A program made the translations under genes and the position numbers. Shown here in pieces: positions 1 through 64,000 of a stretch of 64,000 nucleotides of DNA. Numbering within the stretch: position 1 is the stretch's first letter; each line of letters begins with the position of its first letter. The notes beneath the pieces are model-generated. The model was not told the origin of the DNA, did no database searches, and saw only the letters and a list, made by a program, of their open reading frames with translations. This DNA comes from an uncultured Pelagibacteraceae bacterium (GTDB taxonomy: Bacteria; Pseudomonadota; Alphaproteobacteria; Pelagibacterales; Pelagibacteraceae): assembly GCA_902592655.1 (NCBI GenBank), contig CACJFE010000003.1, positions 1 through 64,000 of the forward strand. Reading direction: 5' to 3'.

Positions 1-351
1 ATTGAAATTATCGATAAAATGACTTTAAGAATAAACGACTTGCTGACAGGAATGTTTAGAGCAATTGGCATCAAACTAGTTGACTTTAAAATTGAGTACG
101 GGAAAACCTGGAATAAAGATACTGAAAAAAAAGAAATTGTACTCGCTGATGAAATTAGCCCGGATACATGCAGATTATGGGATGCTAAAACTGAGAAAAA
201 ACTCGACAAAGATAGATTTAGAAAAGATTTGGGAAATATTATTCAAGCATATCAAGAAGTTGCAAGAAGATTAGGAATCATGCCTGAGGAAACAAATATT
301 AGTGAAGTTAATTTTGGAAAAACTATACCAATAAAATTCAAAAAAAAATAA
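1..351 (+). CDS. purC: SAICAR synthetase (purC), C-terminal part
   Basis: The open frame enters from the left edge of the window, so only the C-terminal 116 codons are present; the first in-frame ATG (position 19) is internal. The visible part has the typical PurC tail: [10 protein letters not shown], then [13 protein letters not shown] and [14 protein letters not shown], which bind the nucleotide and metal in this family. PurC joins aspartate to CAIR in step 7 of de novo purine synthesis in the cytoplasm. It is followed after one base by purS, then purQ and purL, the usual alphaproteobacterial purine operon order. The identity is secure; the true start lies outside the window. Confidence 0.95.
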
Positions 352-352
352 A

Positions 353-595
353 TTGAAATTTTCTGTAACAGTTACATTAAAAAAAAATGTATTAGATCCT
401 CAAGGAAAAGTAGTTGAAAATACATTAAAAAATCTAGGTATGCTTAATTTAAAAAGTATTAGGCAAGGTAAATTTTTTGAAATTGAAATTGAAGAAAAGA
501 ATGAAGAAGTGGCCAAAAAAAAAGTTAATGAAATGTGCATCAAGCTTTTAGTAAATCTAATAATTGAAGATTATAAAATTGATATAGTAAAATGA
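353..595 (+). CDS. purS: FGAM synthase subunit PurS
   Basis: An 80-residue protein of the usual PurS length, with the family pattern VTVTLKKNVLDPQGKVVENTL and a following LKNLGM. PurS is the small scaffold that lets PurQ pass ammonia to PurL in formylglycinamidine ribonucleotide synthase. The only start that gives the full conserved N-terminus is a TTG at 353, one base after the purC stop, so expression probably relies on translational coupling to purC. The stop overlaps the purQ start (ATGA at 592-595). Confidence 0.93.
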   Translation: MKFSVTVTLKKNVLDPQGKVVENTLKNLGMLNLKSIRQGKFFEIEIEEKNEEVAKKKVNEMCIKLLVNLIIEDYKIDIVK

Positions 596-1269
596 GATCT
601 TCCGTGATTGTGTTTCCTGGTTCGAATTGTGATAGAGATATAGCTGTAGCTTTGCAAAGAATGCAATTTAAGAATAAGATGATTTGGCACAAAGAAACTT
701 CTTTACCAAAATCAGATCTTATAGTTATACCCGGGGGATTTTCTTACGGAGATTATTTGCGATCAGGCGCTATTGCGGGAAAATCTCTTATTATTAATGA
801 GGTTATTAAAGCTGCTAAGTCTGGATGCTTAATTTTAGGTATTTGTAATGGCTTTCAAATTCTAACCGAAACCGGAATGCTAAAAGGAACTTTGTTACGA
901 AATAAAAATTTAAAATTTATTAATAGAGATGTAAATATTAGAGTTATGAATAATAAAACAAGATTTACTTCTAAATACAAACTAAACCAAGTTTTAAATT
1001 TAAATATAGCGCATAATGAAGGTAATTATTATACTGACTCAAATCATTTAGAACAGCTTAAAAAGGATAATTTAATAGCGTTCAAATATTCTGATAGTAA
1101 TGGAAATACTGATGATAAATTTAACCCGAATGGAGCAATTGAAAATATTGCAGGTATTTTTAATGACAAAAAAAATATTTTAGGAATGATGCCACATCCT
1201 GAGAGAATGGTAGATGAGCTTATTTCTAATTCTGACGGAATAAATTTATTTTCTAGTTTATTAGATTAA
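592..1269 (+). CDS. purQ: FGAM synthase glutaminase subunit PurQ
   Basis: A 225-residue class I glutamine amidotransferase. It begins with the PurQ signature [10 protein letters not shown], and has the nucleophile Cys85 in LGICNGFQ and the His202/Glu204 pair in MPHPERM near the C-terminus. It hydrolyses glutamine and delivers ammonia to PurL through the PurS-bridged complex. The start overlaps the purS stop by four bases and purL begins two bases after its stop, so the three subunits are co-translated. Confidence 0.95.
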
Positions 1270-1271
1270 AA

Positions 1272-3449
1272 ATGGGAATTGATAATAAAATTATTGAAAA
1301 ACACGGTCTAAAAATTGAAGAATATAAAGTCATTAAAAAATTGCTTAAAAGAGATCCTAATTTATTAGAACTTGGTGTCTTTTCTGCAATGTGGAATGAA
1401 CATTGTTCATATAAATCCTCTAGAATTCATCTAAAAAAACTACCAACAAAGGGTGATAAAGTCATACAAGGTCCAGGAGAGAATGCTGGTGTAATCGATA
1501 TTGGAGACAATGACGCTATTATATTTAAAATAGAAAGTCATAATCACCCCTCTTTTATTGAGCCTTATCAAGGCGCTGCCACAGGTGTTGGTGGTATTTT
1601 AAGAGATGTTTTTACGATGGGAGCTAGACCGATAGCTCTTTTAAATTCTATACATTTTGGAGCTCCGTCCCATCCTAAAACAAAAAGTTTATTGAATGGA
1701 GTAGTTTCAGGTATAGGTGGTTATGGTAATTGCATAGGAATACCTACCGTAGCTGGCGAAACAAAATTCAATGATACTTACAATGATAATATTTTAGTTA
1801 ATGCGATGGCTGTAGGTCATGCTGAAAAAAATAAGATTTTTTATTCTAAAGCTAAGGGAATAAACAAATCAGTTGTCTATGTTGGATCGAAAACTGGACG
1901 TGACGGTATTCATGGTGCATCAATGGCTTCTGCAGAGTTTGATGATAATTCTGATGAAAAAAGACCTACTGTACAAGTAGGCGATCCATTTACAGAAAAA
2001 TTACTTTTGGAAGCATGTTTAGAATTAATGAAGGATGATTCAATTATAGCTATTCAGGATATGGGTGCTGCTGGATTAACTTCCTCAAGTGTTGAAATGG
2101 CATCAAAAGGATCATTAGGTATTGAGTTAATCTTGGACAAAGTGCCGTGTAGAGAAGAAAATATGAGTCCCTATGAAATGATGTTATCCGAAAGTCAAGA
2201 AAGGATGTTAATTATTCTTGAGGACGGTAAAGAGAAACACGCTAAAAAAATTTTCCAAAAATGGGACTTAGATTTCGTAATAATTGGAAAAACAACCGAT
2301 ACAAAAAAGCTTACTTTAAAGTATAAAGATAAAATTGTGGGAGAAATTCCTATAGAAGCCTTAGCTTCAAAAGCGCCGATTTATGATAGAAAATGGACTA
2401 AAAAAAAAGTTCCAAAAAGTATCAATATTAAAAAATTTAAAAAAATAGGACTAAAAGAGGCTTTAATTAAAATTTTATCTTCACCCAATCATTCAAATAA
2501 AAGTTGGATTACAAATCAGTACGATCAAATGGTAATGTGCGATACTGCTCAAAAATCTGGATCAGATGCTGCAATAATTAGAATACACAACAAAGATAAA
2601 GCAATTGCTGTAGCGGTCGACTCCTCAGCAAATTATTGCAAGTCATTTCCAATAACTGGTGGAAAGCAAATTGTGTGTGAGAATTGGAGAAATTTAATTA
2701 CTGTTGGAGCCAAACCAATCGCTATAACTAATTGTCTAAATTTTGGTAATCCAGAAAATAAAGAAGTGATGGGTGAATTTGCTGAATGTTTAGAAGGCAT
2801 CAAAGAAGCATGCAAATTTTTAAATTTTCCGGTGGTCTCCGGTAATGTATCTTTTTATAATGGTACTAATAAAAAAAACATTTATCCTACTCCTGTAATT
2901 GGAGGAGTTGGTTTAATTGAAAAACTATCTCAACCTCTTAACCACAATTTCAAAAAAGATAAAAGCTTATTAATTTTAATTGGTAAAACTTTTGGACACT
3001 TAGAGCAAAGTTGTTACTTAAAAGAGAACTTTGCCGTTGAAGACGGTAAACCTCCTAAAATTAATTTGATAAATGAGAAAAATAATGGAGAAGTTGTACT
3101 AAAATTGATAAAAGAAAATTTTGTCTTATCTTCTCACGATATCTCAAATGGAGGACTTATAGTTGCATTAAGTGAGATGTCAATAGGATCTAAGTTTGGT
3201 GTCAAAATCAATAAACCAAAAAAACTTATAAATTTAACAGAATATTTTTTTGGAGAGGATCAGAGCAGATATATTTTAGAAATTGATGAAAATAGTTTAC
3301 CTGATGTAGACAAAATACTTAAAAAAAATAACATATATTATGAAAATATTGGAATCACTCAGAAAAATTATTTTGAAATTGAAGGTGAGATTAAAATTGA
3401 CATAAATGACCTATTTAAAATTAATAATCAATGGTATAATAATTACTAA
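1272..3449 (+). CDS. purL: FGAM synthase large subunit PurL
   Basis: At 725 residues this is the small PurL type that needs separate PurS and PurQ, both of which sit just upstream. Visible motifs include the early [21 protein letters not shown] stretch around residue 90, [13 protein letters not shown] near 265, and SHDISNGGL near 620, covering the two tandem AIRS-like halves. It converts FGAR to FGAM with ATP and ammonia, step 4 of purine synthesis. The last base of its stop codon is the first base of the next gene's ATG. Confidence 0.96.
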
Positions 3450-3679
3450 TGGCTTTACCTTTAGATGAAATAAAAAAATTAATCAAAGAAGGCATACCCG
3501 ATGCAAAAATTGAAATCAAAGATTTGATGGGTGATAACAATCATTATTCTGCAGTTATTAAGTCGCAAATTTTTAAAAATTTAAATAAAGTTGAGCAACA
3601 CAAACTAGTCTATAAATCGCTTAAAGGTAAAATGGGAAATGAATTACACGCTTTATCAATTACAACAAAAACAGAATAA
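3449..3679 (+). CDS. BolA/IbaG family protein
   Basis: A 76-residue BolA-family protein. It keeps the fold's landmark residues, including the GDNNHYSAVIKS stretch with the conserved His, KLVYKSL and the closing GNELHALSI. BolA proteins bind a [2Fe-2S] cluster jointly with a CGFS-type monothiol glutaredoxin, and the glutaredoxin gene follows with a one-base overlap, so the pair probably forms the heterocomplex used in iron-sulfur trafficking. The position directly behind purL is common in Alphaproteobacteria. Confidence 0.9.
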   Translation: MALPLDEIKKLIKEGIPDAKIEIKDLMGDNNHYSAVIKSQIFKNLNKVEQHKLVYKSLKGKMGNELHALSITTKTE

Positions 3680-3996
3680 TGACTATAAAGGAAAAAATTC
3701 AAAATTTAATTGATACGAATGAAGTTTGCTTATTTATGAAAGGCACGCCTGAAAATCCTCAGTGTGGTTTTTCAATGGCAGCGTCGAATATTTTGAAACA
3801 TCTTAATGTTGCTTTTAAAGGAATTAATGTACTAGAAGATGATAATTTAAGACAAGGAATAAAAGATTTTAGTGATTGGCCTACAATACCTCAATTATAT
3901 ATTAAAAAAGAATTTATTGGGGGATCAGATATTGTGAAAGAGATGTTTGAAAAAGGAGAACTAAAGAGTCTTTTACAAGAAAAAAAGCTTATATAA
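3679..3996 (+). CDS. grxD: monothiol glutaredoxin, Grx4 type
   Basis: A 105-residue protein with the active-site motif CGFS (Cys29), the preceding LFMKGTPENPQ, the cis-proline region WPTIPQLY and the GGSDIV glutathione-binding turn. This is the single-domain CGFS class, which carries [2Fe-2S] clusters rather than acting as a disulfide reductase. Its partner BolA is encoded immediately upstream (one-base overlap). The stop overlaps the start of the next small gene (TAATG). Confidence 0.95.
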   Translation: MTIKEKIQNLIDTNEVCLFMKGTPENPQCGFSMAASNILKHLNVAFKGINVLEDDNLRQGIKDFSDWPTIPQLYIKKEFIGGSDIVKEMFEKGELKSLLQEKKLI

Positions 3997-4259
3997 TGAG
4001 AAATTATATATACAAAATTATAATTGCTTCCATAGCAATTATTTTAGTATTTCAATTTACTATTGGCAAAGAAATTTCAAAAATAAATAATAAGATTGAT
4101 TTCTTTTCAACAACAGAGGGCAGAAAAGACTTAATTAATTCACTAAAAAAAGAAATTCGTAAAGCTAATGAAAGAGAAAATTACCTTGATGAAGAAGAAA
4201 GATTATTAATAAAAAACTTTTTAAACAAAATAAGAAAAGAATTAGAATTAAATAATTAA
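3996..4259 (+). CDS. small membrane-anchored protein of unknown function
   Basis: An 87-residue protein I do not recognise. It starts in the grxD stop codon, which makes the ATG at 3996 credible. Residues about 4-24 are a hydrophobic segment (IIIASIAIILVFQFTIG), probably an uncleaved membrane anchor. The rest is highly charged and helical-looking, with KKEIRKANERENYLDEEE, so a short coiled coil on one side of the membrane is likely. Its four last bases overlap tail-to-tail with the minus-strand gene. It could assist the BolA/glutaredoxin pair, but that rests only on position. Confidence 0.7.
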   Translation: MRNYIYKIIIASIAIILVFQFTIGKEISKINNKIDFFSTTEGRKDLINSLKKEIRKANERENYLDEEERLLIKNFLNKIRKELELNN

Positions 4260-5836
4260 TTACATTCTAATATCTTAGCTAATACTATATTTTCCTGAGA
4301 TAAATTAATCTTTATTTTTTCTTCATGAAATAACTTACAATTATTTGGAGAACCTTTTCTTAAAGATCTCTCCGTAAAAGCAATATAAAAAGGTCTTTCA
4401 TTTTTTTTATACAAATTATTAAATGGCTTAAAGCATTTATTGTTATCTTTAATAAAGTAATTGATACCATCGTTTCTATTGGAAATTATACATGCATCTT
4501 TATTATTAACATTATTGTTAAGCACTCTAGCTATATTTTTAGTTGATGCACCCCAATAATCTTTTTCAAAGTTATCATTAACTTTTAAAAAAATATTTAG
4601 ATTATTTAGCCATAAATAATTATAAGGAAATATCTTTAAATTTTGTATAGAAAAAAAAATTATAAAAAAACTTACCAGAAAAATAGAAATTTTTTTTTTG
4701 AAATTAAATATTGTTATTAAAGATATAATAAAAATTAAGGGTACTAAAAAAAGAACTTGTCTTAATTCATCATATAAATTTACATTTAGGATTATTAAAA
4801 TTAAAATTATTGAGAAGATAGTCAACATTAATGATCCTACAATTATTAAATTTCTTTTTTCTCGAAATAATTTTTTTTCTATTAATGGAAACAATACTAA
4901 TCCTAGAAGTATCGCTAAAGGTAATTTAAATAATAGCCATATAAATAAATATGTTGGAGGTAAGTCTTGAGCTTTCATACACTCACCAAGAGTGATTGTG
5001 CAAACAGTTTGTATATGCCCGCTCATAAAGATTATTGAGTAAAAAAATTTAAAAGGATTATTCCAGAAACTTGGATAAAAAATATAAAGAAAAATAAAGA
5101 AAAAAAGGGCAAAGATGAATAAATTTTTATAGAAATCTTTTAAAAATCTATTGAAGCTATAATTATAAGACTTCAAAAATAGTATTAAAAAAAACAAATA
5201 TTCCAAAAAAATTAATATGCCACTAACTCTGATTGATAAGAGATACGCAGTAAGTATACCAAAAATAATTATTTTCTTTTTTTTAATTTTTGATTTTAAA
5301 AAAAAATCATCAAGTACGTTGTAAATATAGTAAGTACAAATTACCCATAGGGACATAAAAGGTACGTCTTTTACATTAAACAAACTATGACCTAATAAAT
5401 ATGGATAAGTGAGAAACATTAAACAGCAAAGATTTGAGTAATTTTTATTTCTCGTAGAAAGATAAATTAATTTTCTTAAGTAAATACCTGATAAAACAAA
5501 AAAAAGAAATACGGTTGGATGTTTCGCTAGTAATAAAACGCCTTCTTCTTTTAAGTTTTCTTTGTCTATAAAGTTTAATGTAAATAATTCTAGAATTGAT
5601 GATAGATAGTAAAAGCCTACACCGTAAAAACCATGGTAGGTTTCTAGAAAACTAACATCAAAGTTTTTATTAAAGAATATATTAAAGAATTTTTTTTTAT
5701 TGAATTCCCAAACTAAATTATTATGTGACTCATCGTGAGTTATACCTACTTTTAGCGATAATAACATTCCTACAGCTAGAAATATTGTTAATATATAATA
5801 AAAGTAATTTTTTTTTATGTTATTTGCTATTTTCAC
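4256..5836 (-). CDS. multi-spanning GT-C-like glycosyltransferase (GT39/ArnT type)
   Basis: A 526-residue membrane protein with roughly ten hydrophobic spans and a soluble C-terminal 90 residues. Just after the first span is THDESHNN, an acidic pair in the first external loop as in lipid-linked GT-C enzymes, and later comes NVKDVPF, close to the charged loop motif of the PMT/ArnT group. The likely job is moving a sugar from a polyprenyl-phosphate carrier to an envelope acceptor. Phe, Ile, Leu, Asn and Lys dominate the composition, as expected for a membrane protein at very low GC. The family call is moderate; substrate unknown. It lies 23 bases after rpsD. Confidence 0.6.
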   Translation of the reverse strand: MKIANNIKKNYFYYILTIFLAVGMLLSLKVGITHDESHNNLVWEFNKKKFFNIFFNKNFDVSFLETYHGFYGVGFYYLSSILELFTLNFIDKENLKEEGVLLLAKHPTVFLFFVLSGIYLRKLIYLSTRNKNYSNLCCLMFLTYPYLLGHSLFNVKDVPFMSLWVICTYYIYNVLDDFFLKSKIKKKKIIIFGILTAYLLSIRVSGILIFLEYLFFLILFLKSYNYSFNRFLKDFYKNLFIFALFFFIFLYIFYPSFWNNPFKFFYSIIFMSGHIQTVCTITLGECMKAQDLPPTYLFIWLLFKLPLAILLGLVLFPLIEKKLFREKRNLIIVGSLMLTIFSIILILIILNVNLYDELRQVLFLVPLIFIISLITIFNFKKKISIFLVSFFIIFFSIQNLKIFPYNYLWLNNLNIFLKVNDNFEKDYWGASTKNIARVLNNNVNNKDACIISNRNDGINYFIKDNNKCFKPFNNLYKKNERPFYIAFTERSLRKGSPNNCKLFHEEKIKINLSQENIVLAKILECN

Positions 5837-5859
5837 AAAACAAAAAAATTTATTTATTC

Positions 5860-6477
5860 TTATCTAGAATAATATTCTATAACTAAATTAGGTTCCATTA
5901 CTACAGGAAAGGGCACTTCAGAAAATTTAGGAACTCTAATTAACTTTGCGGTTTTATTCTTATCGTCGATTTGGATGTATTCTGGTACATCTCTTTCTTT
6001 ACTTTGAATAGAGCCTTCGACAATAACTAATTTTTTTGATTTTTCTCTTATTTCTATAAGATCACTACCTTTAACAACATAACTAGCGATATTAACTCTT
6101 TTTTTGTTAACCCTAATATGACCGTGGTTAATCATTTGCCTAGCTGAAAAAACTGTTGGAGCAAACTTTGCTCTGTAAATTATTGTGTCTAATCTACTTT
6201 CTAACAGAGCGATTAGATTTTCGGTAGTATCACCTTTTTTTGACAAAGCCTTACGGTAGATATTTCTAAACTGTCTTTCATTTATATTTCCATAATATGC
6301 TTTTAATTTTTGTTTAGCTTGTAATTGAACTCCATAATCAGTTGGCTTACCTTTTTTATTCTGGCCGTGCTGTCCTGGAGGATAAGCCCTAGAGTTAAAT
6401 GGGCTTTTTGGCCTTCCCCAAATGTTAGCTTTTAACCTTCGGTCTACTTTATGCTTAGATTTTAATCTTTTTGTCAT
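5860..6477 (-). CDS. rpsD: 30S ribosomal protein S4
   Basis: A 205-residue S4 protein, normal length. The N-terminal region contains [10 protein letters not shown] and KGKPTDYG, and the S4 RNA-binding domain runs from about 95 to 155 with [29 protein letters not shown]. It ends in the typical [10 protein letters not shown]4 nucleates the 30S body and binds 16S rRNA. It stands apart from other ribosomal genes here and has its own well-formed promoter just upstream (6492-6519). Confidence 0.97.
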
Positions 6478-6491
6478 GTTTTTTGTGTTTG

Positions 6492-6519
6492 TTTATAAAG
6501 TTTCATTTTGATTTGTCAA
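6492..6519 (-). promoter_or_regulatory. sigma-70 promoter of rpsD
   Basis: On the minus strand a perfect -35 hexamer TTGACA (6514-6519) is followed after 16 bases by TATAAA (6492-6497). The rpsD ATG is 15 bases further on, giving a very short leader. The box begins directly after the stop codon of the upstream methyltransferase gene, so rpsD is probably transcribed independently of it. Read from sequence; not experimentally shown. Confidence 0.6.
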
Positions 6520-7245
6520 TTATGGTTTAGAAGTTTTTTTACTTAATGTGCTTATTATACTTGATAAAATCCTCAGTTCTTTATCATTTGGCTCTAATCT
6601 ATAAATTAAATTATTGATATTTAATAACATCGACTTTTTCTTCTCTATGGGTAAAAAAAATCCTTTTTTTTCTAATAAATTGGTTAAATGATTTGTAAAT
6701 GAAATTATCTTTTTTTTTGATGACACCTTTAAATTTTTTGATTTTTTTTTAAAAAATACATCATTAAGAAGTTTAAAAATTTCAAAACATATTATCGTTA
6801 CCGAATGTGATAAATTTAGAGATTTAAATTTTTTTGAGGTTGGAATTTGAAGAATATAGTTTGAAAATGATAAATCATAGTTAGATAAGCCAGATGCTTC
6901 AGGTCCAAACATAAACCCGAACTTTAAATTTTTTCTAGTATTTAATAATTTATATAAATCCTCAAAATTAATATTTTTTTTGTTTATATCTCTTTTTCGA
7001 GCACTCAAAGAAATAACAATATTAAACTCTTCAACTGCTTTATCAATACTACTAAATACTTTAGTTTTATTAATAACATCAAACGCTCCGACAGAGGTTG
7101 TTTTGGCTTTATGATTTGGAAAATTAAATTTTGGAGCTACAATACTTAATTTTTTAAATCCAAAATTTTTTATAGACCTTGCAGAAGCGCCGATATTTTC
7201 TCCAAGTTGAGGTCTCACCAGGATAAACCCAAATTTATTTTTCAT
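6520..7245 (-). CDS. trmJ: TrmJ-like tRNA 2'-O-ribose methyltransferase (SPOUT family)
   Basis: A 241-residue SPOUT methyltransferase. Motif 1 is LVRPQLGENIGASARSIKNF at residues about 10-29, motif 2 is FGPEASGLSNYDL, and motif 3 is IPTSKKFKSLNLSHSV, the trefoil-knot SAM pocket. This combination fits TrmJ, which methylates the 2'-OH of residue 32 in some tRNAs; TrmL or another SpoU-class enzyme is less likely given the N-terminal sequence. Its start lies inside the end of cimA (11-base overlap), so it is translated from the same transcript. Confidence 0.8.
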   Translation of the reverse strand: MKNKFGFILVRPQLGENIGASARSIKNFGFKKLSIVAPKFNFPNHKAKTTSVGAFDVINKTKVFSSIDKAVEEFNIVISLSARKRDINKKNINFEDLYKLLNTRKNLKFGFMFGPEASGLSNYDLSFSNYILQIPTSKKFKSLNLSHSVTIICFEIFKLLNDVFFKKKSKNLKVSSKKKIISFTNHLTNLLEKKGFFLPIEKKKSMLLNINNLIYRLEPNDKELRILSSIISTLSKKTSKP

Positions 7246-8839
7246 TTAAATTTGCAGGTGCTTTTTCTTTGTAAAGTTTATAGTCTAAACTATCAATCAA
7301 AGCTTTAAATGAGGCTTCAATAATATTAGGAGATACACCGACAGTAAACCAACTTTTTCCTGACTTGTCTGTGCTTTCAATCAAAACTCTTGTGGTAGCT
7401 TCTGTACCAGTATTTAAAATTCTAACTTTATAGTCTAAAAGTTTTAAATCGGAAAAATAATTGTAGTATTTTGTAACTTTTTTGAAATTAGATCTAATTG
7501 CATTATCAAGCGCATTTACTGGACCATTTCCTTCTCCGTGACACTCTATTTCTTTGCCATCAATTAAAAAAATTACATTTGCTTTAGTTTGTATTTTATT
7601 AGACTTAGAAACATTTACATCGTAACTTTTAACTTTTAGATACTCTGGAACTTTGCCCAAAAGTCTATTGGCTAACAATTCAAATGATGCATCAGCACCG
7701 TCATAAGAGTACCCACTAAACTCTCTATCTTTTACCTCATTCAAAATTTTTTGTACTTTATTATCATTTGAGTCTATCTTAACTCCATACTGTTCAAGTC
7801 TAGATATTATATTTGATCTACCAGCTTGATTTGACACGATTATATTTCTATGATTCCCTATCAATTTAGGATCAATATGCTCATAAGTTTTAGGATCTTT
7901 TTTCACAGCAGAGACATGCAATCCTCCTTTATGAGAAAATGCTGACGCCCCTACGTACGCCATATTCTTATTTGGCTTCCTATTTAAAATTTCATCTAAT
8001 AATCTTGAGCATTCTGTTAATGATGATAACTTTTTTTTATCAATGTTAATTTCATATTTATCGCTAAAGGATTTCTTTAAACATAAAGTTGGAATTATAG
8101 ACATTAAATTCGCATTACCACATCTTTCACCTAAACCATTAATAGTACCTTGAACATGTCTTGCACCACATTCAATGGCTGCTAGTGAATTAGCAACAGC
8201 ATTTTCAGTATCATTATGAGCGTGTATTCCTAGATTAGAACCAGGAATTATTTTTGAAACTTTTGAAACAATCTCCCTAATTTCATTTGGAAGAGTTCCT
8301 CCATTCGTATCGCACAATACAACCCATCTAGCTCCATTGTCATAAGCTTGCTTGAGACAATTTACTGCGTATTCTGGATTAGCTTTATATCCATCAAAAA
8401 AATGTTCGGCATCAAATAGAAACTCTTTTTTATTTTTTACGAAATGTTTTGTAGTTTCTCTAATATTTTCTAAATTTTCTTCATTATTTATACCTAAAGC
8501 TACTTTTACATGAAAATCCCACGATTTTCCTACGACGCAAACGGTAGATGTATTTGCATTCATTAGAGATGCTAGTCCTGGATCATTTTCAACACTTCTT
8601 CCTGTTTTTTTTGTCATTCCGAATGCAGTAAATAGTGTTTTATGCATTTTAGGTGGGTTGGAAAAAAACTTAGTATCAACCGGATTAGCGCCAGGCCATC
8701 CACCTTCAATATAATCCACTCCTATCTCAGATAGAACTTTAGCTATTTTATTTTTATCCTCAATCGAAAAATCAACGCCCTCTGTTTGTGCCCCATCTCT
8801 GAGAGTTGTATCAAAAATATAAATTTTTTCTTTTTTCAT
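7235..8839 (-). CDS. cimA: (R)-citramalate synthase
   Basis: A 534-residue HMGL-like enzyme with the TIM-barrel start FDTTLRDGAQTEG and the metal-binding HAHND. A C-terminal LeuA-dimer-type regulatory domain from about residue 390 carries the ALDNAIR segment. The extra length and the DGAQTEGVDFS pattern fit citramalate synthase rather than isopropylmalate synthase. It condenses pyruvate and acetyl-CoA, giving a threonine-independent route to 2-oxobutyrate and isoleucine. It overlaps cysS upstream (four bases) and trmJ downstream. Confidence 0.88.
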   Translation of the reverse strand: MKKEKIYIFDTTLRDGAQTEGVDFSIEDKNKIAKVLSEIGVDYIEGGWPGANPVDTKFFSNPPKMHKTLFTAFGMTKKTGRSVENDPGLASLMNANTSTVCVVGKSWDFHVKVALGINNEENLENIRETTKHFVKNKKEFLFDAEHFFDGYKANPEYAVNCLKQAYDNGARWVVLCDTNGGTLPNEIREIVSKVSKIIPGSNLGIHAHNDTENAVANSLAAIECGARHVQGTINGLGERCGNANLMSIIPTLCLKKSFSDKYEINIDKKKLSSLTECSRLLDEILNRKPNKNMAYVGASAFSHKGGLHVSAVKKDPKTYEHIDPKLIGNHRNIIVSNQAGRSNIISRLEQYGVKIDSNDNKVQKILNEVKDREFSGYSYDGADASFELLANRLLGKVPEYLKVKSYDVNVSKSNKIQTKANVIFLIDGKEIECHGEGNGPVNALDNAIRSNFKKVTKYYNYFSDLKLLDYKVRILNTGTEATTRVLIESTDKSGKSWFTVGVSPNIIEASFKALIDSLDYKLYKEKAPANLNEK

Positions 8840-10188
8840 TTATAGTTCCAAATAGTTTTATCTTTAATGTCTTTAATATCAATACCTTGTTCGCTTAGTT
8901 CATCTCTAATTTTATCTGCAAGATCAAATTTTCCATTCTTTTTCGCAATTTCCCTTTCTTTGATTTTACTTAAAATTGTTTCCTCGTTTATTTTAATTTT
9001 ACTTTTTTTAAATTCTTCTCGATCTTCTTTTGTTTCATGAAATAACCCTATTAATCTACAAGCTTTATTAAACTCTTTTATTTTTTCTAAATTACCATTT
9101 TGAGATTGGGTAAATAAATCATGCAATTTACTAATATAAAGTGGAGTATTCATATCATCTAGTAATACATTAAAACACTCAGGCAATTTTTCACTAACAT
9201 CAGAGGAGTAAATTGAGTACCATTTATCTAAAACTTTAGATTGTGATATCAAGAGTTCATCACTCCAATCTAAAGGTTGTTTGTAGTGTGCACTTAGCAA
9301 TGCTAATCTTACAACTTGACCTGAATATTTATTACTAGCATCGGAAATTGTGGAAATATTTCCTAAAGACTTTGACATTTTTTCTTTATTAAATGTCACA
9401 AATCCGTTGTGAACCCAGTAATTAGCAAAATATTCAGTTTTATTGTTTACACATGACTGAGCTATCTCGTTCTCATGATGGGGAAAAATTAAGTCTAAAC
9501 CTCCACCATGAATATCGAACTGACTCCCTAAATATTTTTCACTCATTACTGAACACTCTAAATGCCAACCCGGCCTGCCCCTTCCCCATGGAGAGTCCCA
9601 ACCTGGCTCATCCTTTTTAGAAGGTTTCCATAAAACAAAATCTAAAGGATCTTTTTTAAATTCTGAAACTTCAACTCTTGCCCCAATCTTTAACTCATCA
9701 ATTTTTTTATTAGAGAGTTTCCCATAGTTTTTAAAAGACGAAACTGAAAAATATACATGACTATTTTTTTCGTAAGCAGCATTTAATTTCATTAAATTTT
9801 TGATCATGGAAATCATTTCATTTACATGTTCTGTGGCTTTAGGTTCTAAATTAGGTTGACTACAAAATAATGATGAGCAGTTCGAATGAAATTCTTTCGT
9901 AATTTTATTAGTAAGTTCTGATATTGTTACCCCTTTTTTTTGTGAGGCATCAATAATTTTATCATCTATATCAGTGATATTTCTTACATAAGTAACTTTA
10001 GACTCGCCATAAATTTCTTTTAAAATTCCAAACAAAAGATCAAAAATAACTAAAGCTCTGGCATTACCAACATGAGGTTTGTCATATACTGTAGGTCCAC
10101 AAGCATACAAAGAAACTTTTTCATGATTTATTGGTTTAAAAATTTCTTTTTTTCTAGTTAAGGAGTTTGTTAAGTATAAATTATTCAT
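8836..10188 (-). CDS. cysS: cysteinyl-tRNA synthetase
   Basis: A 450-residue class I synthetase. The zinc ligand Cys30 sits in YACGPTVYD, the HIGH box reads HVGN at 39-42, further zinc ligands are in HLECSVM and HHENEIAQS, and the KMSKS loop is KEKMSKSLGN. It charges tRNA-Cys. The protein is close to standard length with a C-terminal anticodon-binding helical region. Its start overlaps the end of nadE by eight bases. Confidence 0.96.
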   Translation of the reverse strand: MNNLYLTNSLTRKKEIFKPINHEKVSLYACGPTVYDKPHVGNARALVIFDLLFGILKEIYGESKVTYVRNITDIDDKIIDASQKKGVTISELTNKITKEFHSNCSSLFCSQPNLEPKATEHVNEMISMIKNLMKLNAAYEKNSHVYFSVSSFKNYGKLSNKKIDELKIGARVEVSEFKKDPLDFVLWKPSKKDEPGWDSPWGRGRPGWHLECSVMSEKYLGSQFDIHGGGLDLIFPHHENEIAQSCVNNKTEYFANYWVHNGFVTFNKEKMSKSLGNISTISDASNKYSGQVVRLALLSAHYKQPLDWSDELLISQSKVLDKWYSIYSSDVSEKLPECFNVLLDDMNTPLYISKLHDLFTQSQNGNLEKIKEFNKACRLIGLFHETKEDREEFKKSKIKINEETILSKIKEREIAKKNGKFDLADKIRDELSEQGIDIKDIKDKTIWNYK

Positions 10189-10918
10189 TGAATGTACAAA
10201 CTGGTATCGGTTTCATTTTGTGTAGGTTTTTTTCTCTTATCTCTAAATATTTCTTATAGTTGGGGTCATTCTTATTCTTCATAGCTTTTTCCAATTCTTC
10301 ATAAGACATTCCAAGTTGTTGTACGTCATTTCTACCATCGTTCCACAATCCGTCTGTCGGAGGTGTATTAATGATTTCTTTGGAAATTTCTAGATGTCTA
10401 CCTAGCTCCCAAACTTGTGTCTTAGTACAATCTGCTATTGGAGATATATCAACCCCTCCATCACCGTATTTAGTATAAAATCCAACACCAAAATCCTCAA
10501 CTTTATTTCCAGTCCCAACAACTATACCCGAATTTGCAGCCGCGACTTGATATAATGTTGCCATTCTTAGCCTGGCTCTTGAATTGGCGTATCCATGCTC
10601 ATTATCAAAGTTGTTTAAAACTTCAGAAAATGAATTGAAAACTTTATCCATCTCTAACAAGTGATGTTCTACATTTTCAAATTTGTTTTTTAACCATTTT
10701 GCATGTAATAAGCTCAAGTCATGTTGAGACTTAATTTGTTTGATTGGCATTGTTAACACAATTGTTTTACGTCCAGTATTTGCACACAAAGTACTAACCA
10801 CAGAAGAGTCAATACCACCCGAAATTCCAACAATTAATGCTTTCGGTTTATACGAGGCCGAATCACAATAGTTATTGATCCATTCAGTGATGATTTTAGC
10901 TCTTTTTTTTACTTCCAT
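10181..10918 (-). CDS. nadE: ammonia-dependent NAD synthetase
   Basis: A 245-residue N-type ATP pyrophosphatase with the P-loop SGGIDSS at residues 33-39. No glutaminase domain is attached, so it should use free ammonia to amidate deamido-NAD. Other family marks are ARLRMATLYQVAA and GTGNKVEDFGVGFYTKYGDGGVD (split here as GTGNKVEDFG and YTKYGDGG). It is separated from the DAHP synthase gene by 53 bases holding a perfect hairpin. Confidence 0.9.
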   Translation of the reverse strand: MEVKKRAKIITEWINNYCDSASYKPKALIVGISGGIDSSVVSTLCANTGRKTIVLTMPIKQIKSQHDLSLLHAKWLKNKFENVEHHLLEMDKVFNSFSEVLNNFDNEHGYANSRARLRMATLYQVAAANSGIVVGTGNKVEDFGVGFYTKYGDGGVDISPIADCTKTQVWELGRHLEISKEIINTPPTDGLWNDGRNDVQQLGMSYEELEKAMKNKNDPNYKKYLEIREKNLHKMKPIPVCTFNE

Positions 10919-10949
10919 AATTAATACCTTACCTCTCTTTTAAGGTTTG

Positions 10950-10978
10950 GTCTTAATAATTACAATAATTATTAAGAC
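10950..10978 (-). other. perfect 13-bp stem hairpin between aroF-type gene and nadE
   Basis: A 13-base arm at 10950-10962 pairs exactly with 10966-10978 around a 3-base loop CAA. The hairpin includes the stop codon of the DAHP synthase gene (10972-10974). On the minus strand no T-run follows, so it is not a textbook intrinsic terminator; attenuation, 3' end protection or RNA processing between the two genes are alternatives. Confidence 0.6.
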
Positions 10979-12348
10979 GCGGCTTGAATAATTTTATTTG
11001 AAATTTTCGAATTTTTCTTAATTTCGTCAGATATTAAGAAAGCTAATTCTAAAGCTTGATCAGCATTAAGCCTAGGATCACAGTGTGTTCTATATCTATT
11101 TGACAGGTCGTTTTCAGAGATTTTTTGCGCTCCACCTGTACATTCCGTCACATCCTGACCTGTCATTTCAACATGTAAACCACCAGCATAAGTTCCCTCC
11201 GACTGATGTACTGCAAAAAAATTTTTAACTTCTTTCACAACGCTGTCAAAAGTTCTTGTTTTAAAACCGGTAGCTGCTTTAATCGTATTTCCATGCATTG
11301 GATCGCAAGACCAAACAACATTTAATCCCTCTTTTTTTACCTCTTTTATTAGTTTAGGCAAAAACTTTTCAACATTGTCTGCACCAAATCTGGAAATTAA
11401 AGTCATTCTTCCTGGTTCATTATTAGGGTTAAGAATGTTGCAAAGATTTATTAACTCCTCAGGTTTTAGACTTGGACCACACTTAAGTCCAATTGGATTC
11501 TTTATCCCTCTGCAAAACTCAACATGTGCACCGTCGGGTTGTCTTGTTCTGTCACCAATCCAAACAAAATGAGCTGAAGTATCATGATACTCACCCGTTG
11601 TTGAATCAACTCTTGTCATTGACTCTTCAAATGGAAGTAATAATGCTTCGTGAGAAGTATAAAAATTTACAGTTCTTAATCTTCTATTATTATCGGAGTT
11701 TATACCGCACGACTCCATAAAAGCTAGCGCGTCACTTATCTTGTCTTCAATTTCTTTATACTTACCTTTAGTTTTGTCTTTAATAAAACCTAAGTTCCAA
11801 AGATGGACTTGTCTTAAATCTGCAAAACCGCCTTGTGAAAAAGCTCTCAAAAGGTTTAGCGTTGAGGCTGATTGAGAGTAAGCTCTAAATAATCTTTTTG
11901 GATCAGGGACTCTAGCTTTTTCTGTAAACTCCATACCATTTATATTATCACCTAAATAACTTGGTAGTTCTTTTCCGTCCTTTTTCTCGGTTGGTGCACT
12001 TCTTGGTTTTGAAAACTGGCCTGCAATTCTTCCAACTTTAACAACAGGAACCGAAGCGGAAGCTGTTAAGACTAACGACATTTGTAAAAGAACTTTAAAT
12101 GTATCTCTAATATTATCTGGGTGAAATTCGGCAAAGCTTTCGGCACAGTCACCACCCTGTAATAAAAATCCTTTACCCTCTACTACTTGTGCTAGGGCTT
12201 TTTTTAACGACCTTGACTCTCCTGCAAAAACTAAAGGAGGATATTTTTTAATTTTACTCAATACTAAATCAAGTTCAGCTTTATCTTCGTATACTGGAAG
12301 ATGTTTTGCTTCTAGTTTAGACCAACTATTTAAACTCCATTTTTTCAT
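10972..12348 (-). CDS. class II (plant-type) DAHP synthase
   Basis: This enzyme condenses PEP and erythrose 4-phosphate, the first step of the shikimate pathway. The class II signature is clear: KWSLNSW at the N-terminus, GGDCAESF with the metal ligand Cys68, the [13 protein letters not shown] stretch, and [15 protein letters not shown] near the end. I chose the ATG at 12348 (458 residues) because it gives the conserved MKKWSLNSW start; an in-frame ATG at 12378 would add ten unconserved residues. The class II type is usual in Alphaproteobacteria. Confidence 0.92.
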
Positions 12349-12403
12349 ATTGAGATATGTATAGTTTATAAGATTCAACTATTCAATAGTTAACCATTAT
12401 TCT

Positions 12404-14221
12404 TTACTCTACAGTAACTGATTTAGCTAAATTTCTTGGTTTATCTATATCACAACCTTTTAAGAGAGCTACGTGATATGCTAATAGCTGTAATGGTATT
12501 GTGAGCATGATGGGAGATAACAAATCACCTAAAAAAGGGACCCTAATTCCAGATCTTATATTTTCACTGATCAAACTTTTTTTATTATCAGTAATGAAAA
12601 AAATTTTTCCTCCTCTTGCTATTACCTCTTGCATATTTGACAATGTTTTTTCAAAGTATTTATCCTTTGGAGCGATTACAATCACTGGCAAACCTTCCTC
12701 TATTAAAGCTAGAGGGCCGTGTTTCATCTCACCGGCAGGATAACCCTCGGCATGCAAATAAGATAACTCCTTCAGCTTAAGAGCACCTTCTAATGCAATT
12801 GGAAATGATGATCCTCTACCAAGAAACATTGAGCCTTTAGCTTTTAAAAATTCTTTAGCCATTAATTGAATATTTGTCTCAGTCTCCAAGCATTTTTTTA
12901 ATTTTTCGGGAATCTTTTTTAAATTTTCAATGCTTAAACTATAAAAATCACTTGAAATATTATTTCTTAAAGACGAGATTTTTAAAGATAATATATATAA
13001 TACTATTAATTGTCCCAAAAAAGCTTTTGTTGAAGCTACCCCAATTTCTGGACCTACGTGAATTGGTAAAACCCAGTCAGCATTTCTTGCAATTGTACTT
13101 TCAACTACATTTACAATTGAACAAGTTTTGACATTATTTTTTTTGCAAATGTCCAAAGCTGCTGCTGTATCTGCGGTCTCTCCCGATTGAGAAACAAATA
13201 TATAAAGGTTTTTTTTATTAAATTTTATTTTTCTATATCTAAATTCTGAGGCTATATCTATTTCAACTTCAACATTTGTTAACTCTTCAAACCAATATTT
13301 TGCAACTAAACATGAATGATAGGCTGTACCACATCCAACTAAAATAATTTTATTGATTAGTTTTGGATCAATTGGAAAATTATAAATATTAATATCTTTT
13401 TTTAAACTATCAATATATTCACTTATACATTTTTTTGCTGCTATAGGCTGTTCGAATATTTCTTTAGACATAAAATTTTTGTAACTACCTTTATTTGAAG
13501 TATTATCTTCATCTGAAACTAAATGGATCTTTTTATTAATCTTTTTTTGTTCAGTGTCATAAAAATCAACTCTATCTTTTGTTAAAACACATAATTCACC
13601 ATCATCTAAATATGAAATCTTATTTGTCATAGATTTAAGAGCGTAGGAGTCAGATCCTAAAAAATTTTCTTGTTCTGAGTACCCTACTGCTAATGGACTT
13701 CCTCTCCTAGCCCCAATAATTATATTTGAAAAATTTTTAAATATAATTCCTAATGCAAAACTACCTTTTAACTTTTGTATTGTTGTAAATACTGCATTAA
13801 GAGGATTTGACTCTTTTAAAGCCTCAGTAATTAATAATGTAATAACTTCTGTATCTGTTTGAGATTTAAATGCTAATCCCCTATTCTCCAGTTTTTTTTT
13901 TAATTCATCAGAATTTTCTATTATACCATTATGAACAACTGAAACTTCTTCTGTAGAGTGCGGGTGAGCATTAATTGTACTTGGAGTTCCATGAGTAGCC
14001 CACCTAACATGACCAATTCCAATATTTCCATTAGATGGTGTTTTAAAAAGAATCTTTTCAAGCTCATCCACTCTTCCAGAGCATTTCTTTTCATTGATAA
14101 ATCCGTCAGATAAAGTTGCAATACCAGCTGAGTCGTACCCTCTATACTCTAATTTCTTTAAGGAATTAATAATATTTACTGAGACAGGTTTATTGCTAGC
14201 TATACCAATTATTCCACACAT
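12404..14221 (-). CDS. glmS: glucosamine-fructose-6-phosphate aminotransferase
   Basis: A 605-residue GlmS. The N-terminal glutaminase starts MCGIIGIA, so Cys2 becomes the catalytic N-terminal Cys after Met removal. Two SIS domains follow with SQSGETADT and the closing DKPRNLAKSVTVE. It makes glucosamine 6-phosphate for peptidoglycan and lipid A. It begins two bases after the GlmU-type acetyltransferase gene, which acts two steps later in the same pathway, so the pair forms a UDP-GlcNAc unit. Confidence 0.96.
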   Translation of the reverse strand: MCGIIGIASNKPVSVNIINSLKKLEYRGYDSAGIATLSDGFINEKKCSGRVDELEKILFKTPSNGNIGIGHVRWATHGTPSTINAHPHSTEEVSVVHNGIIENSDELKKKLENRGLAFKSQTDTEVITLLITEALKESNPLNAVFTTIQKLKGSFALGIIFKNFSNIIIGARRGSPLAVGYSEQENFLGSDSYALKSMTNKISYLDDGELCVLTKDRVDFYDTEQKKINKKIHLVSDEDNTSNKGSYKNFMSKEIFEQPIAAKKCISEYIDSLKKDINIYNFPIDPKLINKIILVGCGTAYHSCLVAKYWFEELTNVEVEIDIASEFRYRKIKFNKKNLYIFVSQSGETADTAAALDICKKNNVKTCSIVNVVESTIARNADWVLPIHVGPEIGVASTKAFLGQLIVLYILSLKISSLRNNISSDFYSLSIENLKKIPEKLKKCLETETNIQLMAKEFLKAKGSMFLGRGSSFPIALEGALKLKELSYLHAEGYPAGEMKHGPLALIEEGLPVIVIAPKDKYFEKTLSNMQEVIARGGKIFFITDNKKSLISENIRSGIRVPFLGDLLSPIMLTIPLQLLAYHVALLKGCDIDKPRNLAKSVTVE

Positions 14222-14223
14222 TA

Positions 14224-14868
14224 TTATTTGCTTTTCCTTTTATAATTTTTCACTTCTGCTTGAGATGATCTAGTTAAAGCAAGTGAATTTTTCTTTACAT
14301 TTCTTGTTATTACTGACCCGGCGCCAATTATGCTTTTTTTTCCTAATATTACTGGTGCAACTAATGAGCTATTTGAACCAACAAAAACTTCATCCGAAAT
14401 TTTTGTTCTATATTTTTTTATACCATCATAATTACATGTAATTGTTCCAGCTCCAATATTTGATTTATTCCCAATGATAGTGTCACCAATATAAGAGAGG
14501 TGGTTTACTTTAGAGTTATTTCCTATGTTTGATTTTTTAGTTTCAACAAAATTTCCTATTTTTGAATTTGTTTTTAAAACAGTTCCCTCTCTTAATCTAG
14601 CATATGGGCCAATGGTTACATTTTTTTCAATTTTTGCTCCCTCAACATGGGTGAATGATTTTATATAAGAGTTATCTCCAATTTTTACTTTGGGTCCAAA
14701 AACAACATAAGGCTCAACAGTAACATTTTTTCCAAATATAGTGTCTTTAGACAAAAAAATTGTTTCGGGTGCGATTAAATTTACACCTTTTTTTAAAGCT
14801 TTGTTTCTCAAAAGTTCTTGTTGAAGGCGGTATGAGTTTGCTCTTTTTAATTTATTATTTGTATTCAT
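14224..14868 (-). CDS. stand-alone GlmU acetyltransferase domain (left-handed beta-helix)
   Basis: From the ATG at 14868 the protein has 214 residues and matches only the C-terminal half of GlmU (normally about 450). It begins at the linker helix and continues through hexapeptide repeats. Catalytic-type residues are all present: ARLREG (Arg93), VETKK (Lys111), [11 protein letters not shown] (His123, Tyr126), and [14 protein letters not shown] (Asn146). It should acetylate glucosamine 1-phosphate with acetyl-CoA. The N-terminal uridylyltransferase domain is absent; upstream DNA is occupied by the divergent phosphatase gene. A longer frame to 14982 exists but would overlap that gene and adds no conserved sequence. 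Confidence 0.85.
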
Positions 14869-14939
14869 TAAAATTTTCTTTACATTAATATTGTAATTGA
14901 AATAAGTCACAAAATATTTCTTTTTAATACTTTTTAAAA

Positions 14940-15602
14940 ATGACTCAAATATACACCATTCTTTTTGATCTTGACGGAACAATAGTTAATACGGCTCCTG
15001 ATCTTATGGCGGCACACAATCATGTGATGAGAAAGTATGGTCACACAGAGAAAAGACTTGAGGATATCAAATCATTGGCAGGGAGAGGAGCATGGGTAAT
15101 GATGCAAAGATCATTTAAAGAGGAAATTAAAGATGAAAAAATGAAAAAAGAAATGACAAAAGAATTTATTGATTTCTATTCAAAAAATATTGACCGAAAT
15201 AGTATTCCTATTGATGGGTCTATTGATTTTTTTAAATGGGCTAAAAGTAAAAATATTTCAATGGCAGTTTGTACAAATAAACAAGAAAAATTAGCTGTGG
15301 ATTTATTAAAAAAATTAGATATTTATAAATACTTTGAGTATGTCGCTGGATCGGATACTTTTTCATACAACAAGCCAGATCCTAGACATCTTACGGATGT
15401 AATTGAAATAATTGGTGGAGACTTAAAAAAAACTATGATGATCGGTGATAGTGAAGTCGATGCAACTTCGGCACATAATGCAAACTTACCATTTGTTCTA
15501 GTCAGAGAAGGGTATACTGAAAAAACTGAAGAAGAAATAAAACATGATGAAGTCATTTCTGATTTTATAGGATTTGAAAAGATAATTCAAAAATATATAT
15601 GA
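14940..15602 (+). CDS. gph: HAD-family phosphatase, phosphoglycolate phosphatase-like
   Basis: A 220-residue HAD hydrolase with the nucleophile motif FDLDGT (Asp10, Asp12), motif II AVCTNK, motif III Lys in YNKPDPRHL and motif IV GDSEVDA. The cap insert between residues 15 and 85 gives the Gph-type alpha-helical cap. Phosphoglycolate is the most likely substrate, but this subfamily is promiscuous. It is divergent from the glmU-like gene, 71 bases apart if the short start of that gene is used, and overlaps the next gene by four bases. Confidence 0.82.
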
Positions 15603-16198
15603 TAACTTTCACATTATTTTCGGCTTTAGCAACATTTTATTTTACAATGTTTTTTACCCCGGGCCCAAATAATGCAATGCTTACAGCCTCTGGTTTGAAA
15701 TTTGGTTTTGTTAGGACTTTGCCTCACTTAATTGGAATACCCTTAGGACATATAGTACAAATTGGACTGACTTGTTTTGGTTTAGCGAATGTATTCTTAT
15801 TTTATCCGCAGGTTCAATTTTATATGAAAATTTTATGTTTTCTTTATTTGATTTATTTAGGATGGAAAATGATCGGATCTTTTAGTGTGGTACAAAAAGA
15901 ATCCGGAAGACCATTAAAGTTTTATGAAGCCTCTTTATTTCAGTTTATAAATCCAAAAGCCTGGTCTATTGCTGTAACAGTAGCCTCTGGATTTTTTCCC
16001 ACAGAGGAAAATATCTTTATTGGAATTTCTTTCGTTACAATTACCGCTGCTTTTATATGCTTTCCTACTATAAGTCTTTGGGCTCTTTTTGGAAGCGGAT
16101 TAAGAAAATTTGTGGGGAATACAAAAGTAAAAAAAATAGTTGAATACTTGCTTGCAATTTTATTGGTTTTAACAGGGATATTTATTTTAATAAAATAA
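15599..16198 (+). CDS. LysE/RhtB family amino-acid exporter
   Basis: A 199-residue inner-membrane protein with about six hydrophobic segments. The family signature FTPGPNNAMLTASGLKFG lies at residues about 20-37, followed by HLIGIPLGH and FQFINPKAW, typical of RhtB/LysE transporters. These export amino acids or their analogues. The four-base overlap with the phosphatase gene implies co-transcription. Substrate not inferable. Confidence 0.88.
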   Translation: MITFTLFSALATFYFTMFFTPGPNNAMLTASGLKFGFVRTLPHLIGIPLGHIVQIGLTCFGLANVFLFYPQVQFYMKILCFLYLIYLGWKMIGSFSVVQKESGRPLKFYEASLFQFINPKAWSIAVTVASGFFPTEENIFIGISFVTITAAFICFPTISLWALFGSGLRKFVGNTKVKKIVEYLLAILLVLTGIFILIK

Positions 16199-16240
16199 TA
16201 GCTTTGATTTTTACTAGTCTCTTTAATATAAGCTTTTCAG

Positions 16241-17137
16241 ATGCATTTTACAAAAAAAAATATATCTGAAAAAAGATTAGCATTTGTAAAAAAATTAAAA
16301 TCAAAAAAACTTTTAAGATTTCCTGGTGCTTATAATCCTCTATGTGCAAAGTTGATTGCCGAAATAGGTTTTGATGGTGTGTATATTTCAGGGGGTGTAA
16401 TGTCTAATGATCTTGGTCTTCCAGATATTGGTTTAACTACTTTAGATCACGTAAGTTATAGAGCAAACCAAATATCAAGAGTAACAGATCTTCCTACTAT
16501 TGTTGACGCCGACACAGGTTTTACGAGTTGTTCAGAAACAATAAAAACTTTTGAGGCTAAGGGATTAGCTGGGTGCCATATAGAGGATCAAATAGCTGAA
16601 AAAAGATGTGGGCATTTAGATAACAAAGAAATTATTTCAAAAGATGAAATGGTAAAAAAGATTAAAGAGTCAGTTAATGCTAGAAAAGACAAAAATTTTT
16701 TAATTATAGTAAGGACTGATGCAAATACTGTTGAAGGTATAGATAAAACATTGGAAAGAATAAAATCTTATGAAGATGCTGGTGCTGATATGATTTTTCC
16801 AGAAGCAATGAAAGATGAAAAGGAGTTTGAAAAAGTTAGAAAAATATCAAAAGGATATTTGCTAGCTAACATGACAGAGTTCGGGAAATCCAAATTATTA
16901 AATAGATCACAGTTAGAAAATTTAGGATATAATATAGTTATTTACCCTGTGACAACACAAAGACTCGCCATGCAGAATGTTGAATTAGGTCTAAAATCAA
17001 TATTTAAGGATGGCCATCAAAATAATATCATTGACAAAATGCAGACTAGAAAAAGGTTGTACGAGTTAGTAGAATATGACAAATACAATACACCTGATAA
17101 GAAAATAACTGATTTTTCTACAGAAGGACATGAATAA
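16241..17137 (+). CDS. prpB: 2-methylisocitrate lyase
   Basis: A 298-residue member of the isocitrate lyase/PEP mutase superfamily. Visible are DADTGF with the metal-binding Asp89 and Asp91, HIEDQIAEKRCGH with catalytic-loop KRCGH at 121-125, and IVRTDAN. It splits 2-methylisocitrate into succinate and pyruvate in the methylcitrate cycle for propionyl-CoA. prpC starts on its last base, but the expected prpD dehydratase gene does not follow. Confidence 0.9.
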   Translation: MHFTKKNISEKRLAFVKKLKSKKLLRFPGAYNPLCAKLIAEIGFDGVYISGGVMSNDLGLPDIGLTTLDHVSYRANQISRVTDLPTIVDADTGFTSCSETIKTFEAKGLAGCHIEDQIAEKRCGHLDNKEIISKDEMVKKIKESVNARKDKNFLIIVRTDANTVEGIDKTLERIKSYEDAGADMIFPEAMKDEKEFEKVRKISKGYLLANMTEFGKSKLLNRSQLENLGYNIVIYPVTTQRLAMQNVELGLKSIFKDGHQNNIIDKMQTRKRLYELVEYDKYNTPDKKITDFSTEGHE

Positions 17138-18261
17138 TGAGTGAAGAAATTAAAAAAGGTTTGTTAGGTATAGTGGTTGATGAAACAACAATTTCGCATG
17201 TAGTTCCAGAACTCAGTGCCTTAACTTATAGAGGTTATACAGTTCAAGAACTTTGCGATAAATGTGATTTTGAAGAAGTAGCATATTTAGTGCTTAACGG
17301 AGAGCTTCCTAACAAAAGTCAGCTAAAAAAATTTATTAAACAAGAAAGATCAGAAAGAAAACTTTCTAAACAAATATTAAACGATATTAAAAAAATGCCT
17401 CGAAACGCTCATCCTATGGATGTAATTAGAACTTGCGTAAGTTTAATGGCATTAGAAGATAAGGATACAAAAGATAACTCTCCAAAAGCAAATATGAGAA
17501 AGGCAATGAGAATATTTGCTAAAACACCGACAGCCGTTGCTGCTTATTTTAGAACACGAAAAGGTAAATCAATTATAGCTCCAAGTAAAAAATTATCTTT
17601 TTCAGAAAATTTCTTTAAAATGATGTTCAACAAAGTTCCAGATAAAGAAATTGTAAGAGCATTTGATATTTCGTTAATATTATACGCTGAACACAGTTTC
17701 AATGTTTCGACATTCACAGCAAGAACTATTACATCAAGTTTATCTGATTTACATGGCGCTATAACTGGAGCTATAGCTTCTTTAAAAGGTCCATTACATG
17801 GTGGAGCTAATGAAGCAGTGATGCATATGATGAAAGAAATTGGAAAACCTGAAAAAGCAAAAGCTTGGATTGAAAATGCATTAAATAAAAAAAAGGTAGT
17901 AATGGGATTTGGGCACAGAGTTTATCGTACAGGAGACTCGAGAGTACCAACAATGAAACATTACATGTTTAAAGTAGCTAAGCTTTTGAAAAAAGAAAAA
18001 TATACGAGAATGTATGAAATTTTGGAAAAAGTAATGTTACAAAGAAAAAATATCCATCCAAATGTAGATTTTCCATGTGGTCCAACTTATTACATGATGG
18101 GTATCGATATAGATTTCTATACACCAATATTTGTAATGTCTCGTATTACTGGTTGGTCTGCTCACATCATGGAACAGCATGCCTCCAATAAACTAATTAG
18201 GCCTTTATCAAAATATAGAGGAGCAGAAGTAAGAGAAGTAATGCTTTTGAACCAAAGATAA
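17137..18261 (+). CDS. prpC: 2-methylcitrate synthase
   Basis: A 374-residue citrate-synthase fold protein. The start EIKKGLLGIVVDETTIS followed by LTYRGY is the PrpC-type N-terminus. The active site is seen as the His in LHGGANE (about 221), the His in GFGHRVYR (about 261), and the Asp in NVDFPCGPTYY (about 311). It condenses propionyl-CoA with oxaloacetate. Its start overlaps the prpB stop by one base, and its stop codon shares one base with the ATG of a small membrane protein. Confidence 0.92.
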   Translation: MSEEIKKGLLGIVVDETTISHVVPELSALTYRGYTVQELCDKCDFEEVAYLVLNGELPNKSQLKKFIKQERSERKLSKQILNDIKKMPRNAHPMDVIRTCVSLMALEDKDTKDNSPKANMRKAMRIFAKTPTAVAAYFRTRKGKSIIAPSKKLSFSENFFKMMFNKVPDKEIVRAFDISLILYAEHSFNVSTFTARTITSSLSDLHGAITGAIASLKGPLHGGANEAVMHMMKEIGKPEKAKAWIENALNKKKVVMGFGHRVYRTGDSRVPTMKHYMFKVAKLLKKEKYTRMYEILEKVMLQRKNIHPNVDFPCGPTYYMMGIDIDFYTPIFVMSRITGWSAHIMEQHASNKLIRPLSKYRGAEVREVMLLNQR

Positions 18262-18437
18262 TGATTACCTTAACAGATTTACTTTTATTTTTAATTCTAG
18301 TCACACTAGCCACTTACACATTTATGCCTTGGAAAGGTATTGATAAGGGCTCAGGTTTTAAACTCTACGGACAGTGGTTTATTTGGTTTACTATTTTTGG
18401 TGTGGTTATCTTAGTATTTAATAGTGTCATTAATTAA
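18261..18437 (+). CDS. 58-residue two-span membrane protein, unknown
   Basis: This short frame starts on the last base of the prpC stop (TAATG) and ends at TAA 18435-18437, overlapping the next gene's GTG by 14 bases. It reads MITLTDLLLFLILVTLATYT, then a short polar loop MPWKGIDKGSGFKLYGQ, then WFIWFTIFGVVILVF. Two membrane spans with a small basic loop fit a real membrane microprotein, and the coupling to both neighbours supports translation. I do not recognise a family. Confidence 0.65.
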   Translation: MITLTDLLLFLILVTLATYTFMPWKGIDKGSGFKLYGQWFIWFTIFGVVILVFNSVIN

Positions 18438-19323
18438 AAATTTTTTTCAAGAGACTAGAATTCTCGATGGCGGAATGGGTCAGGAGCTACTTAACCGTGG
18501 AGTAAAACCTCATGGAACTCTGTGGGGAGCCTCAGCATTATATAATCGAAAATATCATAAGACAGTCGTCGAAACACATTTAGATTTTATAAAAGCCGGA
18601 GCAGAAATTATAGTGACTAATAGCTTTGGTAGCAGAAAAAGAAGGCTTATCGAAAATGGTTTAGTAAAAGAATATAAAAATCTGAATGTTCTAGCAGGAA
18701 AACTGGCAAAAAAAGCCGTAGCCATATCAAAAAAAAAAATTTTAATTGCTGGAAGTCTTCCGCCTCAAAATTTTACTTATTTTGCTGATCTTGGAAAAGA
18801 TCTTAAATTTATAAAAGAAAGTTTTAGATCCCAGGCAAAATATCTCAATCCAAATGTTGATTTCTTTTATTTAGACGTAATGAGTAGTTGGAAAGAGTGT
18901 TTATTGGGTTTGAGCGCAATTAAAAAATACAAGAAAAAAATTTTAGTTGGTATCCACATCAGGAGTAAAGGATTATTGCCCTCAGGTGAAAAATTTATAA
19001 CTGTTGCAAAAAAAGTCCAAAAACATAAGCCCATTGGAATTATGGCTTCTTGTGTTTCGTTTGAAGATTTAAATGAAGTAATGAAGGATGCTAAAAAACT
19101 TAAAGTTCCATTTGGATTTAAAATCAATGCTTTTGAACATATTCCGCCAGGCTGGAAACCGGACTCGAACAATCCTAAGGTTCAGCTTGGAAAAAGAAAA
19201 GATCTTACTCCTAAAAAATTCTTTGAAATTTGCAAAAGATTAAAGAACATGGGTGCAAAAATTATTGGAGGATGTTGTGAAATTACTCCTAGGCATATTA
19301 AATACTTAAACAATTTGAAGTAA
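18424..19323 (+). CDS. homocysteine S-methyltransferase family protein
   Basis: A 299-residue zinc-dependent methyltransferase (MmuM/BHMT/MetH N-domain family). It has ILDGGMGQELLNRG at the N-terminus and three zinc cysteines: one in MASCVSFE (about 211) and the pair in GGCCEITPRHI (284-285). Members move a methyl group from S-methylmethionine, betaine or methyl-folate to homocysteine. The convergent betaine-type ABC genes next door make betaine a reasonable methyl donor here, but that is inference. The start is GTG at 18424, inside the preceding microprotein gene. Confidence 0.82.
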   Translation: MSLIKNFFQETRILDGGMGQELLNRGVKPHGTLWGASALYNRKYHKTVVETHLDFIKAGAEIIVTNSFGSRKRRLIENGLVKEYKNLNVLAGKLAKKAVAISKKKILIAGSLPPQNFTYFADLGKDLKFIKESFRSQAKYLNPNVDFFYLDVMSSWKECLLGLSAIKKYKKKILVGIHIRSKGLLPSGEKFITVAKKVQKHKPIGIMASCVSFEDLNEVMKDAKKLKVPFGFKINAFEHIPPGWKPDSNNPKVQLGKRKDLTPKKFFEICKRLKNMGAKIIGGCCEITPRHIKYLNNLK

Positions 19324-20214
19324 TTATTTTTTTGCCTCTTTATGTTTTTGAATTCTTCTAGCATAATTTTGAGAAATTCGGTCAAATATTATTGCTAGTG
19401 CAACTATAGCTAATCCGTTCATTAAACCCAATGCAAGAAATTGATTAGAAATAGATCTTAAAATTGGAACTCCTAAACCGCTTACACCAATCATGGAAGC
19501 AATAACAACCATAGCTAATGCCATCATTATAGTTTGATTTACTCCAGTCATGATTGAAGGTAACGCTAAAGGTATTTCAATTTTAAATAAGATTATTCTT
19601 TTTTTTATTCCTAAAGCTTTCGCTGCCTCAACTACTCTCCTATCTACCTCCCTAATACCTAAATTTGTAAGTCTTACAATTGGTGGTATCGCATATACAC
19701 AGACGGCTAACAATCCTGGTACTTTACCTATGCCTAAAAGCATAATAATTGGTATTAAATAAACAAATGTTGGAATAGTTTGCATCATGTCTAACACAGG
19801 AGATAAAATATTTTTTAATCTTTCAGATCTAGCCATTAAAACTCCAATAGGTGTACCTACTACTAAACAAATTAAAGTGGCTACAGATATGATTGCCATT
19901 GTAGACATAGTATCTTTCCACATGCCAAAATAACCGATTACAAAAAAACTTATCGCTGTTCCTATTGATAACTTAAGACTTCTTGAGCTTAACCAGGCTA
20001 AAAATGATAATAAAAAGATAATTAATGGCCAAGGAGTAGTAATTAGAAACTTTTCAAACCAAACTAAAAATTTTAATAGAGGGCCAAAAAAGCCCTCTAT
20101 TGAATCTCCGTACTCTCGAGAAAAGTCTTTAAAGGTAAGGTCAATACCTTTTTTCAAATCTCTTAAACTTTCCCTCTCCATTGAGGGAAATTTTAAGAAG
20201 AATTCGAGTTGCAT
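19324..20214 (-). CDS. proW: glycine betaine/proline-type ABC transporter permease
   Basis: A 296-residue permease with an N-terminal tail of about 55 residues, then about seven spans. The ABC-contact EAA loop is EAAKALGIKKRIILFKIEIP. Residues GTPIGVLMARSERL and QTIPTFVYLIP are typical of ProW/OpuAB. It should pair with the binding protein encoded 18 bases upstream. No ATPase subunit gene lies beside it: the next gene downstream is on the opposite strand and adjacent to its stop. Confidence 0.88.
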   Translation of the reverse strand: MQLEFFLKFPSMERESLRDLKKGIDLTFKDFSREYGDSIEGFFGPLLKFLVWFEKFLITTPWPLIIFLLSFLAWLSSRSLKLSIGTAISFFVIGYFGMWKDTMSTMAIISVATLICLVVGTPIGVLMARSERLKNILSPVLDMMQTIPTFVYLIPIIMLLGIGKVPGLLAVCVYAIPPIVRLTNLGIREVDRRVVEAAKALGIKKRIILFKIEIPLALPSIMTGVNQTIMMALAMVVIASMIGVSGLGVPILRSISNQFLALGLMNGLAIVALAIIFDRISQNYARRIQKHKEAKK

Positions 20215-20232
20215 CTAAAACAGTAATTTAAA

Positions 20233-21237
20233 TTAAATTCCTGCTTTAATTTTTTTTGCAACAGATGAAGAAACCCACTTAGACCAAACTTTTTCGTGTT
20301 TCTTCATAAACTCAATTGCTGCATCTTCACCTTCAGCTTGATTATCAGTCATGTAAACTAGCATTGAATTCATCACTGTTCCTGGATAAATTCTGTTTTT
20401 CATGAACTTCATAGCTTCTGGCCCTGCAGATTTTTTAAAGTTATCGGTAACAACTGAATAAACTTCTGAGTCTACCCATCTTGTTTTTTTTGGTGTAGCA
20501 CACTCTTGTTCTGGTTTTACCACACATTTATGCCAATTATCATCTCCACCCCACTTAACTCCAAAATCTAAAAGTCTCATATCGTACTTTCCAATTATTG
20601 CAGTTGGGCTCCAGTAATAACCAACCCAGTTTTCTCCTCTCTCAACAGCTTTTGCGATTGAACCATCAAGTCCTGCTGCTGATCCTGGATCAACTAATTT
20701 CCAGCCTTTTGCCTCCATATCGAAAGCTTTAAAAAGTTGATTGTTAATTAGTTGGCATCCCCAACCAGCTGGACATCCGACAAACGCACCTTTCGATTTG
20801 TCTTCAGGGTGCGGAAACAGATCAGGTCTTTTTAACAAGTCCTGAACAGTTTTAATTCCATGTTTTTCCATAGTGTAGGGCGGAACAAACCAACCTTCCC
20901 CAAGTCCAGTTATCGGACCTTTATTTACAATATGAATTCTTCCCTCACCTACAGCTTTTTTAAGCGGACTCATTACTGAATTAGCCCAAAGCTCAGGTGC
21001 AACATCCGGTTGACCTTTTTCATTCATTGAAGTGAATGATGGCATTGTATCACCAGGTAATAATTCTACCTCGCAACCATATCCTTTTTCTAAAATAATT
21101 TTATCAATATTCGCCATTAATGAAGCTGAAGCCCAGTTCATATTTGCATAGGTGATTTTTCCACACGCAGCATTTGCGATATTATTGAAAAACAAGGCAG
21201 CGAACATAACTGCCAAAAGTTTAGTTAATGATCTCAT
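20233..21237 (-). CDS. proX: glycine betaine/proline-type ABC substrate-binding protein
   Basis: A 334-residue periplasmic binding protein of the OpuAC family. A signal peptide covers about residues 1-23 (ending NNIANA). Aromatic and loop residues such as ANMNWASASLMANID, LPGDTMPSF, PITGLGEGWF and VGYYWSP fit quaternary-amine binding. It has an unusually strong ribosome-binding site (AGGGGGG just upstream of the ATG), consistent with high expression. It is 134 bases from the zur gene start of the same strand's neighbouring unit. Confidence 0.88.
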   Translation of the reverse strand: MRSLTKLLAVMFAALFFNNIANAACGKITYANMNWASASLMANIDKIILEKGYGCEVELLPGDTMPSFTSMNEKGQPDVAPELWANSVMSPLKKAVGEGRIHIVNKGPITGLGEGWFVPPYTMEKHGIKTVQDLLKRPDLFPHPEDKSKGAFVGCPAGWGCQLINNQLFKAFDMEAKGWKLVDPGSAAGLDGSIAKAVERGENWVGYYWSPTAIIGKYDMRLLDFGVKWGGDDNWHKCVVKPEQECATPKKTRWVDSEVYSVVTDNFKKSAGPEAMKFMKNRIYPGTVMNSMLVYMTDNQAEGEDAAIEFMKKHEKVWSKWVSSSVAKKIKAGI

Positions 21238-21371
21238 TTAACCCCCCTAGAGTTATTAATTTTTTATTTAATGTAACAAAATGTAGTGTGTATTGTAACC
21301 GGAACACAACTAAAAAGTGAAATATGGAATATATACGTCTGAGATCTATTTGATGGCTTATATAGAAAAAA

Positions 21372-21764
21372 TTACTTACATTTTTTACATAAACCAAAAA
21401 ATTCTAGGTTAAATCTCTTAAATTTCATTCCTTTTTTATGATTAAAACTCGATATATATTTTGAAAGTTTAGCGTCACTTATTTCATCAACCATTTCGCA
21501 ACTTTCACAAATTGAAAACGCTGTAGCTTTAGAAATTTCACAATCTGAACTTCTACATGCGACGAAAGCATTTTTGCTTTCTATTTTATGAATTTTGCCC
21601 ATTTCAATCAACTTATCTAAAGCTCGGTAAATTTGTTGAGGTGCGTTAATTCCTTTTTTTTGTACATTAAATAGTATGGAATAAGCTTTTAAAGGACCTT
21701 TTGCCTTCTCAATAATATCTAAAACTATTTGTTGGTTTCTAGAAAGTGTTTGTGCTCTTGCCAT
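21372..21764 (-). CDS. zur: zinc uptake regulator, Fur family
   Basis: A 130-residue Fur-superfamily repressor with a winged helix in residues 1-80 (QQIYRALDKLIEMGKIHKIES is recognition-helix region). Structural zinc cysteines come as CRSSDC, CESC and CKKC. Its position as the last gene of znuC-znuB-zur identifies it as Zur rather than Fur or PerR. It should repress its own operon and znuA through the palindromes at 23363-23394. Confidence 0.87.
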   Translation of the reverse strand: MARAQTLSRNQQIVLDIIEKAKGPLKAYSILFNVQKKGINAPQQIYRALDKLIEMGKIHKIESKNAFVACRSSDCEISKATAFSICESCEMVDEISDAKLSKYISSFNHKKGMKFKRFNLEFFGLCKKCK

Positions 21765-21787
21765 AAATATAATTTACTAATAAATTA

Positions 21788-22591
21788 TCATTTTTTCAAT
21801 TCGGAATATTTTTTAAAATTTAAAAGTGAAAAACAAAAAAGTATTAAAGCTGCGGTTATTATTGATGGACCTGATGCGGTATTAAATTCTAAAGAAGAAA
21901 ATAATCCTATTAAAATAGATAATAGTCCTCCAATTGTCGATAAAATAACCATCTGTAATGGATTGTTAGATATATTTCTTGCAAGAGCTGCGGGAATTAT
22001 TAGCATTCCAGTTATTAAAAGAAGTCCGACTATTTTAATTGAAATAGCAATTATTGCTGCCATCAAAATTGTGAATATTGCATTATACCTATCAGGGTTC
22101 ATCCCTTCTGCTTTAGCTAAATCATAATTTATTGTGGAAGCAAACAAAGGTTTCCAAATAATCTTTAAAATTATTAAAATAAATACGCCACCACCCCAAA
22201 TTAATAACAAATCACTTTGACTTACAGCTAATATATCGCCAAATAACAAACCCATAACATCAAATCTAATAGTTGTTAAAAATCCAATAATTACAAGTCC
22301 TATTGCTAGCGATGAATGGGCTAATAAACCTAACAAAGCATCGTTAGGAAGATTTGTTTTAGTTTGTAATTGAAGGAGAAAAATTGCTAAAACTGCTGAT
22401 ATTAAAAAAACTGAAAAAGCAATATTAAGTTCAAATACCAAAGCCATAGTTACACCTAATAAAGCTGAATGCGCAAGTGTACCTGCAAAAAAAGACAATC
22501 TTCTCCAAATTACAAAGCATCCTATTGGACCTGTTATTAAAGCTATTCCAATTCCTGCAAGTAAAGCTCTTATAAAAAAATCATTAAGCAT
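21788..22591 (-). CDS. znuB: zinc ABC transporter permease
   Basis: A 267-residue permease of the ABC-3 family with about eight hydrophobic spans. Family marks are GPIGCFVIWRRLSFFAGTLAHSALLGV near the N-terminus, here given as RRLSFFAGTLAHSALLG, and GLLLITGMLIIPAALAR in the second half. It forms the membrane pore for zinc import with ZnuC and ZnuA. One base separates it from znuC and 23 bases from zur. Confidence 0.92.
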   Translation of the reverse strand: MLNDFFIRALLAGIGIALITGPIGCFVIWRRLSFFAGTLAHSALLGVTMALVFELNIAFSVFLISAVLAIFLLQLQTKTNLPNDALLGLLAHSSLAIGLVIIGFLTTIRFDVMGLLFGDILAVSQSDLLLIWGGGVFILIILKIIWKPLFASTINYDLAKAEGMNPDRYNAIFTILMAAIIAISIKIVGLLLITGMLIIPAALARNISNNPLQMVILSTIGGLLSILIGLFSSLEFNTASGPSIITAALILFCFSLLNFKKYSELKK

Positions 22592-22592
22592 A

Positions 22593-23339
22593 TTATTTTT
22601 GATCTATTGTTCCATCTTGAGAGTGAGTATGATCATGTTTATGCTCATATAAAGATAAGATATTGGAAGCTCTATCTCCGAACAATTCCTTATATTTACT
22701 GTCTTTAACGACTTTATGAGGTGCTCCAGAACAACATACATGTCCATTTAAACATAATACAAAATCAGTTGCAGACATTACTACATGTAGATCATGTGAA
22801 ATTAAAAGAATTCCACATTTCATTTTTTCTGAAATTTGTTTGATTAATTCATATAGAGCAATTTCACCTTTAAAATCAACACCTTGTACTGGCTCATCAA
22901 GAACTAATAATTCTGGTTTTTTAGAAATAGCTCTTGCTATCAAAACTCTTTGGAACTCTCCTCCAGATAAATTACTTAAACTTTTATTTTTTAGGTGTTC
23001 AACACCAGTTAAATTTAAAGCAATATTAATTTGATCTTGAGTTAATTCTTCTGTCAAATTCATAAAATCCAATACTCTTATTGGCAAGGTCCAATCTATT
23101 GAAATTTTTTGAGGCACGTATCCAATTTTGTCAGTATATTTTTTAACTTTGCCATCTATCTTTTTATAAATTCCTAAAGCAATTTTTGCTGTTGTTGATT
23201 TCCCAGAGCCATTTGGACCTATCAAAGTGACTACCTCACCTTGTTTAATCTCAAATGAAACTCCTTTAACTAAAGATTTGTCGTTTATAGAAACGCCAGC
23301 ATTTTCAACCTTTAGTAGAACTTTATTTTTATTTTCCAT
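22593..23339 (-). CDS. znuC: zinc ABC transporter ATP-binding protein
   Basis: A 248-residue ABC ATPase. Walker A is GPNGSGKST (41-49), the signature is LSGGEFQRV, Walker B is LLVLDEP, and the switch His is in LLISHDLH. The C-terminal tail carries EHKHDHTHSQDG, a short His-rich zinc-contact stretch typical of ZnuC. It begins an operon with znuB and zur and diverges from znuA over only 57 bases. Confidence 0.93.
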   Translation of the reverse strand: MENKNKVLLKVENAGVSINDKSLVKGVSFEIKQGEVVTLIGPNGSGKSTTAKIALGIYKKIDGKVKKYTDKIGYVPQKISIDWTLPIRVLDFMNLTEELTQDQINIALNLTGVEHLKNKSLSNLSGGEFQRVLIARAISKKPELLVLDEPVQGVDFKGEIALYELIKQISEKMKCGILLISHDLHVVMSATDFVLCLNGHVCCSGAPHKVVKDSKYKELFGDRASNILSLYEHKHDHTHSQDGTIDQK

Positions 23340-23362
23340 ATTAAAAACCTTGACCTCAAATA

Positions 23363-23377
23363 TGTTATATTATAACA
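23363..23377. promoter_or_regulatory. Zur-like operator, copy 1
   Basis: The 15-base word TGTTATATTATAACA is a perfect palindrome around its central base. It lies in the 57-base gap between the divergent znuC and znuA starts and is repeated 17 bases further on. The shape and AT-rich dyad match Fur-family Zur operators, and zur itself is in the adjacent operon. Binding is inferred, not shown. Confidence 0.75.
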
Positions 23378-23379
23378 AA

Positions 23380-23394
23380 CGTTATATTATAACA
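23380..23394. promoter_or_regulatory. Zur-like operator, copy 2
   Basis: The same 13-base core GTTATATTATAAC recurs at 23381-23393, with one outer base differing from copy 1. It ends two bases before the znuA ATG at 23397, leaving no room for a ribosome-binding site. Bound repressor would sit over the transcription start of znuA, and znuA mRNA may have an extremely short leader or none. Confidence 0.72.
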
Positions 23395-23396
23395 CT

Positions 23397-24392
23397 ATGA
23401 TAAACAAATTTATTAAGCTTACAATTACTTTATTTTTTACATTAACTCTAAGTTTTTCTGCCAATGCAGAGATTAAAGTTGTGGCTTCTATTAAACCAAT
23501 ACATTCACTAGCTAGTTATTTGATGGATGGAGTGGGTAAACCAGATTTAATTGTTGATGGATATAATTCTCCACATGGATTTGCATTAAAACCATCACAC
23601 GCTAAAATGTTGCAAAATGCTGACTTAATATTTTGGGTTGGCGAAGACTTAGAAACTTTTTTAGAAAAACCATTAAAATCAATAGCAAAAAAAGCTGAAA
23701 AAATAGAATTAATGGAAATCAAGGGTGTAAAAAAATTAGAATTCAGAGAAAGAAACATATTCGAAGGGCATGATGATCACGGACACGATGATCATAAAGA
23801 ACATGGTCATAAAGAGGATAAACATGATGATCATAAAGAACATGGTCATAAAGAGGATAAACATGATGATCATCACGAGCATGCTCACGGCGAACACGAT
23901 CCGCATATTTGGCTTGATCCAATAAACGCAAAAGCAATCTTAAGTGAGATGGCAGAGCATTTAATTGAAAAAGATCCAAACAATGCATCTGCTTATAAAG
24001 CTAATTTAAAGAAGGCTCATAAAGCTTTAGACAATCTTACAAAAAAAGTTAAATCTGAGCTAAAAGGAGATTTTAAATCTATTGTATTCCATGATGCCTA
24101 CCAGTATTTTGAAAAAAGATTTAATGTAAATGTTTTGGGAGCTTTTACAGTTAATACAGATGTATTACCAGGAGCTGAGCAATTGGCTGAAATCAGAGAA
24201 ATAATTGAACATGAAAAAGTAACTTGTGTATTTTCAGAACCTCAATTTAATCCAGATATTATAAAAGCAGTTGCAAAAGATACCAATATTAAGACTGGAG
24301 TTATAGATCCATTAGGAGCAACTCTTGATCCAGGAAAAGATTTATACTTTGATTTAATAAGAAATATGTATGCTTCTTTTAAGAGTTGTTAA
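23397..24392 (+). CDS. znuA: zinc ABC transporter substrate-binding protein
   Basis: A 331-residue periplasmic binding protein with a signal peptide ending near residue 24 (LSFSANA). Probable zinc ligands are the His in NSPHGFALKPSHA, the His in DPHIWLDP, the His in VFHDAYQYF and a late Asp in IDPLGA. Between them (about residues 123-165) is a long His/Asp/Glu-rich loop, including a perfect tandem repeat of 13 codons; such loops capture zinc for the binding site. It diverges from znuCB-zur under the same double operator. Confidence 0.93.
   Translation: MINKFIKLTITLFFTLTLSFSANAEIKVVASIKPIHSLASYLMDGVGKPDLIVDGYNSPHGFALKPSHAKMLQNADLIFWVGEDLETFLEKPLKSIAKKAEKIELMEIKGVKKLEFRERNIFEGHDDHGHDDHKEHGHKEDKHDDHKEHGHKEDKHDDHHEHAHGEHDPHIWLDPINAKAILSEMAEHLIEKDPNNASAYKANLKKAHKALDNLTKKVKSELKGDFKSIVFHDAYQYFEKRFNVNVLGAFTVNTDVLPGAEQLAEIREIIEHEKVTCVFSEPQFNPDIIKAVAKDTNIKTGVIDPLGATLDPGKDLYFDLIRNMYASFKSC
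23787..23873 (+). repeat. 39-bp in-frame tandem repeat in the znuA His-rich loop
   Basis: Two exact 39-base copies (23787-23825 and 23826-23864) are followed by the first nine bases of a third. Each copy encodes DDHKEHGHKEDKH. Identity at the DNA level, including synonymous positions, points to recent duplication; loss or gain of a unit would keep the frame and change only loop length. Confidence 0.9.
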
Positions 24393-24397
24393 ATAAT

Positions 24398-25840
24398 TTA
24401 TCTTTCAATAACCATAGTATCTTTAGAGCCACCACCTTGAGAACTGTTTACAATAGTGCTTCCTTTTTTAAGAGCTACTCTAGTTAATCCACCTGTTGTA
24501 ACCCAGGTTTTTTTACCGGTTAATACAAATGGTCTAAGGTCTAAATGTCTTGGCTCAATTCCCTCTTCAGCAATTGTAGGGTTAGTGGATAAAATTTCTA
24601 ATGGTTGAGCAATATAATCACAAGGATTAGCTTTTATCTTGTTAATCATATTTTCTCTCTCATCCTTTGAGGCCATCGGACCAATTAATATTCCATTACC
24701 ACCTGATCCATTGGTAGGTTTTACAACTAATTTAGAGATATTTTCGATAACATGATCTTTATGGATTTTTTTTCTACATAAAAATGTTTTTACTTGTTTT
24801 AGTTTTGGTTCTTCGTTTAAATAAAACTTAATCATCTTATCAACGTAAGAATAGATAGCTTTATCATCTGCTATTCCTGTCCCAGGTGCATTTACAATAC
24901 CAACATTACCTTTACGCCAACATTTAAATAAACCGGGTACTCCAAGCAAAGAATGTTTATAAAAAACTTTTGGATCTAAGAAGTTGTCGTCTATTCTTCT
25001 ATAAATACAATCAACTTTCATAGGGCCTGTTACAGTTTTCATATAAACAAAATCTTTTTCAACGAATAAATCTTTCCCCTCTACAAGCGCGATACCCATT
25101 TGTTCAGCTAAAAATCTATGTTCGAAATAAGCTGAGTTATATCTTCCTGGAGTTAACACACACATGTGTGGGTTTCTTGTTTTTCGAGGGACACATTCAA
25201 GCATACAGTGATATAATTTGTTTGGATATTGATGAACTGAAGAAACTTTGTATTTTGTAAATAATTCAGGAAAGACATCTCGCATTACCATTCGATTTTC
25301 AAGCATGTAAGAAACTCCTGATGGAACACGCAAGTTATCTTCTAGAACCATGAACTCACCATTGATATTTCTTATTAAATCAATTCCTGAAATGTTGGAC
25401 CAAGCTTTATATTTTGGTGAAAAACCATAGCACTCTCTTAAATAAAATGGAGAATTAAAAACTAAATCTTCAGGAATAATATTGTCTTTAAAAATTTTTC
25501 TGTCGTTGTAAACATCGTCTATAAAAAGGTTTAAAGCTTTTACTCTTTGAAGTAGTCCTTTTGAAACCTTAGCCCAATCTTTCTTAAGAATAATTCTAGG
25601 AATAATATCTAAAGGCCACTTTTTTTCTTGGAGTTTTTTTCCTGATGAATAAACTCGAAAATTAATTCCCCTAGCATTTATTGTACTTGCGCAGTTCTTT
25701 TCAATTTCATTTAACTTCTTGATACCATGTCTCTCTAAAATGTGAGAGATAATAACAGCTTGCCTACGCAACTTATGGTCAGAGTTTAAGTACTCGTCAT
25801 AAGTTTTTTTAGAATCGTATTTTTTCCACAAATTAACCAT
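24398..25840 (-). CDS. circularly permuted ATP-grasp family protein
   Basis: A 480-residue protein of the circularly permuted ATP-grasp type 2 family. Seen are FNSPFYLRECYGF, LRVPSGVSYMLENR, HMCVLTPGRYNSAYFEH, VKPTNGSGGNGILIGP (nucleotide-binding glycine-rich stretch, about residue 370) and a late LTRVALKKGSTIVNSSQGGGSKD tail. The family usually sits with an alpha-E protein, a transglutaminase-like protease and an Anbu-type protease, and is thought to form peptide or amide bonds; here only Anbu is adjacent (divergent). The substrate is unknown. Confidence 0.85.
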   Translation of the reverse strand: MVNLWKKYDSKKTYDEYLNSDHKLRRQAVIISHILERHGIKKLNEIEKNCASTINARGINFRVYSSGKKLQEKKWPLDIIPRIILKKDWAKVSKGLLQRVKALNLFIDDVYNDRKIFKDNIIPEDLVFNSPFYLRECYGFSPKYKAWSNISGIDLIRNINGEFMVLEDNLRVPSGVSYMLENRMVMRDVFPELFTKYKVSSVHQYPNKLYHCMLECVPRKTRNPHMCVLTPGRYNSAYFEHRFLAEQMGIALVEGKDLFVEKDFVYMKTVTGPMKVDCIYRRIDDNFLDPKVFYKHSLLGVPGLFKCWRKGNVGIVNAPGTGIADDKAIYSYVDKMIKFYLNEEPKLKQVKTFLCRKKIHKDHVIENISKLVVKPTNGSGGNGILIGPMASKDERENMINKIKANPCDYIAQPLEILSTNPTIAEEGIEPRHLDLRPFVLTGKKTWVTTGGLTRVALKKGSTIVNSSQGGGSKDTMVIER

Positions 25841-25845
25841 TTTAT

Positions 25846-25912
25846 AATTCTTAATAGTTTGATGCCTTTATCAAATGCACAAATTCGATAATAGCTATGA
25901 TAATTAAGAATT
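25846..25912. promoter_or_regulatory. inverted repeat in the ATP-grasp/anbu divergent promoter region
   Basis: The 10-base word AATTCTTAAT (25846-25855) is matched by its exact reverse complement ATTAAGAATT (25903-25912), 47 bases apart, in the 105-base gap between two divergent starts. One arm lies next to each gene, as for a regulator binding both promoters. At this AT content a chance match is possible. Confidence 0.35.
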
Positions 25913-25945
25913 GAATATTTACTGTTTTTTAAATAAGAATTCACC

Positions 25946-26665
25946 ATGACATATTGTATTGGTATTAAGACTAATGAAGGTGTTGTCTTGGCTTCTGACT
26001 CCAGAACTAATGCTGGTTTAGATAATGTAAATATATATTCTAAAATGCTTACTTATGATGTGGGGGATAGAACAGTGGTAATTGTTACTTCTGGAAACTT
26101 AGCAACTTCACAGGCAGTTTTTAAGTCCATTGAAAAAGATATTAAGGAAAATTCTGCTTTGAATCTAAATAAATGTAAAGATTTTGAGCAAATAGCTTCA
26201 TATGTTGGAAAACTTACGATTAAACATTCATCTCCTGACGGAGTAAACACGGACAGCCTTGTTTTAGGAGCCACTTTTATTATTGGAGGACAAATAAAAG
26301 GTCAGGATTTAGAATTGTATCTCGTTTATCCTCAAGGAAATTTCATTAGACCTGCAGATAGTAAGCCTTATTTAGTAATTGGCGAAGTAAAGTACGGTAA
26401 ACCAATACTCGACAGAGTGATAACTCCAAATGTATCTATTGGCGATGCATCAAGATGTGCGTTGATCTCTATGGACTCCACACTAAAAAGTGATTTAACA
26501 GTTGGTCCACCCATAGATATAGCTGTTTATAAGAAAGATCAAAAAAAATTATCTTATCTCAAATGTTTGAATACATCTGATGAGGATTATAAAAAAATTT
26601 GCAATCAGTGGTCAGACAAAGTTTTGCAAGTTTTTGATACTTTTCCTAAATTTGATTGGGAATAA
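25946..26665 (+). CDS. Anbu-type proteasome-like peptidase
   Basis: A 239-residue Ntn-hydrolase of the Anbu (ancestral beta subunit) family. It starts MTYCIGIKTNEGVVLASDSR, so Thr2 becomes the N-terminal nucleophile after Met removal, and the SDSRTNAG block with its Asp is conserved. Later GNLATSQAV and YLVIGEVKYGKPILDR fit the family. Anbu forms open helical assemblies in other bacteria. It diverges from the ATP-grasp gene, its usual genomic partner. Confidence 0.88.
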   Translation: MTYCIGIKTNEGVVLASDSRTNAGLDNVNIYSKMLTYDVGDRTVVIVTSGNLATSQAVFKSIEKDIKENSALNLNKCKDFEQIASYVGKLTIKHSSPDGVNTDSLVLGATFIIGGQIKGQDLELYLVYPQGNFIRPADSKPYLVIGEVKYGKPILDRVITPNVSIGDASRCALISMDSTLKSDLTVGPPIDIAVYKKDQKKLSYLKCLNTSDEDYKKICNQWSDKVLQVFDTFPKFDWE

Positions 26666-26670
26666 TTTTC

Positions 26671-27318
26671 TTAGGTAATTATTTCTGCAAATCTATTCTC
26701 TATTAAATTTAATTTAAGATTATTTTTTTTAGTGAAATCGTTAATTGCTTTTTCTACTTCTGAAATATAACTTTCTTTACCATAATCATCACATAAAATA
26801 ACTTTCTTTTGATCTTTCATGCTTCCATATAAAATCATGAGATCATTAGTTACAGTTTCGTAACTATGTCCCCCATCAAGGAAGACGAAATCGATTTTTT
26901 GTAAATCTATTTCTTTTAAAACTTTATTTGTATCGCCTGCGATTAGCTTTATATTTTGACTGTATTTCTTTAGGAGTTTTTGAACACTTTCAATTGAATT
27001 CAAATTTTCTTTCAGAATATAATTATAATAAATATTTTTTAACGGATTAGAAAATTTCTGATTTTTTAAAAAATTAGGTTTAATCTCATCTCTTTCATCG
27101 CTCTGATTACTTCCAAATAAATCTATCCCTGTGTAAGTAAAATTATTTCCATTAGATTTGTATAGAAAATCGCATGTATTTTTTGCGGTTACGCCGCAAA
27201 AAACACCGATCTCTAAAATGTTTTTTGGATTGTGCTTTGATAGTCTTTCAAGGAAAATGTTTCCCCATTTTCCTTTTAAACCAGATTTTCTCCAATAACT
27301 TTTATATTTTAATTGCAA
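26671..27318 (-). CDS. class I SAM-dependent methyltransferase-like protein
   Basis: A 215-residue Rossmann-fold protein. Motif I reads NILEIGVFCGVTA, an acidic strand-2 end appears in YTGIDLFG, and FVFLDGGHSYETVTNDL is typical of the Methyltransf_24/CmcI group. These often methylate sugars or small hydroxylated compounds. It lies tail-to-tail with anbu and three bases after nrdB, so it may be co-transcribed with nrdAB by read-through. Substrate unknown. Confidence 0.65.
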   Translation of the reverse strand: MQLKYKSYWRKSGLKGKWGNIFLERLSKHNPKNILEIGVFCGVTAKNTCDFLYKSNGNNFTYTGIDLFGSNQSDERDEIKPNFLKNQKFSNPLKNIYYNYILKENLNSIESVQKLLKKYSQNIKLIAGDTNKVLKEIDLQKIDFVFLDGGHSYETVTNDLMILYGSMKDQKKVILCDDYGKESYISEVEKAINDFTKKNNLKLNLIENRFAEIIT

Positions 27319-27321
27319 ATA

Positions 27322-28329
27322 CTAAGCAAATACCTCGCCCCATGTGCCTTTTGTAGAAGCTTTAGAATATTCTGTTGCTCTACCTTCAAAAAAGTTCATG
27401 TGCTCTACACCGTTAAGCATAGTGTCCAACCACGTTAATGGATTTTTCTTAACATCGTATATTGGCTCTAGACCTAATTGCTCTAATCTTCTATTTCCAA
27501 TAAATCTAATATATTGTTTAACTTCTTCCGCTGTTAAACCTTGCATTGGACCCATTTGAAAAGCTAGATCAATAAAAGCATCTTCGTGATGGACAATAGT
27601 TTTGCATGCTTCATAGATTTCATTTTTTAATTTATCATTCCAGATTTGTGGCTCTTCTTTAACGAAATCTCTGAAAAGTCTAATCATAGAATTACAGTGT
27701 AGAGTTTCGTCTCTTACTGACCAGGTTACTATCTGGCCCATACCTTTCATTTTATTAAATCTTGGGAAGTTTAATAAAATTGCGAAACTTGCAAATAATT
27801 GTAATCCTTCTGTAAAAGCCGAGAACACTGCCATTGTCATCGCAATATTATGTTTTGATTTTACATCAAACCCTTGCATGTAATCGTATTTATCTTTCAT
27901 TTCTTTGTACTGTAAGAACGCTGAGTACTCTGTCTCTGGCATTCCAATTGTATCTAATAGATGAGAGTAAGCAGCAATATGAACTGTTTCCATTGCCGCA
28001 AAGGCTGTCATCATCATTAAAACTTCTGTAGGTTTAAACACTGTTGTGTAGTGTCTTAGGTAACAGTTGTTTACTTCAACGTCTGCTTGGGTAAAAAACC
28101 TAAATATGTGTGTTAAAAGATTTTTTTCTTCAACCGATAAATTTTTCTGCCAATCTCTAACATCATCTCCTAGTGGCACCTCTTCCGGTAACCAATGAAT
28201 TCTCTGTTGAGTTAACCAGGCGTCGTAACACCATGGATATCTAAATGGTTTGTACACTGGGTTTTCTACTAATAAGCCCATTTTATTAGGCTGAATTATT
28301 TTTGGTTTAGTTTTTTCTGCTACTGACAT
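27322..28329 (-). CDS. nrdB: ribonucleotide reductase class Ia, beta subunit
   Basis: A ferritin-fold subunit carrying the di-iron site. Ligand helices show ADVEVNNCYLRHY, METVHIAAYSHLLD (ExxH with the candidate radical Tyr three residues on) and VRDETLHCNSM. I chose the ATG at 28329 (335 residues) because GAGGAG lies eight bases ahead; an in-frame GTG at 28338 would add three residues and sit against that site. The start lies inside the last codons of nrdA, so the subunits are translationally coupled. Confidence 0.94.
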   Translation of the reverse strand: MSVAEKTKPKIIQPNKMGLLVENPVYKPFRYPWCYDAWLTQQRIHWLPEEVPLGDDVRDWQKNLSVEEKNLLTHIFRFFTQADVEVNNCYLRHYTTVFKPTEVLMMMTAFAAMETVHIAAYSHLLDTIGMPETEYSAFLQYKEMKDKYDYMQGFDVKSKHNIAMTMAVFSAFTEGLQLFASFAILLNFPRFNKMKGMGQIVTWSVRDETLHCNSMIRLFRDFVKEEPQIWNDKLKNEIYEACKTIVHHEDAFIDLAFQMGPMQGLTAEEVKQYIRFIGNRRLEQLGLEPIYDVKKNPLTWLDTMLNGVEHMNFFEGRATEYSKASTKGTWGEVFA

Positions 28330-30269
28330 GATAAACACTCCTCATAGTTATTGCTCTCATTATTTGATTCTTGTTTTCCAGAGTAAACATTTTTTGTCAC
28401 ATCTGTTGAAGATCCATTGTTCACATTTTCAGCTCTCTGGATTGATTTGGATCTACAATAATAAAGGCTTTTAAGACCTTTTTTCCATGCTTGAAAATGA
28501 ATATCGTGAAGTTCTTTTTTATGTATATCTGCGGGTACGAAGATATTAACTGATTGTGCTTGAGATATGTGTGGAGTTCTATCTGCACCAAGTTCAACAA
28601 TCCATCTTTGATCGATTTCAAAAGCAGTTTTAAATGTATCTTTTTCATTTGCAGTTAAAAAGTTTAGGTGTGAAACAGATCCTTGATTGGTTGTTATTGT
28701 TGACCAAACTTCATCTGTATCCTTATTATATTTTTGAAGTATCTTCTTTAAGTATTTATTTCTGACGTTAAATGAACCTGAAAGTGTTTTATGAGTGTAG
28801 CTGTTAGCAGCAATAGGTTCTATCCCTGGAGAAGATCCTCCACAAATAATCGATATAGAAGCTGTTGGAGCTATTGCAGTTTTGTTTGAAAATCTCTCCT
28901 TCATTCCATATTCTGCTGCATCAGGGCATGATCCTCTTTCGTCAGCTAAAGTCTTTGAGGCTTCATCAACTTTCTCTTGAATATTTTGAAATATTTTTTT
29001 GTTCCAAACTTTGCTCATTACTGATCCAAAAGGAATATTTTTTTGCTGGAAGTATGAGTGCAATCCCATAACTCCAAGACCAACACTTCTTTCTCTCATT
29101 GCTGAGTATTTTGCGTGAGCAAATTCATCTGGGGCTCTATTAATAAAATCAGTCATAACATTGTCTAAAAATCTCATTACGTCTTCAACAAATTGTGGAT
29201 CATCTTTCCACTGATCGTAAGTATCTAAATTTAATGATGATAAACAACACACAGCTGTTCTTTGATTTCCCTCATTATCAACTCCAGTTGGTAGTGTAAT
29301 TTCACTGCAAAGATTAGATGTTTTAACTTTTAATCCGGCAAGCTTATGGTGTTGTGGAATTTGTCTGTTAACTGTATCAATATAAACAATGTAAGGCTCG
29401 CCTGTCTCAATTCTTGCAGTCAATAATCTTATCCATAAATTTCTTGCTGGTATAGTTTGTTGAACAGATCCATCGTAAGGACTTCTCAATGCCCACTGAC
29501 CGCCTGTTTCTACTGCTCTCATAAACTCATCCGTTACTAAAACACCGTGGTGTAAATTTAGAGATCTTCTATTCACGTCTCCACCAGTTGGTCTTCTCAT
29601 TTCGATAAATTCTTCGATTTCAGGATGATCAATTTGCAAATAACATGCAGCAGATCCTCTTCTTAATGATCCTTGGCTAATTGCTAATGTTAAGGAGTCC
29701 ATCACTTTAATGAAAGGAATAATTCCAGAAGTTTTACCGACCTTTCCAATTTTTTCTCCAATTGATCTTAGATTACCCCAGTAGCTTCCGATACCACCGC
29801 CTCTAGCTGCAAGCCAAACATTTTCTTCCCAAAGATTTGTTATTCCCTCTAAGCTATCGCTAGCCTCGTTTAAAAAACATGAAATAGGCAATCCTCTTTC
29901 TGTACCACCGTTAGATAAAACAGGTGTAGCAGGCATAAACCATAAATTGCTTATGTAATTGTAAATTCGTTGTGCATGTAAATTATCATCAGCGTAAACA
30001 CTTGCAACTCTTGCGAATAAATCTTGAAAGCTTTCGTTCTGACCTAAGTACCTGTCTGTTAGTGTAGCTCTTCCAAAATCAGTTAGGTTCTCATCTCTCG
30101 ATCTATCAATCTTGATAGTGATACCCTTCTCGTTCTGAAATAATTCGGTCTCTCCAGATAAAGAGAATAAATCAGGTTTTTTAGGTCCATTATTTTTTAG
30201 TTCGTTTTGGTTTTTCTGGCTTATTGAGCCGACAGCTTTCTCTATTGCCAATGATACACTTTTATTCAT
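28320..30269 (-). CDS. nrdA: ribonucleotide reductase class Ia, alpha subunit
   Basis: A 649-residue catalytic subunit. Visible are TPVLSNGGTERGLPISCFL with the first redox Cys, NLCSEITLPTG, a second-site CCLSSLNLDTYD, MGLHSYFQ, APTASISIICGGSSPGIEP and a C-terminal CLSC pair that receives electrons. It reduces ribonucleotides to deoxyribonucleotides aerobically with NrdB. A AAGGAAA ribosome-binding site lies upstream of the start. A dyad at 30303-30319 may be an NrdR site. Confidence 0.95.
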   Translation of the reverse strand: MNKSVSLAIEKAVGSISQKNQNELKNNGPKKPDLFSLSGETELFQNEKGITIKIDRSRDENLTDFGRATLTDRYLGQNESFQDLFARVASVYADDNLHAQRIYNYISNLWFMPATPVLSNGGTERGLPISCFLNEASDSLEGITNLWEENVWLAARGGGIGSYWGNLRSIGEKIGKVGKTSGIIPFIKVMDSLTLAISQGSLRRGSAACYLQIDHPEIEEFIEMRRPTGGDVNRRSLNLHHGVLVTDEFMRAVETGGQWALRSPYDGSVQQTIPARNLWIRLLTARIETGEPYIVYIDTVNRQIPQHHKLAGLKVKTSNLCSEITLPTGVDNEGNQRTAVCCLSSLNLDTYDQWKDDPQFVEDVMRFLDNVMTDFINRAPDEFAHAKYSAMRERSVGLGVMGLHSYFQQKNIPFGSVMSKVWNKKIFQNIQEKVDEASKTLADERGSCPDAAEYGMKERFSNKTAIAPTASISIICGGSSPGIEPIAANSYTHKTLSGSFNVRNKYLKKILQKYNKDTDEVWSTITTNQGSVSHLNFLTANEKDTFKTAFEIDQRWIVELGADRTPHISQAQSVNIFVPADIHKKELHDIHFQAWKKGLKSLYYCRSKSIQRAENVNNGSSTDVTKNVYSGKQESNNESNNYEECLSCQ

Positions 30270-30302
30270 ATTTTCCTTGTTTTTACTTGATTTGTTAACA
30301 AA

Positions 30303-30319
30303 ACAACTACATGTTGTGT
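30303..30319. promoter_or_regulatory. possible NrdR-like box upstream of nrdA
   Basis: The imperfect palindrome ACAACTACATGTTGTGT, read on the minus strand, keeps the C..A.AT.T..G core of the published NrdR consensus with two core mismatches. It lies 34 bases upstream of the nrdA start. NrdR boxes normally come in pairs about three helical turns apart; the only partner I see is a weaker dyad at 30327-30348, so the call is tentative. Confidence 0.3.
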
Positions 30320-30455
30320 TACAATTATGTTAATATACTATATAACATCGAAATCAATAGAACATTATAAGAACATCTGATTAATTTTGCAAGTGGAAAG
30401 TTTTGTTAATAAACATTTAATAACAAATACCTATATTCTCTAGTATTTATTACTA

Positions 30456-31898
30456 ATGAAAATCAATCCAAATGGTTTTAGAGAGTACGACGCTAGGTGG
30501 GTCTTTGAAAAAGATATCGATATTGAGGGAATCACTAATTTAGGCAAAGGCCTTGGAACTCAAATAATAAGTCATACCAAAAAAAATAATCCGAGAGTAA
30601 CAGTTGGTCATGATTATAGGTCATACAGTGAGAAAATCAAAAAAGCTTTAACTGAGGGTTTAATTTCAACTGGATGCAATGTTGAAGATGTAGGTTTATC
30701 TCTTTCTCCAATGGTTTATTTTGCTCAGTTTAATTTAAATTCAGACGCAATAGCTATGGTAACTGCTAGTCATAATGAAAACGGTTGGACAGGAGTTAAA
30801 ATGGGCATTCAAAAAGGTTTAACACATGCACCAGAGGAAATGGCAAACCTAAAAGATATCACTTTAAATGAAAAATTTTTAAATGGAAAAGGTTCAGTAA
30901 AAAAAATTGATGATTTTAAGGACGTATATATTCACGATTTAATAAAGAAGAATAGATTAAATAAAAAGATTAAAGCTGTAGTTGCTTGTGGAAACGGGAC
31001 GGCAGGAATATTTGCACCGGAAATTTTAAAAGGTATTGGATGCGAAGTCATAGAATTAGATTGTAATTTAGATTGGTCATTTCCAAAATATAATCCAAAT
31101 CCTGAAGATCTTGAAATGCTCCATGCTATTTCAAAAGCTGTAAAAGATAATAAAGCAGATATTGGATTTGGTTTTGATGGAGATGGAGATAGATGTGGAG
31201 TCATAGATGAGCAAGGAAATGAGATATTCTCAGATAAAATTGGGTTACTAATTGCAAGAAATCTTTCAAGTAAACATAAGGATTCAAAATTTATCGTTGA
31301 TGTAAAATCGACTGGGCTATTTAAAAATGATAAAATCTTGAAAGAAAATAATTGCGAAACTATATATTGGAAAACCGGACATTCACACATCAAAAGGAAA
31401 GTTAATAAGGAAAAAGCATTAGCAGGTTTTGAGAAGAGTGGGCATTTTTTCTTTAATCAACCTTTAGGTTATGGTTATGATGATGGGATTAATTCAGCAA
31501 TACAAGTTTGCCGCCTCATCGTAGATCAAAATAAAAAAATGAGTGAAATTATAAGATCATTACCAGTAACTTATCAAACCCCAACAATGGCTCCTTATTG
31601 TAAAGATGAAGAGAAATATAAAGTAGTTGATGAAATGGTAAAAGAGGTAAATAAATTAAAAGATGAGGATATTAAAATTGATAATCAAAGTATTATAGAA
31701 GTATTGACAGTTAATGGTGTGAGATTTTCCCTAGAGGATGGGTCATGGGGCTTAATAAGAGCATCATCAAATAAGCCTTCTTTAGTTATTGTGACTGAGA
31801 GCACCAAATCTAATGAGAGTAAAAAAAAAATATTTGAATTTATTGATAATCTTTTACAAAAAACTGGAAAGATTGGAGATTATGATCAAAAAATTTAG
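30456..31898 (+). CDS. phosphomannomutase/phosphoglucomutase
   Basis: A 480-residue alpha-D-phosphohexomutase. The phosphoserine motif is TASHNENGWTGVKMG (about residue 104), the metal loop is FGFDGDGDRCGVID (about 238-250), the sugar loop is GFEKSGHFFF and the phosphate-binding end is RASSNKPSL. It interconverts hexose 1- and 6-phosphates for nucleotide-sugar synthesis, feeding the surface-sugar genes further right. Length and motifs fit AlgC/ManB-type enzymes with dual specificity. It ends tail-to-tail with the next gene (four-base overlap). Confidence 0.88.
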   Translation: MKINPNGFREYDARWVFEKDIDIEGITNLGKGLGTQIISHTKKNNPRVTVGHDYRSYSEKIKKALTEGLISTGCNVEDVGLSLSPMVYFAQFNLNSDAIAMVTASHNENGWTGVKMGIQKGLTHAPEEMANLKDITLNEKFLNGKGSVKKIDDFKDVYIHDLIKKNRLNKKIKAVVACGNGTAGIFAPEILKGIGCEVIELDCNLDWSFPKYNPNPEDLEMLHAISKAVKDNKADIGFGFDGDGDRCGVIDEQGNEIFSDKIGLLIARNLSSKHKDSKFIVDVKSTGLFKNDKILKENNCETIYWKTGHSHIKRKVNKEKALAGFEKSGHFFFNQPLGYGYDDGINSAIQVCRLIVDQNKKMSEIIRSLPVTYQTPTMAPYCKDEEKYKVVDEMVKEVNKLKDEDIKIDNQSIIEVLTVNGVRFSLEDGSWGLIRASSNKPSLVIVTESTKSNESKKKIFEFIDNLLQKTGKIGDYDQKI

Positions 31899-32725
31899 AG
31901 TTTAAAATATTCGTATAAAAATCTAGTTCCAATAACTATAAGAAACAGTCCAAAATATTTTGTCATTCTCATTTTATCGACTCTATGGCTAGCTTTTGCT
32001 CCAAGTCTTGCCATGAATGCGGTAATAGGAAAAAAAACTAAAAAGGCAGGAATATTTAAAAATCCAATACTCAAAGGTAAATCAGCATCTAGGTATGAGC
32101 CGGAGATTAAAAACCCCCCTGCGCCAAATAAAGCAATAATAAAACCAATTGCAGCTGCACTACCAATAGCTTTATTTATTGGATAACCGAAAAATTTTAA
32201 AATTGGTACATTCATAACAGCTCCACCAATGCCCATTGGTGCAGAAATAAAACCGCTTACAATACCTGAAATGGCTTTTGAGAATAATCCTATTTTGATT
32301 TCTATATTTGTCTCTTTTTCTTTTAAGAAAAGTAAGTAAAACGCAAGAACATATACAATTATAGTAAAAAATAATATCAAAGGTTTTGTTTCTAAGCTTG
32401 CAGCGAAAATTGTTCCTAGAATTACTCCAGTAGCAACAAAAAACCCAAAACCTTTTACAATACTAAAATCTACAGCTTTGTGTTGATGGTGAGTTAGTAC
32501 AGAAACTGTTGAGGTAGGTATAATAATTCCAAATGAGGTTCCTACTGCTAAATGCATAACATAAGCTGTTTCTATTCCAGAAAAACTGAATATATAAAAC
32601 AATATAGGGACTGTTACTAATCCTCCCCCAATACCAAAAAGTCCAGCCGCAAACCCTGCAGGTATTGCTGTAGCAATCATTATTAAAACTAAATAAATTA
32701 TTTCTGATTGAGAAAGGATATCCAA
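31895..32725 (-). CDS. TauE/SafE family sulfite/anion exporter-like protein
   Basis: A 276-residue membrane protein with about eight spans in two related halves. The glycine-rich hallmarks are FAAGLFGIGGGLVTVPIL in the first half and SGFISAPMGIGGAVMNVPILKFFGYP in the second, here shortened to PMGIGGAVMNVP. Members move sulfite, sulfoacetate or other organosulfur anions, which would fit a sulfur-handling marine bacterium, but substrate cannot be read from sequence. It starts two bases after dusA. Confidence 0.82.
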   Translation of the reverse strand: MDILSQSEIIYLVLIMIATAIPAGFAAGLFGIGGGLVTVPILFYIFSFSGIETAYVMHLAVGTSFGIIIPTSTVSVLTHHQHKAVDFSIVKGFGFFVATGVILGTIFAASLETKPLILFFTIIVYVLAFYLLFLKEKETNIEIKIGLFSKAISGIVSGFISAPMGIGGAVMNVPILKFFGYPINKAIGSAAAIGFIIALFGAGGFLISGSYLDADLPLSIGFLNIPAFLVFFPITAFMARLGAKASHRVDKMRMTKYFGLFLIVIGTRFLYEYFKL

Positions 32726-32727
32726 AA

Positions 32728-33711
32728 CTATCTCTCTAAAGAAACAGGATTAGTTTTTCTAACTTGATCCATAATATGATTTACTTTTTGTAAATCCGCA
32801 TCTCTTATGCACATATTTTTAGATAGATATTGTTTCCAAGTTTTTGAACCATTTTGCCCATGAAATAAACCAACCGTATGTCTCATAATATGATTTAACT
32901 GCACACCTTTTGATGTTTGTTCTTGAATATAAGGAATTAGATTTTCCATTACTTCTGTTCTTGTCGGTACATTTTCATTTTTAAAAATTTCTTTTTCAAT
33001 ATCTGCCAAAAAATAAGGTGAGTGGTATATAACTCTACCAATCATCACTCCGTCTACTTTTGTTAAATGATTTTTAATTTCTTCTGTTGTTTTTACTCCT
33101 CCATTAATAATTATCTCATCATCTTTAAAATAATTTTTCAATTTGTAAACAAAATCATATTTCAATGGTGGAATATTTAGATTTTCTTTTGGTGTTAGTT
33201 TTTTAAGTAAAGCTTTCCTTGCGTGAATTATAAATTTTTTTGAACCTGCATCTTTAGTGGTTTGAATAAAAGATTTTAAAAATTCAAAATTTTCAACATC
33301 GTTGTAACCAATTCTTGTTTTGATTGTAACAGGTAATTTAGTTGCTTTAGTCATTGCTTCAATACATTTAGCTACAAGATCTGGTTCTTGCATGAGACAT
33401 GCGCCAAATTTATTTTTTTGAACTTTTTTACTTGGGCAGCCTAAATTTAAATTTATTTCCTTATATCCGTAGTCTTCAGAAATCTTACATGCTTCAGCAA
33501 GCTCGTTTGGATTCGATCCACCGACTTGAAGTGTAACTGGATTATTTATTTTTTTAAAGGAAAGTAGTTTAGATCTATCACCTCTTATAATTGCATTAGC
33601 AACAATCATCTCGGTGTATAAGTGTATGTTTTTGCTTATAAGACTTAAAAAATAAATTTCGTGCTTATCAGTGCAATCCATCATAGGCGCAACTGAAACA
33701 GTTTTTTTCAT
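32728..33711 (-). CDS. dusA: tRNA-dihydrouridine synthase A
   Basis: A 327-residue FMN enzyme. It shows APMMDCTDKHEIYF, LYTEMIVANAIIRGD, LQVGGSNP, the catalytic Cys region LNLGCPSKKVQKNKFGACLM (here 20 residues) and the C-terminal MRHTVGLFHGQNGSKTWKQ that distinguishes DusA from DusB and DusC. It reduces U20/U20a in tRNA. rpoZ lies three bases upstream, so they share a transcript. Confidence 0.93.
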   Translation of the reverse strand: MKKTVSVAPMMDCTDKHEIYFLSLISKNIHLYTEMIVANAIIRGDRSKLLSFKKINNPVTLQVGGSNPNELAEACKISEDYGYKEINLNLGCPSKKVQKNKFGACLMQEPDLVAKCIEAMTKATKLPVTIKTRIGYNDVENFEFLKSFIQTTKDAGSKKFIIHARKALLKKLTPKENLNIPPLKYDFVYKLKNYFKDDEIIINGGVKTTEEIKNHLTKVDGVMIGRVIYHSPYFLADIEKEIFKNENVPTRTEVMENLIPYIQEQTSKGVQLNHIMRHTVGLFHGQNGSKTWKQYLSKNMCIRDADLQKVNHIMDQVRKTNPVSLER

Positions 33712-33714
33712 AAT

Positions 33715-34212
33715 CTACTCTAATTTATTTTCTTCTGCTGGAACTTCTTCGCTTAATTCAAGAGGAGCTTCCTCTGTGTCTAAGTTTTCCTCTTTAATCT
33801 CTGGTTGCTCTGCTTTTAGCTCAGAAATGGCTTCATCAGCCAAGCTAGGTTTTTTTACTTCAGGAATTCTTCTTGTTCTTTTTGAAGGCAATATAGCTAC
33901 ACCACTTTTAGAAACCTGCCCTTTATATAAATTTTCAAAATCGTCGTTGGTTTCCTCTTCGATTTCCTCTTGTTCTTCAGACTCATCTGGTTCTTTTCTT
34001 AATCTTTTAATCGCGCTTGCTTCAACTTCCTTAACATCTATTTTTCCATCTCCGATTTCTCTTAATGATATAATTGTTCGTTTGTCATTATCCTCTTCAA
34101 CTAACATTGGAGCGCCAGCATTTAATTGAACTGTTCTTTCTTTAGCTAACAAAACTAGATCATATTGATTATCAACTTTTTCTAAACAATCTTCTACGGT
34201 AATTCTTGCCAT
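33715..34212 (-). CDS. rpoZ: RNA polymerase omega subunit with long acidic tail
   Basis: A 165-residue protein whose first 60 residues are a standard omega: MARITVEDCLEKVDNQYDLV, LAKERTVQL and KRTIISLREI with a DVKEVEAS segment. Omega stabilises beta-prime during polymerase assembly. The remaining hundred residues are low-complexity and strongly acidic, with a central basic patch SKRTRRIPEVKK; this is longer than the usual 90-130 residues. It precedes dusA on the same strand. Confidence 0.9.
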   Translation of the reverse strand: MARITVEDCLEKVDNQYDLVLLAKERTVQLNAGAPMLVEEDNDKRTIISLREIGDGKIDVKEVEASAIKRLRKEPDESEEQEEIEEETNDDFENLYKGQVSKSGVAILPSKRTRRIPEVKKPSLADEAISELKAEQPEIKEENLDTEEAPLELSEEVPAEENKLE

Positions 34213-34250
34213 GATGCAGAGTATATATTCAAATAATCTTAAGAAATCAA

Positions 34251-35465
34251 TTATTTTCTAAGCTTAATAGGTTCAAGCTTATTTCTTATCAATATTAAAA
34301 GAAATAACGATATAACTATGTATATGCCTGATACAAAAGCAATATTTTCAATTGAAAAACCATTGTCGATCATTAAACCAAATACAGCTGTTCCAAATGC
34401 AGTTGAAAACACCATAAAAGCTGTGGTCAAAGCTTTGATAGATCCAATAAATTTTACTCCATATATTTCAGCCCAAGTAGATGATCCAAGGACGTTAGCT
34501 AATCCATTTGAAATACCTACTAAACCTAAAAAAATAAACGCCGAAATTTCTTGTTGATAATAAAATAGTACAAACATTGATATTAATAGAGGTATATTCA
34601 TAATTGGAATTAATTTTCTACTTGTAAATTTATCGACTAAAAAACCTGAGAAGAATAAAGTTATAATTGACGCTAACGAATAAACCATAAATGCTTTTGG
34701 TATTGTGTAAATGTTCCACATTTTTGAGTCTGAAATAAATGACTGATATACAAATACTCCAGTGGCTATCCAAGGCATTGCAAGCATATTAAGCGAGACA
34801 ATATAAAATCTATAATCTTTAATAACTTCTTTCCTCCTCCAGCTTTTAATTTTAAAATTTTTTTTAGGATCTAAATCTTTTTCTCTAGAATCTAATTTAA
34901 TTTTTTTAATTGTATTAAAAATTACAAAAGGCAAAAATATGATGATGATAATTGCTATTCCTTGCCAAACAGTTCTCCAAGAATAAATTACAAAAAGATA
35001 AGTTACTAATACAGGTAAAATAAATTCTGCAGATGACAATCCAAACCAAATTGTGCTTAGAGCTTTACCCCTAGACTTTTCAAAAAATCTTGAAATTGTT
35101 GTCGTTGAAGTGTGGCTCATTAAACCTTGGCCAGAAAATCTCATTAAAAATATACCGATTGATAAAAAAATAATGCTATTGATGAAAGAAAAAAATAAAG
35201 ATGAAAAAAACAATAATAAAATAACAAAAAAAGAATAATATATTATTTGATATTCATCGATTTTCTTTCCAACCCATATAAGTAAAAGACTAGAAAATAT
35301 TGTTGCAGTAGCATAAATATTTCCAAATTGTCCGTGAGTAATACCTAGTTCATTTCGAATTGGTGCGTTAAACAATCCCAAAAAAAAACTCTGTCCAAAG
35401 CTTGAAAAAAATGTAAATATAAATCCAAATATAATTACTTTTTTATTTAATGAGAGGTTAATCAT
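34251..35465 (-). CDS. MFS transporter
   Basis: A 404-residue protein with about twelve hydrophobic segments. The loop 2-3 region reads VGKKIDEYQI, a degenerate form of the MFS GxxxDxxGxR motif, and the middle loop (about residues 185-225) is long and basic. The second half carries FLVDKFTSRKLIP, the repeated motif. It fits the oxalate/monocarboxylate-like MFS groups, but the substrate is not inferable. It diverges from the dehydrogenase gene with only two bases between their start codons. Confidence 0.8.
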   Translation of the reverse strand: MINLSLNKKVIIFGFIFTFFSSFGQSFFLGLFNAPIRNELGITHGQFGNIYATATIFSSLLLIWVGKKIDEYQIIYYSFFVILLLFFSSLFFSFINSIIFLSIGIFLMRFSGQGLMSHTSTTTISRFFEKSRGKALSTIWFGLSSAEFILPVLVTYLFVIYSWRTVWQGIAIIIIIFLPFVIFNTIKKIKLDSREKDLDPKKNFKIKSWRRKEVIKDYRFYIVSLNMLAMPWIATGVFVYQSFISDSKMWNIYTIPKAFMVYSLASIITLFFSGFLVDKFTSRKLIPIMNIPLLISMFVLFYYQQEISAFIFLGLVGISNGLANVLGSSTWAEIYGVKFIGSIKALTTAFMVFSTAFGTAVFGLMIDNGFSIENIAFVSGIYIVISLFLLILIRNKLEPIKLRK

Positions 35466-35467
35466 TT

Positions 35468-36337
35468 ATGAGTTGTAAAGTTGCTTTCATAGGTTTGGGT
35501 GTCATGGGTTACCCTATGGCAGGTTATATATCAAAAGGTGGTCATGATGTAACTGTTTATAATCGAACAAAAGCTAAAGCAGAAAAATGGGTCAAAGAAT
35601 ACAAAGGTAAAATAGCAGATACTCCAATGGATGCTGCAAAAGATTGCGATTTCATTTTTACATGTGTCGGAAACGATAATGATTTAAGAGAGGTGACTTT
35701 AGGTGACAAAGGTTTATTTAAAACTGCAAAAAAAGGTGCAATCTATGTAGATAATACTACTGCATCTGCAAATATCGCAAGAGAACTTTATAAAGAGGCA
35801 AAAACAAAAGGATTTGATTTCTTGGATGCCCCTATTTCAGGCGGACAAGCTGGAGCAGAGGGTGGAATTTTAACCGTAATGGTTGGAGGAGATGAAGCTC
35901 CATATAATAAGGCTGAACCAGTTATCGATTGCTATAGTAAAAAGATTAAACTTCTTGGTCCATCAGGAAGTGGTCAGTTAACTAAGATGGTAAACCAAAT
36001 TTGTATTGCAGGCTTAGTACAAGGATTATCAGAAGCAATTAATTTTGGAATGAATGCAGGATTAAACATGCATGATGTGATTGAGGTAATTTCAAAAGGT
36101 GCAGCTCAATCTTGGCAAATGGAAAATAGACATAAAACAATGATTGAAGATAAATTTGATTATGGTTTTGCAGTTGATTGGATGAGAAAAGATTTAAAAA
36201 TAGCGATGGATGAAGCTAAGAAAAATAACTCACCTTTACCTATCACTAAAATAATTGATGAATATTATGCTGAAGTACAAAAACTGGGTGGTCAAAGATG
36301 GGATACTTCTAGTTTAATTAAAAGATTTAGAAAATAA
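35468..36337 (+). CDS. beta-hydroxyacid dehydrogenase (3-HIBADH/tartronate semialdehyde reductase family)
   Basis: A 289-residue NAD(P)-dependent enzyme. The dinucleotide site is GLGVMGYPMAGYI near the N-terminus, the substrate motif is DAPISGGQAGAEGGILTVMVGG, and the catalytic Lys is in LTKMVNQICIAG. The family reduces or oxidises small beta-hydroxy acids such as 3-hydroxyisobutyrate or tartronate semialdehyde. With the adjacent divergent carrier it may serve uptake and use of a small organic acid; that is inference. Confidence 0.85.
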   Translation: MSCKVAFIGLGVMGYPMAGYISKGGHDVTVYNRTKAKAEKWVKEYKGKIADTPMDAAKDCDFIFTCVGNDNDLREVTLGDKGLFKTAKKGAIYVDNTTASANIARELYKEAKTKGFDFLDAPISGGQAGAEGGILTVMVGGDEAPYNKAEPVIDCYSKKIKLLGPSGSGQLTKMVNQICIAGLVQGLSEAINFGMNAGLNMHDVIEVISKGAAQSWQMENRHKTMIEDKFDYGFAVDWMRKDLKIAMDEAKKNNSPLPITKIIDEYYAEVQKLGGQRWDTSSLIKRFRK

Positions 36338-36340
36338 ATC

Positions 36341-36949
36341 GTGTCAGAAGCAGTCAGTTACTACGAAGATTCAAAAGAGATTGAAAAAAAAATCTGGGAT
36401 TTATTATCAAAAGCTGTCAAAGATAGATCTTCCGAATTTAGAACTCCAGTATTTATTTGCGGAAATGATAAAGATCTTGATGGTAGGGTTGTTGTTCTTA
36501 GAAAGGCAGATCAACAAAATAATTTTATTCAGTACCATAGCGATATTAGATCATCAAAAATTGAAAAAATAAAAAAAAATCCTAACTGCTCTATTTTATT
36601 TTACGGTAAAGAAGAAAAAATACAGCTTAGAGTAAAGGCTGAATGTGAAGTAAATTATAATAATGATGTAACAAAAGAGTCTTGGAAAAAAACTGGCCAT
36701 GTCAGTAGAAAATGTTACTTGGTTACTAATGGACCCGGAACAGAATCTGAAAAACCGACCTCAGGGTTAAATAATAAGTTTGATAATTTTGATTTTACTA
36801 AAGAAGAAAGCGAAGCCGGATATAAAAACTTTTGCGTCATTAGGTGTAAAATTAAAAGTATTGAATGGCTTTATTTAGCAGCCAAGGGCCATCGAAGAGC
36901 TTTAATTGATTTGAATGGTTCTAAAAAATTTACTTGGTTAGTTCCCTAA
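36341..36949 (+). CDS. pyridoxamine 5'-phosphate oxidase-like FMN-binding protein
   Basis: A 202-residue split-barrel flavoprotein. Visible are RVVVLRKAD, IQYHSDIRSSKIEKI with the FMN phosphate contacts, CSILFYGKEEKIQLRVKAECEV and a C-terminal WLYLAAKGHRRALID. This resembles the Alr4036/PdxH-like group more than true PdxH, whose PLP-binding C-terminus is not obvious. The start is GTG at 36341, three bases after the dehydrogenase stop. Its end overlaps tail-to-tail with the secreted lyase-like gene. Confidence 0.78.
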   Translation: MSEAVSYYEDSKEIEKKIWDLLSKAVKDRSSEFRTPVFICGNDKDLDGRVVVLRKADQQNNFIQYHSDIRSSKIEKIKKNPNCSILFYGKEEKIQLRVKAECEVNYNNDVTKESWKKTGHVSRKCYLVTNGPGTESEKPTSGLNNKFDNFDFTKEESEAGYKNFCVIRCKIKSIEWLYLAAKGHRRALIDLNGSKKFTWLVP

Positions 36950-37747
36950 TTTTTTGGTAACTTTTTCTTTTGTCGAGCCTAAATTAACTTCATCAAAATA
37001 AACAACCATATTTGGATAGGGTTTATCTCCATGTTTCCTTTTCCACCCGCTTACAAATGTCTGATAAATTCCAAAATCTAGTCCTACACCTCTTTTTGTA
37101 TATGGTGTAATATTTTTTATATTCTCAGCATTTAATATTAATTTATTATTAATCCAAACTTTCATGAATCCATTTTCTTCTCTTGAGTACCGGGCATTAA
37201 TTAGTACATCAGTCCATTTTCCTCTCATGTCATTTATCCTGATTGCCTTTTTCATTTCAACATACTCGCCACTCCACATTCTTCCTACTTCTAACCATTC
37301 ACCACTTCTATCTGTAACCATAAGAATAGGCTTCCAGCCTTTTTCATAAAGTTGAGCAAAAGTAGTTCTAACAGGGGCTACTGATTGATAGTCTTCGGGT
37401 AAATAAATTGATGCAGAATACCAATGATCTTTTTTACCCATTTGATATTTTTTGAATTGAAGCTCAGTTCTTTGTCTATCTTTTTTGCAATCATCATGTC
37501 CGCTATCTTTACCACAATCACCTAATCTTACTTCAAATCTGTAGGATTTTTTTCCAGATCTTACAGGATGACCATCTTTACTATTTGCTAAAGTTAAAGA
37601 ATATTTTTTTTTGTGAGAGATGGTTTTTCTTTTTACCTCAGTATTAGAGACGTCTTTACTGTTTTTGGCTTCCAAATCTGAAAAGCCTGATAATAAAATG
37701 GCAAATAAAAAAAAACTATTTCTTATATTTTTTAATATTTTTAACAT
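36938..37747 (-). CDS. secreted polysaccharide lyase-like protein
   Basis: A 269-residue protein with a signal peptide over about residues 1-27. The mature part looks like the heparin-lyase/glucuronan-lyase beta-jelly-roll group: GKKSYRFEVRLGDCG, the DRQRTELQF motif resembling the RTEL-type catalytic strand, WYSASIYLPEDY, INARYSREENGFMKVWIN and a closing VVYFDEVNLG. Two or three Cys flank the RTEL-like motif. It may cut an acidic polysaccharide outside the inner membrane. The exact family (PF14099-like or PL20-like) is uncertain. Its first 32 bases overlap the end of the carbonic anhydrase-like gene. Confidence 0.6.
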   Translation of the reverse strand: MLKILKNIRNSFFLFAILLSGFSDLEAKNSKDVSNTEVKRKTISHKKKYSLTLANSKDGHPVRSGKKSYRFEVRLGDCGKDSGHDDCKKDRQRTELQFKKYQMGKKDHWYSASIYLPEDYQSVAPVRTTFAQLYEKGWKPILMVTDRSGEWLEVGRMWSGEYVEMKKAIRINDMRGKWTDVLINARYSREENGFMKVWINNKLILNAENIKNITPYTKRGVGLDFGIYQTFVSGWKRKHGDKPYPNMVVYFDEVNLGSTKEKVTKKLGN

Positions 37748-38219
37748 AATCTCTAGCGTTTTCTTTGATATGTTCTATTTCCTCGTCCGTTACTTGTCTA
37801 ACTACTTTACCAGGGCTTCCAAGGACTAATGATCTATCTGGAATTACTTTATTTTCTGTTACTAATGAGTTTGCTCCGATGATACAGTTTTTACCGATCT
37901 TTGCTTTGTTTAAAATAGTTGAACCTATTCCTATAATACAATCATCTGAAATTTCGCATCCGTGAAGCATTACCATATGGCCTACAGTAACTCCTTTTCC
38001 TACAATTGTAGGACAGCCTGGGTCTGTGTGTATTACGCTACCATCTTGAATGTTCGAACCTTCGCCAATAATAATTGGTTCTAAATCACCTCTTAAAGTT
38101 GCATTGAACCAAATATTTGAATTCTTTTTTAATTCTACTCTGCCAATGATAACTGCATTAGAAGCTACCCAGCTGTTAGGATCGATTTTAGGAGTGTGAC
38201 CGTTAACATCGTAAATCAT
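37716..38219 (-). CDS. gamma carbonic anhydrase-like hexapeptide protein
   Basis: A 167-residue left-handed beta-helix protein. The gamma-CA/PaaY pattern is plain: SWVASNAVIIGRVELKKNSN, WFNATLRGDLEPIIIGEGSNIQDGSV, His ligands in VIHTDPGCP and in VGHMVMLHGCEI. The three zinc-ligand histidines are present, so it may be catalytically active, although many members are not. Function in this cell is unknown. Confidence 0.85.
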   Translation of the reverse strand: MIYDVNGHTPKIDPNSWVASNAVIIGRVELKKNSNIWFNATLRGDLEPIIIGEGSNIQDGSVIHTDPGCPTIVGKGVTVGHMVMLHGCEISDDCIIGIGSTILNKAKIGKNCIIGANSLVTENKVIPDRSLVLGSPGKVVRQVTDEEIEHIKENARDYVKNIKKYKK

Positions 38220-38260
38220 AAATTTGCTGTAATGTATAATTAATTATCTTATAATATATT

Positions 38261-38818
38261 ATGGCTTTAACAAAGACACCAGTTTGCGATTTTGGAAAAA
38301 AAGCTGAGGATTTCAAACTAAAATCGACAGAAAATAAACTAATTTCTCTAAATGATATAAAAGGTGAAAAAGCAACATTGATAATGTTCATTTGTAATCA
38401 CTGCCCTTACGTGAAAGCGATTATTCGTGATTTAGTAAAAGATTGTAATGAATTAAAAAAAAACGGGATTAACTCTGTTGCAATTATGTCAAATGATACT
38501 AAAAATTATCCTGAAGACTCGTTCGATAACATGATTAAATTTGCTAGGGCAAATGATTTTGGTGAAATAAATTATTTGATTGATGAAAACCAAGAAACAG
38601 CAAAGAAATATGGCGCTGTTTGTACGCCTGATTTTTTTGGTTACAATAAAGATTTAAAACTTCAATATCGAGGAAGATTTAGAGAACTTAAAGATTTAAA
38701 ACCTATTTCAAGCGGAGATAGTGATTTAAAAGTAGCCATGAAAATGATTTCTAGGACTCAAGCTGGTCCAAAGGAACAAACTCCGAGTATGGGATGTAAT
38801 ATAAAGTGGTTTAATTAA
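38261..38818 (+). CDS. thioredoxin-fold peroxiredoxin-like protein
   Basis: A 185-residue AhpC/TSA-type thioredoxin-like protein. The active region is MFICNHCPYVKAIIRDLVKD (20 residues), giving a CxxC-like CNHC motif after the first beta strand. Later comes YGAVCTPDFFGYNKDLKLQYRG and a C-terminal PSMGCNIKW with another Cys. It probably acts as a cytosolic thiol oxidoreductase; no signal peptide is seen. Its stop shares one base with the next gene's ATG. Confidence 0.8.
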   Translation: MALTKTPVCDFGKKAEDFKLKSTENKLISLNDIKGEKATLIMFICNHCPYVKAIIRDLVKDCNELKKNGINSVAIMSNDTKNYPEDSFDNMIKFARANDFGEINYLIDENQETAKKYGAVCTPDFFGYNKDLKLQYRGRFRELKDLKPISSGDSDLKVAMKMISRTQAGPKEQTPSMGCNIKWFN

Positions 38819-39903
38819 TGTTTTTAGTTTCTACAAGAAATTTTCCACCTGAACTTGGTGGTATGCAAAACCTCATGGAAGGTTTGTCTAATGCTCTTAC
38901 TAATCATGGTCCAGTAAAAGTTTTTGCAGATAATCATGAGAATGCAAATACATACGATCAAAATTCTAAATTAAACATTGAAAGAATTTCAGGTTTTAAA
39001 ATCTTTAGAAAATATAGAAAAGCTAATTTAGTTAAAGATTTTATTAACCAAAATCAAATTAGAGCATGTTTCTTTGATCACTGGAAAAGTATTGAAAATA
39101 TTGAATTAGAAACTCTTAAGAAAACAAAATCTTTCTGCTTAATTCACTCAAAGGAAATAAATCATCCTGTTAGTTCTTCTTTAAATAAAAGAGTTTTAAA
39201 ATCGTTAGGAAAAGCAGATTTTGTAATTGCAAATTCAAAATTCACGAAGGAATTAGGATTAAAACTCGGATTAAAAGACATTCATGTCATCAATCCTGGC
39301 TGTAACTATCCTATTGTTGTAAGTGAAACAGCTAGGAAATTTTCTAAAAAAATTTATGGTAATGCGTCACCTAAATTAATTACTGTTTCGAGATTAGACG
39401 GCCGTAAAAGTCATCAGAATATTTTAATGTCGATTAAAAATCTTTTACCAAAGTTTCCAAATTTAAAATATGTTTCAATTGGTGATGGAGATGAAAGAAA
39501 AAATCTTCAAAAATTAAGGGAAGAATTAGGTTTGGAAAAAAATGTTGAATTAATTTTCAATTCTACAGAGCAAGAAAAAGTTGGATTGCTTGAACAATCA
39601 GATGTATTTGTAATGCCCTCAGTTGTTTATAAAAAATCAGTCGAGGGATTTGGTATAACTTATATTGAAGCTGCGTCATACGGTAAACCATCAATCGGTG
39701 GAATCTATGGGGGCGAAGGAGACGCAATAAAATCTGGTATTACGGGATATCTTTGTAACGGTAATGATCTAAATGCTATTTATGACACCCTCCTTAAAAT
39801 TTTATCAAACGAAAAATATAAGGAGCTCGGAGCAAATGCATTCGAATTTTCAAAAGGGTTTAGTTGGGAAAAAATTATTAAAAACTATATTAATTTAATT
39901 TAG
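38818..39903 (+). CDS. glycosyltransferase family 4
   Basis: A 361-residue GT-B glycosyltransferase. The N-terminal acceptor domain starts STRNFPPELGGMQNLMEGL, and the donor domain shows LITVSRLDGRKSHQNIL, YVSIGDGDERKNLQ and the retaining-enzyme motif VEGFGITYIEAASYGKPSIG with its Glu pair. It should extend lipopolysaccharide or another glycan from a nucleotide sugar. Its last 14 bases overlap the convergent GT9 gene. Confidence 0.85.
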   Translation: MFLVSTRNFPPELGGMQNLMEGLSNALTNHGPVKVFADNHENANTYDQNSKLNIERISGFKIFRKYRKANLVKDFINQNQIRACFFDHWKSIENIELETLKKTKSFCLIHSKEINHPVSSSLNKRVLKSLGKADFVIANSKFTKELGLKLGLKDIHVINPGCNYPIVVSETARKFSKKIYGNASPKLITVSRLDGRKSHQNILMSIKNLLPKFPNLKYVSIGDGDERKNLQKLREELGLEKNVELIFNSTEQEKVGLLEQSDVFVMPSVVYKKSVEGFGITYIEAASYGKPSIGGIYGGEGDAIKSGITGYLCNGNDLNAIYDTLLKILSNEKYKELGANAFEFSKGFSWEKIIKNYINLI

Positions 39904-40822
39904 ATTTGACTTTCTCTAAAACAGTTTCGACTGTCAAATCATTTAAATTCTCAACGCTTATTGCTTTAAAATTAAAATTTTCGATACTTACTTTCTTTGC
40001 AGTTGTGTGGGTACCGAAAAGTACAAATCCTATTTTATCTAAATGTGAAGCTATGTGAGCAGGTCCTGTATCATTTGCAATAATAAATTTGGCATTACTT
40101 ATCAAAGATATCAAAGTTTTAATGTTGATCGACTCATTATTTTCTAGAACCACTTTAGCATTTAATTCATTAGCTTCATCGATTTCATCCGGTCCTGGAG
40201 CTAATAAAACTGGATATCTATTTTTATAATCTTGTTTTAATCTTGAAATTAATTCTTTAAAAAAAGGCCATTTTTTTTGAGGTAATTTTTTTGAGCAAAA
40301 AGGAAATAATAATATATAGTCACTATTTGCATATTGTTTTTTTAACCTTGTGATATCTGATATAGCCCAATTCAAATCTATATTTTTTACAAATTCAGTT
40401 TGCACACCACTTTTTTTTAATTGAACTTCCATTCTGTCAAGAACAGGTTCTTTATCAAAATCACTTTTTTTTTGACCTGGCTCTAATGAAGTTTCAGTAG
40501 ATGACCATTCTGCATTTTTTAAAATGTATCTTTTATAAAATTTTGTTCTACTTGAATTTTGTAAATCATAAATTTTTGAAAAATTATATTTTGCTAAATT
40601 TTTTTTTAGGTTATTTAAATAAAATAAATTCCATCTAGGTAGCCTTTTATCTATTATAACGCCATCCAAATAAGGGCATTCTGACATAAAAATTGCATAT
40701 GGCTTGGTTGTAAGTAAAAAAACTTTTCTATTTTTGTGAAATTTTTTTATATCTTTTATGGCTCCATTAGCTTGAATTAAATCACCTAAAGAACCATGCT
40801 TTATTATTAATATATTTGACAT
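39890..40822 (-). CDS. glycosyltransferase family 9 (heptosyltransferase-like)
   Basis: A 310-residue GT-B protein. It starts ILIIKHGSLGDLIQANGAI, the standard GT9 N-terminus, and has the donor-site FIIANDTGPAHIASHLDK and FVLFGTHT. Such enzymes add heptose or related sugars to the lipopolysaccharide core. It faces the GT4 gene tail-to-tail, so the two form a small envelope-sugar pair. Confidence 0.85.
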   Translation of the reverse strand: MSNILIIKHGSLGDLIQANGAIKDIKKFHKNRKVFLLTTKPYAIFMSECPYLDGVIIDKRLPRWNLFYLNNLKKNLAKYNFSKIYDLQNSSRTKFYKRYILKNAEWSSTETSLEPGQKKSDFDKEPVLDRMEVQLKKSGVQTEFVKNIDLNWAISDITRLKKQYANSDYILLFPFCSKKLPQKKWPFFKELISRLKQDYKNRYPVLLAPGPDEIDEANELNAKVVLENNESINIKTLISLISNAKFIIANDTGPAHIASHLDKIGFVLFGTHTTAKKVSIENFNFKAISVENLNDLTVETVLEKVKSKLN

Positions 40823-40868
40823 TATTATTTCGAAGTATATTTAATGATTAATATAGTCAAATAGTAAT

Positions 40869-41264
40869 ATGAGCAAGAAAATGGACAAAATATTGGCAGA
40901 AATATCGGCTGGGGAATTAATAGATAAAATTACTATTTTAGAAATTAAAAAAGATAAAATAAGTAATAAAGAAAAATTAACAGAAGTTGAGAAAGAATTA
41001 GCTTCATTAAGTAAAACTTTAAAAAACTCCATTAATGATGAAAATAAGATTTTAGGTTTTAAGCGAGATCTTAAAAATATAAATTTAAAACTTTGGGACA
41101 TTGAAGACGGAAAAAGATCTGCCGAAAAAAATAATCGATTTGACGATAAATTTATTCAGCTTGCTAGAAATGTATATAAATTTAATGATGAAAGAGCCAA
41201 AATCAAATTAGAAATTAATAATGCTCTTGGATCAAATATAAAAGAGGTAAAATCCTACGAATAG
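40869..41264 (+). CDS. DUF6165-like coiled-coil protein
   Basis: A 131-residue charged, helical protein. The pattern AEISAGELIDKITILEIKKDKI, here noted as SAGELIDKITILEIK, then KLWDIEDGKRSAE, FDDKFIQLARNVYKFNDERA and a final NNALGS matches the small family I know as DUF6165, which often lies near glycosyltransferase genes. Function is unknown. It ends on the base before the nitrilase gene's end on the other strand. Confidence 0.7.
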   Translation: MSKKMDKILAEISAGELIDKITILEIKKDKISNKEKLTEVEKELASLSKTLKNSINDENKILGFKRDLKNINLKLWDIEDGKRSAEKNNRFDDKFIQLARNVYKFNDERAKIKLEINNALGSNIKEVKSYE

Positions 41265-42062
41265 TTAGTGACCCTTTAAACTAGGTATTCTTAATCTAAG
41301 ATTTTTTGATAATTTGGGATTTACAGAGGCTGTGATCACACCTTCTGATTTTTTTAATTCTTTTAATATTTTTCCATCTGGAGAAATTATTAATGAATGA
41401 CCGAAAGTTTTTCTTCCGTTATAATGTGTTCCACCTTGCGCGGGAGCGAAAATATAACAAAAATTTTCTATAGCTCTAGCTTTTAATAAAGAATGCCAAT
41501 GTTTTTTTCCTGTAGTTTCGGTAAAAGCAGATGGAACGGTTAAAAATAATGATCCCGCCTTAGCCAATTTTCTATATAGAGTTGGAAATCTAAGGTCATA
41601 ACAAATGGTTAGACCAATCTTTCCCCAAGGTAATTTGAAAGACTTTACTTTGTTTCCTGGATTAAAACTCTTTGACTCAAAATATTTTTCTTTTTTGCTT
41701 AAAACGACGTCGTACATGTGAATTTTATCATAGTAAGTTCTTATCCTCCCTATCTTATCAATTAAAACAGATCTATTAACTAATTTATTTCTTGAAATCT
41801 TAATTATTAAAGATCCTATCAAAATCCATTTCTTATACTTTTTTGCAAGTTTTTTTATGCCATTAAGATAAATATCATTTTGCATTGACGTACAAACTTT
41901 AAGCAATTCTTTTTTGTTTAAAGAGAATTGTGATGAAACTTCTGGAGTTATTATGAAATCAGTTTTTTGCTTTACTGCTTTTTTAATAAGTTTTGATGTT
42001 TTGTCTAAATTAAAATGAATATCATTATTTGATTTTAATTGAATACAAGAAACACGAAACAT
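41265..42062 (-). CDS. carbon-nitrogen hydrolase (nitrilase superfamily, Nit1/Nit2-like)
   Basis: A nitrilase-fold amidase with the Glu-Lys-Cys triad Glu41 (ITPEVSSQ), Lys113 (YYDKIHMYD) and Cys154 (GLTICYDLRFP). The ATG at 42062 (265 residues) gives the conserved start FRVSCIQLKS and couples through TGATG to the upstream gene; the frame extends ten unconserved residues further. Nit1-like members hydrolyse deaminated glutathione, and Nit2/omega-amidase hydrolyses 2-oxoglutaramate. As last gene of a methylthioadenosine operon, an omega-amidase-like or repair role is possible but unproven. Confidence 0.82.
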   Translation of the reverse strand: MFRVSCIQLKSNNDIHFNLDKTSKLIKKAVKQKTDFIITPEVSSQFSLNKKELLKVCTSMQNDIYLNGIKKLAKKYKKWILIGSLIIKISRNKLVNRSVLIDKIGRIRTYYDKIHMYDVVLSKKEKYFESKSFNPGNKVKSFKLPWGKIGLTICYDLRFPTLYRKLAKAGSLFLTVPSAFTETTGKKHWHSLLKARAIENFCYIFAPAQGGTHYNGRKTFGHSLIISPDGKILKELKKSEGVITASVNPKLSKNLRLRIPSLKGH

Positions 42063-43102
42063 CACTTCATTATAGATGAAGCAAAATTCCATTTACAGTC
42101 AAAACTAGGGATATAAGCCCCGGATAATTTAACGTTTCCAAAGCTTTTTTCTAGAACCTTACACCAGCTATCAACTTGTTTAGGTTTTTTATCCTTACTT
42201 CCGACTTGAGCAGTAATTACACCACCTTTTTTAAGTATTCTTTTTAAACCTTTCATATTTTTTTTAGCCAGGTCAATACAGTATTGGTCATCGTTTAAAT
42301 CTACAAAAATTTTATCATATTTTGAATTCTCTATTTCTTTGATGCTTTTAAAAGCATCTCCCCAAAAAGTTTTAATTTTGTTACTTTTCTTAACTTTAGA
42401 ACAAACTTTTGGTAAATGCCTATAACAAACATCTACAATCTCTGGATCTAATTCAAACCAATCTATGTAATTGGAATTATTCTCTAAACATGCCCTGGCT
42501 ACTCCTCCATCACCCCCTCCAATTATTGCAACATTATTATTTTTTTTACTTAAATCGTAACTAGATTTAAAAAAATTTGAGCTATAAATCTTTTCATCTT
42601 TTTCAGCTACTTGTATTTCATGGTCAATAAATAAAGCGTGACCAAATTCTTCTAGATCCATAATTTCAACAAATTGGCCTACTCTAGAGGTAAATTTTTC
42701 TAAAACGTCTTTTACTACATAAAATTTCTTTTGTCCCGGAGTGCTATATATATCATCGTATAAACCCACACTACTTCGATCAAAAGCATTGGTTACTACT
42801 CTTTTATGTTCAATTTCTTTTCTTAAAATCTTAAGAGCTACTTTAGGATTAACCTTTCCGCATGTAAAAAAGTCAAAACTGATCACGCCTCTTTCTGGAA
42901 ATGTATGAAAACTAAAATGACTTTCTGACAACAAGGCTACTAAAGTGAAGCCTTGAGGTTGAAATCTATGGGATGCCACATTAAGTATTTCGACCTTTGC
43001 AGCTTTTGCTATTTTATAAATAACTTTTTCGTAGAATTCGGGTGAATAGTCTTTTTTTACACCAAGAAAATCAATGGTAATGTGTTCACCAACTTTAATC
43101 AT
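42062..43102 (-). CDS. SAM decarboxylase - aminopropyltransferase fusion (SpeD-SpeE)
   Basis: One 346-residue frame holds two enzymes. Residues 1-118 are a bacterial SpeD/SpeH-type SAM decarboxylase: SESHFSFHTFPERG with the Glu60-Ser61 self-cleavage site that generates the pyruvoyl group, plus His66 and Cys81 in FFTCGK. Residues about 122-346 are a spermidine-synthase-like aminopropyltransferase: GHALFIDHEIQVAEKDE, SAM-site IGGGDGGVARACL (GGGDGG 195-200), FELDPEIV and FVDLNDDQ. Together they decarboxylate SAM and pass aminopropyl to a diamine, releasing methylthioadenosine. The usual YHE after DE is YSS here, and the DSTDP loop is DLNDD. It sits six bases after the aldolase gene. Confidence 0.88.
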   Translation of the reverse strand: MIKVGEHITIDFLGVKKDYSPEFYEKVIYKIAKAAKVEILNVASHRFQPQGFTLVALLSESHFSFHTFPERGVISFDFFTCGKVNPKVALKILRKEIEHKRVVTNAFDRSSVGLYDDIYSTPGQKKFYVVKDVLEKFTSRVGQFVEIMDLEEFGHALFIDHEIQVAEKDEKIYSSNFFKSSYDLSKKNNNVAIIGGGDGGVARACLENNSNYIDWFELDPEIVDVCYRHLPKVCSKVKKSNKIKTFWGDAFKSIKEIENSKYDKIFVDLNDDQYCIDLAKKNMKGLKRILKKGGVITAQVGSKDKKPKQVDSWCKVLEKSFGNVKLSGAYIPSFDCKWNFASSIMK

Positions 43103-43108
43103 AAAAAA

Positions 43109-43753
43109 CTATCCTTTTTTATAATTTTTAAATTTCCCCAAGACAATTTTTATTTCTTTTTTCGAAAGAATCTTAGGTATTCCAATTCTTATGGCATTTA
43201 TATATTGATGGCAAATATTTTCGATTTCTTGAGCTAGCTCAAATGTCTTTTCTAAATTTTCTCCAAAAGCAACCTGACCGTGATTAGCAATTAAACATGC
43301 TGTTCTATTTTTCAAAGCTTTTATAATATTTCTTGAAAGATTTTTTGTTCCAAAAGTTGCGTATTTACTACACTTAATGTCTTCTCCTCCAGCTACTGCA
43401 ACCATATAGTGAAATGCCGGAATATTTTTTTGATGACAAGATACAGCTGTCGCACAAGTAGAGTGAGCGTGAACAATAGCTTTGGCCTCTTTTTTATTCA
43501 CATAAATATCTTGATGAAATCTCCATTCTGATGACGGTTTACCTTTTTTTTTATCATAGATGCCTTTTAGAGAAATGAAGACAATATCTTTGAGTTTTAA
43601 GGAGGCATATTTTCGTCCAGATGGAGTTATATAAAATCCATCAACTCCTTTTTCTTTTGCTCTTACAGATATATTCCCTGATCTTAAGGTAGATAAATTT
43701 GTTATATTTAATTTTTTTGAATATTTAATAACTTCAGCTTTTAATTTACTCAT
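43109..43753 (-). CDS. class II aldolase, probable 5-methylthioribulose-1-phosphate/5-deoxyribulose-1-phosphate aldolase
   Basis: A 214-residue zinc aldolase of the FucA/adducin family. Ligands and acid are in place: Glu76 (PSSEWRFH), His95 and His97 (IVHAHST), His158 (LIANHGQ). It also has IPAFHYMVAVAGGEDIKCSK and YATFGTKNLS, which I associate with the Ald2 group. Beside mtnA and mtnP the most likely reaction is cleavage of methylthioribulose 1-phosphate to DHAP and 2-methylthioacetaldehyde (DHAP shunt). The MtnB dehydratase belongs to the same superfamily and is the main alternative. It overlaps mtnA by four bases. Confidence 0.75.
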   Translation of the reverse strand: MSKLKAEVIKYSKKLNITNLSTLRSGNISVRAKEKGVDGFYITPSGRKYASLKLKDIVFISLKGIYDKKKGKPSSEWRFHQDIYVNKKEAKAIVHAHSTCATAVSCHQKNIPAFHYMVAVAGGEDIKCSKYATFGTKNLSRNIIKALKNRTACLIANHGQVAFGENLEKTFELAQEIENICHQYINAIRIGIPKILSKKEIKIVLGKFKNYKKG

Positions 43754-44820
43754 TTAAATAAACCTTTCAAACTTTTTTCTGAAGCTTCGCAAATTCCTTT
43801 TTCTGTGATTAAAGCTGTAACTAATTTAGCAGGTGTAACATCAAAAGCTAGATTTAAAGACTTACTTTTTTTTGGGTAAATTCTTATTTTTTTAATTTCA
43901 TTGTTTTCATCAATTCCTTCAATATGAGATAACTCCTCTGAATTTCTCTCTTCAATTGGAATTTCTTTATGATCTTTGATGCTCCAGTCTATAGTTGAAC
44001 TCGGTAAGGCAACATAAAAAGGAACATTATTATCTTTTGCAGATAGAGCTTTTAGATAAGTTCCAATTTTATTACACACGTCACCATTAGATAAAGTTCT
44101 ATCCGTCCCAACTATACACATATCTACTTCTCCTCTTTGCATTAATATTCCTCCAGCATTGTCGGTTATCACAGTATTTGAAATTCCTTCCTCATTTAAT
44201 TCATATGAGGTTAAGTTTGCTCCTTGATTTCGTGGTCTTGTCTCATCAACCCAAACATGTACTTTGATACCTTTTTGATGAGCATGATAAATAGGTGATG
44301 TTGCAGTTCCCCAATCAATAGTTGCAAGCCATCCTGCATTGCAATGAGTTAAAATATTTACCGTATCCTTTTTTTTGCTTGAAATTTTTTCAATTATTTT
44401 AACACCATTAAGACCAATATTTTTACAAAATTTTATATCCTCCTCCAAAATAGATTTTGCTTCGTTAAGGGCTATTTTCAATAAATCTTTTTTGTTAACT
44501 CCAGATATTTTTTTCATCATTCTATCGACAGCCCACTTTAAATTAATTGCTGTAGGTCTTGAGGAAATAAGTTCCTCACTAGATTTTTTTAAAAATGATA
44601 AATCATTTCTTTCGATAATAGAGAGAACCAATCCGTAGGCCGCTGTAGCTCCAATAAGAGGGGCTCCTCTAACCTCCATAGTTTTTATGGCATTTATTGC
44701 ATCTTTTATATTTCTTAAATCTTTAATTACAAATTTATGGGGAAGTTTCGTTTGATCAATAATTTTTACTAAATTATTTTCAAACCAAATTGTACGATAA
44801 TTTTTACCATTAATTTTCAT
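43750..44820 (-). CDS. mtnA: S-methyl-5-thioribose-1-phosphate isomerase
   Basis: A 356-residue MtnA. The family's catalytic Cys160 (NILTHCNAGW) and Asp240 (IVGTDRTLSNGD) fall at the same positions as in the well-studied Bacillus enzyme. Other marks are EVRGAPLIGATAAYGL and GTATSPIY. It converts methylthioribose 1-phosphate to the ribulose form between MtnP and the aldolase. It overlaps the SGNH gene before it and the aldolase gene after it by four bases each. Confidence 0.94.
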   Translation of the reverse strand: MKINGKNYRTIWFENNLVKIIDQTKLPHKFVIKDLRNIKDAINAIKTMEVRGAPLIGATAAYGLVLSIIERNDLSFLKKSSEELISSRPTAINLKWAVDRMMKKISGVNKKDLLKIALNEAKSILEEDIKFCKNIGLNGVKIIEKISSKKKDTVNILTHCNAGWLATIDWGTATSPIYHAHQKGIKVHVWVDETRPRNQGANLTSYELNEEGISNTVITDNAGGILMQRGEVDMCIVGTDRTLSNGDVCNKIGTYLKALSAKDNNVPFYVALPSSTIDWSIKDHKEIPIEERNSEELSHIEGIDENNEIKKIRIYPKKSKSLNLAFDVTPAKLVTALITEKGICEASEKSLKGLFK

Positions 44821-45905
44821 TTTTTAATCCTTGAGACTACAGCGTTGAATAAAAGATTTGCTCCTATTTCATTAAAATGTTCGTCATTAAGAAAATAAAG
44901 TTCTGTAGACCAATTAATGTTTCTATTTTTATAATTTTGGAAATCAGGAAAAGCATCTATTAAATGGCAATTTCTATTTGAACATATTTCTTTACCAAAT
45001 TCAGACCAACTAAATTTTTTTTGTCCAAATTCTAAAGTTTCTGCCCAAGGATAAATTATTAAGTAAAATTCAATGTTATTTTTTTTTGAAATGTCTGCTA
45101 TTTGGAGTAATCTTTTTTTTAAATTAGTCCTTCCTTTTAGAAAGGTATCATTTTTCCAAAACCTTTTATCTAATGAATCTTGCTCAGTATACGTAAAACT
45201 ACCTTGAATACTTGTTTTAATTTTTCTTTTTTCACTTAATCTAATATTAGCCAACTCTTTTAAATTCCTAGAATAGTAATTTATGTATGATAATAAATTG
45301 TTTATTAATTTAAAATTTCTTTTCGTAAACTTTTCTTTTTTTTTTGATCTTTGAAATACATGATCATTTGTTAACTTAACTTTATCGATACCATCAATAT
45401 ATACCCATCTACTAGCTTCATCGATTAAATCGGTAAGGTCCAAGAATAGTAATATTTTTTCCGGAATAATATTCTCATTAAGAGTTTTTTTTAATTTATA
45501 TAAATACACGGACGGGCTGTAAGACCCAACTCCAAAATTATATACATTATAATTACTAAATTTTCTTTCAATCAATCCTGCAAATGTTTTTTCAAATTCT
45601 ATTCCTATTCCATATGTAAAAGAGTCTCCAAACAAAAATATATTTTTTTTCTCTTTCTTTTTTGGAAAACTTTTTTCACCAACCCTCAATCCCATTTCAT
45701 CAGTGATTGTTTTGACTATTGGAAAAGATTTTTTGAATCTATACTTGCCTACACAATTTTTTTTTAATTCATAATAAAGTTTTTCATATTTATAGCAGCT
45801 TTTATAATCTAATATTGTATTACTCAGAGTAAAATCAATTAATAAAATAAAAAATATTAAAATAAATATTGAGAGAAAGTAATAAGATAACTTTTTCATT
45901 ATCAT
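44817..45905 (-). CDS. membrane-anchored SGNH hydrolase-like protein
   Basis: A 362-residue protein with one N-terminal hydrophobic segment (about residues 7-27) and then an extracytoplasmic-looking domain. SGNH blocks are visible: block I FLFGDSFTYGIG with Ser95, block II around Gly127 in NFGVGSYSP, and block V NDEHFN with Asp341 and His343. It may be an esterase or acyltransferase acting on envelope sugars. Oddly it sits inside the methylthioadenosine operon, overlapping mtnP and mtnA by four bases each. Confidence 0.75.
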   Translation of the reverse strand: MIMKKLSYYFLSIFILIFFILLIDFTLSNTILDYKSCYKYEKLYYELKKNCVGKYRFKKSFPIVKTITDEMGLRVGEKSFPKKKEKKNIFLFGDSFTYGIGIEFEKTFAGLIERKFSNYNVYNFGVGSYSPSVYLYKLKKTLNENIIPEKILLFLDLTDLIDEASRWVYIDGIDKVKLTNDHVFQRSKKKEKFTKRNFKLINNLLSYINYYSRNLKELANIRLSEKRKIKTSIQGSFTYTEQDSLDKRFWKNDTFLKGRTNLKKRLLQIADISKKNNIEFYLIIYPWAETLEFGQKKFSWSEFGKEICSNRNCHLIDAFPDFQNYKNRNINWSTELYFLNDEHFNEIGANLLFNAVVSRIKK

Positions 45906-46774
45906 TTATTTAAAACTCTACCGGCAATGTTTTTTAATTTTTTTATGGTTTTTTTTGATCTTAATTTTGGATCAGTAATTATAGCAACATCTAAACAATT
46001 ATTTGCCGGATCTTTTTCAATAGAATAATCTTTAAAAGTTTTTATTATTTCTTTAATCATGTTTTGTGCATTCACTGCATTTTGCATCAAAGTTTTAATT
46101 ACCATAGTTACATCGACTTCATCATGATCAGGATGCCAACAATCATAATCTGTAACCATTGCGACCGTGCAATATCTAATTTCTGCCTCTCTAGCTAATT
46201 TAGCTTCTGGCATGTTAGTCATACCAATAACATCGGCTCCCCAAGATCTATATAAATTTGACTCGGCTAGAGTAGAAAATTGCGGTCCTTCCATTACAAC
46301 GTAAGTTCCACCAAATTCATTTTTGATATTTAATTTATTTAATGCAGCCTTACAGCATTTAGATAAGCCAGCACTTGTTGGTTTTGCCATTGAAACATGT
46401 GCTACTATTTCCTCATCAAAGAAAGTTTTTACTCTCGCAAATGTTCTGTCTATAAATTGATCAATAATAATAAACTTACCTGGTTCTAAGTTTTCTTTTA
46501 AAGATCCAACTGCTGAAACAGAGATTATATCAGTGACACCTAACTGTTTCATCGCATCAATATTTGCTCTAAAATTTATTTTGCTTGGACTAATTTTGTG
46601 ACCTCTTGAATGTCTAGGAATAAAACAAATTTCCTCTTCTCCTAGGCTCGCAATTAAAATTTCATCTGAAGGTTTCCCCCAAGGAGTATTAACTTTCTTC
46701 CATTTTGTCTTTTCAAAACCATCCATTTTGTAAAGACCACTTCCACCAATTATCCCGAGTTTTCTTTTTTTCAT
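45902..46774 (-). CDS. mtnP: S-methyl-5'-thioadenosine phosphorylase
   Basis: A 290-residue nucleoside phosphorylase. The start GIIGGSGLYKMDGF, phosphate-site PRHSRGHKISPSKINFRANI (20 residues), EGPQFSTLAE, and GMTNMPEAKLAREAEI with TDYDCWH are the MTAP forms rather than purine nucleoside phosphorylase. It splits methylthioadenosine, the by-product of SpeE, into adenine and methylthioribose 1-phosphate. It is the first gene of the minus-strand operon and diverges from apt, which recycles the adenine, with 44 bases between starts. Confidence 0.93.
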   Translation of the reverse strand: MKKRKLGIIGGSGLYKMDGFEKTKWKKVNTPWGKPSDEILIASLGEEEICFIPRHSRGHKISPSKINFRANIDAMKQLGVTDIISVSAVGSLKENLEPGKFIIIDQFIDRTFARVKTFFDEEIVAHVSMAKPTSAGLSKCCKAALNKLNIKNEFGGTYVVMEGPQFSTLAESNLYRSWGADVIGMTNMPEAKLAREAEIRYCTVAMVTDYDCWHPDHDEVDVTMVIKTLMQNAVNAQNMIKEIIKTFKDYSIEKDPANNCLDVAIITDPKLRSKKTIKKLKNIAGRVLNK

Positions 46775-46818
46775 TATTTAATTATTAATCCTTTTTTGTT
46801 AGAACTTGAAGTATAAAT

Positions 46819-47346
46819 ATGGATTTAAAAAAATATATTAGATCTATTCCCGATTATCCAAAAAAAGGAATTTTGTTTAGAGATATAACGACTTTGATTA
46901 AGAATGCAGACGCTTTTAAATTTACAAATGATAGAATTATCGAATTATCCAAAAAAATTGAATTTGATAAAGTGGCAGCTATAGAGTCTAGAGGTTTTGT
47001 ATTTGCATCAACAGTTTCATACCTATTAAAAAAACCTTTTGTTTTGTTGAGAAAAAAAGATAAACTACCAGCAGATGTGCATTCTGTTGATTTTGAACTC
47101 GAGTACGGAAAGGCAACAATAGAGGTTCATAAAGACTCCATTTCAAAAAATGAAAAAATACTTGTAATAGATGATTTAATTGCTACAGGAGGCACTGCTG
47201 AAGCTGCCGCTAAATTAATTGAAATATCAGGTGGTAAAGTTGCAGGGTTTATTTTTGTAATCAATCTTTTTGATTTACCTGGAAATAGTTTGCTTAAAAG
47301 TAAAGGCTATAAAACTGAGAGTTTAATTGAATTCCCAGGTCATTAA
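46819..47346 (+). CDS. apt: adenine phosphoribosyltransferase
   Basis: A 175-residue type I phosphoribosyltransferase. It begins with the Apt-type IRSIPDYPKKGILFRDIT, has AAIESRGFVFA, LLRKKDKLPA and the PRPP site VIDDLIATGGTAEAA. It converts adenine and PRPP to AMP. Divergent placement beside mtnP makes adenine from methylthioadenosine its obvious source. It ends two bases before the convergent FkbM gene. Confidence 0.94.
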   Translation: MDLKKYIRSIPDYPKKGILFRDITTLIKNADAFKFTNDRIIELSKKIEFDKVAAIESRGFVFASTVSYLLKKPFVLLRKKDKLPADVHSVDFELEYGKATIEVHKDSISKNEKILVIDDLIATGGTAEAAAKLIEISGGKVAGFIFVINLFDLPGNSLLKSKGYKTESLIEFPGH

Positions 47347-47348
47347 AG

Positions 47349-48188
47349 TTATTCTACTAATGATTCAACTTCTGATTTTCTATCTTTATTTATACAAATT
47401 ATATTAATTACAAAGTCCTCCAAGTTTAAATCATTTAAATCAAAACTGTTTAATTTTTTTGTGGATTTATTATAAGTAAAAACAAGATATCCAAGATCCA
47501 ATAATATTGAGCCTACTTTTTTTACAGAAACATCGTTAATTTCTATCATTAAAAAAGGTTTTTTCTTTTTAATTGTTTCTATTCCCCCTTCTAAAACCTG
47601 AGACTCAAATCCTTCAACATCGATCTTAATTATTTCTGGTTGCAAATTCATGCTATCAATAGTTTTAATTTCAATATTTTTTTCAATTATCTTTACCTTT
47701 GACGAAATGTTTTTTTGTGAAATTATTTTTGGTACATTGTTAAAAGCCTCATCTTTAATTAAAGATGCAAGTTGCCCTATGTAAATGCCATTACATTCTG
47801 GGATATATAATGTTTTTGTTTCATTCTTATTACCGAGACCGATATTCTTAAATTCAAAGTTTTTATCTTTTCTTTTTATATTATTTAATGCATTATTGTG
47901 TTTTGTATCTGGTTCTAAAGATAAAATTTTATAATCTTGATTATATAGTCTAAATGTAAGTGCAGAGATCCCGTCATTGGCACCTACATCTAAAAATAAT
48001 TCTGTTTCTTTTTTATTTACGAACTTAAAAAATTCAAAGTCCGACTCTCCTAAATATTTATAAAAGTATTTTCCAGCCAAGTATCTTGATAAGCCGTATC
48101 CATATGCACTTGATCTAAATATTTCCTCAATAGTGGATATTATAAAGTTTTTTTTAATAGACTTTTGTCTTCTTTTACTTTGTGTCAT
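47349..48188 (-). CDS. FkbM family methyltransferase
   Basis: A SAM-dependent methyltransferase of the FkbM type: TELFLDVGANDGISALTFRL (motif I), LSLEPDTKHNNAL, KNIGLGNKNETKTLYIP and IKIDVEGFESQVLEGG are characteristic. I chose the ATG at 48188 (279 residues); the frame continues to 48224, deep inside the upstream oxygenase gene. FkbM enzymes O-methylate sugars or secondary metabolites; the polysaccharide genes beside it suggest a glycan target. Confidence 0.8.
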   Translation of the reverse strand: MTQSKRRQKSIKKNFIISTIEEIFRSSAYGYGLSRYLAGKYFYKYLGESDFEFFKFVNKKETELFLDVGANDGISALTFRLYNQDYKILSLEPDTKHNNALNNIKRKDKNFEFKNIGLGNKNETKTLYIPECNGIYIGQLASLIKDEAFNNVPKIISQKNISSKVKIIEKNIEIKTIDSMNLQPEIIKIDVEGFESQVLEGGIETIKKKKPFLMIEINDVSVKKVGSILLDLGYLVFTYNKSTKKLNSFDLNDLNLEDFVINIICINKDRKSEVESLVE

Positions 48189-49017
48189 TTTTATTTCTGA
48201 AAAAAAATAGCAGCAACTTCTCAATGGTTTTGTTTTTAATCTTAAATCTTCTTAATAAAAAATTATAAATTTTTACTAGCTGCCTATCAAAAAAAATAAT
48301 AAGTTTTCTTTTAATACTATCTGTTGATCTAGTTGTGTAAAAAGTGGAAATACTCTCTAAATCTTTTTCCTCCTCAGTAAAATAAAAAATTGCTAAAGAC
48401 TTTCTAGTAATATCCTCAGGACATTTGATCGGATCAGGATATCCATGAAAAGAATTCGTTGTATCAAAAAGAATACATTTATTTTTTGTCGGACTCACTT
48501 TTCTAATACAATTTTTTCTTTTATCATCCCATAATTCCAAAGATCCTCCCCATTCCTCCCTCCATATTTCATTTAAATAAATAATAATATTGATCCTTCT
48601 TCGCCATTTTGGATGATGTGGATGAGTATTAAAATCTCTATGTAGAGTTAAATGACCATCTCTTCTCGTTTCATGTAATCCTCCATTATGTAACGAAGGA
48701 TCGAATTTTAAATTATTTATACCTGTTACTCTCTCTAGATAGCTAATACATTCTTTGGATGCTAAGAAATTAATTAATTTTTGAGTTTGTGATCCCATTT
48801 CTTTTAGATCTGTTAAAGCATACTTATCTTGGCTAAAGTGCTTATAAGCCATAGTATTATTTTTAGAGAGATTAAACTCTTTTGAAACATCGTCATAAAT
48901 TTTGTCGTCTAAAAATTTTTGAAAAACGACATGTTTAAATGGCGCAGCATTACTGTAATCTAATGCTAAATTTTTAATATTATCTAAATGTTCTTTATTT
49001 ATCATTTTGCCTAGCAA
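48175..49017 (-). CDS. 2-oxoglutarate/Fe(II)-dependent oxygenase (prolyl 4-hydroxylase-like)
   Basis: A 280-residue double-stranded beta-helix oxygenase. The iron ligands are His126-Arg-Asp128 (LTLHRDFNTH) and His191 (NSFHGYPDP), followed by a candidate 2-oxoglutarate Arg in ITRKSLAIFYF. WRRRINIIIYLNE and GGSLELWDD are typical of the group. The C-terminal 60 residues are basic and hydrophobic. A second in-frame ATG at 49005 is an equally possible start. It probably hydroxylates a sugar or peptide in the surface-glycan pathway. Confidence 0.75.
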   Translation of the reverse strand: MLGKMINKEHLDNIKNLALDYSNAAPFKHVVFQKFLDDKIYDDVSKEFNLSKNNTMAYKHFSQDKYALTDLKEMGSQTQKLINFLASKECISYLERVTGINNLKFDPSLHNGGLHETRRDGHLTLHRDFNTHPHHPKWRRRINIIIYLNEIWREEWGGSLELWDDKRKNCIRKVSPTKNKCILFDTTNSFHGYPDPIKCPEDITRKSLAIFYFTEEEKDLESISTFYTTRSTDSIKRKLIIFFDRQLVKIYNFLLRRFKIKNKTIEKLLLFFFRNKNDTK

Positions 49018-49042
49018 TGAATTATAATATAATAGATCATTA

Positions 49043-50503
49043 ATGAAAACCTTAGTTCTTATAACCGCATTTAATGTTGAAAAGTTCTTAGAGAACGTAG
49101 TTATGAGAATTCCTAAGGAAATAAAATCTTATAACCCTGAAATCCTGATAATCAACGATTTTTCTAGTGATAATACCTTGCAAAAAATGACTGAGATTAA
49201 AAATAATTTTAAAGAATTTAAAATTACATGTTTAACAAATAAAACTAATTTAGGTTACGGTGGAAATCAAAAGGTTGGTTACCACTATGCAATAAAAAAT
49301 AATTTTGATTACGTAGTTATGCTTCATGGAGACGGTCAATATGCTCCTGAAAATATAATAGATATGATTAAACCTTTAGCTGAAAATAAATGCTCTGCTG
49401 TACAAGGTTCAAGAATGATAAAAAAAATGAACGCTCTTAAAGGCAGGATGCCATATTATAAATTTTTTGGAAATATTTTTTTAACATATGTTCAAAATTT
49501 GTTATCAGGATTAAAAATGAGTGAATACCATTCTGGTTACAGAGCTTATAGTGTGAAAGCTTTAAAAAAAATTCCATTTAATCTTAACTCAAACTATTTT
49601 CATTTTGATACTCAAATTTTACTACAGCTAAAGGTTGTGAATGAAAAAATATTAGAAATTCCAATACCAACATTCTACGGTGAGCAAATTTCATCTCTTA
49701 AGTCAATCCAATATGGTTTTGCAATTCTTAAAACTACAATAATTTTTTATTTACAAAAATTTGGAATTTTTCATGATATTAAATTTAGTTTTTCTAGTGA
49801 AGACGGACCTTCCAATTATTTACCAAAATTAAATTTTCTAAGCACTCATTCAATTGCTTTTAAAAAAATAAAAGAAAATTCAAAGATTTTATCAATTGGT
49901 TGTGGAAATGCTGATTTAGAAAAAGAACTTATAGAAAAAAAAAATTGTATTGTTGATGGTTTAGATAGTTTTGATGTTAAAGGGGTTAACTTTTTAAATA
50001 GTTTTAAAGTAATTAACTACGACAGGGAAATTTTTGAATTGGATTTTAAAAAATATGACTATATTTTATTTTTAGATGTAATTGAGCATCTAAAGAAACC
50101 TGAAGAATTTATGAATTCTTTAAGTAATAAAATGGGTTTTTTCCCAAATCAAAAATTAATAATTTCGACTCCTAATATTGCAAATATCTTTATTCGGTTA
50201 AGTCTATTAATTGGTAATTTTAATTATGGAAAAAGGGGTATTTTAGATAAAACTCATACTAGATTATTCACGTTAAGTAGTTTCAAAAAAATAATATTAG
50301 AAAATAATTTTTTAATAAAAGAAACAATTGCTATACCCCCACCTTTTCCATTAGCGATTAAAAATAATTTAATTTCAAAATTTTTATTAAATTTTTTTAA
50401 GTATTTAAATTTTATCTCTAAAACAGTTTTTGCTTTCCAATTTTTATCAGTAGTAAAGTCAAAGCCAAATTTAGATTATCTTTTAGATCAAGCGAAGAAA
50501 TAA
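49043..50503 (+). CDS. fusion of family 2 glycosyltransferase and SAM methyltransferase
   Basis: A 486-residue two-domain protein. Residues 1-230 are a GT2 of the dolichyl-phosphate mannose synthase type: LITAFNVEKFLENVV, LIINDFSSDNT, NLGYGGNQKVGYHYA, the metal-binding LHGDGQYAPEN and HSGYRAYS. Residues about 270-480 form a class I methyltransferase with KILSIGCGNADLEKEL, YILFLDVIEHLKKPEEF and KTHTRLFTLSSF. No termination or shift separates the two. It could place and then methylate a sugar on a lipid carrier. Confidence 0.8.
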   Translation: MKTLVLITAFNVEKFLENVVMRIPKEIKSYNPEILIINDFSSDNTLQKMTEIKNNFKEFKITCLTNKTNLGYGGNQKVGYHYAIKNNFDYVVMLHGDGQYAPENIIDMIKPLAENKCSAVQGSRMIKKMNALKGRMPYYKFFGNIFLTYVQNLLSGLKMSEYHSGYRAYSVKALKKIPFNLNSNYFHFDTQILLQLKVVNEKILEIPIPTFYGEQISSLKSIQYGFAILKTTIIFYLQKFGIFHDIKFSFSSEDGPSNYLPKLNFLSTHSIAFKKIKENSKILSIGCGNADLEKELIEKKNCIVDGLDSFDVKGVNFLNSFKVINYDREIFELDFKKYDYILFLDVIEHLKKPEEFMNSLSNKMGFFPNQKLIISTPNIANIFIRLSLLIGNFNYGKRGILDKTHTRLFTLSSFKKIILENNFLIKETIAIPPPFPLAIKNNLISKFLLNFFKYLNFISKTVFAFQFLSVVKSKPNLDYLLDQAKK

Positions 50504-50512
50504 TTTTAAAAT

Positions 50513-51529
50513 TTAAATTTCTCTATTTTTCCAAGTTGAAGGTGTTAGTTCATTATCTATCTCAAGATCAATATGATAATCAAAGGGTTTCGCACCTCTT
50601 TTCTTGATATAGTTTAATGTTTCTTTTATTCCATCAACTAAATTAGTTTTCGTTTTGTAATTTAAAAGTTTTCTTGCTTTATCTGCAGAACATGTCGCGT
50701 ATTTAACCTCCCTGGGTCTATCCTTCTTGTAAATAGGTTCTAAGTTAACTCCTGTTAAATTTGAGCAAATTTCTGCAATTCTATTTATCGTAACAAATTC
50801 TTCATCAGGTCCAATATTAATTATTTGTTTATTTAAATTTTTTTGATTCATCATAGGCACTAAGCAGCTAATACAATCATCAATAAATGAGAAGCATCTT
50901 TTTTGTTTTCCATCTCCATATATTATAGGAGCTTTACCTTGTAACATTCTATTCAACATTATTGAAACAACATTTCTAAATGGATCATCATATTTTTGTC
51001 TTGGACCAATAATGTTATGAGGAACTGCTATTACCCACTCAATATTATTTAATTCACATAAATTAATTAAAACATTCTCCGCAGCAACTTTTGAAACACC
51101 GTATGGATCTTCTGGTAATGGTGCCATATTTTCAATAAAAGGTGTTTTTTGAGATCCATATCTTGCCATTGAAGAGCAATAGATAATTCTTTTTACTTTG
51201 TGAGTTATTGCAGCACTAAAAACCGAAACTGATGCAAGATAATTATTTTTAGTTATTGCATAAGGAGAAAAAACTGAAAGACCCTCATGGGCTGTGGCAG
51301 CGCAGTGATACACAATATCAACGTCTTTCATTAATTCTCTCATTCTATCTAAATCACAACAATCTGTTTTATGAAATTCTATATTAGGTGGAATATTATC
51401 CTCATATCCACCAATCATATTATCTACCCCGATGATCTTATGTCCCATTTTTGCTAGATGTTCTGCTAAATGAGAACCTAAAAAACCTGCAGTACCAGTA
51501 ATGAAGATTTTAAGTTTAGAGTTTGACAT
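50513..51529 (-). CDS. NAD-dependent sugar epimerase/dehydratase (extended SDR)
   Basis: A 338-residue extended short-chain dehydrogenase. The NAD site is ITGTAGFLGSHLAEHL, the catalytic part is YCSSMARYGSQ with a YGVSK Tyr-Lys pair at PEDPYGVSKVAAEN, and the C-terminus has NIGPDEEFVTINRIAE. It resembles UDP-glucose 4-epimerase-like and GDP/UDP-sugar modifying enzymes; the exact substrate cannot be given. Confidence 0.82.
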   Translation of the reverse strand: MSNSKLKIFITGTAGFLGSHLAEHLAKMGHKIIGVDNMIGGYEDNIPPNIEFHKTDCCDLDRMRELMKDVDIVYHCAATAHEGLSVFSPYAITKNNYLASVSVFSAAITHKVKRIIYCSSMARYGSQKTPFIENMAPLPEDPYGVSKVAAENVLINLCELNNIEWVIAVPHNIIGPRQKYDDPFRNVVSIMLNRMLQGKAPIIYGDGKQKRCFSFIDDCISCLVPMMNQKNLNKQIINIGPDEEFVTINRIAEICSNLTGVNLEPIYKKDRPREVKYATCSADKARKLLNYKTKTNLVDGIKETLNYIKKRGAKPFDYHIDLEIDNELTPSTWKNREI

Positions 51530-51562
51530 TTTGCTAGTTATTATATTTTTAATCTTGTAAAA

Positions 51563-52396
51563 TCAATGCAAAGTTGGTCTATACCAGGATTTTTTTCCAA
51601 TTATAGAATTAAAAAGTCCACTCAATCTACATAAATATATATCTTTTTTTTCTTTGTTTTGGATCATTTGATAAAAAATGAATTTTACAAATGATGATAA
51701 AAGTTTTGGAAAAATTAAAATTAAGGAAACCATGAAGCCTTTATGTTTTTTGTGAAAATAAAATGTTGACCACATCCAGTGCCAATTTCTATTTTTTTCT
51801 AAATTCAATTCATTATTAGTTGCAACAGAGCTAGCTCCCAAATGATCAATTAAAATATTTTTACATAAGTAGATTTTTCCTCCTTTTTTTTTTACCATTT
51901 TACATAAGTCTATTTCTTCAAAATATAAAAAAAAATTTTCATCGAAAAATTCTCTATTAAATTTCTCTACATTAAAAAAAATTGCAAATCCCTTTAAGTC
52001 ATTGACTTCTAAAAATTCATTTTTATTGAAAAAATAATTTTGAGACTGATTATTAGAGGGTCCTAAAAGCCAAAAATCTTTTAAATTATTTGATGATTGA
52101 TAAAAATTTTTAATTGTTTCCTTTCTTAAAACAGCATCTGGATTTAATACTAAAGCAAACTTTGTTTGTACACGATTAAGACCAATATTATTTGCTGAAG
52201 CATATCCTTTGTTTTCTCCTGATAAAATGCATGTTACATTTTGATATTTTTTCTCAATTTTTTCCTTAAATTTAAAGTTATTTGAATTCTCAACTATAAT
52301 TACCTTCAGGTTACCTGGAATTGAGTCTAAGCATGTAAATATTTTACCTTCGCTTTTAAAAGTTACAATTACTATAGTCAGTTCGTTTGATTCCAT
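51563..52396 (-). CDS. family 2 glycosyltransferase (rhamnosyltransferase-like)
   Basis: A 277-residue GT-A protein with LTIVIVTFKSEGKIFTCLDSI, ENKGYASANNIGLNRV and the metal-binding LVLNPDAVLR. FDENFFLYFEEIDLCKMVKKKG is typical of the WbbL/rhamnosyltransferase branch. It likely adds a deoxysugar to the O-antigen-type glycan. It diverges from rfbB with 78 bases between starts. Confidence 0.82.
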   Translation of the reverse strand: MESNELTIVIVTFKSEGKIFTCLDSIPGNLKVIIVENSNNFKFKEKIEKKYQNVTCILSGENKGYASANNIGLNRVQTKFALVLNPDAVLRKETIKNFYQSSNNLKDFWLLGPSNNQSQNYFFNKNEFLEVNDLKGFAIFFNVEKFNREFFDENFFLYFEEIDLCKMVKKKGGKIYLCKNILIDHLGASSVATNNELNLEKNRNWHWMWSTFYFHKKHKGFMVSLILIFPKLLSSFVKFIFYQMIQNKEKKDIYLCRLSGLFNSIIGKKSWYRPTLH

Positions 52397-52474
52397 AATA
52401 ATATAATATTTGATTTTAAAAGATAATTCTTTTACTAATTTAACACATTAAACATATAATTCTTTAAATTTAAT

Positions 52475-53500
52475 ATGAAAAAAATCATAGTAACAGGAGG
52501 ATCGGGTTTTATAGGAAGCAATTTAGTAAATTTTTTAATTAAAAAAAAATATTTTGTCATAAATATTGATAAACTTACTTATTCATCAAATAAATACGAT
52601 GATAAAATTAGGACTAAAAAAAATTATAAGCTCTTTAAGTTTGATATAAACAATACTTCAAGATTGATTAGTGTAATTAAAAAAACTAAGCCTTTAGTGA
52701 TATTTAATTTAGCGGCTGAGACACATGTTGATAGATCTATAGATAGTCCAAAAACATTTATTCATTCAAATATTAATGGCGTATTTAGTTTATTGGAAAG
52801 CTTGAGATATTTAAAAAAAAAGAATATTAGTACAAAATTAATTCACATTTCTACAGATGAAGTCTATGGAGACTTAAAAAATAATTTAAGATCTAATGAA
52901 AATTTTAAATATGAGCCAAGTTCACCATACTCAGCTTCTAAAGCTAGTGCTGATCATTTGGTGAAATCGTACATAAGAACATACAAGCTTAATGCGGTAA
53001 TCTCTAATTGTTGTAACAATTATGGTCCATATCAATTTCCAGAAAAATTAATACCCAAAATGATATCAAATATCTTAAAAAATAGAGAGCTGCCAATTTA
53101 CGCCAGAGGTAAAAACTCTAGGGAATGGATACACGTAGATGACCATTGTGAAGCCTTATTCACGCTATATTTGAAAGGTAAATCAGGAGAAAGTTATAAT
53201 GTAGGTACAGGTATAAATTTGAAAAATATTGATTTAGTAAAAAAAATTCTGAAAAATTTTAAAATAAAAAAAATAAAGATAGGAAAAAAGGTAAAAATCA
53301 AATTCGTTAAAGATAGGCCAGGCCACGATTTTAGATATGCACTAGATAATAAAAAAATTAAAAAAGAATTAAAATGGAAACCGAAGATCAAATTTGAGGT
53401 AGGAATTAGTAATACTATAAATTGGTATTTAAAAAATAAAATATTTTTAAAAAAAATAGCAAAAAATAAATATGAAAAAAGATTAGGTTTAAACTTATGA
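52475..53500 (+). CDS. rfbB: dTDP-glucose 4,6-dehydratase
   Basis: A 341-residue extended SDR with the RfbB pattern: VTGGSGFIGSNLVNFL, NLAAETHVDRSID, HISTDEVYGDL, YSASKASADHLVKSY, NNYGPYQFPEKLIP and REWIHVDDHCEA. It converts dTDP-glucose to dTDP-4-keto-6-deoxyglucose. rfbA overlaps its end by four bases. The lysine-rich C-terminal region reflects the low GC. Confidence 0.93.
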   Translation: MKKIIVTGGSGFIGSNLVNFLIKKKYFVINIDKLTYSSNKYDDKIRTKKNYKLFKFDINNTSRLISVIKKTKPLVIFNLAAETHVDRSIDSPKTFIHSNINGVFSLLESLRYLKKKNISTKLIHISTDEVYGDLKNNLRSNENFKYEPSSPYSASKASADHLVKSYIRTYKLNAVISNCCNNYGPYQFPEKLIPKMISNILKNRELPIYARGKNSREWIHVDDHCEALFTLYLKGKSGESYNVGTGINLKNIDLVKKILKNFKIKKIKIGKKVKIKFVKDRPGHDFRYALDNKKIKKELKWKPKIKFEVGISNTINWYLKNKIFLKKIAKNKYEKRLGLNL

Positions 53501-54366
53501 TTAAAAAAGGAATTATCTTAGCAGGTGGATTAGGGACAAGAATGAGCCCTCTTACAAAAGCAGTCAATAAACAACTGCTTCCTTTATATGATAAGCCTTT
53601 AATATATTATCCATTATCTGTTTTGATGTTAGCAGGAATAAAAAATATTTTAATAATTGTAAACAAAGGTCAATTAAGTCAATTCAGAAAAATATTACCT
53701 GAAAAAAATAATTTAGGCATAAATATCCATTATAAAGAACAATCAAAACCTAGAGGACTGCCAGATGCTTTCTTGATCGGAAAAAACTTTATTGGTAAAG
53801 ATAATGTTGCTTTAATTCTAGGTGACAATTTTTTTTACGGGCAAAATTTTTCTTCTAAATTAAAGAAATCTGTTAAATTAAAGTACGGTGCTCAAGTTTA
53901 CCTGCACCCCGTTAATAATCCAAATTTATACGGTGTTGCAACAACTAACAAGAAAAATAAAATTTTAAAAATTATAGAAAAACCAAAAAAAACTAAATCA
54001 AATTTAGCAGTTACAGGAATATATTTTTTTGACAATAATGTTATTGATTTGAGTAAAACCTTAAAACCTTCAAAAAGAAATGAATTGGAAATAGTAGATC
54101 TTTTAAATAAATATAAAAAAAAGGGTAAACTTAAAGCTGAATTCATTGGAAGAGGAGGAGCTTGGCTAGATACAGGAAATATTGAAGATTTTTACAACAC
54201 ATCCAACTTTGTTGCTGCAATAGAAAATAGACAAGGGCTCAAAATAGCTTGTTTAGAAGAAATAGCTTTTGTAAATAAATGGATTGAAAAAAAAGATATA
54301 TTAAATGCTATAAAATTTTACGGTAACTGCAACTACTCAAAATATTTAAAGAGATTTTTAAATTAA
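53497..54366 (+). CDS. rfbA: glucose-1-phosphate thymidylyltransferase
   Basis: A 289-residue nucleotidyltransferase: KGIILAGGLGTRMSPLTKAV, NKQLLPLYDKPLIYYPLSVL, the LGDNFFYG metal site, TGIYFFDNNVID and GRGGAWLDTGNIEDFYN. It makes dTDP-glucose from glucose 1-phosphate and dTTP. With rfbB it supplies the 4-keto-6-deoxy intermediate; rfbC is not in the window. Confidence 0.94.
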   Translation: MIKKGIILAGGLGTRMSPLTKAVNKQLLPLYDKPLIYYPLSVLMLAGIKNILIIVNKGQLSQFRKILPEKNNLGINIHYKEQSKPRGLPDAFLIGKNFIGKDNVALILGDNFFYGQNFSSKLKKSVKLKYGAQVYLHPVNNPNLYGVATTNKKNKILKIIEKPKKTKSNLAVTGIYFFDNNVIDLSKTLKPSKRNELEIVDLLNKYKKKGKLKAEFIGRGGAWLDTGNIEDFYNTSNFVAAIENRQGLKIACLEEIAFVNKWIEKKDILNAIKFYGNCNYSKYLKRFLN

Positions 54367-54370
54367 ATAA

Positions 54371-55210
54371 ATGCAAAATTCAAAAATATATTGCATGTGC
54401 TTACATGAACATCATTTATCAAATCTCAAAAAGTTAAACTATGTACCAGTAGGTCTAGGTAAAAATAATTTTTCCTCTGAATGGTTGAGGGATAATAAAG
54501 ATATAAATATTTCTGAAAAAAATTCTTATTATGGTGAATACACTTTTTATTATTGGTTTTGGAAAAATATTTTGAATACCTTAAACGATAATACTTGGAT
54601 TGGTTTCACAGGATACAGATATCATTGGAGTAACAATAATAAATTTTCATCTGATGCAATAAGTAAAATTATTAATAAAGAAAATTTCAAAGATTATATC
54701 TTAAAAGAAATTCCTAAAGAATGGGGTGATACTAAAATTATTTTAGGAGAGGAAATTTTTGTAGATAATTGGAAATTAAGTAAAATTTTAAAACATGGGG
54801 GGAAATATTTTCTAAAGAATCCTAAATATTTTCTTAAAAAAAATAGAAATATAAAGCTACATTTTGATATTTTTCATGGCCAGAATATTCTTGATAGAGC
54901 TATTGAGGTTTTAAATCATGACGATAGGGTTGACTTTAAAGATTTTGTTAATAGCCAGAAGTCTTTTAATAGGGAAAATCTTTTTTTTTGCAGATCTAAA
55001 AAAACTATAAATGATTACTTTACGTCTGTCTTTAATTGGCTTTTAGAATGTGAAAAATTGTTTGGATTTGATTTAAAAGGTTATAGTCAAACTAGATTGT
55101 ATGCATTTTTAGCAGAGCGTTACATATCATTTTGGTTTAAAAAATATACAAAATTTAAAACTTGGCCAATATTTTTTTATGATACGAACAAAAACAAAAT
55201 AGTTTTATGA
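54371..55210 (+). CDS. DUF4422-like putative glycosyltransferase
   Basis: A 279-residue protein. The arrangement YVPVGLGKNNFS, NSYYGEYTFYYWFWKN and WIGFTGYRYHW, followed later by FCRSKKTINDYFTSVFNWL and RLYAFLAERYISFWF, resembles the DUF4422 family found in capsule and O-antigen clusters and believed to be glycosyltransferases. There is no signal peptide. Recognition is from memory of the family pattern, so moderate. It overlaps the next gene by four bases. Confidence 0.6.
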   Translation: MQNSKIYCMCLHEHHLSNLKKLNYVPVGLGKNNFSSEWLRDNKDINISEKNSYYGEYTFYYWFWKNILNTLNDNTWIGFTGYRYHWSNNNKFSSDAISKIINKENFKDYILKEIPKEWGDTKIILGEEIFVDNWKLSKILKHGGKYFLKNPKYFLKKNRNIKLHFDIFHGQNILDRAIEVLNHDDRVDFKDFVNSQKSFNRENLFFCRSKKTINDYFTSVFNWLLECEKLFGFDLKGYSQTRLYAFLAERYISFWFKKYTKFKTWPIFFYDTNKNKIVL

Positions 55211-56007
55211 GAGAACTTGTGAGCTTTTTTTTAAAATTCAAGATTTATAACAATATTCATAAAGTGTTAGGCCCTAAAATTTTTAAACTTTTTAAAATTT
55301 TTTTTGTTGAAACAAATTTTGAAAAATTACCAGTTTTAAATCATCCTTTAGAGATTGATTACAAAAAAGAATTAAAAAAATATAATTTAGTAAAAAAAAC
55401 TAAGCTAAGACCATTTGTATCTTACTCACATATTTTAGATATAATTAAACTAAGCGGACAATTTAAAAAAAGGGAAATAAAATTTTTAGATTTTGGAGCT
55501 GGAAATTTGGAGTTATTCGCTTACTTAAGTAAAAATATGAGCAAGCTTAAATACTTTTATCATGATCAAAATGAATATAATTTATTAATTGAAAAAATAA
55601 AAAATGATAAAAAGATAAAAAATTTAGAAGTAATAAAAAATTTTAAAAATAAATCTTTAAATTTTGATTTTGTATATTTTGGAGGCTCCTTACAATATAT
55701 AAATGATTATAAAAGTGCCCTAAAAAAAATCTTTAAAAAAACTAAATTTATAATTATTAGTCAAACTCCTTTTCACTTTAATGAAAACATTCAAAATGAT
55801 ATTATCTTGAAACAATTAAATTTATCTTATGCATTGAATTATCTTTATTTAATTAATTATCAAAAGTTCAAAAAGTTTCTTCAAAAAAATAAATTTAATT
55901 TAATTTCTATGACCCACAATCGTGTTATTAAGTTTATTAACTTTAAGAATCTCAAAAAAAAATATAAAAATATAGATATGTATGACCTCATATTCGAAAA
56001 AAAATAA
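55207..56007 (+). CDS. class I SAM methyltransferase-like protein
   Basis: A 266-residue protein with a Rossmann core from about residue 95: IKFLDFGAGNLELFAYL is motif I, KYFYHDQNEYNLL contains the strand-2 acidic end, and FDFVYFGGSLQYINDYKSAL is the motif IV region. The last part, KFIIISQTPFHF, fits strand 5. It resembles the TIGR04325-type methyltransferases of surface-polysaccharide clusters, but the assignment is loose. It shares 26 bases with the start of the next gene in another frame. Confidence 0.6.
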   Translation: MRELVSFFLKFKIYNNIHKVLGPKIFKLFKIFFVETNFEKLPVLNHPLEIDYKKELKKYNLVKKTKLRPFVSYSHILDIIKLSGQFKKREIKFLDFGAGNLELFAYLSKNMSKLKYFYHDQNEYNLLIEKIKNDKKIKNLEVIKNFKNKSLNFDFVYFGGSLQYINDYKSALKKIFKKTKFIIISQTPFHFNENIQNDIILKQLNLSYALNYLYLINYQKFKKFLQKNKFNLISMTHNRVIKFINFKNLKKKYKNIDMYDLIFEKK

Positions 56008-56728
56008 TATATTAGTTACTGGTGGATCTGGAAGATTTGGAAAAATTCTTAAGAAAAAAAACTACAAAAACTTTATATATCCCTCTAAAAATCAATTAGA
56101 TATTACAAAAATTTCCTCCATTGAGAAGTATGTTAAAAAGATTAAACCAGGCAAAATTATACATCTAGCTGGACTTTCAAGGCCTTTGGAAATACATGAT
56201 AAAAAATCTGAAAAGAGTATTTTATTGAATATTATTGGGACAAGTAATTTAGCAATAATTTGTAAAAAATATAAAATAAAATTAATTTTTTTTTCAACTA
56301 ATTATGTCTATCCTGGAGTTAAAGGCATGTATAAAGAAACTGATCCTTTGCTTCCTGCCAGCAATTATGCATGGTCTAAGCTTGGTGCTGAAGCTGCGGT
56401 TCATATGATTAAAAATTCTTTGATATTGAGAGTATGTATGACTGAAAAACCTTTCTTACATAAGTATGCTTTGTCTGATGTTTACCTAAATTTCATATTT
56501 CAAGAAAAAATAGCAAATATTTTACCAATAATTATTAAAAGGAAAGGTGTTATTAATGTAGGTGGGCCAGCTCAAACTGTCTATAATTTTGCAAAAAAAT
56601 CGAACCCTAATGTTAAAAAAATACTGGCAAAGAATGTGACAAAAGTTCAATATAAAAAAAATATGTCTATGAGTATAAATAAATTATTATCAATACTTAA
56701 AAAAAATAAAAAACTATTAATAAATTAA
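55982..56728 (+). CDS. RfbD-like sugar-nucleotide reductase
   Basis: A 248-residue SDR of the RmlD/sugar-nucleotide-binding family. It has NILVTGGSGRFGKIL, the RmlD-style SKNQLDITKISSIEKYVKKI (20 residues), KIIHLAGLSRP, FFSTNYVYPG and the Tyr-Lys pair in YAWSKLGAEAAV. True RfbD (about 290 residues) reduces dTDP-4-keto-rhamnose; this shorter version may reduce a related 4-keto sugar made by RfbB. The start at 55982 lies inside the preceding gene; an alternative internal start is not obvious. Confidence 0.68.
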   Translation: MTSYSKKNNILVTGGSGRFGKILKKKNYKNFIYPSKNQLDITKISSIEKYVKKIKPGKIIHLAGLSRPLEIHDKKSEKSILLNIIGTSNLAIICKKYKIKLIFFSTNYVYPGVKGMYKETDPLLPASNYAWSKLGAEAAVHMIKNSLILRVCMTEKPFLHKYALSDVYLNFIFQEKIANILPIIIKRKGVINVGGPAQTVYNFAKKSNPNVKKILAKNVTKVQYKKNMSMSINKLLSILKKNKKLLIN

Positions 56729-56748
56729 CAATATGTTATTAAATTAAG

Positions 56749-57897
56749 ATGTCGTTTAAAGAATTACCAATAATGAGAGATAAAAGTAAAGGTGTTTTAC
56801 TTTTTTATCCATATGTTTCAAAAAAATCGGCAGGAAATATTAAAAAAAAACTTGCTGGCAGATGGTTAGGTCAAGGTCCTGCAGTAGATAAATTTGAAAA
56901 TGATTTCAAAAAAAAATTTGCAAAAAACCACTCTGTAATTGCAACTGGTTCTGGCACAGATTCTTTACATTTAGCATACATTCTTGCTGGACTCAAAAAA
57001 GGGGATGAGGTTATAACAACAGTTTTTACATGTACTGCAACTAATATACCACTACTCTATATGGGTATTAAAATTAAATTTGCGGATATCGATAAAGACA
57101 CAATGAATATATCAATTAAAAGTATAAAGAAATTAATTACAAAAAAAACCAAGGCAATAGTATGCGTACATTACGGAGGATTGCCTTGTGAAATGGATGA
57201 TTTAAAAAAGATTGCAAAAAAAAATAAATTAATTTTAATCGAAGATGCAGCGCATGCTATAGGAGCAAAATATAAAGGGAAACCTATTGGTAATATAAGT
57301 GACTTCACTACATTTAGTTTTCAAGCAATTAAGCATTTCACAACAGGTGATGGTGGGATTTTAACTATTAAGAACAAAAAACTAGAAGATAAAGCTAAAC
57401 GAATAAGATGGTTTGGGATTGATAGAAAAGGTAAACAAAAAGGAACATGGAAAAATGATGTTCATGAAATTGGATATAAATACCAAATGACTGATATTGC
57501 AGCCACAATGGGATCAGACTCTCTCAAAGAATTTAACTATATAATTAATCATAGAAAAAAAATTTATAAAACTTATTTAAAAGAGCTTTCAAAAAATAAA
57601 AAAATAAAATGTATACATGACTTCGATAAGAAAAAATCTCATGGTGCTTGGTTATTTACGATAAATGTTAGCAATAAAGATTTTGTTCAAAGAAAATTAA
57701 GAGAGCACAATATTGAAACTAACCAAGTTCATTTTAGGAATGATAAATATTCAATATTTAGAAAATTTGTAAGAGGAAAAAAATTTCCAAATATGGATTA
57801 TTTAGAAAACAGATATTTAGTTTTACCTCTCCACCATAAGGTAACTGTATCTGACGCAAAACATATAAGTAGTTTAGTTAATAAGTACGTTAAATAA
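56749..57897 (+). CDS. DegT/DnrJ/EryC1 family PLP aminotransferase
   Basis: A 382-residue sugar aminotransferase. The N-terminal GRWLGQGPAVDKFENDF, ATGSGTDSLHLAYILAGLKKGDE (here ATGSGTDSLHLAYILAG), LIEDAAHAIGAKYKG, the PLP-Lys in SFQAIKHFTTGDGG and YKYQMTDIAATMG are standard. It would aminate a keto-sugar nucleotide, probably the dTDP-4-keto-6-deoxy sugar from RfbA/RfbB or its isomer. It closes the plus-strand sugar operon, just before the tRNA gene. Confidence 0.88.
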   Translation: MSFKELPIMRDKSKGVLLFYPYVSKKSAGNIKKKLAGRWLGQGPAVDKFENDFKKKFAKNHSVIATGSGTDSLHLAYILAGLKKGDEVITTVFTCTATNIPLLYMGIKIKFADIDKDTMNISIKSIKKLITKKTKAIVCVHYGGLPCEMDDLKKIAKKNKLILIEDAAHAIGAKYKGKPIGNISDFTTFSFQAIKHFTTGDGGILTIKNKKLEDKAKRIRWFGIDRKGKQKGTWKNDVHEIGYKYQMTDIAATMGSDSLKEFNYIINHRKKIYKTYLKELSKNKKIKCIHDFDKKKSHGAWLFTINVSNKDFVQRKLREHNIETNQVHFRNDKYSIFRKFVRGKKFPNMDYLENRYLVLPLHHKVTVSDAKHISSLVNKYVK

Positions 57898-57901
57898 TTT
57901 G

Positions 57902-57975
57902 TAGCGAGGGGCGGATTCGAACCGCCGACCCCAGGCTTATGAGTCCTGTGCTCTAACCAACTGAGCTACCTCGCC
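57902..57975 (-). tRNA. tRNA-Met (anticodon CAT), elongator
   Basis: A 74-base cloverleaf on the minus strand. The acceptor GGCGAGG pairs with CCTCGCT, with a G-U at the end; D arm GCTC/GAGC, anticodon loop CTCATAA, T arm GGCGG-TTCGAAT-CCGCC. The anticodon complement ATG is at 57939-57941. The discriminator is A and the 3' CCA is not encoded. It lacks the initiator's C1-A72 mismatch and GGG/CCC anticodon stem. The sequence resembles alphaproteobacterial elongator Met tRNA; a lysidine-type Ile tRNA is the alternative. Confidence 0.93.
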
Positions 57976-57989
57976 AAAGATATTTTTAT

Positions 57990-57995
57990 ATTATA
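57990..57995 (-). promoter_or_regulatory. -10 box of the tRNA-Met gene
   Basis: On the minus strand a perfect TATAAT lies 14 bases before the mature tRNA 5' end, placing a transcription start a few bases ahead of the tRNA. No good -35 hexamer is seen 16-18 bases further up, where a hairpin (58001-58025) lies instead. Single-element evidence only. Confidence 0.4.
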
Positions 57996-58000
57996 TTTGT

Positions 58001-58025
58001 TAAACTAAATCATCAGTTTAGTTTA
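58001..58025. other. 9-bp stem hairpin between small membrane gene and tRNA
   Basis: TAAACTAAA at 58001-58009 pairs exactly with TTTAGTTTA at 58017-58025 across a 7-base loop. It lies 26 bases after the stop of the minus-strand small gene and before the tRNA promoter. A run of eight T (58041-58048) lies 15 bases away on the plus strand, too far for a classical terminator. It may end or protect either transcript. Confidence 0.4.
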
Positions 58026-58051
58026 TACATATATTATTGATTTTTTTTAAA

Positions 58052-58234
58052 TTACAGTGTGAGAATTATTCCAAAAACAGTTATTGCAGAAATTGCAGCG
58101 ATACTTAAAGCTAAGTTTCTATTTCTTTCAATTTTTCGCTCTTCATTAATTCTATTCAACAAATCTGAAAGCTTTACTTTGCTTTGAGACTTTATATCTT
58201 CAACAGATTGGTCTGTCTTATATTGAGAACTCAT
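58052..58234 (-). CDS. 60-residue single-span membrane protein
   Basis: A short protein with a charged, helical N-terminal part (SVEDIKSQSKVKLSDLLNRI, then NEERKIERNRN) and one C-terminal hydrophobic span LALSIAAISAITVFGIILTL at about residues 41-60. The layout is that of a tail-anchored inner-membrane protein. I do not know a family. The frame is flanked by its own short gaps, with no coupling to neighbours. Confidence 0.6.
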   Translation of the reverse strand: MSSQYKTDQSVEDIKSQSKVKLSDLLNRINEERKIERNRNLALSIAAISAITVFGIILTL

Positions 58235-58325
58235 AATTAAATTAAATCACAATTAAGATATTTTAAAATATTTAATTTGAGCAAAATGGGTTTCAATCAT
58301 AAATTTGACCCAAAATGATTAAAAA

Positions 58326-59666
58326 TTAATTTGTTTTTATGTGATTTGAGATACCCACCCTAAGTTTCTCGATTATTTCATCGATATGTTTTTTTTCACA
58401 TACAAATGGTGGAGCAATGATCAAGGCGTCACCAGTGGGTTTAATATTTACTCCCGCATCATAACATTTTTTATAAACGTTAAATCCCGCTTTACCTGGC
58501 TTATCCCTCATATTAATATCTATTCCACCTAATAAACCGTAATTACGGATACTATCAATACATTTTAAATCTTTAAGGGAGTGTATTCCATCTTCAAAAT
58601 ATTTAGACATTTGTTTTACTTTATTAAATATATCTTCACTCTCAAAAATTTTTTGTACAGCTATTGCAGCTGAAACAGCAACTGGAATTCCAGAGTAAGT
58701 ATAACCATGAAATAATTCAACTGCGCCATCTGGAGAAGCGTCCATTATAGAGTCGTAAATTTTTTCTCTAACTGCGACTACTCCCATAGGAACAATTCCA
58801 TTAGTCGTTGCTTTAGCCATTGTTATTAAATCAGGAGTAACACCAAATTCTTGTGCAGCAAATGCTGAGCCAGTCCTACCCCAGCCTGTTACTACTTCGT
58901 CAAAAATTAATAAAATTCCGTGCTTATCACAAATCTTTCTTAACTTTTGCAAATAATTTTTTGGAGGAATCAAAGTTCCCGTAGATGCAGCTATTGGTTC
59001 GACCACACAAGCCGCTATATTCTCACCACCCAATTTTTTTGCTATGGCTTCTAAATCGTTAGCTAGTTCTGATCCAGTATTAGGTTGGCCTTTAACAAAC
59101 TTATGCTCGGGTAAAAATGTATGTCTCATATGTTCAACACCAGGCATTAGGATATTTTTAAATTCTTTTGAATTATTTGGAATACCCCCAACTGTTAAAG
59201 AACCAATATTCATTCCATGATAACCACGTTCTCTTCCTACAAATTTAAATCTATTATGCTGCCCAATAGATCTAAAGTAAGCTACTGAAATCTTAATTGC
59301 TGTTTCAACTGCAGTAGATCCACAAATCGTATAAAAAATTCTGTTTAAATCCTCTGGGGTTTTCTTCGCTATCATTGTAGCTAGTTCAAATGAACCTCCA
59401 TAACCTTGTTGAAAAGGCATTGTATAATCTAATTTCTCTAGTTGGCTTTTGATAGCGTTAATTATTTCTTTTCTTCCATGCCCTAAAGGATTGCAATACA
59501 AACCTGAGCTACCATCAATTAAAGTATTACCTTGATGGGTTTTTAAATAAATACCCTCTGCTTCTACTATTATTCTTGGATTTCTTTTAAAGTCTTTATT
59601 GGAAGAGAATGGCATCCAATGTTCATTTAAAGAGTTAGGTATTTTAGTTTGAAAGGCTGAACTCAT
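58326..59666 (-). CDS. class III aminotransferase (omega-amino acid:pyruvate type)
   Basis: A 446-residue fold-type I PLP enzyme. Visible are LNEHWMPFSSNKDFKRNPR at the N-terminus, GLYCNPLGHGRKEII, YTICGSTAVETAIKISVAYF (20 residues), GRERGYHGMN, LIFDEVVTGWGRTGSAFA and the PLP Lys in LITMAKATTNG (about residue 285). This is the omega-aminotransferase branch, which moves amino groups from beta-alanine, taurine-like amines or polyamines to pyruvate. The exact amine is unknown. It diverges from a methyltransferase gene over 45 bases. Confidence 0.87.
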   Translation of the reverse strand: MSSAFQTKIPNSLNEHWMPFSSNKDFKRNPRIIVEAEGIYLKTHQGNTLIDGSSGLYCNPLGHGRKEIINAIKSQLEKLDYTMPFQQGYGGSFELATMIAKKTPEDLNRIFYTICGSTAVETAIKISVAYFRSIGQHNRFKFVGRERGYHGMNIGSLTVGGIPNNSKEFKNILMPGVEHMRHTFLPEHKFVKGQPNTGSELANDLEAIAKKLGGENIAACVVEPIAASTGTLIPPKNYLQKLRKICDKHGILLIFDEVVTGWGRTGSAFAAQEFGVTPDLITMAKATTNGIVPMGVVAVREKIYDSIMDASPDGAVELFHGYTYSGIPVAVSAAIAVQKIFESEDIFNKVKQMSKYFEDGIHSLKDLKCIDSIRNYGLLGGIDINMRDKPGKAGFNVYKKCYDAGVNIKPTGDALIIAPPFVCEKKHIDEIIEKLRVGISNHIKTN

Positions 59667-59711
59667 TAATAATTTATAGCAAAGTAATTTTTTGAATGCT
59701 ATCTAAATATT

Positions 59712-60419
59712 ATGAAAAAACTAAAAAACTGGGATAATAAAACTTGGTTATCATCTAAACCTTATATCTCTCAATTTAATAAATTTCTTAAAAGAAGAAT
59801 AAATTTAAATAAAAATTCGAAAATATTAGACATAGGATGTGGAAGAGCAAATATTATTAGTGCCCTTGAAAAGAAATATAAATTTAGAAATAAACCCATA
59901 GGGATTGATATTGTTGCGAATAAGAATGTTAAAAAAAATATTATATTTAAGAAAATTGGTGCCTTAAAATATCTAAAAAAAAAAGAAAAATACGATCTAA
60001 TTTTAATCAAACAAACTATTCATTTTTTTTCAAAATCAAATTTAAATCGCTTTCTAAGTCTTTCTAAAAAAAGTTTAAATAATAAAGGCAAAATATTAAT
60101 TTTTTCACTAAAAACAAATAATAATAAAATACCCTGTTTTAAAAAGATGAGAAAAAATTTAGAAAAGAGTTTAAAAAGAGATGAAGTTTTATTTAAGGTT
60201 ATCAAAAAAAACTTAAAACAAATTAACTACACAAACTTTAACTTTAAAGTAAATATCTCGAAACAAAAATACATAAGAATGATTAGAGAAAGATACATTT
60301 CATGCTTATTAAACATGAGTAATAAAGAAATTAAATTTGGTATCAGTGAAATTAAATTAAAGTATAAAAATCAAATAAAATTCACTGATACCCTAAAATG
60401 TATTAGCTATAGAAAATAA
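59712..60419 (+). CDS. class I SAM-dependent methyltransferase
   Basis: A 235-residue methyltransferase. Motif I is KILDIGCGRANIISALEKKY (20 residues), strand 2 ends in IGIDIV, motif IV reads KYDLILIKQTIHFF and the post-motif strand is KGKILIFSLKTNNN. It is highly lysine-rich. The substrate is unknown. Its stop touches the end of the convergent GYD gene without any gap. Confidence 0.72.
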   Translation: MKKLKNWDNKTWLSSKPYISQFNKFLKRRINLNKNSKILDIGCGRANIISALEKKYKFRNKPIGIDIVANKNVKKNIIFKKIGALKYLKKKEKYDLILIKQTIHFFSKSNLNRFLSLSKKSLNNKGKILIFSLKTNNNKIPCFKKMRKNLEKSLKRDEVLFKVIKKNLKQINYTNFNFKVNISKQKYIRMIRERYISCLLNMSNKEIKFGISEIKLKYKNQIKFTDTLKCISYRK

Positions 60420-60743
60420 TTATTTTCCTGGCTCTTTATATGATGAAGCCATTTTCTGAGCAGTCTTAGCTATTTCATTTAGATTTACGTCTTCTAAAAT
60501 TGTAAAATCTGAAACAGCACCACTAGAAACAGCAACCATTGCAGCTGCAGCAGCTTGTTCAAAAGTTCCTTCAATCACTGCCATAAAATCGTATTTTCCT
60601 CTTAGGCCTGAGTATTGAGTCACTTTAGCTCCTACTGAAGCGGCAAGTGCGGATGTAGCAGCTTTTCTGTCTGTAGACGGATTGCTTACAAACCCTCCCA
60701 GACCTTTAGCTGTGTAACATCCAAGTGTATAAAATTTTGCCAT
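60420..60743 (-). CDS. GYD-domain protein (dimeric alpha/beta barrel)
   Basis: A 107-residue protein with FYTLGCYTAKGLGGF at the start and GLRGKYDFMAVIEGTFEQA, whose GKYD replaces the family's G-x-YD motif. GYD proteins adopt the ferredoxin-like dimeric barrel; the biochemical role is not established. The last gene of a small-protein operon; its start has a strong GGAAAGGGG ribosome site. A Cys lies at residue 9. Confidence 0.8.
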   Translation of the reverse strand: MAKFYTLGCYTAKGLGGFVSNPSTDRKAATSALAASVGAKVTQYSGLRGKYDFMAVIEGTFEQAAAAAMVAVSSGAVSDFTILEDVNLNEIAKTAQKMASSYKEPGK

Positions 60744-60756
60744 TGTTACCCCTTTC

Positions 60757-61050
60757 CTATTTCTCGATTACAACTGTACCAGAATGAGGATCAGTTACTC
60801 CTAAATCTGATGACAGCTCTTCTAAAGTGTGCCGAAGTGTATCCAAAAATGCAATCATTTTTGGTCTTGCTTTAGCAATATCATCTTCAGAATTCCATTC
60901 ACCTATCATAAAAAATTCATTAGGTTTCGTTTCAACGTATTTTGCTGAAATTTGCCCATCGAACTTTGGCATCTCATCTATTTTTTTTAAATATTCCTCT
61001 CTGCTAGATGATTTCACTTTACATCTAACAATATTCATAAACTTTGCCAT
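60757..61050 (-). CDS. ABM-like small dimeric-barrel protein
   Basis: A 97-residue protein: FMNIVRCKVKSSSREEYLKK, then FFMIGEWNSEDDIAKARPKM and FLDTLRHTLEELS. The pattern of two beta-alpha-beta units with a terminal beta strand fits the antibiotic-biosynthesis-monooxygenase-like barrel fold. Members range from heme-degrading enzymes to quinol oxygenases, so function is open. It lies 13 bases before the GYD gene and follows an AAGGAA ribosome site. Confidence 0.68.
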   Translation of the reverse strand: MAKFMNIVRCKVKSSSREEYLKKIDEMPKFDGQISAKYVETKPNEFFMIGEWNSEDDIAKARPKMIAFLDTLRHTLEELSSDLGVTDPHSGTVVIEK

Positions 61051-61058
61051 TTGTTTCC

Positions 61059-61475
61059 TTAAACGTAAATTTTATCAGCCAAACCGTAACAAAGAATAGC
61101 ACTGATAATAACAAGAACGAGTGGAGCATATATTCCATCGTTTCTAGTTTTTTTGGTTAAACCTGTTTTATCAATTTTTAATGTGTAAAAATTTACAACC
61201 AATATTGAAACATTCATTATAAAAACTAAGTTAAAGAAAGCCCAAGTAGCCTCTACACCGCCTGATCTTATAAAAGCGATATATATTGCCATTAAAACAG
61301 TAGCAATCATAAATGAACCTGCAAATCTTGTAATTAAAGTTGCAGTTTTATCTACCCCTCTACCCTTAAGAAATTTTTTAGTATCAAAGACTAACTGGTA
61401 AGCGTAGCTACCAACTATAATAAAATGTGCTAAGTAAATTATTAAATAAAATGCGTTTCCAAATTTATCGATCAT
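61059..61475 (-). CDS. four-span membrane protein, unknown
   Basis: From the ATG at 61475 the protein has 138 residues. I chose that start because AGGA lies eight bases ahead and it begins seven bases after the upstream gene ends; the frame stretches to 61523 only by running through that gene. Four hydrophobic segments: FYLIIYLAHFIIVGSYAY, SFMIATVLMAIYIAF, FFNLVFIMNVSILVVNFY and APLVLVIISAILCYGLA. His17 lies in the first span. It resembles DUF2269-like small membrane proteins, but I do not assign it. Confidence 0.72.
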   Translation of the reverse strand: MIDKFGNAFYLIIYLAHFIIVGSYAYQLVFDTKKFLKGRGVDKTATLITRFAGSFMIATVLMAIYIAFIRSGGVEATWAFFNLVFIMNVSILVVNFYTLKIDKTGLTKKTRNDGIYAPLVLVIISAILCYGLADKIYV

Positions 61476-61482
61476 AAATATC

Positions 61483-61770
61483 CTATGCGTTATAGTCCAT
61501 GACTTGATCTGTACACTCAACAAACTTATGTGGAGTGAAAAAATCGTTCATTTGACCTAGTTGATTAATAATTGCTTGCTCATCTTTTCCTTTCCACCAA
61601 CAGTACATTTCCATCGTTTCTCCCGGTGTATTCCAAGTCATTTGACAAGCAGCATTGTCACTTTTCATACTCTTAACAATATCTTCCATCTTCATAGAAG
61701 CCACTGTATCAGTAAATTTTTTTTTCATTTCAGCAGATTTAAAAGTATGCGTTACCATATAGTTTTTCAT
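61483..61770 (-). CDS. 95-residue DUF3303-like small protein
   Basis: A cytosolic protein starting MKNYMVTHTFKSAEMKKKF, with MTWNTPGETMEMYCWWKGKD and LGQMNDFFTPHKFVEC. The spacing of strands and helices fits another ferredoxin-like dimeric barrel, close in style to DUF3303. Three Cys are present. It follows the DUF1330 gene with no gap and has an AAAGGAG ribosome site six bases before the ATG. Function not known. Confidence 0.65.
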   Translation of the reverse strand: MKNYMVTHTFKSAEMKKKFTDTVASMKMEDIVKSMKSDNAACQMTWNTPGETMEMYCWWKGKDEQAIINQLGQMNDFFTPHKFVECTDQVMDYNA

Positions 61771-62058
61771 TTATACTCCTTTAATTATTATTCCATTAGC
61801 AACTGAATTTGCTAATCGAATTGGTTTTACCGGTTTATATTCCTCAGAGTCATACCACTCTAAAGCTTTTTCATAAGTTGGAAATTTAATTACTACCGTT
61901 CTAGGGTATTTCCACTCACCATCTATAACTTTGTACTCGCCGGCACGCACAAGGTATTCCCCTCCGAATTTTTGCACTGTTGGAACTACTTTTCCAACAT
62001 ACTCTTTATAAGCTTCAGGATTTTTAACATCTATATTGGCTATCACGTACCCGCTCAT
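61771..62058 (-). CDS. DUF1330 family protein
   Basis: A 95-residue protein with the DUF1330 pattern: GYVIANIDVKNPEAYKEYVG, VPTVQKFGGEYLVRAGEYKVIDGEW (here VRAGEYKVIDGEW), PRTVVIKFPTYEKALEWYDSEEYKPVKPIRLANS in pieces: VVIKFPTYEKALEWYDSEEY. DUF1330 is a dimeric alpha/beta barrel of unknown activity. It lies three bases after the secreted protein gene and directly before the next barrel protein. Confidence 0.86.
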   Translation of the reverse strand: MSGYVIANIDVKNPEAYKEYVGKVVPTVQKFGGEYLVRAGEYKVIDGEWKYPRTVVIKFPTYEKALEWYDSEEYKPVKPIRLANSVANGIIIKGV

Positions 62059-62061
62059 TAT

Positions 62062-62433
62062 TTAATATAATGTTTGTACTACTTTTTTTACTCTTTCAGC
62101 TCCATTAGGAACTAAAGCTTCAACAAAAGAATGGCACTTCTCAGTTTTAGCTTCATTATATTTTGAACCATAATGCTTATCTACTGCCTTGTTTACTCCC
62201 GCATCCCATTCTTTTTCTGGTATTCCTATTTCAAGTGCATATGTTTTTAAAACCTTTACCGTTGAAATAGATTTTTCTTTCATACCATATTCAAACTTTT
62301 CTCCTGATGGCAGAAAGTAATTAGCCATATAAATCCCAACACAATCCCACGCTTTTGATTTATCTTTATCGCTCATTCCTGCGTTTGCAGAAGTGAAAAT
62401 AAGAAAAGATATTATTAAAGTAATTTTTTTCAT
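62062..62433 (-). CDS. small secreted protein with two cysteines, unknown
   Basis: A 123-residue protein with a signal peptide over residues 1-18 (ending SANA, cleavage before GMSD). The mature part has exactly two Cys, Cys31 and Cys100, likely a disulfide in the periplasm, and a helical, charged composition (KWDC-type start WDCVGIYMANYFLP). It leads the operon of small barrel proteins, three bases before DUF1330. No family recognised. Confidence 0.68.
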   Translation of the reverse strand: MKKITLIISFLIFTSANAGMSDKDKSKAWDCVGIYMANYFLPSGEKFEYGMKEKSISTVKVLKTYALEIGIPEKEWDAGVNKAVDKHYGSKYNEAKTEKCHSFVEALVPNGAERVKKVVQTLY

Positions 62434-62518
62434 GATTAAGTTTATTTAAATTAACTTCAGATTAACTATGTTAAAATATAATTACAGGTATGCAAATTGT
62501 CTACAACTTGAAGATGAT

Positions 62519-63280
62519 TTATTTCCAATTAGGCTTTGTTTTATTAAGAAAACTTTTTATTCCAATTTTTTTATTTTCACTATCAAGCAATTTGTAAAAC
62601 TCTTGTCTTTCTTTTTTAAGCGATTTTTTTAAATTTTCTTCTGAGTTAATTAAATTTTTAATAATTTGAAGTGATTTTTTTGGCTTTGATGAAATTTTAT
62701 TCAAAAAGTTTAAAGTAAATTCTTTAAAATTTTCTTTAGGAATAATTTGCGAAACAATCCCATATTTCATTGCAGTTTCAGCATCAATAATTTCTCCAGA
62801 CATCGCTAAATATTTTACATTTTGATTTGAAGTAAATTTTTTTGTTTTTTGTGTCCCGCCAATACCTGGGATTAATCCTAAATTGATTTCAGGCAAACCA
62901 AATTTTGCTTCAGAACTCGAAATTATTAAATCACTTGAAAGCGCCAGCTCAAAACCACCTCCTAGAGCATAACCTTCGACAAACGAAATAATAGGTATAT
63001 CGATTTTTTGTAAATCATCAACTTTAGAAAAAAGTTTTTCTTTTTTAGCTTTTTTGGAGTCTAGTTTTTCTAACTCTTTAATATCAGCACCAGGTGAAAA
63101 AAACTTTGGACCTCCAATTAAACCAATACATTTAATTTCTTTTAATTCATTCAAGTTTTTGGTTGCATCACCAATCTCATTAAGGGTTTTTTGATCTAAA
63201 CTATTATTTTTATTGTTAGCAATTTCGATAATTGCGTAATTTTCTCGCTTTTCTACTTTAATATTTTTATAGTTCATCAA
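62519..63280 (-). CDS. enoyl-CoA hydratase/isomerase family protein
   Basis: A 253-residue crotonase. The oxyanion-hole loop is GGPKFFSPGADIKELEKLD, the second is VEGYALGGGFELALSSDLII (20 residues), and the catalytic region is KFGLPEINLGLIPGIGGTQK with the conserved Glu in PEI. It probably hydrates an enoyl-CoA in fatty-acid or amino-acid breakdown. The ATG at 63280 or the next codon could be used. It diverges from the TerC gene over 22 bases. Confidence 0.85.
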   Translation of the reverse strand: MMNYKNIKVEKRENYAIIEIANNKNNSLDQKTLNEIGDATKNLNELKEIKCIGLIGGPKFFSPGADIKELEKLDSKKAKKEKLFSKVDDLQKIDIPIISFVEGYALGGGFELALSSDLIISSSEAKFGLPEINLGLIPGIGGTQKTKKFTSNQNVKYLAMSGEIIDAETAMKYGIVSQIIPKENFKEFTLNFLNKISSKPKKSLQIIKNLINSEENLKKSLKKERQEFYKLLDSENKKIGIKSFLNKTKPNWK

Positions 63281-63302
63281 TTAATAGAATATAAATTTCA
63301 TT

Positions 63303-63875
63303 ATGACAGAGCAACTAATTATATTGATAGAAATCATCCTTATTGACTTAGTCTTAGCAGGAGATAACGCAATTATTATAGGGATGGTTGCGTCAAAATT
63401 CGAAGACTCAAATAGAAAAAAAATAATTTTCTGGGGCATTGGCGGAGCGGTTGTTTTGAGAATTCTTTTCACTTTTATTACAGCTTATTTATTACAAATC
63501 TCTGGTTTAAGATTAATTGGTGGAATTTTATTACTTTATATTTGCTACAAACTTTACAGAGATGTAATTAAGAATAAAATTGAAGAAAAAAATATCGAAG
63601 TTGACAACTCAAATCTTAAAAAAGCAATTTTTACAGTAATACTTGCAGATGTAACAATGAGTTTAGACAATGTTCTAGGTGTAGCTGGTGCAGCTGGAGA
63701 TCACTATACTCTTCTTGCTTTTGGCTTAGGACTTTCAATATTATTAATGGCTTTTGCAGCTAATTATACTGCAAAACTCATAAAAAAATATTCTTGGATT
63801 AGTTGGGTTGGATTAATTGCAATTCTTTTTGTAGCTTTTCAATTGATCTATGAAGATCTACGAATTTTATTATGA
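63303..63875 (+). CDS. TerC/YjbE family integral membrane protein
   Basis: A 190-residue membrane protein with about five or six spans. The TerC acidic motif appears twice: DLVLAGDNAIIIGMVA near residue 14 and DVTMSLDNVLGVAGAA near residue 120. These paired Asp motifs sit in the membrane and are linked in other bacteria to manganese or other metal export, including metallation of secreted enzymes. Its stop overlaps the ATG of the next, secreted gene by four bases. Confidence 0.85.
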   Translation: MTEQLIILIEIILIDLVLAGDNAIIIGMVASKFEDSNRKKIIFWGIGGAVVLRILFTFITAYLLQISGLRLIGGILLLYICYKLYRDVIKNKIEEKNIEVDNSNLKKAIFTVILADVTMSLDNVLGVAGAAGDHYTLLAFGLGLSILLMAFAANYTAKLIKKYSWISWVGLIAILFVAFQLIYEDLRILL

Positions 63876-64000
63876 TTAAATTTATAATATCTTTTTTATT
63901 AATATTTAATATTTCTCACGCGGTTGAATTTTTAGGGAATTTCAAACAAGGTTCTTTTATCTTAGGAAAAACAGATCCCAATTCAAAAGTTTTTATTGAT
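63872..64000 (+). CDS. secreted M23-type peptidase-like protein, N-terminal fragment
   Basis: Forty-three codons are visible before the window ends. A signal peptide covers about residues 1-17 (MIKFIISFLLIFNISHA), and the mature start VEFLGNFKQGSFILGKTDPN resembles the N-terminal repeat of alphaproteobacterial M23 peptidoglycan peptidases, which read like GxFxQGGLVxGxTxPG. The catalytic domain lies outside the window, so the call rests on this short stretch. The start overlaps the TerC stop (ATGA), implying an operon. Confidence 0.55.
   Translation, partial: MIKFIISFLLIFNISHAVEFLGNFKQGSFILGKTDPNSKVFID

Follow-up and report, generated by a model that had tools for sequence, protein, structure and literature searches.

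In summary accounts, GlmU is usually presented as a single essential bifunctional enzyme and as a drug target, and the first step of its pathway is performed by GlmS. Close to it stand GalU, the UTP:glucose-1-phosphate uridylyltransferase, which in E. coli barely uses GlcNAc-1-P, and MurU, whose substrate is the 3-O-lactyl derivative of GlcNAc-1-P and whose known representatives are specific for MurNAc-1-P. ST0452, an archaeal dual sugar-1-phosphate nucleotidylyltransferase, reportedly serves Glc-1-P and GlcNAc-1-P alike and has a beta-helix domain of its own, both activities residing in one protein, whereas the arrangement proposed here for SAR11 would place them in separate proteins. Full-text searches of the open-licence literature, at the level of titles and abstracts, returned no earlier report of a GlmU split in SAR11. 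In the set analysed here, the majority of the SAR11-type ocean bacteria retain the acetyltransferase half of the enzyme alone.

The locus lies in a stretch of 64,000 nucleotides (the window) of contig CACJFE010000003.1, from an uncultured Pelagibacteraceae bacterium, in which the following features are relevant:

12404..14221, minus strand: glmS, glucosamine-6-phosphate synthase, assigned from its own sequence and its place in relatives
14224..14868, minus strand: glmU-C, predicted stand-alone glucosamine-1-phosphate N-acetyltransferase (ATG start, 214 aa), assigned from a model match and alignment
14869..14939, no strand: gph/glmU-C intergenic gap, delimited by the positions of the reading frames and comparison with full-length relatives
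14940..15602, plus strand: gph-type HAD phosphatase, the divergent neighbour of glmU-C
30456..31898, plus strand: PgmG-type phosphoglucomutase/phosphomannomutase, not GlmM, assigned from an NCBIfam-type model match
53497..54366, plus strand: rmlA, glucose-1-phosphate thymidylyltransferase, assigned from a model match

The glmU-C protein is the left-handed beta-helix acetyltransferase half of GlmU, with an activity predicted from its sequence. It shares with bifunctional GlmU (TIGR01173, PRK14353) the C-terminal beta-helix acetyltransferase, the catalytic residues and the gph and glmS neighbours, whereas the uridylyltransferase domain is absent, given that it covers positions 223-450 alone of the 452 of TIGR01173 and reaches 246.1 bits against a curated cut-off of 366.85. 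The original prediction, which had placed the beginning of the similarity at the linker helix, with the N-terminal half missing, agrees with this result, as the first ~25 residues align to the linker helix of full-length GlmU, and alignment with the full-length relatives shows that the truncated genes start inside this helix. The five residues said to be kept are indeed identical in an alignment with 3fww (a solved GlmU of 456 aa), where the chain number equals the glmU-C residue plus 240 across the active site: Arg93 corresponds to Arg333, Lys111 to Lys351, His123 to His363, Tyr126 to Tyr366 and Asn146 to Asn386, which, in E. coli numbering, are presumably the active-site residues of the GlmU acetyltransferase. 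A 252-aa reading frame with a TTG start at the same locus was rejected as an over-extension across the 14869..14939 gap.

The glmS gene starts 2 bp downstream of glmU-C, and the order of the divergent gph, glmU or glmU-C, and glmS is the same in 43 loci (41 genomes), whether the N-half is present or absent. As the N-half coding sequence of the full-length relatives begins after a gph gap of a similar kind, and the gene order is kept, the N-half was evidently lost in place. The divergent phosphatase that had been recognised upstream is confirmed as a HAD-type gene, which also adjoins full-length glmU and is therefore an old neighbour that did not displace the N-half. Both the gene order and the gene tree support the descent of glmU-C from the glmU of the ancestral locus. 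The glmM gene lies beyond the window, above its curated cut-off (G000:C4:70568-71878), and exceeded this cut-off in all 28 genomes tested.

The distribution of the two forms was surveyed with TIGR01173 in 148 genomes of the Pelagibacterales (SAR11), which comprise one family of 130 genomes, divided into the groups g1 (14), g3 (106), g4 (2), g6 (2), g2 (2) and g5 (4), and a second family, f2, of 18. No full-length GlmU was found in any of the 124 genomes of g1, g3, g4 and g6, of which 111 carry the C-half alone, including all eight single-contig genomes, and 13 carry neither half. Among the g2, g5 and f2 genomes, 23 of 24 have a GlmU above the curated cut-off (2/2, 4/4 and 17/18, respectively), so that the comparison of relatives which had been suggested did recover the full-length gene. 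The full-length copy elsewhere in the genome that the original prediction had named as evidence against itself appeared in none of the 124, nor was one found in the rest of the window's own assembly (950 kb, 80% complete), which bears out the claim that UDP-GlcNAc synthesis needs a separate nucleotidyltransferase.

In the 13 genomes without either half (for example, G054, G057 and G129), a C-half query gave best E-values of 1e-6 to 1e-8, and 1e-77 in two control genomes; as all 13 are multi-contig and 90-96% complete, the absence of both halves is probably due to missing sequence. A longer GlmU match in G086 was rejected, given that it crosses six stop codons and that, by eye, the C-half begins after a stop codon and is preceded by no GlmU-like sequence. 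Of 80 loci from named records, 28 belong to close relatives, and 27 of these have the C-half only (195-214 aa), the one full-length gene being that of isolate CP.2. The AM1_bin-0028 copy, one of the 27, is identical to that of G044 in the GlmU-C gene tree, where two copies from Candidatus Pelagibacter ubique fall next to g3 genomes. Six other lineages that were singled out are all full-length, and the remaining 46 loci comprise 42 of at least 400 aa and four shorter ones, two of which reach the end of a contig.

When f2 is used as the outgroup, g1, g3 and g6 form one clade (the main clade), which holds the window, and g4 stands apart. A concatenation of seven proteins that includes rpoB places g4 beside the full-length g2 and g5 (support 100/99), and one common clade of the truncated genomes is rejected (p-AU 0.000013); rpoB alone gives the same result (p-AU 0.00014), with g4 again beside g2 and g5. 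Without rpoB, the rejection is weaker (p-AU 0.0156), g4 is basal within the family and the f2 rows are only 32% filled. The GlmU-C gene tree largely reflects descent, with g4 next to the full-length g2 (93/91) and a separate main clade (96/88); it agrees on the two truncated groups, and differs in the placement of g5, which falls with the main clade (81/84). Since the trees reject one truncated clade, the N-half would have been lost at least twice, in the main clade and in g4. Two losses are the simplest reading, the alternative being a single loss after which some lineages regained the N-half.

TIGR01173 detected no stand-alone GlmU N-domain in the window's genome or in the 148 genomes of the order, nor did PF00483 in 16 genomes or PF12804 in 17. 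The original prediction is thus upheld in that the two activities have been separated and that another nucleotidyltransferase is needed, and not in its suggestion that they had been split into two genes. The eukaryote-type UDPGP model (PF01704) matched none of the 148 genomes, and gave no match in the control genomes either. In the complete genome G011, PF00483 and PF12804 together detected six proteins: ManC, GalU, MurU and MobA, which were named by the best NCBIfam model, with only ManC passing its cut-off, plus two named from length and profile only, the first IspDF-sized and the second KdsB-sized. Of these families, GalU and MurU alone are established users of UTP, and they are the only UTP-type sugar nucleotidyltransferases found in G011. 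In 10 truncated genomes, GalU, MurU and the KdsB-sized protein were each found in 10/10, and the ManC-sized and IspDF-sized proteins each in 9/10, this shared set being mostly assigned by size and profile.

Several other candidates for the missing uridylyltransferase were set aside. RmlA has no PF00483 match in the complete genome G011, and proteins of the RmlA, CBS-domain nucleotidyltransferase and glucose-1-phosphate cytidylyltransferase types are sporadic and lie in clusters of a sugar or O-antigen-like kind, as does an unnamed 250-aa gene of G009. MobA-like genes are absent from the PF12804 matches in G003, G000, G037, G064 and G062. A takeover by an existing sugar nucleotidyltransferase, which in the window's clade is most likely GalU, would read better than a split of the gene.

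GalU (E<=1e-45) is found in 123 of the 130 genomes of the family with the losses and in none of the 18 of f2, the family without loss; the residues were read from 121 of these matches, the other two being fragments with stops. The main-clade protein is similar to GalU in matching TIGR01099 over its whole length, in its GxGTR and VEKP motifs and in its ugd neighbour, ugd and panC adjoining galU in each of 22 genomes inspected (the window's own and those of 21 other loci). The VEKP motif, which holds the Glc-1-P-binding Lys, is present in the GalU of the window's genome, and several relatives have IEKP. The protein of the window's genome scores 257.6 bits against the curated TIGR01099 cut-off of 326.8, which does not separate the lineages, because none of the 148 genomes passes it.

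The main-clade protein differs from GalU in four replacements, K21S, L109T and Y168W, each in 113/113 members, and Q227H in 112/113, with one member retaining Gln227. These positions are K, L, Y and Q in all eight GalUs of g2, g5 and g4 (both g4 copies being canonical) and in all 14 outgroup GalUs, which come from Bacillota, Pseudomonadota and Actinomycetota (two records being without annotation) and were picked for spread, avoiding pathogens, among 40 listed of the 74 matched records. Among 44 columns that are invariant in the eight and at least 90% conserved in the 14, only at these four do 90% or more of the 54 clade members read carry another residue, and a fifth conserved column, Pro24, has Ala in 29 of the 54.

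A profile alignment places GalU 109 opposite the Thr in the GTG motif of GlmU, and Lys21 opposite a Ser of GlmU. Among 59 rows of full-length GlmU, Thr stands opposite 109 in 59, Ser opposite 21 in 57, and Tyr opposite 168 in 59 and opposite 227 in 56, so that K21S and L109T yield the residue of GlmU, and Y168W and Q227H, where GlmU has Tyr at both sites, do not. Counted along the alignment, the GTG Thr has the number 82 in GlmU chains of 456 aa, and this position, with GalU 109, is presumably near the C2 group of the sugar; a contact of residues 21, 168 and 227 with the sugar is putative, being derived from the alignment. Thr89 of the M. tuberculosis GlmU, which faces Asn223 of human AGX1 and is listed as a pocket residue in an excerpt of PMC9105790, would be the same residue as 82 of the 456-aa chains, because both have the same Gln-x4-Gly-Thr spacing. 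The RmlA residue that matches GalU 109 is Leu89 (by counting, with which a HMMER stretch placing query 98 at chain 78 agrees), and an excerpt of the review PMC9415975 states that L89T, among other mutants, widens the tolerance for sugar-1-phosphates. The Leu-to-Thr site is the same in both cases, although the RmlA change is a laboratory mutant of a thymidylyltransferase, and that of GalU is natural and clade-fixed. For two plant enzymes, the activity with GlcNAc-1-P is given as <10% in an excerpt of PMC12203929.

The clade-fixed replacements at conserved columns number 8/91 in GalU, 4/54 in panC, 13/284 in rpoB, 3/107 in gpm, 2/88 in gph, 2/191 in ugd, 0/229 in glmS and 1/56 in murU. GalU (8/91) exceeds the pooled value of 15/800 (p=0.0012), a comparison in which the pooled sets are uneven, and does not exceed panC alone (p=1.0). 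Given that panC, with matched sets, changes at as high a rate, the case for GalU rests on which sites changed, and not on the rate. The three clade-fixed changes of the main-clade Gpm are Y24V, Q93T and Y116W.

The explanation to which we incline slightly is that, after the loss of the N-half in place, the GalU of the main clade was re-specified to make UDP-GlcNAc, with another enzyme fulfilling this role in g4. GlmS and GlmM would make GlcN-1-P, which the free-standing GlmU-C would acetylate to GlcNAc-1-P, to which, in the main clade, GalU would attach UMP. Its sugar pocket may have been reshaped by L109T, making room at the C2 acetamido group, together with K21S, Y168W and Q227H. As galU still adjoins ugd, GalU probably stays bifunctional, acting on both Glc-1-P and GlcNAc-1-P. 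UDP-glucose is the compound used by ugd. Since the GalU of g4 is ordinary, another enzyme would have to serve there, and MurU or a promiscuous GalU may supply the uridylyl step. The loss of the N-half in g4 with a canonical GalU also shows that the half can disappear without the GalU changes, and the four changes, which lie on one branch, are one event rather than repeated evidence. The fuller claim, that the main-clade GalU evolved naturally into a dual UDP-glucose/UDP-GlcNAc pyrophosphorylase through GlmU-like pocket changes, making the N-half dispensable, and that the second loss took another route, has a chance that falls just short of even.

The main rival, above all for g4, is that the MurU of the tsaE-amgK-murU cluster also takes GlcNAc-1-P and replaced the N-half in both lineages, which is unlikely on balance, although it would account for g4 and the main clade together. 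A match to the MurU model (E<=1e-22) is present in 141 of the 148 genomes, at least two of which, G103 and G125, have a longer protein as their sole match; each of the 10 truncated genomes noted above contains a MurU-sized one. The copy of the window's genome is similar to the MurU/AmgK pair for MurNAc salvage in its gene order, with an AmgK-like neighbour, and in its near whole-length match to NF045761, and differs from it in scoring 129.5 against 250 bits, a cut-off that none of the 148 genomes passes. Its usual substrate being a lactyl derivative of GlcNAc-1-P, MurU also has Thr-Gly-Gly at the site of the GlmU GTG, and both g4 copies read LGTGG, the other 25 rows being L(D/N)TGG. On the other hand, AnmK is found in 141 of the 148 genomes, so that MurU probably keeps its ordinary recycling job in the full-length and truncated lineages alike; in addition, the main clade has a replacement in only one of the 56 conserved MurU columns (S109P), and in none of the 26 that remain conserved when f2 is included, and the specificity of known MurU for MurNAc-1-P likewise argues against this role.

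It is rather unlikely that GalU changed for another nucleotide or sugar, its coincidence with the loss of GlmU being historical, a possibility that overlaps with the involvement of MurU and with that of an unrecognised enzyme. The changes lie on a single branch and g4 lost the N-half without them, while Lys21, which is Ser in 113/113 of the clade, is the final residue of the GxGTRxLPxTK motif, described as uracil-binding in an excerpt of PMC6888414 and thus not fully kept in the clade; yet two of the four replacements produce exactly the residue of GlmU, and that at site 109 is the very change said to broaden the tolerance of RmlA (excerpt of PMC9415975). It is improbable that the step falls to a uridylyltransferase whose family was not recognised, or to a gene that escaped the profiles: the search consisted of profiles, with PF01704 silent in the controls too, but PF00483 and PF12804 returned, where the proteins of the 10 truncated genomes were identified, only named families and sporadic cluster genes. 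Finally, it is very improbable that a full-length GlmU exists unseen, with glmU-C as a product of misassembly or a paralogue, and for the clade the TIGR01173 survey refutes this reading. The window's genome is just 80% complete, but the same structure recurs in the 111 genomes, the eight single-contig ones among them, none with a full-length copy, the ancestral gene order is kept, and the gene tree mainly follows descent.

The SAR11-type bacteria have thus discarded half of GlmU, apparently twice, while keeping the surrounding pathway. If the re-specification of GalU is correct, it would represent an essential step whose specificity changed in nature, at named residues, and a case of genome streamlining in which one enzyme covers two jobs, and current annotations of UDP-GlcNAc synthesis in these bacteria may have a gap.

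A number of further observations were made on these genes. Against their NCBIfam cut-offs, the window genome's copies of AmgK and MurU (L007:88-2181 and L085:4179-5108) reach 122/550 and 129.5/250 bits, respectively, and a 309-aa reading frame beside murU in the g4 genome G009 gave no match to this AmgK at E<=1e-6. The S109P change of MurU lies in an N-x-D motif, beside a likely metal-binding Asp. In the single-contig g5 genome G123 (L031, G123:C1:1127763-1129048), glmU consists of two overlapping frames of 94 and 379 aa, the break being a frameshift or a sequencing error within the N-half. Among the non-SAR11 loci, L240 and L276 have GlmU frames of 246 and 296 aa, away from the contig end, which may represent a frameshift or another truncation. 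In a survey of the Alphaproteobacteria, 347 of 389 genomes pass the GlmU cut-off; all six genomes of f35 (each 100% complete) and five of the six of f67, the sixth being without a match, reach about half of the score (E ~1e-62 to 1e-80), and single genomes of f43, f57, f76, f123 and f85 are listed with them. The half-size scores of f35 and f67 may represent further GlmU splits beyond SAR11.
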